Source: Opitutaceae bacterium
GTDB taxonomy: Bacteria > Verrucomicrobiota > Verrucomicrobiia > Opitutales > Opitutaceae
Direction: 5' to 3'
Assembly (NCBI GenBank): GCA_028284235.1
Contig: JANQSC010000001.1
Span: 1-35,302, forward strand
Length of the DNA: 35,302 bases
This document shows positions 1 through 35,302 of the stretch, piece after piece. The notes beneath the pieces are model-generated. The model saw nothing but the letters and a program-made list of their open reading frames with translations. It was not told the DNA's origin and searched no databases. Every line of letters starts with the position of its first letter. Position 1 is the first letter of the stretch. The position numbers and the translations under genes were made by a program.

Positions 1-2
1 CC

Positions 3-701
3 GTCGCCCACGAAGATCAACTCTTCCCGGCTCCCAGTGGTTTGGACGACGCTCAAGCCGCCATGTTCTGGGTGAACCCCGCGACCGCATGGCAGCTCAT
101 GCACACCTTCGAACACCTGCAGCCCGGCGACTGGATCGTCCAAAACGCGGCGACCTCCGCCGTCGGCAAACTCGTCATCCAATTCGCCAAACAGCTGGGA
201 ATCCACACCGCCAATCTCGTTCGCGACCCCGCCTCTGGGCCCTCCCTGCAAGCGCTCGGGGCAGACCTCGTCGTCGCCGACAACCGCGACGCGGCCAACA
301 ATCTCAAAGAGGCCCTCGACGGCCGTCCCGCCCAGCTCGCTTTCAACGCGGTCGGCGGAAGCAGCGCCCTGACGCTGGCAAAACTCCTCGAAAACGGGCG
401 AACCCTCGTCACCTACGGAGGTATGGACCGCGAGCCTGCCCCGTTTCCCACCCGCTATCTTATCTTCAACGACCTTCGGCTCCGCGGATTCTGGGTGAGC
501 CAATGGTACACCCAAGCGGAACGATCGGCAATTGAGTCGCTCCACGAGACGATCGCCGCCCTAATGACATCCGCGTCCATCACGACCGAAGTCGAAGCCA
601 CCTATACTCTCGACGACTGGCAGGACGCGCTCCGCCATTCCACGAAGCCCGGAAAAAAAGGGAAAATCCTCTTCCTTCCCCAAACCGGTCGCGCATCCTA
701 G
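3..701 (+). CDS. Enoyl thioester reductase (MECR/ETR-like MDR oxidoreductase), 5' partial
   Basis: The frame is open to the left edge with no stop before position 3, so only the C-terminal 232 residues are present and the leftmost TTG/ATG codons are not true starts. The visible part is the NAD(P)-binding half of a medium-chain dehydrogenase/reductase. An NPATAWQL segment is followed by PGDWIVQNAATSAVG, the nucleotide-binding loop in the form used by mitochondrial-type 2-enoyl thioester reductases, then a Rossmann region with a NLVRD strand. Near the end, FWVSQWY and a closing GKKGKILFL strand fit the same family. Members reduce trans-2-enoyl-ACP/CoA with NADPH in fatty acid synthesis; I infer that role here. 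A related quinone-reductase-like MDR enzyme is the main alternative. It ends 39 bp before the next gene on the same strand, so co-transcription is possible. Confidence 0.82.
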   Translation, partial: VAHEDQLFPAPSGLDDAQAAMFWVNPATAWQLMHTFEHLQPGDWIVQNAATSAVGKLVIQFAKQLGIHTANLVRDPASGPSLQALGADLVVADNRDAANNLKEALDGRPAQLAFNAVGGSSALTLAKLLENGRTLVTYGGMDREPAPFPTRYLIFNDLRLRGFWVSQWYTQAERSAIESLHETIAALMTSASITTEVEATYTLDDWQDALRHSTKPGKKGKILFLPQTGRAS

Positions 702-740
702 ACCCAATCCAAAACGCGCGTTTCTACCCAGCAGTCACCC

Positions 741-1121
741 ATGGCGAAATCCGAATACAAGTTCAGTCGAAGCGCGGAGAATCTGATCGCCAATCTCCGG
801 GGAGTCCCTGAGGACTACACCCCGATCGTCCGCGAAACCGTCGACATGGGCGCCGTCTTCGACAAGATCCTCTACCGCTACAAAATCGGGGTCGAGTCGC
901 TCGAAGACCGAATTCGAGAACAATGGGTCCAAATCGTGGGGCCGGCCAACGCCCAGCACTGCAACCCCGTGCGTATCGAGCGCGACACGACCTTGATCAT
1001 CGCAGTATCCAACCCGATAATACGACAAGAACTGCAGTTCAACCAAACGCTCGTTCTCAAGAATCTCAGAGCCATCAAAGACGGAAGCCAAATCCGCGCC
1101 GTCGTTTTTCGGTCCGGCTGA
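741..1121 (+). CDS. DUF721/DciA-like replicative helicase loader candidate
   Basis: This is a 126-residue protein with the DUF721 pattern. A helical N-terminus leads into REQWVQIVG (Trp62), a short stretch with His73 and NPVRI, a strand DTTLIIAV, then the helix NPIIRQELQF and a closing IRAVVF strand. DUF721 proteins include DciA, which loads or operates the replicative helicase DnaB in bacteria lacking DnaC/DnaI. That role is known for the family and only inferred here. The ATG at 741 is preferred because it begins the conserved region with a normal-length N-terminus; no clear Shine-Dalgarno sequence is visible. It follows the reductase gene by 39 bp and is separated from glnD by 251 bp containing a palindromic element. 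Confidence 0.7.
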   Translation: MAKSEYKFSRSAENLIANLRGVPEDYTPIVRETVDMGAVFDKILYRYKIGVESLEDRIREQWVQIVGPANAQHCNPVRIERDTTLIIAVSNPIIRQELQFNQTLVLKNLRAIKDGSQIRAVVFRSG

Positions 1122-1172
1122 CTGCATCGATCTAAGACAACCCGAGACATTTCGTAGCTTCCAACTCATTAG

Positions 1173-1285
1173 GTAGGGCCTTCGCTCTTGACTCGGCGAA
1201 GCTCGTGGAGCGAAGACGGTTGCGAAGCGCCGCGTAAGTTGAGCTCCGGAACACAGACGCGGCATGGCGCGAGCGCCAGCCCTAC
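1173..1285. repeat. Intergenic palindromic element with GTAGGGC/GCCCTAC ends
   Basis: The 113-bp element is bounded by perfect 7-bp inverted termini, GTAGGGC (1173-1179) and GCCCTAC (1279-1285). Inside are CTTCGCTC (1180-1187) pairing with GAGCGAAG (1208-1215), CCGCGT (1230-1235) pairing with ACGCGG (1257-1262), and a tight hairpin TGGCGC-GA-GCGCCA (1265-1278). It fills much of the 251-bp gap between the DciA-like gene and glnD and would lie in the leader of a glnD transcript started upstream of it. It looks like a dispersed REP/MITE-like repeat. Being a single copy here, repeat status is inferred from the terminal inverted repeats only. Confidence 0.6.
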
Positions 1286-1372
1286 GCTTTCCAGGAACTA
1301 CCCAATCTCGAAGACCGTTCGAATCTTTGAGTTTACTCTCGCAAGCCCTCCCAAGATAGGTTTTGGGATAGG

Positions 1373-4219
<2,847 letters not shown>

Positions 4220-4307
4220 CAGAGTCTCAAAGAATTACGAAATGTCAGGGCTGGATCCCACTCAGCCCATGCGCGTCAACCTAACCTCCAGTATCCTGTT
4301 AACATGA

Positions 4308-4371
4308 ATCCTTGTCCCGCTTGCGGGATCTTTGTGACGCAACGCGTCATTTCGCCGCAAGGCGACTGTTG
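4308..4371 (-). repeat. Three-hairpin unit, copy 1 (left half of inverted pair)
   Basis: Read on the minus strand, the order is linker CAACAG; stem 1 TCGCC/GGCGA with loop TTGC; linker AAT; stem 2 GACGC/GCGTC with loop GTT; linker ACAAAGAT; stem 3 CCCGC/GCGGG with loop AA; linker ACAAGGAT. All stems are perfectly paired. Its linkers match copies 2 and 3 while its stem sequences mostly do not. Confidence 0.78.
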
Positions 4372-4386
4372 GACACCTTTTTCTTT

Positions 4387-4456
4387 CAACAGTGATCTCT
4401 TCGAGATCAAATTCCGCGCTGCGGAACAAAGATCCCGTCCATGACGGGACAAAGAT
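4387..4456 (+). repeat. Three-hairpin unit, copy 2 (right half of inverted pair)
   Basis: On the plus strand the order is linker CAACAG (4387-4392); stem 1 TGATCTC/GAGATCA with loop TTC (4393-4409); linker AAT (4410-4412); stem 2 TCCGC/GCGGA with loop GCT (4413-4425); linker ACAAAGAT (4426-4433); stem 3 CCCGTC/GACGGG with loop CAT (4434-4448); linker ACAAAGAT (4449-4456). It is the best-formed copy and points toward the sulfatase gene. Confidence 0.8.
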
Positions 4457-4558
4457 CTCAACCGAGTTTCGAGATTACTGGATAACCTCGAAAGTCCATC
4501 TCATCTTGGATTTCCAGACTCGCCAAGGTTCTCGGCGATCCATAGAACGCCCCTAACT

Positions 4559-6316
4559 ATGCCCTACCCCAAACTCTCCCTACTCCTGGCTTCCTTCGCG
4601 ATCTGCGCGTCCGCCTTCTCCGAGAATCGCCCGCCCAACGTGGTCGTCATCCTTACCGACGACCAAGGCTGGGGCGACTTGAGCGTGAACGGAAACGACA
4701 ATCTCTCCACGCCCGCCATCGACTCGCTCGCCGCGGAAGGGCTTACGTTCGAGAACTTCTACGTCTGCCAAGTCTGCGCTCCCACTCGAGCCGAGTTTCT
4801 CACCGGCCGCTACTACCCTCGTACCGGCGTGAGCGGAGTGAGCCGCGGACAAGGACGCCTCAACTACGACGAAACCACGATCGCCGACGTGTTTAAATCG
4901 GCTGGCTACGTAACCGGAGCCTTCGGCAAGTGGCACAACGGCACCCAATCGCCCTACCATCCGAACGACCGCGGTTTCGACGAGTACTACGGCTTCACCT
5001 CGGGCCACTGGGGCCACTACTTCAGTCCTCCGCTCGACCACAACGGCAGAAAGGTCCGCGGCCGAGGATACGTCGTCGACGATTTTACCGACAAGGCCAT
5101 CGAGTTTATCCAAAATAACAAAGAGTCTCCATTTTTCTGTTACGTTCCCTACAACACGCCCCACTCGCCCATGATGATCTCGGAACGCTTCTACGGGAAG
5201 TTCCGCGACGCGGACTTTCAACAACGCCACCGCGACCCCGAGAAGGAAGATCTGAACATGACCCGGGCCGCCCTCGCTATGTGCGAAAACATCGACTGGA
5301 ACGTCGGGCGGATCTTGCAGACGCTCGAAGAACTGGAAATCGCGGACGACACCATCGTCGTCTACTTTTCCGACAACGGCCCCAACTCCCTCCGTTGGAA
5401 CGGCGGCATGAAGGGCCGCAAAGGCGCCATCGACGAAGGAGGCGTTCGGTCCCCCTTCTTCATCCGCTGGACCGGACAACTCCCTCAAGATGAGACGATC
5501 GATCACATCGCCGGAGCGATTGACCTCCTCCCCACCCTGGCGGACCTCGCGGGAATCAATGCAAGAACGCGTTACCCCATCGACGGCCGCAGTCTCCGCC
5601 CTCTCTTGCGCGGCGATCAATCCAACTGGGAAGACCGCGCTCTGTTTTCGTTTCGCAATCGACAAGTCAGCGTTCGGACGCAGCAGTTCCGCTTGGACAG
5701 CGCGGGCAAGCTCTTCGACATTCCTGCCGATCGCGGACAACGTCGCGACGTGTCCCAAAAACATCCCGAAGTTACCAAGCGCCTTAAGCGTCAAGCCGAC
5801 TCCCACCTCGCGGCGATGCAGGCCGAAATCGAACGTTACCAAAGTCGACCCTTTACGGTCGGCTATTCTCCGTCAACGACTCTGCCCGCTCGCGACGGGA
5901 TCGAACATGGTGAGATCAAGCGGAGCTCAAAAGCGCCCAACAATTCTTTTTTTACTCATTGGAAACGTACCGACGATTCCATTACCTGGGAGGTAGACGT
6001 TGGAACTGCGGGCGTCTACGAAGCAATTGTTTACTACACGTGCAAACCCGAAAACGTTGGCGTCGACATTCTGATTTCCTCGAACAATGGCGGGGAAACC
6101 CAATCGACGATCACCGAAGCCTTCGATCCCCCGCTCTACGACAAGTCGATCGACCGGATGGAGGAGTCCCACTACTTCGTGAAAGACTTCACTTCGACTT
6201 CGCTCAGCACGCTTTTTCTAAAAACCGGCCCGGCCACGCTCACGCTTGAAGCGACTCGAATCCCCGGCGACGACGCAATCGATGTCCATTCGATCGAGTT
6301 GATTCGGTTGGATTGA
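4559..6316 (+). CDS. Secreted S1-family sulfatase (arylsulfatase/GalNAc-6-sulfatase type)
   Basis: The product has 585 residues with an N-terminal signal peptide (hydrophobic segment about 5-20). The S1 sulfatase core has Asp34-Asp35 in ILTDDQGWGD as metal ligands, and CAPTR at 73-77, whose Cys73 would be converted to formylglycine. AFGKWHNG gives Lys124 and His126, PHSP gives His202, and SDNG gives Asp272-Asn273; Lys285 or Lys288 in the following KGRKG stretch is a likely active-site lysine. Residues from about 430 to the end form a beta-rich domain with ITWEVDVGTAGVYEAIVYY, common as a C-terminal addition in PVC sulfatases. The enzyme hydrolyses sulfate esters, probably of polysaccharides, in the periplasm or outside the cell; the exact substrate cannot be read from the sequence. 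No formylglycine-generating enzyme is in the window. It is flanked on both sides by three-hairpin units and is convergent with the giant gene. Confidence 0.93.
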   Translation: MPYPKLSLLLASFAICASAFSENRPPNVVVILTDDQGWGDLSVNGNDNLSTPAIDSLAAEGLTFENFYVCQVCAPTRAEFLTGRYYPRTGVSGVSRGQGRLNYDETTIADVFKSAGYVTGAFGKWHNGTQSPYHPNDRGFDEYYGFTSGHWGHYFSPPLDHNGRKVRGRGYVVDDFTDKAIEFIQNNKESPFFCYVPYNTPHSPMMISERFYGKFRDADFQQRHRDPEKEDLNMTRAALAMCENIDWNVGRILQTLEELEIADDTIVVYFSDNGPNSLRWNGGMKGRKGAIDEGGVRSPFFIRWTGQLPQDETIDHIAGAIDLLPTLADLAGINARTRYPIDGRSLRPLLRGDQSNWEDRALFSFRNRQVSVRTQQFRLDSAGKLFDIPADRGQRRDVSQKHPEVTKRLKRQADSHLAAMQAEIERYQSRPFTVGYSPSTTLPARDGIEHGEIKRSSKAPNNSFFTHWKRTDDSITWEVDVGTAGVYEAIVYYTCKPENVGVDILISSNNGGETQSTITEAFDPPLYDKSIDRMEESHYFVKDFTSTSLSTLFLKTGPATLTLEATRIPGDDAIDVHSIELIRLD

Positions 6317-6327
6317 GGAATCAGAAC

Positions 6328-6394
6328 GAACGCGCCGGGGACGGCGCGTTCCACCTTCAGCTCGAATAGGTGGAACCCGACCTCCGGGCGGGTT
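6328..6394. terminator. Hairpin cluster after the sulfatase stop, possible terminator
   Basis: Starting 12 nt after the sulfatase stop codon, GAACGCGCCG (6328-6337) pairs with CGGCGCGTTC (6342-6351) across a GGGA loop, a 10-bp GC-rich stem. TTCCACCT (6349-6356) then pairs with AGGTGGAA (6368-6375), and AACCCG (6374-6379) with CGGGTT (6389-6394), followed by a short T-run and AT-rich sequence. The three stems share bases, so they are alternatives in part. Position and strength suit transcription termination between convergent genes, but the set may equally be a dispersed palindromic repeat. Confidence 0.45.
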
Positions 6395-6422
6395 TATATA
6401 CATAGGAAGATCCAAGCACAAA

Positions 6423-6492
6423 ATCTTGCTACCGCACAGCGGTATCCTGCTCCTGCGAAGCAGGATTTGATTCCGCTCGCGGAATCACTGTT
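6423..6492 (-). repeat. Three-hairpin unit, copy 3 (between the convergent genes)
   Basis: Read on the minus strand: linker AACAG (6492-6488); stem 1 TGATTCCGC/GCGGAATCA with loop GA (6487-6468); linker AAT (6467-6465); stem 2 CCTGC/GCAGG with loop TTC (6464-6452); linker AGCAGGAT (6451-6444); stem 3 ACCGC/GCGGT with loop TGT (6443-6431); linker AGCAAGAT (6430-6423). The layout equals copies 1 and 2, with different paired stems. It begins 16 bp beyond the end of the giant gene (stop at 6509-6511) and could also act as its terminator region. Confidence 0.75.
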
Positions 6493-6508
6493 AAACCAAA
6501 TACCTAAA

Positions 6509-9500
6509 TCAGTATTCGATTCGCTGAACCAGTCGGCCCTCGACCCAAACTTCCAGCTGAGCCTCTCCACTCGGACGGCTCACCGGTAGATTGAATGTCA
6601 ATCGATTTGTGGATACATCGAATTTGGGATCGTCCACTTCAATCCGAATATCGTCGCTGGTTCCCAACTCTCCATCCGGTCCCGCGAACACGGCGACGAC
6701 TTCGAATCCACTCTCAATCGTCTGAGCAATTGAATCATCCAATTGAATACGGGCGCTCGTTTGTTCAATATCGACAAGCTCGCTTGGAAGCGCCGTGGAC
6801 AAGGAAATCTCGCCCTTCGAGTCGCTCGGCCACAATTCCAGAGTCGAGCTACCAATAGTCACCTCTTCCAGCCAATCCGACTCCAACGTCCAGGGACGAT
6901 AGAGGAATACAGTCACCATGGCTCGAGTCGTCGCGCCGGTGTTGTCGGTGAATATAATCTCGATGGTTGTGAACGACGACGATCCAAACAGCGGAATACC
7001 GTCAAACAAAGCACGGTTCTTGGCAAGGCCTACCCAATCCGGGCCATCGGCAACGGTCAGCACGACCGTGCGGCCAACCGGAGCGGTCCAGTTGATCGGC
7101 AAGTCGAACAAAGTACCGTACTGCCACCAAACCGGAGTATCGATGGTCACCGAAATCGGTCCGGACGGTCCAGTCAGAAGCGTGGTGACTTGAGTCGCCG
7201 AGGTGTCGGCGCCTCCGTTGGAAGTTCCGCCATTGTCGCGGGCGAACACGCGCAGGATAAGCTCCTCGCCCGCCGCGTCCGGAGCGAGAGCGAACCGAAG
7301 CGTTCCATTGGCGTCGATGGTCGGGAGCTGGGAGAAGAGCTCCGGACGATCGGGGGTGACGATGAACTCGATCGTCTGTCCAGACTCGTTTGCGGGTCCG
7401 GTCGAGATGTCTGTTACCCAGTTTTCGAATACTTGCAGATTTGTCGTGTCGAGGACCGTCAAGTTGCGCGGCATAGTGAATGTAGGCGCTTGGTTGATGG
7501 ACGTAATTTCGATCGTAAACGAGAACTCAATCGAAGCGCCTTCGCCATCAGTGGCCACTACATTGACCGTCGCCAGTCCATTGGCGAATTCTGCAGGTGT
7601 GAAAGTCAGCGTCCCGTCCGTCGAAATCGTCGGCGCTACTGAGAACAACTCGGGACGATCAACTGTTATCGTCACCGTCAATTCCTGATCCGCCTCGTTC
7701 GCCGGTCCCGGAGCAATTCCGGCATTCCAATTCGGTATCGTCTGCGGGCCCGAATTCTCGTCAACGACTACATTATTTCCAACAATCGCTACGGGCGCGT
7801 CATTAACAGGCTGAAGCGTGATTGTTGTGGTTACAATCTCACTAGTCTCGACACCGTCATCGACGATGTAGCTAAAGCTGTCTTCACCAAAGAAATCAGG
7901 AAACGGCGTGTATGTGAAACTGCCGTCGGGAGAGAGCGTCAGCGTACCGTTGGTCGGCCCCTCGACCAGATTGACTTCCATCGCATCGTTCTCGGGATCG
8001 GAATCGTTGCTCAATACGTTGCCGACAACTGGGACGTCTTCCGTGCCTTCAAACGACTCTCCATTCGCGACTGGCGGCAGATTGTTGGGGTCGTCGAGAA
8101 TCAGTTCGACACGGTCGACGCTGGCCGAACTGGAAAGACCGCTCAACGTAACTAGGTCGAAGAACACAGTCACCGGAGTACCCGCCTCTAATCCAGCGAG
8201 GTCGATTGAGAATACGAGCTCTTGAGACAGGTCGACAACCCCTCCGGAAACAAAGCCAGGCTGCCCGTCGATTGTGACTCCACTTCCTAGATACAGTCTT
8301 CCATCTGACTGGAGATTGATGGCAGCGTCCGAGCCATCGAGCGCAGTTCCAACAAACGACGTTCCTGTTGCCGGATTGAGCAACGCCATTTCAAACGCGT
8401 CGCCAAACCCGCTCGCAAGCGCGCCCAGTTGCACATCCGATAGGGAGAACCTCAGATTCGTCGCGAACGCAGGTAGATGGAATGTCTGAGACAAGTCTGT
8501 GAAGAGTCGGTCGGAGGAATTTGTCAGCACGGCGACGCCATTCGTTATTGATACTTCGCCGAATATCTGCCACCCATCTGCAAGCGAAGAGAAGTAGCCG
8601 TTGATCAAGCCGACTCGAGGATCACCTAGTTCGTCGTCAATCGCTTGGGCTAGTTCGACAAAGCCGATGGCTGAGGCAGCCGTGGCAAAACTCGGTCCGC
8701 CCTCGCCAAGAACGCTGGCTTCCATGGCCGAATTCCATGAGTTTTCTAGAATCCGCGCTTCGAGTTGAGACGGCGTTCGGCGTTCTCCCGGCAACAGGCC
8801 AGGCGCCATTAGGCTGTTCGCGAACGCCGCCGCGTCCAGATGATTTCCATCTTCTGAAAGTTTGATCCACTCCCCATCGACATCGATTCCAGTTCCTCTT
8901 CCATCCACTATAATCTGGGATGCGAATCCGCTGAAATAGGAAGTGAATCCGTAAAGGTGACCCAACTCGTGCAATATCAGCGAATAAAGATCATAGCGAT
9001 CGCCCTCGACGCTCTCTCCCGGCTGGCTTAGGTTCCAGCCCAAGCTGGCGCCTGCTTTGTCAATCATTAGCAGGCCGGAAATCTCCCGAGACTCATTGTT
9101 AATTCCCGTAATAAACGCGTGGCCCAACTGATTCGCGGGCAAGTCTGTAATTTGTAGCGTGATACTGATTTCCGGCAACGAGGGCGCAAGGTTGCGCCAC
9201 GCGTCGATAGCGTGTTCCAGGAGGGATTCTGTAAATGATCTGAGGGAATCGACCGATGGATCGACGGGATCGCTATCCCCCGATCCAGGTGGAGGTCGCG
9301 TTAGCGCCGGCCCTGAATCCACACCCGGCATCGGTCTCGGCAAACCGACAAACGGAGAACCAGGCGAGAAGAACTGAGGCGAGTCTCCCGCCGTGCCGGG
9401 TTGACCGAGGAAAGCGCTGGTCGTCACGATACGCCCGCCGATAGCTAACCCAGCAGCCGATGCAAGAGCGGGCCGAGTCTGCATGCGAACGAAGTCTACG

Positions 9501-12500
9501 CCAGTTCCTATGAACCCGCCCTGCGACGCGAGACTGTAGGTCAAATCGCCGTGCCGTCCCCAGTTTTGAGCTTCAACGCGGAACGTATTGATGCTGTCCG
9601 GCAGGAACTGCAGTCGGAATTGTGCGCCGCGCAATGAAGAGAACCCAGATCCGCCCTCGACCTTGGCATAGAAGAAGTCCACCTCGACGGGGTCTCGACC
9701 TGGTGTCAGCTCTACCCAATCAACACGCTGTCCTTCATCGTCAATCGTGTGTCGTTTATCTTTGGGCACATTCGGATCGACGACGCGGTACTTATTCCGA
9801 GACGTAAACTGCCCGAGTTCCACGTCCGTACCGCTATTGAATGAACCGTTCTTTTCGATATCAGACATTACGCGCTTGTCGATCGGACCAAACCCGTCCT
9901 CGAGTTTCTGCGGCATAGCTGCAACATCAGCAGGCGAGAGCTCGCCATCGTACAGGGCTTTGACCAAGCGATGACGCACCATCATCTCCACAGTCGAGGC
10001 AGCATTGCCTCCCTGAATCTTCTGTATCTGTCGGTCGAGGAATTGTTCAAATTTAATTTTGCGACCCTTTATGCCATTGGGAACATTGCCATCGAGTTCT
10101 TGGAATTTGCTGACGCCCCTCATTCGGTTGATTTCCGCCGTGGTGTTGAACGGGTGTTTCTTGATCGACTTCAAGTCTCTCGTCACTTGGTAGAAGCCTC
10201 CCTGCAACAGATCGAATCTTGTTTCAGGTAGCAGATTATCGATCAGCCGATCGCGCGTACCTGGGAAATCGGTCGCGTTTTCTACGAGGTATTTAATTGA
10301 GAGCGCTCCTGGGTCCCTACGCTTGAGTCCTTCAAAAAACGAAGGGTCGACACCTTTCCTTTTTGCCCACTTTTCAAAGTTCGGAATCGGACCATGACGT
10401 CCTTTACTAATGGCGGCTTGACGGAAATCGGCGAGCGACTGCTTACTAGTCGCTTTCCCCTTTTTCACCAAATGTTCCAAAGTCGCTGCCTTGTTGGCAT
10501 TTCTCACTTTCGTCTCGATCGCGAGCTTTGGAAAGACACTCGCCCGTATTGCCGGATTCAGCGCCGCGCGAGCCGGCACGACCCAATCGAGGATGAAACC
10601 AGGAGTCAGTTTACCCGCTTTGCGGGGATCCCCGGAGAAAACTGCGGATACAAACTCAAACGGTGCAGTGAGAATACCCACCGCGGCTTGACCGGCGAAT
10701 TGCTTGAGTGAAGGCGCCGCCATGGCTGCTTTAAAGAGCCCGCTGGTCGGCTTGAATTCACCTGTGAAATTGTATGCCAGTAGTTGTTCGATGTCGTAAA
10801 CAGTCGCGAGCCCTTCAAAGCCCAATTCGATCAGACCTTCGCCCACTCCGACCTCGAACTCTCCGATATCGATTAGAGTCTGCTTGGCGTTATCGATCGT
10901 AAACAAGCTCGGCAATCCAAGCGATACGTAATACAGATCGTCTTTAATGCGACGCAACCCTTCGGAAAAGGCCGCCTGAGTGTCATTGACGACGCGTTGG
11001 TATAGCGGCACGTCGCGCAATCGGTCATTCTCTTCGCCAATTTTCTCCAAACGATCGCGGAATTGGTCGAGCGCGCTCGGACGCAATCCGTACTGCTGCT
11101 GGAACTGGCGATACAGTGCCGGATCGTTCGTCAGCGGCAACTGAGTTCGCAGACCTGTGGGATCGGAGAACGTCACGGGATTGTTGGCAGAGTAGCGATA
11201 GAAATTCGTATCGCCGCCATCGAGACTGCTTGGATCGGGAGAGATGAATCGACCGGTTGCGGGATCGTAGTAGCGAGCTCGATTCTGATAAAGACCCGTA
11301 TCCGCGTCGTACTCACGACCGACAAAACGGTATCGAGTGTCCACGCCCGCATCGGTAACGCGCACGACTTGACCATACGCGTTGTAGTCGAAATGCTGGA
11401 TACGTACAGCCGCCGCGCTAACGATATCTCGAATTGAACCTTGATGGTCGGCAAGCAACCACTGGATCGTACCGTCTCCCAACTGCTGCGCGAGCACACT
11501 ATCGGTTCCAGTGCCATGCACGTAACTCGCCGCGAGCGCCGGAGCGTTTCCGCCCGCTCCATCCGTATCGATAAACTCGTACGCGATATTATCGCCGTCG
11601 TGTATGAAGGTAGTGATTTGACCCGCATTGGGAACAACGGAGCCCGCATCGATACGAACGCCGATGCGTCGGTCGTACACGTCGTAGGTATAGGTTATGA
11701 GCTGAACCAGCGAATCATCGATTGCTCGATCTTCAATCGAAATGAGGCGATTGCCGTGATCCCAGGTGAACAATCGTTCTTCGCCAGTAGCAATAACTTC
11801 TCGACGAACCAGGTTGCCTTGGGCGTCGTACTCGTAGTTATAGGTTCCATCGGACAACAATTGGCCCCCAGCTCCGTAGGTGTAGTTGTCTGCCCCCGAC
11901 GCAACACGATTGCCTGCGGAATCGTAAGTGTACGTTTCATCCGCGACGAGTGGATCATCGTGGGTCGCGCCGATGAGCTGCCCAGACGCGTCGTAACTAT
12001 AATCCGTTGCGAGGCCAGAATTGACGATTCGCGTGATTCGCCCAGTGCCGTCGAAGGTCATTTCATAGCTGGCGATCGGTCCGTCGGAGCCGATGTGAGA
12101 CATACTGGTAAGTCGACCCGCCTGATCATAGGCCATTGTAGTCGTAACAACAGACCCACCCGTACTTTGACGCGTGACGGTAAGCGGGCGACCGCTCTCG
12201 TCTACCGAGGCGTCAATGGACATACCGGGCACACCCCCACCCGTTTGACCGATATTCACAACGCGACCCAATTCGTCGTAAGTGTACGACAAGGTCGGCT
12301 GCGCCGCCCCATCGATCGTACTGTTGCGACTGGTGACGCGATCAAGCAAATCGTAACCGTAAACAAACTCGACCACCGGTGTATCCGCTATTCCATCAAT
12401 CGAAATCCGAGTATTTCGCCCGGCGGCATCATAAGTGTACGCGTATTGCGAGTTCGAGTCCGAATCCGAAAGCGTCCTTCCCGCGGCATCGTAGGTCGAT

Positions 12501-15500
12501 GTAATTGTATGGACGACGCTTTCGTCAGCAGCAAGCCAACGTTCTGCGATACGGCGTCCTATAGCGTCGTATTCAAACGTTCGAACACGCCCGTTGCGGT
12601 CGGTTGAACGCGTCGGCAAGTTGATTACGTTGTATTCGTAAGTCGTACTGGCCCCCAGAGCATTGGTTTCTGAAACGAGACGGCCCAGATCGTCGTAGGC
12701 GAACGTGTGTACATTGCCTTCTCCATCCGTAGTGGTGAGTATCTTGCCGACTTCGTCGTAAGTGAATGCGGTCACGTCTCCATTGGCGGCGACCATTCGC
12801 GTAGTGCGACCAAGCAAGTCGAGCTCCGAGGTCGCGACCTCGCCGTTAGCATTGATGACTGCAGTGCGTCGGCCGACGTTGTCGTACTCGTATCGCGTCA
12901 CCTCACCGAGCGGATCGATATACGTCTCGAGCAGGTTGTCGGCATTGTACTGGTACTTAGTCTCGCGTCCCGATGCGTCGACCGAGGAGATCAGGTTTCC
13001 GGCTATATCAAAGACAGAGGAAATCGATCCGCCCAATGCGTTCGTGCTGCCGATCCGGCGCTGGAGAGCGTCGTAGGTATTCCGAGTCACTCGGCCCAGC
13101 GCATCCGTGGTCGTGAGAAGGTTTCCGACCGCATCGTAGGTGAAAGTAGTCGTCGCTCCGCTTTGCTCCGTAGCGGTAATCGTGCGATCAAGTCCGTCGT
13201 ATTCAAAAACCGAACGCACGCCTGTTTCATCGACCACCGCAGTTAGATTGCCTACCGCGTCGTACTCTCGAGTCGCCCGATTGCCCAAAGCGTCGATCTG
13301 AGCCGTACGCCTTCCTAAGTCATCGTATTCAAAAGTCGTTGTGTGACCCAGCGCGTTTGTTACAGAGAGAATCTCGCTTTCAGCGTTGTAAGTAGTCAAC
13401 AGGAAGGACCCCAACGGGCGATCTTCTCTTACCAGTCGATCGAGCTCGTCGTATTCATAGCGAATTGTTCGTCCAGCCCAATCAGTACGCTCAGCCACGA
13501 GTCCAGTCGCGTTGTAGACGACGGAGCTTTCTTGTCCGAGAGCGTCAATGGTTACTGTCGGACGGTTGAGGGCGTCGTACTCATAACGAGTGACTGCGCC
13601 CTCTTCATCGACAATCTCAATCCGATTGCCTGAAGCATCGTAGGTGAACGTTCCAAAGTTCCCGAGCGGATCGGTTACGCGCGTAATGCGGCCCAGACCG
13701 TCGAATTCGCTCAGTGTGGAATTGCCAAGCGCGTCCGTGGTTTTGGTTCGACGTCCTTCTTCGTCATACTCGTAACTCACGATGCCGCCGAGCGGATCGA
13801 TTGCGCGGACGATTCGGTTTAGGGAATTGTATTCGAACTGCGTGGTAAATCCGACTTCGTTCGTAACTGAAAGCAAATTGCCCACCTCGTCGTACGAATG
13901 AATCATTTCACCTCCGAGAGGATCGATGGTTTTCACAAGTCGATTCAAACCATCGAACTCGGACCTGCTAACACGTCCCAACTCATCGGTGTCGCTCACG
14001 GAATTTCCGACCGCATCATAGCCGAATTCGAATACGCCGCCAAGTGGATCGACGGTTTCAACACGTCGGCCAAGGAGATCGTAGCTGTAGGTAGTACGGC
14101 GTCCAAGCCCGTCAATGCTAGCGGTGAGTTGACCGGCTGCATCGTATTCTCTCGTGGTGGTATTACCTGCGGGATCTGTAGTAGATAGAAGCAATCCCGT
14201 GTCGCCATAGGTAAAGGTCGTCGTGCGATCAAGCGCATCGCTAGACGAGATCAAGCGACCCACTCGATCATAGCCGTCCCTGCTCGTTTGGCCGAGCGCA
14301 TCAATGAATGTGATGGCCCGATTGGCCTTATCGTATTGTATCGAAGACGTGTTTCCTCGGGGATCGGCTGTCGAGATGAGATTGGAAGCAGCATCATAGG
14401 AGTATCGGGTATTGCCACCTCCCGCATCCGTAATCCGGATAAGGCGATTGAGCCCGTCGAAAGTGTAAGTCATAGTAGCGCCAGTTCGATCTGTCTCGGA
14501 AACGAGATTTCCGACAGAGTCGTACTCGAACCTAGCTGTTGCGCCACTTGGATCCGTTGCTGATATCAACTGATTCAGGGCGTCGTACTCCCAAGAATAG
14601 GTCCTTCCTAGCGCATCCGTAGTAGATGTTCGGTTACCTGCTGCATCAACCGTATACCGCTCAACATTCCCCAATGCATCCGTACGAGAAATGACATTTT
14701 GGCGGGCATCGTATTCGAACCGAGTTGAACGTCCTAGCTCGTCAATGAGTTCGATCAAGTTGCCAGCGTCATCGTAGATCGATTGGACCGAATTGCCCAG
14801 CGCGTCGATAATACGTGTTTGACGGTTTTCAAAGTCGTACTCGAACCGAGTGGTTCGACCGAGCGGATCCGTTTCCGAAACTACATTGCCTACGCCGTCA
14901 TACTCGTACGACGTAACGCCACCATTCGGATCCGTCACTCTAGAAACACGCCCTCTGGGATCGTAATCGAACTGGGTCGCCTCTCCTTCGGCGTTGGTAA
15001 CGGTACGGACTCGGTTCGCATTGTCGTAAGTGTACGATGTGACGTTGCCCAAGGCGTCCGTTTCGCTCAGCAGACGACCGGCAATGTCATAATCGAAAGT
15101 CGTAGTATTGCCGTTCGGATCGGTTTCTGACGTTTTTCGACCACCCGCGTCGTACACGATCGTTGTCACACCGCCTAGCGCGTCGACGAAGCGGAGGAGG
15201 CGACCCTCATTGTCATAAGTCGTTGTACTGACAAAGCCTCGTGGATCGGTTTCGGTCACGATGCGTCCAAAGTCCTCGTAAGTGTAACGCCAGGTATTGC
15301 CCAACGCATCCGTCCGCGACGTCACTCGATGCAACGCATCATAGGTAGACCTCGAAGCGAATCCCCGTTCGTTTGTAGCAGAGGTAACATCGCCTCGAAC
15401 ATTCGTTGTCTCTTGGGTGATTGGACCCACCTCATCCGATATCGACTCTCCAATACCTTCTTCATTATAGGTATAAGTCAGCTTACCTGTCGGGCCTTCC

Positions 15501-18500
15501 ACGCTCTCAATGTTGCCCCCGTTTTCATGATCGATCTTCACATTCGTCGATGTCCCGTCATCTTTAATCAGCTTGATGTCGGTCAGATTGTTCATCACAT
15601 CATATGTGCGCTCGACACGGCGGCCGTTTTCGTCAATGAGAGCAGTCACATTGCCGGCATCGTCGTATTCATAAAGTCGTGTCGCTTCGGCACTCGTTCC
15701 TGCGGCGATCACTTCGCGATTGAGCATTCCGTTGGCGTTATAGAAATACTCGGTCCGGCTGCCGTCGGACTTTGTCTCTGTCTTAACGAGCCCATTCGAC
15801 TCGTAGGTGTAAATGATGTCGCTGGTCGCGCCTCCGGGCAATTGTGTGGAGCGCTTATCAATATTACCTGTGGAACCGACAGTATTGGTTACCACTACTC
15901 CTCGCGCATCCGTGCGAACAATCGGCGTGTTGAATACCGGGTGGAAGGTCTGGGTCAATCTACCGTTGGTAGTAAGATTCCGTTCTTCCGTTATGTTTCC
16001 GTTCGCGTCGATATCGTATTCGAACGAGCCGCCATTGACGGTCTCCTTCACAACCAAACCATCTGAGTTGCGTTCAAAAATCGGCAACGGCACACTTCCG
16101 CCAACCGCCGCAAGCAGCTGTCCCGCTTGGTTGACTTGGTATTGGAAGGCGGTTCCAGTTTTATCTACAACCTTGGCAATTGGCTTCTCTAGCGGACGGA
16201 AGACCAACTGGAGGTCCCCTTCTGGATCGATCGTCTTCTCGGGCTTGTAGAGGCCTTCCATTTGCACCGACTCCAATGTCTGCGCGGTACCTCTGATAGG
16301 ACTCGCATTAATCGCTCGCCCTGCGAAATTGTATCCTATTGTCGACGCGTTTCCTCTTCGATCACCTGAGGAAATAAGAAGGTTCATATCGTCGTAACCA
16401 AATGTTCGCGACACCATATCAGGATCGGTAATGGTCATGAGATTACCATTTCCATCGTAGGCCAATTTGGTCGAACGACCGGTAGGATCAACAATCTCGC
16501 TGACCCGATCGCCATTGTAGTTGAATGTGGTGGTTAAACCGACTGGGTCCGTAATGGACTGTATTTTGTCGCCCGACCACGAGTAACGGGTCACATTCCC
16601 GTTTCGATCGGTCTTGGTCGACAACTTCAGGTTTTCGTCGAATTGAAAGACCGTGCCGTCACGCATGCGCCTCGTGACCCGCCCGGAGGTATCCTGCCGC
16701 ACTTCCGAAAAGTCGCCAGGAGGCGCGGTGAACGGTTCACCCGCAATCGGCGGAGCCCGGAACAAGCGTTCGCTTCCATCCCCATCGACGAGAATCACGG
16801 AGCCGTCGTCATTGCGAATCAAATACTGGATACCCAGGATTCCCCAACCCGCTCCGAAGATTCCTTCGCGCTCATTGACGACGATTATCGAGTCGTTTTG
16901 GTTGGACAAAAACCCGGAGAACGCTCCGCCGGCGAATTCCATCACGCCCGCATTGAGATTGACTTGATACAGGCCGCTCTCCGCTTCGCGCAAATCGACT
17001 TGCAACGCCGCCGAGATCGTGCCTCCCGCAGTCGGAACCAACCAGAAATTTTCGCCGCCAAGGAGCCCCTTATCTGCGGCCTCGTCACCCGCCGGGAATC
17101 CCATGGCCGAGTATAGTTCGTCGCCAAACCGCGCATTCAAACGAGCAACGAGGCGACGGTCCCCCGCGGAAATCGGTACGCCATCGACTGTGAAGTGAAC
17201 GATTGGACGAGCATCGGCTCGCAGCGAATCATAGACCAGGCGCAGTCGGTTTTCCTGATTCAAGGAGCTGTAACTTACGAGATCGTGGAAGACGTTGTAG
17301 ACTCCTCCATGAACTTCGACTGTGCCGTCACTACCGAACAGCGCATCGTGTGTATCCTCGGGACCACCACGCGTTCCGATATTGTTTCTCTGATTATAGG
17401 GGTTGTCGGCGAGCGGCAGCAGCAAACCTCCAGACGTGGGCTGCGCGCCGAGTCCGCGCGGCAATCGACCAGTACTAATAGGCGTGTATCCGTTGGGCGT
17501 TTCGCCAAACGGGTCGGTCGGAGGAATTCCGAATACAGATTGCCCGTTGTCAAAATAGTACCGAGCATCCGCCCGCACCCCGATGGTAGGCTGCAGATCA
17601 TCAATCGGCATCAAATTGAGTCTTCCTCTCTCCGTAGGTAGATCCTCGTCCGGATTGCTTTCGATCAAAGCAATCATCTGCAGCAAATCATAGGCGAAAA
17701 CCGAATCGGTCGCCTGGAACGCGGCATAGATCGTACGATTGTCGGGCGAAATAACGACATTGTCCGGGAAGCTATTGGGGATCGGACGCGTTGCGGCGAC
17801 CAGCCGTGGCCCATCCGCTCCTGCGCCAATTGTTCCGAGAGGATTCCGTATGACGCCTACGTTTCCGCCAGCAGCAGCGAGTACTACACGCTTAGTCCCG
17901 TCTTGATTGAGTACGTTCGGATGCGAAAGCAAGATTGGCCCGACACTCGGATCGTGCTTCACTTCGCCCTGCACGAATCGATTGTAACCCGTAACGAAGG
18001 CATAGGATGGATGAGGTCCAATAAGCGCCTCCCAGGCGTTCTCTGCCAGGAAATCGATTCCGCTGGCGTTGGACACGCCAAATACTTGGCGGCCGCGATC
18101 GGTCGGTTCGGCGATTCCAAAATTGAGAAAACTGATAAAGGACCGTTCCCATTCATCCTCGCCCGGAATACGACGCAAGATATTCAATGCTTGCGAGTCG
18201 GCCTTGCGGTCAGTGAATAAGATCACATTCGGATCGCTCGTAGCGGTCACTCCGTACGGCTCAGGACCCACGGGGTAAGAGACGAGCTGAATCGGCATAT
18301 CGCGCTCGCGCAGATCGACGACAATTATCCTTCCCTGCTCTGTAGCGAAGCGACCATTGAGCGTGTTTCCAGGAGCCGCGACGAAGAGGAACTGGCCACC
18401 GCCCGCAATAGCGAGTTCACGCAGGCCAAGCGGCGCAGGACCTACCGGTATCGTTCCAATGTGCTGGTGGAATTTCGGCGACGTCGGGTCCGTATCCACA

Positions 18501-21500
18501 ATGTAAATAACACCGGTAAACTCGTCACTGACGTAGGCGAGCGTTCCAAGCGGATTGAATACCATTGCGAACGGCCTAGCAGCGATCGGCAGCTTGATCT
18601 CCTGTACAAACCCGGCGTCTGGATCCAGGTCGATTTGCTGGAGAGCGACCGTGTCGATAACGGCAATCCGTCCCGCCCGATTGAGTGTGATGTAGGCGCG
18701 TGATCCATCGGGACTCACTTCAGTCCAACGCGGAGCGGAATCTTCATCCGCGCCCAATGTAATGCGAGCAACTTCATCCGGCCGCGGATCGCTTGTGCCT
18801 TCACGTTGCAGGAGTGTGTCAACTACTGTCACGACATTCGACCCTCCGGCAGGCGCAAACGCGTATCGGGAATCAGGAAGCAAGCGAATACCATTGCTCT
18901 GCAGCTCGCGAACGACATAGCGACCGCCGAATTCCACATCGTATTTTCTCAAGACCGTAATTTCAGAAAGTCCAACAATCGCTTCCTGTGGTATCCGTAT
19001 CCACAATCCATCGTCGGTAAAGGTGGCGACTTCCCCGGAGACTGTGACATCGCGTCCACCCACCGCGAGCACTTCGCCTTCCTCGTCGAATCCGTCCCTA
19101 CCGCCAATTTGAAGGAGAATCGTAATGTCTTCGGGTCGATTGCCGCGCGTTTCGCCGCCAATTCTAGGCGCGCCGGTGTCCGTATTCTCCGCGAGAAACA
19201 CTCCCTCGAGCTCCAAGAACGATCCAGGGATGCCGTTCTGCTCAAAGGTGATCTTGCCGTTTCTGATTACAGGCGGTTCCACTCCCTGCACCAGTGGAGC
19301 GGGAGGCGACGCTACCAGTCCGAAATCGCGTATCTCGCCGGGCAACAATTCAACGCCCGTTTCGATGACGGTCGCGAACCCTTCGCGATTCGTGTTGATG
19401 AATCGGACGTTCGTCTGCAATCCGGGGACGACCGGAATCAAGAAATCGCCAAAGAAGCCCGGTATCACGCGCAACGGTACCCCACCAGGCCCGCCAACCG
19501 TCTCAACCGTAACGCCAAGTCGCGTGGACATATTCCCAACGGTCACCGCGAGATTGGCGAGAGTCGGAACGCCCATTACCATAAACGCGTCCGCAGACGG
19601 GCGGACTTGCACGCCCGATGGCATCACGTCGTTAAAGCCCGAATTCGGTGGCGAAGTCGTTCGAACGCGCCCATCCTCGCCGACGATCATTGTATCCACT
19701 AACAGCCAAGCATCGTAGTTAGCGCCTGGTTCAGTACGCGCCTCAACCGCCTGCAGCAGGTACAAGGTCTGGCCGACCACCGCCCCAGCGGGCGCAGGGA
19801 ACGAGACCGATAGTGGGGCGTCGGCCGTTGCCCCTCCCAAGTTCACCGCGGCCGCTCCGCCAAAATCAAATCCCGCCGGCAATTCGAAGGGAACTTCGCC
19901 CTCGCCCGCGCTGCGTACCGTTACTTCGGTACCGTTTGGAAGGGCGCCCGGGCCGATTCCCAATTCTACCCCGTCGCTTGTAATTATGGAACCATCGTTA
20001 TCGATTGTCGTAGTATTGCTCGCGGGTTCCGATACGAAAAACTTCAGAACCGCGCTGTTCCCTCCATAGATTACCGTGATCTCAACGTATCCCGTAGTTG
20101 CCGGGGTGAATACGCCCGATTCGGAAACAGTTCCGAACTCTGAATCGCCCACGATGTAGGTGACTCCTTCTACTGCGCCCGCGCGGGTTCGCGGACTGCC
20201 ATCCGGCGCTTGATCGCGGACGATGAGGGAACGATCTTCACCCACTTTGAGAGCATGGCTAAAGGGGAAAAACTCCACGTTGGAAACAGTCGCAGCGCCA
20301 CCGGCTGTTACGGGAGTCGCGGTGGTCAGACCGTTGAGATCGGTTATGGTGATGATCGCTGTGCCGCTTCCGGTCCCCACAACCGAACCGTCGGGAGAAA
20401 CTGCGACCAAGTCGGGGTCTGACGAGGAGAAGGTAAGCACCTCCGCTGGAATCGATTCGAGCGAACCATCCGGCAATCGGCCAAATACCTCGAGAACGCC
20501 AACTTCTCCACTATCGAGGACAAGATCCCGCTCCCCGAGATCGATCGCCCTGAATGGCGAGGGAGCGACGACGACGTCTATCGTTACCGGGTTGGACCGC
20601 AACGCTCCATCGTCCGCGTAGAACTCAAAGGTCGCAGTCCCGATGAATCCCGCGGCTGGCGTGAACACTGCTCCCCGCCCGCCATCGATGAGACGAGCGA
20701 CGCCATTTGTAGATTCCCCGAGGAAGAACCAGAGAGCGTCTCCGTCCAGGTCGTTTGCGAATCCCGTGAGATCGATTGTTGTAGGCGTACCAGCGGTTGC
20801 ATCTACCGAGCCAACCGAAGCCTCTGGGGCGCGATTCGCGATAAAACCAAAACTCGCGTCGAAATAAGCTCGATCGTTGTCGTCGATCACGCCATCGCGA
20901 TTCCAATCCGCAGCTTCGACAAATCCGGCCTCCCCGGTCGACGCGCCCAACGCTGTATTCAGAATCGCCTCGTCGGCGCCGTCCACCGCGCTATCGCCAT
21001 TCGCATCGCCCGCTAGGAAGAATGACACCGTATAATCACCAGCGGCATCGTCACTCAGTCCTGCTACTTCAACTACATACGGACCTGCATCGTTAAGCGT
21101 AAACAGCGCAAGACTCCGACCTGCTTGAGTGGAAGTGAATCCCGCAGTCAATCCGTCTATCGTCGCAGCCGCAGGATTCCAACCGCCATTGGCGACAATC
21201 TCGATGCCAATCGTAATCTTCTCAGTTTGCGACGTAGTCAGTTCATTCGCTCCCAAAACGATCGCCACCAAATCCGTTCCTCCGGCGACGATCGAACCAC
21301 CGTCTGCCAATCCGATGAACTCTCGAGGCGTTCCCAATACGCCTCGCACCGGATCCACTCCTTCGAACAACCCATTCGCGTCATACCGAATCGACTCCGC
21401 ATTTTGCCCAGCCAGATCTGTCAAGAAATGGTCTCGAGTCGCTCGATAGCCCAGCCAAGTCCGCTCATCGTTTTCAAGAATAGTGGCCTGAGATAGATTA

Positions 21501-24500
21501 CCGAACGCATCGTAACTATAGATCGCTTGGTTTCCTTCCGGAGAAACGATCCGAGAGACGCGGCCATCACTGTTCCGCTCAATCGTTACCCTCATTCCAT
21601 CGGACGAGACGATGCTCGAATCCGTCCAGCTAATGCGTTCTCCAACAGCGGTGAAAATCTCTCTCAACCCATCGGCTAACGTGTACACGTACCGTGTTCC
21701 GTCATCCGCGAGTAGCGCGAAATCGAATCCGCCAAATCGACCGGACTCCGGATTGTAGGGCAGCCCATTGCCTACTTCGAAAAACCCGCCGTCAACCTCG
21801 CGCAACACTGCCCCGCCACTGACCAACGAGTAATCGACGCCCGCATCTGCAACCCAGTTGGGTCTCAGGAAACTGCCATCGCCGCTCTCAATAGCCGTTG
21901 GATCGAATGTAAATCCAGCCCGAGCGCCATCTGGCAAGGTTATGTAAACACGAGTCGAACGCGTGAATGGGCTGTAGAAGCCATCCGATTCGCGTCCTGT
22001 GATCTCTACGTTCGATGTAATTCTCGGATCCGCGAACACGAATTGCCAGCCGTATCCAAAATCGCTGTCCTCGTTCGCGTCGAGACTTGAATAGCGGCGG
22101 GCTATCGGAATTGTCAGCCCTCCGAATTCAACCGTGAAATCCGTTTCCACGCGCTCGTACGCGCCCGTCTTGTTCACTGTATTGATTTCTATGAGACGTG
22201 TGACAATAGTGGTTCTCCCGCTAATATCACGAGCGAAGAGAACGAGATTATAGGCTCCGTTCTTAAACCGACCCGGGTCGATTGTCCCCAATACCCCGTC
22301 CGCGCTTGACTGGGAACGGTTGACCACGAAGGTGTCGTCGCTCCCTACGGGCGTGAATCTAAGCTCCCAGAAATTGAGGTTCGAATCCGACACAAACCCG
22401 CTCACCTCTGTCAGAGAGGTAATTATCTCTCCATTGTCGGGCAACGCGATACCCGCTTCGGGAGCAACACGATCCGCAGGGTCACGTACAAGAATCTGGG
22501 CAGTTTGCTCTCCGGTATACCCATCTTCATCCGTAGCGGTCGCCACCACATCGAAGACACCCGGAGTAGACGGTATGAAAGTCGCTCGGCCAAATCCATC
22601 GAGCGTTTGGGCAACCCCATCGATTACGAGCGAAACTGTATCGATGGGAGCAATACCGCTCGCCGTTACTTGGGCAATAATTTTACCTCCAGGGGTCGAT
22701 GGGAAACTCGGGGTCAGGTCTATTCGGACTACAGGCGGAATAGGGTCTTGAGTCACCACAATCGAGAGTAGTTGAGAGACATTGGAAAAGCCGTCGGTCG
22801 CGGTAACGGGAATATCGTATCGCCCTGCCTGCGCCCCGACCGGGGTCCACTCGAATTCTCCGGTCGCCGTATCAAAGCTCGCTCCCGGAGGCAGGTCGCC
22901 AATGACGTATGTCAAGGCGTCACCATCCGGATCGACTGAACCAATCGTGTACTCGAAACGATCGCCCGCTACAACCTGCTGCGTGTCCGGAGCAGGGAAA
23001 TCCGGTGGCAGATTCACGTTCAAGATTTGAACTAGCGCTGTAGCAGTCGCTTCCTCGCCAAGCGAATCGCGAACCCCGAAAGCGATCTCGTATACACCCG
23101 CTTGGTCGAAGGTTGGGGTCCAGGTGAATACACGCGTATTGGCATTGAATGTCGCTCCGTCCGGCAAATCATCCACGAAGTAGATCAAGGGGTCTCCATC
23201 CAGATCGCCCCCGCTTACAAGGAAGCTCAAACGAAGTCCTTCCTGCCCCAAGACAGCAGGTGGCGTCGCCATGAACGGGGCTCGGTTCACCCGTTCGATA
23301 TTGAATACAACCGTTTCGGAATCACTAAGATTGCCATCCGAAGCGGTGAACGTAACGGAGTACTCCCCGAATTGGGCTGAATCGGGCGACCAGGTGAAGA
23401 CGCCCGTCGCTCCATCCAATACTGCTCCGCGTGGAAGGTCGCTCGCGCTGTAGGTCACGTTGTCGCCATCCGGGTCTGTACTGGTCAAATTCACGACAAG
23501 CGCCTCGTTTTGGCGCCCCGCTACATCTTCGAGATCCCCGATTTCCGGGGCCTGGTTTGATCCCCGTACTACCAAAGTGATCGTTTCGGAATCGCTAAAA
23601 ACCGCGCCCTCGCCGTTGTTGCCGCTGTCTTCAACGCGCAAAGTCACATTGTACGAACCGACGTCGCCCGCAGTTGGCGTCCAAGTGAATCGAGCGACAC
23701 CGTATACCGAAGTTCCGACAAACGCGGCTCCTGTCGGCAAATTGTCCGCGCTCCAAATCAGCGGATCCTCGTCCGGATCCGTGACTTGAACGTTAAAGAT
23801 CAATGGTTCGCCGATCACGAGAGCCTTGTCGCCCACCGCGTTCAATATGGGCGGTTCGTTGGCCGCTGTGGCGGACAGTATGAACTGGGCCGTACCTGCG
23901 AGCGCAAGCGCCGGCGACCCATTACCATCGTCGGTCGCGCGCACGGTCACCGTGTAGTTTCCTCGGTCGCCTCCAACCGGAGTAACGCGAATGATACCCG
24001 TACCGTCGCCATTATCAATCAACGTGGCGAAGTCCGGCAGTCCCTCTTGGCTCAATGTGAGGACACTGCCATCCGGATCCACAGCGACAATTGGGATATC
24101 CAAGGTATCGTCAACGGCAATCACTTGATTCCCAATTGCCTCGATTTCCGGCGTGCCGTTCGTATCACGAACTTGGATATTTAGTTCAAGCTGCGCGCTA
24201 TTGGCGACACCTGTGCCGTCTCCGTCGTTAGTAGCGGTAAACGTTAGAGAATAGGATCCAGACTGAGCAAACGTCGGCGTCCACGAGAGCAAATTCGTTT
24301 CCGGATCGTATACCGCTCCCGTCGGCAATCCGACCACCGTATAAGTAAGCGTATTCTGGGAGACACTACCGAGTTCTCCGCCATCATCCAATCCCTCCGG
24401 AGCGTTGGGATCAATCGCGATCACGCGGGCGTTGAACGTCTGGCCTTCTCGAACGACCAAGGAGTCAAGCGGCACGAACCGAACCGGACCGTTCACATTC

Positions 24501-27500
24501 AAGACGCTGACGCGCATCGTTTTTTCTGTTGAAGAAGTTCCGTCTGACGCGACAAACGTAATATCGTAGTCTCCGTTTTGGTTAAACGCAGGTGTCCAAA
24601 TAAACTGACCCGTTCCCGGCACAAGCACGGCTCCCGCAGGAAGGTTGGGCGAGGTGAACTCGATGTCTCGCCCTTCCGGGTCCGACGCTCTCAAATTAAA
24701 CGACAAGTTCGAGCCCTCGCCCACGGTCCGGTCAATTGGCTGAGTGAACTCGGGAGCGAGATCGCCTGGAAGCACCGTGATCGTGAACGTTCGCAACGAG
24801 ACGTTCGTACCGTCCCAGGCGACTATCTTAACATCCGCATAGACGCCTGGCTGGCTACCGCCCGGAGTCCAGCGCATCGTCTGCGTTTGCGCGTCGAAAG
24901 TCGCGCCCGATGGCAGATTGTCCATCCACCACACGATTGGCTGGCCCTCCGGATCCACCGCCGAGAAGCGAGTGGTCAACAACTCGCCAGCGGTGACAAC
25001 GCGATCGCCAATTCGACTGATCACCGCCGGCTTGTTCAGCCCCTCGAGATCGACAGTCCAATTCTGGCGGGCGTAGGCTCCCGTGGCGTCGACAGCCCGG
25101 ACCTCAAACGAGACGCTTTCCGCGCCACCCGACGGGGCGTTCCAGGTAAGCAGTCCGCTTGAAGGATCGAGCGATGCCCCTTCGGGGCCATCCACCAGAA
25201 CAAACGATAGACCCTCTCCTGACGGATCATCCGCCGACGCGTTGTACGAGTACATCGTGTTGGCAGCTCCGCGCGTCTCGGGAATCGAAGTGAACTGCGG
25301 GCGAATCGAAGGTTCGACACCGGCTTCGATCCGAATCACCAGATTGCCCCGCAATCCTCTGCCTTGGGGGCTGTTTATCGTGACCGTCGCCCATTCCGAC
25401 GTCGCTCCTGGCGCAAGGAAACCGTCTATTGGAACCAAGGTCACAACTGCGGGAATCAACTCCCCTTCCGGAGAAACAAAGTTCAAACCAAGTTCCTCGA
25501 CCTGGACGAAGTTGACGCGCACCGGCCCGATCAGGAATTCTGGCGTTGTATTCGTGATACGCATGTCGAACGAGAACGTTCCCGCGCTGCGATCCAATCG
25601 AATATTCGCGTAGTCGATACTCGCCGACAGCTCATCCGTACGATCCTCAACCACCGCGAACTCCGCAGTGTACGCCGCAGCCAAGGGGCTACCCAAGTCG
25701 TCTTGCAGGGAGTCATTGACACGCAATTCGTAGGTTGACGGCTCAAGCACCTCGAACACCAACGTTACCGAACGTGTTTCCGGATCGTACAGCGCCGCGC
25801 CTATTGGAATGAATTGCCCGCTTTCCATGTCCACGATCTGATAGTTGGCTGGATTGGTAACGGATCGTGAATCCGTGACCGCTCCGCGGAACATTGACGC
25901 GTCGAAGGTAATCGTCGCCCGATTCGTGCCAGGAGCTACCCCACCCTGGTCTACCGGATCACTGGAAAGCACCTCGGGAGCCTTTGCCGGGAATACCACA
26001 TCGACTCCATCTCCACCACCGACAAACAGTCTGCCATCCAGCCCGGCCTCCAAGAACGCCCCGCGGGCGCCGCCCGACCCCAACTCGACCGAATCAAGCG
26101 ACACCGTATCGATCATGTAAAGCGTCCCTCCAATCGAGGAAACGAAAAGCAAACCTTCCAGCCGCGTCCCTGCCCTACCAAACGCGAGGGCCAACGCTTG
26201 ATCCTCCAAGTCGACCACTACCGTAGCTCGACCTCGATCATCGAATGTAACTATTCGACGAGAATCGCCCGCGTCTCCCGGCCATTCAATTCCCCAAACC
26301 GTTCCATCGGAATCAACCGCCAACCCCTCGACCAGAGTGTTGGAGAAGGCAGAAAAGAGTCGAGACTCCGTATCGAATATCGCGATACCATCTGCGGTTG
26401 AAACATAGAGTCGAGAAGAACTTGTGTCCGCCGCGAGACCCAACGCGACACCAATTCCATAGCTGTCTAGAATGCCGCCCGTGGTCGGATCGATTTCAAG
26501 TAGTTCGCCACCACCGGTTGTTGCCCAAAGCGTCCCGTCGCGGTCGAACTCCAATGCGTAGATTGGGGTTTCAAACGTTGCAAACGGCGTTGCTGAAATT
26601 GTTCCCCCCACTCCAATTTTGAAAAGCTGATTGCGACCGGGGCCACCCGTTGCGAATACTGTGCCATCGTCAGTGACCGCTATTCCGATTACTCCGACGC
26701 CTGCCCCAGACGATTCAATCCCGCGCGCAAACGATGCCGCTGAAAACGGGTTGATTATCCGGTCAAAACCGGGCAAGCGAGCATCTGGAAGAAGCGCTGG
26801 GACGCCCGTCAATGCGTCGACGAACAGTGGATTCACCGGGGGAATGGCCGGGGGATCGACCACTGGCGTGGGCTCCAAGTCGAACGATACGACAAGGGGC
26901 AACGAACCCAGATTGATCGATGGAGGAAATAGTGAAACTTGAAGACCCGCCGGCGGTTCTTCTAGATTGCCCGCGTTGTCCGCAGAGAGCACCAAAAACT
27001 GCGGCACCAACCCCGTTTCGGATACATAGGTATAGCTCGTGTCTGTGGTCCGCAACGCGATCACCGAATAGTTGCGCCCATCCAAAGTCGCATAAACACT
27101 GTATTCGCGCACGCCAGATCCTCCAAGGTCTTCGGTCGCAACCCAATTGAGAAGATAGGTATTGCTTGGAAGTCTATCCACGGTCAACTCGGTCACGGGA
27201 GCGGCGCTATCGAGAGTTGCCGAAATCAAATTGGTGTCGATCGGAGCGTCGGCGCCAAATATGACACGCGCTTGCGCATCCAATTCAGCGCCAGTGACCG
27301 CATCGGGGTGGGCGCGAATCGCGTAGCTCACTTCACCTGTTTCTCCAGGACGAAGTAGTCCGACTTCCGGCAAGTCGACAACCAGGCCGGTCTCGCTGTC
27401 GATCGCCCTAAACACCCAAGTGGCAATACCCGTTACGATGTCCACTCCACCCGACATTTGCAGCACGTATCCACGTTCCGACGTCAGATCGAACTCCGCG

Positions 27501-30500
27501 GAGAAGGCCCCTCGCCCTTGTGGAATCCCGAGAGTGAAGTCGCCAAACCGGACTGCTCCGAGTTGGAAAGAGCGCACGTCGAGATCGGGATCAATCTCCT
27601 GCACTACGCGGATTTCACGAACGACTTCACCATTGGTCGGATTGGCAAAACCAATTTCATAAGGCAAGCGGGTATCGCCCGGCACAAAATTCAACTCGTC
27701 ATCAAAACCAGTCGGACCGCGAATCATGACGCCAGGGGAAGTGCTGCCCAATCCTCCCAGCAACTCGCGCAAGGCAGGATCTAGAGCGGCCGATCCGACG
27801 TCGTCATCGATGAAGTCGCCGAGGAAGAAGAAAAAGTCGGAAGGCACTTTGACCTGAATGCGGAAGGCTTCGAAACGCGTTTCATGCTCGAGTCCCAGGT
27901 CGTATTCCGAACCATCCGGGATAGCCGAGCCGCCGTAGGCGTCTGGGTTGTGATTCGCCCACGTCCGAATTTGTTCGAAGAACGACGCGAGCTGATCCGT
28001 GCTGCTGGCGATGATCTCGTCCCCGCCTTCCTGGGCGAGGAGTCCAGCGACAAGAATGGCCAGCTCGCTATTAATCTCGGAATCGATTCGGGCCGATGGC
28101 GGCGCGTCCTCGTAGCGCAATACTCCCGCCTGCACGAGCGCTTGCAAATAAAAGTCCTCGAACTCCTGGGCGCTTCCCGCCGCGACGACCAGTTGTTGCG
28201 GAGCGGCGGCGTCCTCGAGGATCATGGTTCTCAGGTCAGCGGCTCGCCCTCGTTGCAATTCGATGAACTCATTCGTCGTCAGGGGCGTCGCGGCCGCGAA
28301 AATGTAGAAGTCGAATTGCAGCGATTCCAACTCGTCTTCCGAAAGTTCCAGTAGGAATCTCGGGTTCTCTTCAAGTAGCGCTTTAATTTCTGGGTACAAC
28401 TCTAGACCAAACGTAAGCGCGTTGAAACCTCCGGCCCGCACATCGCTGGCGAAACCGTTCGCGGTGATCACACCGTCCAGATTTCGCGTGCCATCCAAGT
28501 CGGCCCACGGAACGCCGTCGATATTCGGAGCCCCTTGCAGGTTTGTCTGGAACTCCAGCCGTTCGCCCGGGATGATCGTGTCGTTGAAAATACGAGGAAC
28601 TCCGTATTCGATGAAAACGTACGGTGTATCGACATTAGTAAGACTCACCAACGAAACACCATAGAAAGCATTGGGGAATCCGGCATTGGTGAGAATCAGT
28701 TCGTCCGGCCCGCCCAAGCCAATCGTTACATCGATCTCCTGAGCTTCCTCAACCAGAAAACGGTACGGGATGATATCCGATTCGCCATCGGGGTTGGTCA
28801 CTTGCACGTCGTACAAACCGAGAGGGGCGTCACGAAGATCGAAGACGGCTACAATTCGCGTGGCATCGACTACTTCGTAGTTGACCGGTACATACTCGCC
28901 GAATTCGGGTCGGATGAGTTTCAGCGTCGCGTTCGGATCGAATTGGGCGCCGCGGATGGTGGTCGTTACATAACGGTCGTTCCCCGCATTGTCGGGCGAT
29001 ATAGAAGTGATTCCAAATGGGAGGAATTCAGCATCCAAGGTAATCTCCCCGCCTCCACCTTGGGCACGCGCAAAAATATAGTAATAGCCCGCTTCAGTAG
29101 TTGGAACGACTGCAACCGGCGAATCGACAAGGGCACCTTCGAAGCCTCCGTCGTTGAACGTGGCGCTTGGAAGGGCTTCGTGGCGCAGGTAGAGCTCGTT
29201 GAGCCCGCCGTCCGCTCCGAGCGATACTTGCAGCGTTTCCCCCGCAGGCACGAACACTCTATATAGAAGCGAGCCGCGACTTGGAAGATCCGCAGTTTCC
29301 GTGATTCCGACCGTTAGAGTCGGCACATTGACAGTGAGCGCGTCTGCGGAGATCCCGATGTTGTTGTCGTCGCGAGCGCCTTCGTAAATGTCGTTGAAAT
29401 TGTCGGCCCGGGCGATGAGACGATAGGAGCCGGGCAAGGCCGCAGGCAAAGTCGCGGTCAACGTGGCGGTATAGCTCTCGCCGGGAGCGAGCGAGCGGCC
29501 TTCGAGAGGAGGCCCGATTGAACCAAGCAAAGCGTCGCCGTAGTCCCAGATCCCATCGGCGGACAGATAGATCGAGTCGAACCAATTGCCGATCGACGGT
29601 TCGGTGCCACGATTGGTGATGGTAACGGTTACCGTTACCGCATCACCCACCGACGCGCTGGCGGGGCCCACGACTGCGTCCACTTGGAGATCCGAAGGCG
29701 GCGGCAATTCGATGAGCATCGGGGCGATGGTCGAGCGCGAGTTGTTGCGTTCGTTCGTTTCAACCACCTCGCCTCTTGGTTTCGCAGCGCTGCGAATTCT
29801 GTCTGAAATTACGAATACATAGTAAGCGCCGGTGATGCCGCGCGGCACGTTTTCGCTGATCGTCATCGTGTAGGAGCCATCGGAGTCGAGAGCGCCTTCG
29901 TGCAGGTACTGGCCGATAAAGGTATCGCTGCGCACATCGAGGAATTGATCGCGAGAGAGGTATACTTCGTCGCGCCAAAGCGGTGTACGATCGGATACAT
30001 CCCCTTGCCCGTTGTTCAGAACGGTGTATGTAAATGTGAACTCGCGACCGACAAAGACGCGCTCGTCCGAGGTGACCGACGACACGATCAAATCAGGTCC
30101 CGGCACGAAATTGACCGTCAGCGGAACGATCCTCTGATTCGGAGCCTGCCCGATGAACTCGTCGAGGAGCGGTCGATTGGTTGTTCGGATGAAACCTGGG
30201 AAACTCGTTGGATCGTCGCCGGGAGCGGGACCATAGCCCGCGTTGGTGACCACGATAAGATAGTACTCGCCGCTAATATTGTCGGGCAGTCTCGCCTCGA
30301 TTTCGGCGCTGTAGTTTCCACCCGCTTCCACGATTCCCTCTCTTCGCAGGAATCCAATTCGCTTGTCGCTCGGATCGATAGACGTATCTCGAGAAAGATA
30401 CACCGCGTCGATCCAGCCGTCCGTCCGCGTCGCCCGTGTTCCCACATTGGATACATCGATTTGGACTATAAATTCGCCGCTTGAATCGACGTCGCCCGGC

Positions 30501-33500
30501 GCGACCGCCGCGTCGAGCTGGAGATCGGCCTCGCGGTAGATAACATTCGTAGAGCTGCCTCCAACGTTGTTTCGCTTGGTCTCCCCTTCCCAAACGCGGT
30601 TCTCGAAGGTCATAGGCCACGACGGGAAGGATCCCGGGCCGGTTCCGTTTTCGATGTTGATTTTCCAGCCCCGACTACGAGCGATGTTCGGATCCGTGGC
30701 GACATATATATAGCGTTGGCCGGCAATACCCGCCGGGATCAAGAAGCTCGCCGACGCCGTGTACGACTCGCCAGGCAACAGCGGTGTGGTTTGGTTGTGG
30801 ATAAGGAATCCGAGCGGGGAAACTGCATTGGGATCGAAGGTGTCTTTCTCGGAGATCATCACCCAGTCCTCCCAACGTTCGGTTCCGGCGAATACGGGAG
30901 CGTCGCCATCGTTGCGCACGGTCCAAGTGACATCGATCAGCTCGCCTGAGAACAGGGACTCGGTCACTTGAACATCGGTCACGATCAAGTCCGGCGGGAT
31001 GTTGGTAATGTCGGAGGCAGCGCCGCGGACGTTGTTGTCGGTGAATGGCCCTTCGAACACGAGCTGAGGTCCTGACTGGTTCGGATCCGTTAAAATGCGG
31101 CGGATCTGGCCGGGCGTGAGCGACTGCGCATCCGCGATGCTCACCTCGGAAAGCGGTCTGCCCAGCTCGATTTCCGCCCGCTTCAGAATGGCCGCAAATT
31201 CCTCGAATAGCGTCTCTTCCAAAGTGTCGAGAATCGAAGGAGACTCGTTGGTTTTGACCAAGAAGTACGATCCTTGTGCCGATGGAGGGAGCGTGAATGT
31301 CACCGACTGCGTGTAGGACTGATCCGGGAGCAGCGTTCCAAAATTGGGAGCGACGAACACGCGTGTGTCCCCGCTGTCGAATACATCGTCCTCCGAAATG
31401 TACACGACGTCCGCCCAGCGATCGACTTGCGTGGCGATAGCGCCTTGGTTCTCCACCGTCCATTCAAGCGTCACTTGCTCGCCGCCCAAAGCGGTGTCGG
31501 GCGTTGTCAACGACGTCACCACCAAATCGGCGGACGGCTGCAGCAATATAGAGATCGGCTCGGACGCTTTGAAGTTGGAACCTTGAATATCGGAAGGCGC
31601 ATCCGGGTTCACATTCACGTCGAGCGCTGTTTCGAAAACCCGGTTGGCGGAATCGGTCCACGCCATGATATAAAAGACGCCGCGCATTTCCGGAGGCAGC
31701 CTCACGGTCACCGAAGCGTCGTAGCCTTCGCCTGGCTGGAGCACGCCACTGTGTCCCGAATATCCTAATACAATGTCTCGTACGTTCGGACCCGGATTGG
31801 GACGGTCCTTGTCGGTCGTCAGCCAAAGCGAATCGGTCCACGATCCAATATTCGTTTCGCCCGGGCCGCGATTTTCGACGCGGAAGCGAATGACTATGTT
31901 GGTGCCGTCGAAGGCTTCGACCGGAGCGGTCACGGAAGTAACCACGAGATCCGCGGGGGGTACTGGAATCGCGTCTATGGCGATTGGGACGACGAAGTAG
32001 TCAGCCCCAACGGTCGGGCCTTCATCTACTTGGTCAAAGTGATCGGGCGATATAATTATAAACGCGTTCCCCGAGAAATCACGCGGCAATTTGAATGTGG
32101 CGTCGGTCGTGTAGCTTTCTCCCGTCCCGAGAGCAGAGCCGTTATCTACATCGCCTAGTTTGAGATCGCCTCCATCCAGTATATTATTGAGCGAGAGATA
32201 AACCGAGTCAGTCCAGCGCGATCCGCCGACCGGCGTTCCGACAATTCCCAAATTCGCCACCGTCCAAGAAACATCGATTACTGTACCCGCAGTTACAATA
32301 CTGGGAGCTGTCGCCGTGGTTACCTGCAAATCGGGTCGCGGTTTCAAGGACACGACCAATGCCGACGAGCTCAACTCGTTGTTAGCCGCGTTGCCCGGAT
32401 CCACGCGCCCTGAGCGATCCGTCTTCACGATGATGGTGTACACGCCTTGGATCTTCTTGGGCAAGGTGAAGGCGATTGTACGCGAGTAGGACTTGCCCGC
32501 ATCGAGCGGCCCGTCCACACGGAAGGTTCCCAATACGGTCGCGCCCGTCAGGCTGCCATTGGGGGCCAGGTAAACGACGTCGGTCCAGTTGCCCTCGGCT
32601 GCGTCGGGTCCGTTGTTGCGTACCGTCCAGCTCACGTCGATGACTTCGCCGTCGAGCGACTCCGGCGGAGCTTGCACGTTGATCACTTCCAGATCGGCTT
32701 CGGGCGGCGGGATGAAGGTGATGGCGATTGGATTGGAGCGGGCCGAATTATTGTCGGTGAAAATCGCTTCGTACGGACCACCCGTAGTCACAAACAGATA
32801 GCCTGTTCCAATCGCGCTCGCCGGCAGCGCCACATCGACCGTGCGCGTGTAGTTGCCACCGGCGTTCAAAACGCCTGAACGAGTGAAATTGCCCAGCAAT
32901 GTCATTCCCGTTTCGCCCGTAGGATCGGTAGAGAAGTACACTCGGTCGCTCCAGCTTTCGCTCTCCGTGGAGGCGATCCCCTGATTCGTCACGACCCAAG
33001 ACAATTCGACGATCTCGTTGTTGGTAGCGGCCTCGGGAGCGACTACGTCGCCAACCACCAGATCCGCGAATGGGCGACGGATAATCTCTATGGTGCCGTC
33101 CGAAACCCCCACATCGGAAGCGACATTGTCGAACTGATACACCTCGCCGTTCACGTCCGTCTGGACGAATACATAGAACACTCCCTCTACGCCCGCAGGC
33201 AATTGCAGTGTCGCGGTCTCTTGATAGGTTAGTCCCTGGGGAACTCCACCAAAGTGCGTTTTCTGTCCGGCGACGATATCATCGGAGCCACCGAGGACAT
33301 TGTCGCGGGACAAGATCACTGAATCCGTCCACGTAGTTGCGGTTCCGATACCGTTGCCCGCGTTTTCAACGATCCAGGTAACGGTCAAATCGACCGGATC
33401 GCCGATAATGCGATTGGGAATCGCGACTGAGTTCACGGTCAAATCCGCGTACGGGGCCAAAGCGACCGGGGCCGAGCCCGACACCGCTAGATTGTTGTTC

Positions 33501-35302
33501 TCCGCGCCCGGTTCCGCCAGTGTGTCGAGCGCGTCGCCTACCACAAAGAAGAAGTAGTTTCCGGAAATCCCTTGCGGCAGCTCGACGGAAAGGCTTCTGG
33601 CCGCGCTTTGGCCCACGTTGAACGGGGAATTCACTTCCAGCGTTCCGATCAATGTATCCGATCCATCGAATACGTTGTCTTCGGACAAGTACACTCGGTC
33701 GGTCCAAGCGCTCGAAATCGTCGCCCCGCCGTCGTTTCGATCCGTCCATTGGATGGTGAAGGAGGTTCCGGAGGTCAATCCCCCCGGCAGGACGATGGAC
33801 TCCACCGCCAGATCGAGGCCGAGAATGGAAAGCGTTTGGGCGTCGGCCGTCGTATTGTCCACTTCCCCGTCGCGCTCGTAAACATCATCTCCAAAATCGG
33901 CTACGACGATAATCGTGTAGTCGCCCGGACTCGTTCCATTGGGCAAGGTCACATCTAGCGTTTCTACTCGAGAGGCACCGGCGGCCAATCCGGACGTGTG
34001 AGTAAAATCGCCCAGGAAGGTCGCTCCAGCCAAATTGCCGTCGCTGGACAGGTAAACACGATCTGTCCACAAACTCGACGTTGCCGCTGCCCCGTTGTTC
34101 TCGATCGTCCAATTGATGGAAACGGTATCACCGGCCAAGGCGTCGGTCGGCGCCACCACATCGGAAATCGAAAGATCCGCCACGGGACCGAGTGTCGTGG
34201 TCAGGGCGGCGGATGCAGCCGTGTTGTTATTTTCAAAACCCGCCTCCTGCACCGTATTGGTCGCGTCGGCAAAAACTACGATCTGGTAGCTGCCGATCTC
34301 GAGGTCGTCTGGAAGCGTGACATCCACCGAGTTGTTGACGGTTCCGCCTATCGCGATCGTCTGGTTTCGATCGATCGTAGCCAGCAATCGAGCCGATGCG
34401 TCAATCAATCCGGTATCGCTAATATAGATACGGTCGACCCAACTCGCGGAGGAAAGCGTCGCGTCTCCCTGATTCTCTACGACCCAATCGACGGTGATGG
34501 CAGAACCAGACACTGCGTTCGCCGGCGCCGTTACGCTATTGACCACCAAATCTGGCAATGGCAGAAGCGTAACCGTCATGGGATCGCTGGCGCTGGTGTT
34601 GTTGTCATCGGCGCCCGGTTCGGTGACCTGATTGTTGACGTCCGTTACTACGAAAATCGTGTAGGCACCCGCAGCGAGATCGATAGAGAGCGTGAATGTG
34701 CGCGTGTCCGAATAACTCGCGCCCGACGCGAGAGCGCCGGAGTGAGTGAACGATCCCAAGATGGTATCACCACCATCGAAGGTATCGTCGGTCGACAAGT
34801 AGACGCGATCGACCCAGCTCGATTCCGAAGTAGTCGTCTGGCCCGTATTTTGAACCGTCCAGGAAACGTCGATATCAGTACCGGTTTGAGCCGAGATCGG
34901 CGCGGTGATGTCGGTTACTTGCAAATCCACAGGAGGAGCGGTGGAAATCACCGTCAACGCCGCCGAGGCGGATTGATTCGACTCGTCAGTCTCGAAAACC
35001 GCGTTGCCCGAATCTACCTCTACAAAGATCGTGTACGCTCCCAAAAGCGTAATGGGTATTTGGATATCGAGCGTCCGATCCGCGAATTCCGCCGCGGCTA
35101 GGGCTGCGTTAACCGTTAGCGTATCCAAGACGAAGTCATCGCCATTGCCCAAAATCGCGTCGGACGAAGCGACGATGCGTTCCGTCCAGCTCGCGTTGGC
35201 GGTCGCGGAACCGCTATTGGTGACGCGCCAGTCGATCGTGATTGTCTGGCCGGGTTCAGGCGTGTCGTCCGAGAGGACTACATTGGACGGCACGAGATCG
35301 GG
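6509..35302 (-). CDS. Giant CARDB / RHS-YD repeat surface protein with metalloprotease motif, 5' partial
   Basis: One uninterrupted frame of at least 9,597 codons, about 1 MDa, runs from the right edge to a stop at 6509-6511. The GTG at 35293 is not the start: the upstream codons read PDL, the normal beginning of a CARDB repeat, so the N-terminus and export signal lie outside. Residue numbers here count from that GTG. The domain order is CARDB x15 (to about 1990), PPC/TIG-like domains, propeller, Big_5-like, He_PIG x9 (about 3330-4185), RHS N-module 1, dockerin-like pair (4762-4815), BIG2/ZU5-like, propeller 2, RHS N-module 2, YD shell, RHS core (7949-8048), unassigned region, protease motif (8775-8829), and jelly-roll/cadherin tail. 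RHS/YD shells form hollow beta-barrels that can encapsulate C-terminal domains; CARDB and He_PIG are adhesion or spacer folds. The likely role is an exported cell-contact, adhesion or degradation protein; the exact role is unknown. No LPXTG or PEP-CTERM tail was seen. Confidence 0.93.
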   Translation of the reverse strand, partial: PDLVPSNVVLSDDTPEPGQTITIDWRVTNSGSATANASWTERIVASSDAILGNGDDFVLDTLTVNAALAAAEFADRTLDIQIPITLLGAYTIFVEVDSGNAVFETDESNQSASAALTVISTAPPVDLQVTDITAPISAQTGTDIDVSWTVQNTGQTTTSESSWVDRVYLSTDDTFDGGDTILGSFTHSGALASGASYSDTRTFTLSIDLAAGAYTIFVVTDVNNQVTEPGADDNNTSASDPMTVTLLPLPDLVVNSVTAPANAVSGSAITVDWVVENQGDATLSSASWVDRIYISDTGLIDASARLLATIDRNQTIAIGGTVNNSVDVTLPDDLEIGSYQIVVFADATNTVQEAGFENNNTAASAALTTTLGPVADLSISDVVAPTDALAGDTVSINWTIENNGAAATSSLWTDRVYLSSDGNLAGATFLGDFTHTSGLAAGASRVETLDVTLPNGTSPGDYTIIVVADFGDDVYERDGEVDNTTADAQTLSILGLDLAVESIVLPGGLTSGTSFTIQWTDRNDGGATISSAWTDRVYLSEDNVFDGSDTLIGTLEVNSPFNVGQSAARSLSVELPQGISGNYFFFVVGDALDTLAEPGAENNNLAVSGSAPVALAPYADLTVNSVAIPNRIIGDPVDLTVTWIVENAGNGIGTATTWTDSVILSRDNVLGGSDDIVAGQKTHFGGVPQGLTYQETATLQLPAGVEGVFYVFVQTDVNGEVYQFDNVASDVGVSDGTIEIIRRPFADLVVGDVVAPEAATNNEIVELSWVVTNQGIASTESESWSDRVYFSTDPTGETGMTLLGNFTRSGVLNAGGNYTRTVDVALPASAIGTGYLFVTTGGPYEAIFTDNNSARSNPIAITFIPPPEADLEVINVQAPPESLDGEVIDVSWTVRNNGPDAAEGNWTDVVYLAPNGSLTGATVLGTFRVDGPLDAGKSYSRTIAFTLPKKIQGVYTIIVKTDRSGRVDPGNAANNELSSSALVVSLKPRPDLQVTTATAPSIVTAGTVIDVSWTVANLGIVGTPVGGSRWTDSVYLSLNNILDGGDLKLGDVDNGSALGTGESYTTDATFKLPRDFSGNAFIIISPDHFDQVDEGPTVGADYFVVPIAIDAIPVPPADLVVTSVTAPVEAFDGTNIVIRFRVENRGPGETNIGSWTDSLWLTTDKDRPNPGPNVRDIVLGYSGHSGVLQPGEGYDASVTVRLPPEMRGVFYIMAWTDSANRVFETALDVNVNPDAPSDIQGSNFKASEPISILLQPSADLVVTSLTTPDTALGGEQVTLEWTVENQGAIATQVDRWADVVYISEDDVFDSGDTRVFVAPNFGTLLPDQSYTQSVTFTLPPSAQGSYFLVKTNESPSILDTLEETLFEEFAAILKRAEIELGRPLSEVSIADAQSLTPGQIRRILTDPNQSGPQLVFEGPFTDNNVRGAASDITNIPPDLIVTDVQVTESLFSGELIDVTWTVRNDGDAPVFAGTERWEDWVMISEKDTFDPNAVSPLGFLIHNQTTPLLPGESYTASASFLIPAGIAGQRYIYVATDPNIARSRGWKINIENGTGPGSFPSWPMTFENRVWEGETKRNNVGGSSTNVIYREADLQLDAAVAPGDVDSSGEFIVQIDVSNVGTRATRTDGWIDAVYLSRDTSIDPSDKRIGFLRREGIVEAGGNYSAEIEARLPDNISGEYYLIVVTNAGYGPAPGDDPTSFPGFIRTTNRPLLDEFIGQAPNQRIVPLTVNFVPGPDLIVSSVTSDERVFVGREFTFTYTVLNNGQGDVSDRTPLWRDEVYLSRDQFLDVRSDTFIGQYLHEGALDSDGSYTMTISENVPRGITGAYYVFVISDRIRSAAKPRGEVVETNERNNSRSTIAPMLIELPPPSDLQVDAVVGPASASVGDAVTVTVTITNRGTEPSIGNWFDSIYLSADGIWDYGDALLGSIGPPLEGRSLAPGESYTATLTATLPAALPGSYRLIARADNFNDIYEGARDDNNIGISADALTVNVPTLTVGITETADLPSRGSLLYRVFVPAGETLQVSLGADGGLNELYLRHEALPSATFNDGGFEGALVDSPVAVVPTTEAGYYYIFARAQGGGGEITLDAEFLPFGITSISPDNAGNDRYVTTTIRGAQFDPNATLKLIRPEFGEYVPVNYEVVDATRIVAVFDLRDAPLGLYDVQVTNPDGESDIIPYRFLVEEAQEIDVTIGLGGPDELILTNAGFPNAFYGVSLVSLTNVDTPYVFIEYGVPRIFNDTIIPGERLEFQTNLQGAPNIDGVPWADLDGTRNLDGVITANGFASDVRAGGFNALTFGLELYPEIKALLEENPRFLLELSEDELESLQFDFYIFAAATPLTTNEFIELQRGRAADLRTMILEDAAAPQQLVVAAGSAQEFEDFYLQALVQAGVLRYEDAPPSARIDSEINSELAILVAGLLAQEGGDEIIASSTDQLASFFEQIRTWANHNPDAYGGSAIPDGSEYDLGLEHETRFEAFRIQVKVPSDFFFFLGDFIDDDVGSAALDPALRELLGGLGSTSPGVMIRGPTGFDDELNFVPGDTRLPYEIGFANPTNGEVVREIRVVQEIDPDLDVRSFQLGAVRFGDFTLGIPQGRGAFSAEFDLTSERGYVLQMSGGVDIVTGIATWVFRAIDSETGLVVDLPEVGLLRPGETGEVSYAIRAHPDAVTGAELDAQARVIFGADAPIDTNLISATLDSAAPVTELTVDRLPSNTYLLNWVATEDLGGSGVREYSVYATLDGRNYSVIALRTTDTSYTYVSETGLVPQFLVLSADNAGNLEEPPAGLQVSLFPPSINLGSLPLVVSFDLEPTPVVDPPAIPPVNPLFVDALTGVPALLPDARLPGFDRIINPFSAASFARGIESSGAGVGVIGIAVTDDGTVFATGGPGRNQLFKIGVGGTISATPFATFETPIYALEFDRDGTLWATTGGGELLEIDPTTGGILDSYGIGVALGLAADTSSSRLYVSTADGIAIFDTESRLFSAFSNTLVEGLAVDSDGTVWGIEWPGDAGDSRRIVTFDDRGRATVVVDLEDQALALAFGRAGTRLEGLLFVSSIGGTLYMIDTVSLDSVELGSGGARGAFLEAGLDGRLFVGGGDGVDVVFPAKAPEVLSSDPVDQGGVAPGTNRATITFDASMFRGAVTDSRSVTNPANYQIVDMESGQFIPIGAALYDPETRSVTLVFEVLEPSTYELRVNDSLQDDLGSPLAAAYTAEFAVVEDRTDELSASIDYANIRLDRSAGTFSFDMRITNTTPEFLIGPVRVNFVQVEELGLNFVSPEGELIPAVVTLVPIDGFLAPGATSEWATVTINSPQGRGLRGNLVIRIEAGVEPSIRPQFTSIPETRGAANTMYSYNASADDPSGEGLSFVLVDGPEGASLDPSSGLLTWNAPSGGAESVSFEVRAVDATGAYARQNWTVDLEGLNKPAVISRIGDRVVTAGELLTTRFSAVDPEGQPIVWWMDNLPSGATFDAQTQTMRWTPGGSQPGVYADVKIVAWDGTNVSLRTFTITVLPGDLAPEFTQPIDRTVGEGSNLSFNLRASDPEGRDIEFTSPNLPAGAVLVPGTGQFIWTPAFNQNGDYDITFVASDGTSSTEKTMRVSVLNVNGPVRFVPLDSLVVREGQTFNARVIAIDPNAPEGLDDGGELGSVSQNTLTYTVVGLPTGAVYDPETNLLSWTPTFAQSGSYSLTFTATNDGDGTGVANSAQLELNIQVRDTNGTPEIEAIGNQVIAVDDTLDIPIVAVDPDGSVLTLSQEGLPDFATLIDNGDGTGIIRVTPVGGDRGNYTVTVRATDDGNGSPALALAGTAQFILSATAANEPPILNAVGDKALVIGEPLIFNVQVTDPDEDPLIWSADNLPTGAAFVGTSVYGVARFTWTPTAGDVGSYNVTLRVEDSGNNGEGAVFSDSETITLVVRGSNQAPEIGDLEDVAGRQNEALVVNLTSTDPDGDNVTYSASDLPRGAVLDGATGVFTWSPDSAQFGEYSVTFTASDGNLSDSETVVFNIERVNRAPFMATPPAVLGQEGLRLSFLVSGGDLDGDPLIYFVDDLPDGATFNANTRVFTWTPTFDQAGVYEIAFGVRDSLGEEATATALVQILNVNLPPDFPAPDTQQVVAGDRFEYTIGSVDPDGDALTYVIGDLPPGASFDTATGEFEWTPVGAQAGRYDIPVTATDGFSNVSQLLSIVVTQDPIPPVVRIDLTPSFPSTPGGKIIAQVTASGIAPIDTVSLVIDGVAQTLDGFGRATFIPSTPGVFDVVATATDEDGYTGEQTAQILVRDPADRVAPEAGIALPDNGEIITSLTEVSGFVSDSNLNFWELRFTPVGSDDTFVVNRSQSSADGVLGTIDPGRFKNGAYNLVLFARDISGRTTIVTRLIEINTVNKTGAYERVETDFTVEFGGLTIPIARRYSSLDANEDSDFGYGWQFVFADPRITSNVEITGRESDGFYSPFTRSTRVYITLPDGARAGFTFDPTAIESGDGSFLRPNWVADAGVDYSLVSGGAVLREVDGGFFEVGNGLPYNPESGRFGGFDFALLADDGTRYVYTLADGLREIFTAVGERISWTDSSIVSSDGMRVTIERNSDGRVSRIVSPEGNQAIYSYDAFGNLSQATILENDERTWLGYRATRDHFLTDLAGQNAESIRYDANGLFEGVDPVRGVLGTPREFIGLADGGSIVAGGTDLVAIVLGANELTTSQTEKITIGIEIVANGGWNPAAATIDGLTAGFTSTQAGRSLALFTLNDAGPYVVEVAGLSDDAAGDYTVSFFLAGDANGDSAVDGADEAILNTALGASTGEAGFVEAADWNRDGVIDDNDRAYFDASFGFIANRAPEASVGSVDATAGTPTTIDLTGFANDLDGDALWFFLGESTNGVARLIDGGRGAVFTPAAGFIGTATFEFYADDGALRSNPVTIDVVVAPSPFRAIDLGERDLVLDSGEVGVLEVFGRLPDGSLESIPAEVLTFSSSDPDLVAVSPDGSVVGTGSGTAIITITDLNGLTTATPVTAGGAATVSNVEFFPFSHALKVGEDRSLIVRDQAPDGSPRTRAGAVEGVTYIVGDSEFGTVSESGVFTPATTGYVEITVIYGGNSAVLKFFVSEPASNTTTIDNDGSIITSDGVELGIGPGALPNGTEVTVRSAGEGEVPFELPAGFDFGGAAAVNLGGATADAPLSVSFPAPAGAVVGQTLYLLQAVEARTEPGANYDAWLLVDTMIVGEDGRVRTTSPPNSGFNDVMPSGVQVRPSADAFMVMGVPTLANLAVTVGNMSTRLGVTVETVGGPGGVPLRVIPGFFGDFLIPVVPGLQTNVRFINTNREGFATVIETGVELLPGEIRDFGLVASPPAPLVQGVEPPVIRNGKITFEQNGIPGSFLELEGVFLAENTDTGAPRIGGETRGNRPEDITILLQIGGRDGFDEEGEVLAVGGRDVTVSGEVATFTDDGLWIRIPQEAIVGLSEITVLRKYDVEFGGRYVVRELQSNGIRLLPDSRYAFAPAGGSNVVTVVDTLLQREGTSDPRPDEVARITLGADEDSAPRWTEVSPDGSRAYITLNRAGRIAVIDTVALQQIDLDPDAGFVQEIKLPIAARPFAMVFNPLGTLAYVSDEFTGVIYIVDTDPTSPKFHQHIGTIPVGPAPLGLRELAIAGGGQFLFVAAPGNTLNGRFATEQGRIIVVDLRERDMPIQLVSYPVGPEPYGVTATSDPNVILFTDRKADSQALNILRRIPGEDEWERSFISFLNFGIAEPTDRGRQVFGVSNASGIDFLAENAWEALIGPHPSYAFVTGYNRFVQGEVKHDPSVGPILLSHPNVLNQDGTKRVVLAAAGGNVGVIRNPLGTIGAGADGPRLVAATRPIPNSFPDNVVISPDNRTIYAAFQATDSVFAYDLLQMIALIESNPDEDLPTERGRLNLMPIDDLQPTIGVRADARYYFDNGQSVFGIPPTDPFGETPNGYTPISTGRLPRGLGAQPTSGGLLLPLADNPYNQRNNIGTRGGPEDTHDALFGSDGTVEVHGGVYNVFHDLVSYSSLNQENRLRLVYDSLRADARPIVHFTVDGVPISAGDRRLVARLNARFGDELYSAMGFPAGDEAADKGLLGGENFWLVPTAGGTISAALQVDLREAESGLYQVNLNAGVMEFAGGAFSGFLSNQNDSIIVVNEREGIFGAGWGILGIQYLIRNDDGSVILVDGDGSERLFRAPPIAGEPFTAPPGDFSEVRQDTSGRVTRRMRDGTVFQFDENLKLSTKTDRNGNVTRYSWSGDKIQSITDPVGLTTTFNYNGDRVSEIVDPTGRSTKLAYDGNGNLMTITDPDMVSRTFGYDDMNLLISSGDRRGNASTIGYNFAGRAINASPIRGTAQTLESVQMEGLYKPEKTIDPEGDLQLVFRPLEKPIAKVVDKTGTAFQYQVNQAGQLLAAVGGSVPLPIFERNSDGLVVKETVNGGSFEYDIDANGNITEERNLTTNGRLTQTFHPVFNTPIVRTDARGVVVTNTVGSTGNIDKRSTQLPGGATSDIIYTYESNGLVKTETKSDGSRTEYFYNANGMLNREVIAAGTSAEATRLYEYDDAGNVTALIDENGRRVERTYDVMNNLTDIKLIKDDGTSTNVKIDHENGGNIESVEGPTGKLTYTYNEEGIGESISDEVGPITQETTNVRGDVTSATNERGFASRSTYDALHRVTSRTDALGNTWRYTYEDFGRIVTETDPRGFVSTTTYDNEGRLLRFVDALGGVTTIVYDAGGRKTSETDPNGNTTTFDYDIAGRLLSETDALGNVTSYTYDNANRVRTVTNAEGEATQFDYDPRGRVSRVTDPNGGVTSYEYDGVGNVVSETDPLGRTTRFEYDFENRQTRIIDALGNSVQSIYDDAGNLIELIDELGRSTRFEYDARQNVISRTDALGNVERYTVDAAGNRTSTTDALGRTYSWEYDALNQLISATDPSGATARFEYDSVGNLVSETDRTGATMTYTFDGLNRLIRITDAGGGNTRYSYDAASNLISTADPRGNTSSIQYDKANRAITFIDALGQTSRDGYDRVGRLISSSDALDRTTTFTYGDTGLLLSTTDPAGNTTTREYDAAGQLTASIDGLGRRTTYSYDLLGRRVETVDPLGGVFEFGYDAVGNSVSDTDELGRVSRSEFDGLNRLVKTIDPLGGEMIHSYDEVGNLLSVTNEVGFTTQFEYNSLNRIVRAIDPLGGIVSYEYDEEGRRTKTTDALGNSTLSEFDGLGRITRVTDPLGNFGTFTYDASGNRIEIVDEEGAVTRYEYDALNRPTVTIDALGQESSVVYNATGLVAERTDWAGRTIRYEYDELDRLVREDRPLGSFLLTTYNAESEILSVTNALGHTTTFEYDDLGRRTAQIDALGNRATREYDAVGNLTAVVDETGVRSVFEYDGLDRTITATEQSGATTTFTYDAVGNLLTTTDALGRVTRNTYDALQRRIGSTNALGGSISSVFDIAGNLISSVDASGRETKYQYNADNLLETYIDPLGEVTRYEYDNVGRRTAVINANGEVATSELDLLGRTTRMVAANGDVTAFTYDEVGKILTTTDGEGNVHTFAYDDLGRLVSETNALGASTTYEYNVINLPTRSTDRNGRVRTFEYDAIGRRIAERWLAADESVVHTITSTYDAAGRTLSDSDSNSQYAYTYDAAGRNTRISIDGIADTPVVEFVYGYDLLDRVTSRNSTIDGAAQPTLSYTYDELGRVVNIGQTGGGVPGMSIDASVDESGRPLTVTRQSTGGSVVTTTMAYDQAGRLTSMSHIGSDGPIASYEMTFDGTGRITRIVNSGLATDYSYDASGQLIGATHDDPLVADETYTYDSAGNRVASGADNYTYGAGGQLLSDGTYNYEYDAQGNLVRREVIATGEERLFTWDHGNRLISIEDRAIDDSLVQLITYTYDVYDRRIGVRIDAGSVVPNAGQITTFIHDGDNIAYEFIDTDGAGGNAPALAASYVHGTGTDSVLAQQLGDGTIQWLLADHQGSIRDIVSAAAVRIQHFDYNAYGQVVRVTDAGVDTRYRFVGREYDADTGLYQNRARYYDPATGRFISPDPSSLDGGDTNFYRYSANNPVTFSDPTGLRTQLPLTNDPALYRQFQQQYGLRPSALDQFRDRLEKIGEENDRLRDVPLYQRVVNDTQAAFSEGLRRIKDDLYYVSLGLPSLFTIDNAKQTLIDIGEFEVGVGEGLIELGFEGLATVYDIEQLLAYNFTGEFKPTSGLFKAAMAAPSLKQFAGQAAVGILTAPFEFVSAVFSGDPRKAGKLTPGFILDWVVPARAALNPAIRASVFPKLAIETKVRNANKAATLEHLVKKGKATSKQSLADFRQAAISKGRHGPIPNFEKWAKRKGVDPSFFEGLKRRDPGALSIKYLVENATDFPGTRDRLIDNLLPETRFDLLQGGFYQVTRDLKSIKKHPFNTTAEINRMRGVSKFQELDGNVPNGIKGRKIKFEQFLDRQIQKIQGGNAASTVEMMVRHRLVKALYDGELSPADVAAMPQKLEDGFGPIDKRVMSDIEKNGSFNSGTDVELGQFTSRNKYRVVDPNVPKDKRHTIDDEGQRVDWVELTPGRDPVEVDFFYAKVEGGSGFSSLRGAQFRLQFLPDSINTFRVEAQNWGRHGDLTYSLASQGGFIGTGVDFVRMQTRPALASAAGLAIGGRIVTTSAFLGQPGTAGDSPQFFSPGSPFVGLPRPMPGVDSGPALTRPPPGSGDSDPVDPSVDSLRSFTESLLEHAIDAWRNLAPSLPEISITLQITDLPANQLGHAFITGINNESREISGLLMIDKAGASLGWNLSQPGESVEGDRYDLYSLILHELGHLYGFTSYFSGFASQIIVDGRGTGIDVDGEWIKLSEDGNHLDAAAFANSLMAPGLLPGERRTPSQLEARILENSWNSAMEASVLGEGGPSFATAASAIGFVELAQAIDDELGDPRVGLINGYFSSLADGWQIFGEVSITNGVAVLTNSSDRLFTDLSQTFHLPAFATNLRFSLSDVQLGALASGFGDAFEMALLNPATGTSFVGTALDGSDAAINLQSDGRLYLGSGVTIDGQPGFVSGGVVDLSQELVFSIDLAGLEAGTPVTVFFDLVTLSGLSSSASVDRVELILDDPNNLPPVANGESFEGTEDVPVVGNVLSNDSDPENDAMEVNLVEGPTNGTLTLSPDGSFTYTPFPDFFGEDSFSYIVDDGVETSEIVTTTITLQPVNDAPVAIVGNNVVVDENSGPQTIPNWNAGIAPGPANEADQELTVTITVDRPELFSVAPTISTDGTLTFTPAEFANGLATVNVVATDGEGASIEFSFTIEITSINQAPTFTMPRNLTVLDTTNLQVFENWVTDISTGPANESGQTIEFIVTPDRPELFSQLPTIDANGTLRFALAPDAAGEELILRVFARDNGGTSNGGADTSATQVTTLLTGPSGPISVTIDTPVWWQYGTLFDLPINWTAPVGRTVVLTVADGPDWVGLAKNRALFDGIPLFGSSSFTTIEIIFTDNTGATTRAMVTVFLYRPWTLESDWLEEVTIGSSTLELWPSDSKGEISLSTALPSELVDIEQTSARIQLDDSIAQTIESGFEVVAVFAGPDGELGTSDDIRIEVDDPKFDVSTNRLTFNLPVSRPSGEAQLEVWVEGRLVQRIEY
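6512..8609 (-). other. C-terminal jelly-roll, cadherin-like and Ca-loop tail
   Basis: A jelly-roll-like domain (GYFSSLADGWQIFG to SSASVDRVELILDD, about 8610-8090) comes first. A cadherin-like domain follows with ANGESFEGTEDVPV and FFGEDSFSYIVDDG. Two units share the pattern NW..GI/TDIS.GPANE......DRPELFS. After them come an Ig-like domain and a last domain with the Ca-loop GPDGELGTSDDI, ending in VEGRLVQRIEY. No known anchoring signal is visible at the end. Confidence 0.65.
8610..9262 (-). other. Metzincin-like zinc protease domain
   Basis: HELGHLYGF at residues 8775-8783 gives two zinc His and the catalytic Glu. A candidate third ligand is His8818 in DGNHLDAAAF, with Met8829 in SLMAP as a possible Met-turn. 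The 38 residues between HELGH and the third His resemble the longer insert of leishmanolysin-like enzymes more than matrixins. A Pro-rich linker (about 9385-9240) separates it from the preceding region. Activity is inferred from the motif only. Confidence 0.65.
9385..11149 (-). other. Unassigned region after the RHS core (possible cargo)
   Basis: This holds about 590 residues between DPTGL and a Pro-rich linker. The first part is helical with hydrophobic stretches, such as LKQFAGQAAVGILTAPFEF near 10690. A strongly basic helical part follows from about 10560 to 10000 (many Lys/Arg, such as EHLVKKGKATSKQ), then a mixed region with PVEVDFFYAKVEGG near 9690. This is the position of the variable cargo or toxin in RHS proteins. 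I recognise no nuclease, deaminase or other toxin motif. Confidence 0.5.
11150..11449 (-). other. RHS repeat-associated core domain ending in DPTGL
   Basis: Residues 7949-8048 carry the hallmark core: DHQGSIRDI, YNAYG, RFVGREYDADTGLYQNRARY, YDPATGRFISPDP, NNPVTFSDPTGL. In RHS toxins, cleavage by the core's aspartyl protease after the DPxGL motif releases the C-terminal domain. The motif is intact, so self-cleavage after residue 8048 is plausible by analogy. Confidence 0.93.
11450..16739 (-). repeat. YD-repeat shell of the RHS module
   Basis: The region is made of YD repeats (about 21 residues, pattern .YD..GR....TD..G..T..), roughly 80 units in all by length. The first part (16739-15347) and the last part (12574-11450) contain irregular units; the middle is perfectly phased. 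In known RHS/TcC proteins such repeats spiral into a closed shell that holds the C-terminal domain. Confidence 0.92.
12575..15346 (-). repeat. 44 consecutive 63-bp YD units without an indel
   Basis: From TYDALHRVT to the Phe codon before EYDAIGRR, 44 units of exactly 21 codons follow each other (2772 bp). I counted each unit; no unit gains or loses a residue. The units differ in sequence from each other, so this is not a recent tandem amplification. Confidence 0.88.
16740..17480 (-). other. Second RHS N-terminal module (FGAGW)
   Basis: It begins with a segment holding HDLVSYSSLNQENRLRLVYDSLRADARP, whose key part is the LVYDS strand. It reaches GIFGAGWGILGIQYL and the DGSVILVDGDGSERLF strand, then passes without a break into the YD array. 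This is the true plug and entry of the long shell. Confidence 0.75.
17580..18885 (-). other. Second beta-propeller (YVTN/lactonase type) of the giant protein
   Basis: Blades carry the YVTN-type signature: YAFAPAGGSNVVTVVDT, SPDGSRAYITLNRAGRIAVIDT, NPLGTLAYVSDEFTGVIYIVDT, and later SPDNRTIYAAFQATDSVFAYD. It sits directly in front of the second RHS N-terminal module. Confidence 0.75.
18890..20840 (-). other. Cadherin-like, BIG2 x2, ZU5-like and TIG-like segment
   Basis: A cadherin-like unit (RAPEASVGSVDA to YADDGALRSNPVTI) comes first. Two BIG2-type domains follow (FSSSDPDLVAVSPDGSVVGTGSG near 20420, and the one with VGEDRSLIV and GVFTPATTGYVEITV). A ZU5-like domain has GIGPGALPNGTEVTV. The rest, to about 18890, is beta-rich and less clear, with a TIG-like EPPVIRNGKITFEQNG. 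Confidence 0.55.
20845..21010 (-). other. Dockerin type I-like pair of Ca-binding loops
   Basis: Two EF-hand-like loops about 40 residues apart read GDANGDSAVDGADEAIL (from residue 4762) and DWNRDGVIDDNDRAYF. Each has the D.N.D...D..D spacing of dockerin type I repeats. In cellulosomes dockerins bind cohesins; in PVC giant proteins similar pairs are common and their partners are unknown. A PPC-like segment precedes it (about 21340-21015). Confidence 0.72.
21330..22165 (-). other. First RHS N-terminal module (FGYGW) of the giant protein
   Basis: The segment opens with FTVEFGGLTIPIARRYSSL and FGYGWQF, the entry signature of RHS shells. It continues through DGTRYVYTLADGLREIF and a few degenerate YD-like repeats (VSPEGNQAIYSYDAFGNL), then breaks off into non-RHS domains instead of continuing as a YD array. 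Two Ig-like domains (about 22750-22165) precede it. Confidence 0.7.
22740..25302 (-). repeat. Array of about nine He_PIG/cadherin-like repeats
   Basis: Units of about 85-110 residues follow the He_PIG pattern: N..P.....G, then DPDGD.L.Y, LP.GA.FD..TG.F.WTP, G.Y.V...A.DG. Units begin near 25302, 25035, 24755, 24490, 24155, 23855, 23560, 23285 and 23015. These are Ig-like extracellular spacer folds, some of which bind calcium. Confidence 0.82.
25985..26800 (-). other. First beta-propeller of the giant protein
   Basis: About six blade-like repeats occur, with signatures such as GIAVTDDGTVFATGG, ALEFDRDGTLWATTGGG, GLAVDSDGTVWGIEW and GLDGRLFVGGG. This is the NHL/SMP-30-like blade pattern. It is followed by a Big_5/SbsA-type Ig-like domain (25984 to about 25640, KAPEVLSSDPVDQGGVAPGT). 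Confidence 0.7.
26940..28749 (-). other. Unassigned region plus FnIII-like domain of the giant protein
   Basis: This stretch of about 600 residues includes a helical, acidic segment (with FLLELSEDELESLQFDFY) that differs from the beta repeats around it, then a beta-rich part. It ends with an FnIII-like domain (APVTELTVDRLP to FLVLSADNAGNLEEPP, about 27210-26945) of the type that closes planctomycete-like giant proteins. I recognise no catalytic motif. Confidence 0.45.
28750..29317 (-). other. PPC-like and IPT/TIG-like domains of the giant protein
   Basis: After the last CARDB repeat a beta-rich segment reads LLYRVFVPAGETLQVSLG and ends in YYYIFARAQGG, like a pre-peptidase C-terminal (PPC) domain. 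A TIG-like segment follows, with FGITSISPDNAG near its start and LGLYDVQVTNPDG near its end. Assignment is by pattern only. Confidence 0.5.
29318..35302 (-). repeat. Array of 15 CARDB repeats (N-terminal part of window)
   Basis: Each unit starts with (A/P)DL.V, has a W.V.N.G strand, a SW.DRVYLS segment, a G.SY turn, a TLP...G.Y.I.V strand and a closing TD...V.E...NN. Repeat starts map to 35302, 34930, 34555, 34180, 33817, 33448, 33067, 32698, 32335, 31954, 31531, 30994, 30529, 30097 and 29692. Spacing is 121-127 residues in the first nine and 134-179 later, because repeats 10-14 carry insertions. CARDB is a bacterial Ig-like adhesion fold. The array enters from beyond the right edge, so the true count is higher. 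Confidence 0.9.

Follow-up and report, generated by a model that had tools for sequence, protein, structure and literature searches.

Three multi-hairpin units at the glnD locus

The window, by which we mean the whole 35,302-nt stretch of Opitutaceae DNA that was analysed, carries glnD, a sulfatase gene and three small units, each a row of hairpins joined by short linkers. The features are as follows.

1373-4219, + strand: glnD (PII uridylyltransferase; Pfam GlnD_UR_UTase), left neighbour, its 3′ end facing the pair of units 1 and 2
4308-4370, - strand: unit 1 ('T arm'), from sequence; model match 58.9 bits
4366-4370, - strand: unit 1 AACAG
4352-4365, - strand: unit 1 hairpin 1, TCGCC/GGCGA
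4349-4351, - strand: unit 1 AAT
4336-4348, - strand: unit 1 hairpin 2, GACGC/GCGTC
4328-4335, - strand: unit 1 linker ACAAAGAT
4316-4327, - strand: unit 1 hairpin 3, CCCG/CGGG
4308-4315, - strand: unit 1 terminal linker ACAAGGAT
4371-4387, no strand: 17-nt spacer separating units 1 and 2, which are inverted relative to each other as an 'IN' pair (AACAG ends facing inwards)
4388-4456, + strand: unit 2 ('TGA arm'), from sequence; model match 81.4 bits
4388-4392, + strand: unit 2 AACAG
4393-4409, + strand: unit 2 hairpin 1, TGATCTC/GAGATCA
4410-4412, + strand: unit 2 AAT
4413-4425, + strand: unit 2 hairpin 2, TCCGC/GCGGA
4426-4433, + strand: unit 2 linker ACAAAGAT
4434-4448, + strand: unit 2 hairpin 3, CCCGTC/GACGGG
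4449-4456, + strand: unit 2 terminal linker ACAAAGAT
4559-6316, + strand: sulfatase gene between units 2 and 3 (Pfam Sulfatase)
6423-6492, - strand: unit 3 ('TGA arm'), from sequence; model match 74.4 bits
6488-6492, - strand: unit 3 AACAG
6468-6487, - strand: unit 3 hairpin 1
6465-6467, - strand: unit 3 AAT
6452-6464, - strand: unit 3 hairpin 2
6444-6451, - strand: unit 3 linker AGCAGGAT
6431-6443, - strand: unit 3 hairpin 3
6423-6430, - strand: unit 3 terminal linker AGCAAGAT

These are the places at which the original prediction had put three copies of one element, and they were the only matches in the window to a covariance model of the unit (E≤0.01). The predicted order of parts (AACAG, hairpin, AAT, hairpin, 8-nt linker, hairpin, 8-nt linker) proved correct, with one small correction: stem 1 of the third copy is 8 bp long and closes a CGAG loop. 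Unit 3, with no detectable partner unit beside it, sits between the sulfatase gene and a very long gene on the opposite strand, both of which have their 3′ ends towards it. The latter is a reading frame of 9,594 amino acids (6509-35293, - strand) that runs almost to the contig end and holds CARDB, Ig-like and cadherin-like domains and about 30 RHS repeats; we predict a giant surface or RHS-type protein. Between the sulfatase gene and unit 3, at 6326-6395, are two further palindromes, both short, GAACGCGCC..GGCGCGTTC and AACCCG..CGGGTT, adjoining GGTGGAA/TTCCACC. By eye they resemble those around a Y1 transposase gene elsewhere (locus L076), and they perhaps belong to a separate REPIN-like family.

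With DNA parameters, the minimum-energy single-stranded folds of units 1 and 2 consist of exactly three hairpins (the centroid of unit 1 differs), and unit 3 also forms three, but with hairpin 2 extended into its linkers. With RNA parameters and equal coordinates, units 2 and 3 keep the three-hairpin fold and unit 1 prefers another structure. Folding was discarded as evidence on RNA versus DNA, since the two parameter sets, applied to identical stretches, disagree only for unit 1 and so do not separate the alternatives. The whole pair (4308-4456) also folds as one long hairpin in single-stranded DNA (z -8.96).

The units belong to a large dispersed family

We searched the 6.13-Mb genome with a pattern made of the linkers and the first T of stem 1, in which stem pairing plays no part. 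It matched 68 times and the reversed pattern not once, which excludes a chance origin. A covariance model built from ten units (R1) gave at least 136 matches in this genome, with 150 candidates scored, and 153 units at E≤0.01 within 305 kb of its DNA. Among distinct units, AACAG stands at the unit end in 142 of 149 and the length is 60-100 nt in 136 of 149; the linkers are constant, namely AACAG, then AAT, then twice A-N-N-A-N-GAT, mostly ending AGGAT.

Searches of relatives found further copies. Counting the genome itself each time, matches occurred in 10 of the 11 genus members (E≤0.01, some only weak) and, under the stricter filters of the wider searches, in 9 of 150 of the family (E≤1e-4), 8 of 372 of the order (E≤1e-5; one, G442 at L227, is doubtful) and 3 of 387 of the phylum. 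Matches were thus obtained in other genera too. In other species the same linkers join quite different stems, such as TGCCC/GGGCA and TGACC/GGTCA, and hairpin 1 is missing in some. Relatives of the unit with two to three hairpins occur in another family of the order; in two of its genomes, G043 and G238, hairpins 2 and 3 and the linkers match, while stem 1 does not pair in the way the model has it.

Collections of plasmids, phages and viruses gave no match. A scan of named genomes with the unit's own stem-1 sequence returned none, and with another pattern one, the metagenome-assembled genome Opitutaceae bacterium EAC85. Rfam had nothing in the window at gathering score, and a permissive search yielded one unrelated weak match outside the units. 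Among the titles and abstract openings listed by searches of an open library, none described this layout, and none of six words sought occurs in PMC12306157. We conclude that the units are a large dispersed family of small, spreading DNA repeats.

Stems change while remaining paired

The original prediction rested on paired arms that change together between constant linkers. In the wider family the stems covary very strongly, both in this genome and in relatives. The two results that had been named in advance as speaking against the prediction, a lack of further copies and stems that do not covary, are thus the opposite of what was found.

Pairing was measured on 67 distinct units from the linker-only pattern, with 24, 55 and 41 distinct hairpins 1, 2 and 3. 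The outer five pairs of these hairpins were 99, 92 and 94% paired, compared with 76, 65 and 73% when arms were redealt among copies (for ambiguous parses the best-paired one was kept, which introduces a small bias). The alignment of R1 matches in this genome, comprising 150 of the 153, agrees: in its 149 distinct units 97.8% of cells are paired versus 74.2% after shuffling, and 16 of 17 stem pairs show changes on both sides. The covariation score was 0.523, whereas shuffling gave 0.166 and sliding no more than 0.097; for 44 distinct units of relatives it was 0.475, against 0.143. These alignments were fitted to the model and so lean towards it, whereas the linker-only pairing test is model-free. 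Dropping duplicate rows reduced the alignments from 150 to 149, from 51 to 44 and from 56 to 55.

Close copies indicate how the stems change. When two stems are shared, the commonest difference in the third is a single base pair in which both bases have changed (103 of the 205 comparisons that differ in hairpin 2, and 123 of the 276 that differ in hairpin 3), and few half-changed base pairs are seen. Replacement of whole hairpins was therefore rejected as the main route. Hairpins 2 and 3 also cluster in length, at 13-15, 23-25 and 37-39 nt, with a further cluster at 9 nt for hairpin 3. Most members of the 23-25 and 37-39 nt clusters contain another hairpin within the loop, and some of the few that measure 50-52 nt consist of two adjacent hairpins. 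Stems thus seem to change in small steps that involve both arms, in addition to the insertion of hairpins. A module close to GCCACCGACnnnGTCGGGGTC, or its reverse, recurs inside hairpin loops of several units (e.g. L045 866-956 and L119 2186-2279).

The units appear to act at the DNA level

Covariation this strong in all three stems, together with a position near gene 3′ ends and strong folding (three hairpins as RNA for units 2 and 3), is what would be expected if the units were transcribed and the three-hairpin RNA acted in cis in 3′ untranslated regions or as a small RNA. A functional RNA strand is expected to show more G·U than A·C. In the stems of 248 distinct units, however, G·T and A·C occur 39 and 40 times (18/18 in this genome, 14/14 in the first set of relatives and 7/8 in the second; cells with gaps set aside and duplicate rows dropped), beside 32, 22 and 34 other mismatches, respectively. 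A small control of three tRNAs gave 7 G·T and no A·C (Fisher p 0.013). Moreover, the units lie on both strands, as inverted pairs require, with no fixed orientation relative to genes. The lack of a G·T excess and the inverted pairs favour DNA over RNA, and the RNA fold preferred by unit 1 and the Rfam result also count against a structured RNA, which we regard as unlikely. Of the two options left by the original prediction, then, the DNA-hairpin element known by its shape and linkers is the favoured one, its recognition by a protein being our inference, and the structured RNA is not. The units appear to act as DNA, judging from these sequence comparisons. Equal G·T and A·C would be compatible, too, with palindromes kept perfect by a purely mutational process that involves no recognition of structure, and such upkeep also fits the data.

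A more specific RNA role would be titration of CsrA by the linkers between hairpins, since linkers such as ACAAGGAT resemble the CsrA binding consensus. A CsrA gene is found in this genome (G000:C61:36302-36457) and in G007, G022 and G086, and GGA occurs in 107 of 149 second and 109 of 149 third linkers. However, another base precedes GA in 31 and 27 of 149, respectively, an inverted pair offers GGA on one strand in just one arm, the stems do not tolerate G·T, and two unit-bearing genomes gave no CsrA match (G001 with 21 unit matches, 97% complete; G009 with 12, 85% complete). The sponge is disfavoured because GGA is not in every linker nor was CsrA found in every host, and we consider it extremely unlikely. 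As a separate observation, CsrA is patchy within one genus, not being found in G001, G006 and G009.

Units are arranged in heterotypic inverted pairs

The units mostly alternate in orientation. Among gaps below 1500 nt, counted in this genome and related loci (some related places twice), 38 of 41 IN gaps (AACAG inside) span 6-41 nt and 42 of 50 OUT gaps (AACAG outside) span 3-60 nt; only three neighbours share an orientation. Within 130 nt this genome holds 30 IN and 36 OUT pairs, and 25 and 31 of them, respectively, join a TCGCC-type to a TGA-type unit. The spacers are alike between loci, with z 18.5 for OUT spacers of 40-79 nt (17 spacers), z 11.3 for IN spacers of at least 30 nt (12 spacers) and z 4.7 and 4.8 for shorter ones, relative to base-shuffled spacers, T and A runs at the spacer ends contributing to the likeness. 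In one place the order is unit, spacer, unit, spacer, unit, with two units identical. This arrangement is the plan of BIMEs and REP heterodimers.

Probable insertion and position relative to genes

At two loci units are seen in this genome only. The gene upstream of map is found in 11 of 11 genomes, and only this one has units there. None of nine relatives with glnD has a unit after it, one having only 46 nt at the site; in five of these relatives glnD is nevertheless still followed by what reads, by eye, as a sulfatase-like frame. Because these orthologous sites in relatives are free of units, the units at the glnD and map loci look like recent insertions; that every relative lost them independently is possible, though unlikely. 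Target-site duplication, a mark of MITEs of DDE transposons, was absent for IN pairs (3.7 nt versus 3.81 re-paired) and gave a weak signal for OUT pairs (4.31 versus 3.83 re-paired, sd 0.19), so the case for insertion is one of presence and absence. Downstream of glnD in G006 (L241) the sulfatase gene appears, by eye, to be decayed. In the stretch upstream of map (L219 and L220, L221, L223), other palindromes, containing GTAG, take the place of this genome's unit pair in some relatives, so a single 3′ end may receive repeats of more than one family.

With a rough gene caller applied to this genome and relatives, 96 clusters of units divide into 40 between convergent, 38 between co-directional and 12 between divergent genes, 5 at a locus edge and 1 inside an open reading frame. 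The neighbouring gene ends in this genome are 105 3′ ends and 53 5′ ends by the same caller. This preference for convergent over divergent positions, and the fact that three of five terminator-like sites in 4150-6600 fall in units, could point to bidirectional transcription terminators or stabilisers of mRNA 3′ ends. Such sites are, however, no commoner there than in shuffled sequence (5 versus 3.4, sd 2.3), units also lie between divergent genes, and orthologous gene pairs manage without them. We judge a terminator or stabiliser function very unlikely, although the units may have a secondary effect on mRNA ends.

Search for a mobiliser

Frames at several loci with widely spaced units were read by eye, and ten of the proteins, from between or beside units, were searched against Pfam. 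A transposase between such units was rejected, as no transposase domain was found among these ten; five of the ten had no Pfam match at all, and the others matched 3-keto-disaccharide hydrolase, methyladenine glycosylase, FG-GAP, DUF3179 and an aquaporin-type protein.

The units could instead be an ordinary REP/REPIN family with an unusual unit, mobilised by a resident RAYT (Y1 HUH protein). Their architecture equals that of REP head-head and tail-tail heterodimers, they are extragenic and 3′-biased, and this genome has three Y1_Tnp genes; Y1 transposases occur in 12 of the 15 genomes examined. However, the units have several hairpins each and no GTAG or CGTC tag. Of 51 Y1 matches listed, 31 loci were examined with flanks of up to 1.5 kb, and no unit was detected there at E<0.01; two unit-bearing genomes gave no Y1 match (G009, the 85%-complete genome with 12 unit matches, and G010 with 3). 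By eye, the Y1_Tnp genes at L075 (about 1278-2020) and L076 (about 1296-1980) adjoin other palindromes, of GTAGGGCC..-type and GGTGGAACGCG..-type, respectively. We therefore consider mobilisation by a resident RAYT improbable; Y1 genes beyond the 31 loci, or a Y1 protein acting at a distance, are possible mobilisers.

Discussion

The closest known systems are REPs and BIMEs. Like the units, the REP/BIME families of E. coli and Pseudomonas and the GTAG families of Opitutus terrae are extragenic, have many copies and are biased to 3′ ends, and they set two unlike unit types in inverted pairs with recurring spacers; REPs are known in a verrucomicrobium too. The density of 153 units in 305 kb, with one cluster of 96 in an open reading frame (rough caller), agrees with this habit, as do the inverted doublets. 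REPs are described as a single palindrome with a GTAG or CGTC tag, with GT pairing of stem residues often observed in the GTAG type (PMC3733652). In contrast to a REP palindrome of 20-50 nt, our unit has three hairpins and ends in AACAG, its stems vary widely within one genome and show no G·T excess, and hairpins are nested in its loops.

REPINs resemble the units in that their inverted doublets fold as one long single-stranded DNA hairpin and insertions are peculiar to one genome. REPIN ends are described as highly conserved sequences (PMC3116915), and REPINs are associated with a RAYT gene (PMC3116915, PMC8266576). In contrast, conservation at the unit ends lies mainly in the linkers, and no cognate RAYT adjoined copies in the 31 Y1 loci examined. 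IS200/IS605 elements and their derivatives are mobile DNA too, and they combine subterminal hairpins with single-stranded motifs that act in a guide-like way (PMC8266576); the units differ in having several hairpins per end and no transposase found beside or between those examined. Mitochondrial double-hairpin elements are reported to be mobile DNA with more than one hairpin as well, theirs being organellar. The family works like a BIME, but we do not class it as one.

We consider it probable that the units are non-autonomous, extragenic mobile DNA of a multi-hairpin type that works in the manner of REPs, BIMEs and REPINs with a different unit, namely about three short hairpins in a row, their pairs almost all Watson-Crick, with unpaired linkers of constant sequence between them. 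Units would become single-stranded, for instance during replication, and fold into hairpins, and a protein encoded elsewhere would cut and paste or copy the folded units. Mobilisation in trans as folded single-stranded DNA is thus probably how they spread. The protein would read the linkers and hairpin bases, so that the stems, their sequence being ignored, would be free to change as long as they stay paired; the constancy of linkers on varying stems suggests recognition by shape and joints. Hairpins also grow when another hairpin is inserted into a loop. The one-pair changes in both arms, the few half-changed pairs and the loop insertions lead us to propose that one arm is corrected from the other by template, or that selection acts for pairing.

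It is possible, though we lean against so strong a reading, that this is a new class of mobile DNA, in which a protein recognises evenly spaced single-stranded linkers held in place by hairpins of nearly any sequence, and in which stems are renewed by template-directed correction and loop insertion, so that the shape is kept while most letters are rewritten within one genome.

Covariation is usually a strong sign of a functional RNA; here it is extreme, in three stems, in a family that apparently acts as DNA, to judge from the missing G·U excess, the presence on both strands, the unit-free orthologous sites of relatives and the nesting of hairpins in one another. Covariation screens can therefore report mobile DNA, and the ratio of G·T to A·C offers a simple means of telling it from functional RNA. 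The family would also provide a natural system in which to study protein recognition of DNA shape independent of stem sequence, and the renewal of palindromes in genomes. A mobiliser other than a Y1 protein, if there is one, would represent a new kind of REP-like machinery.
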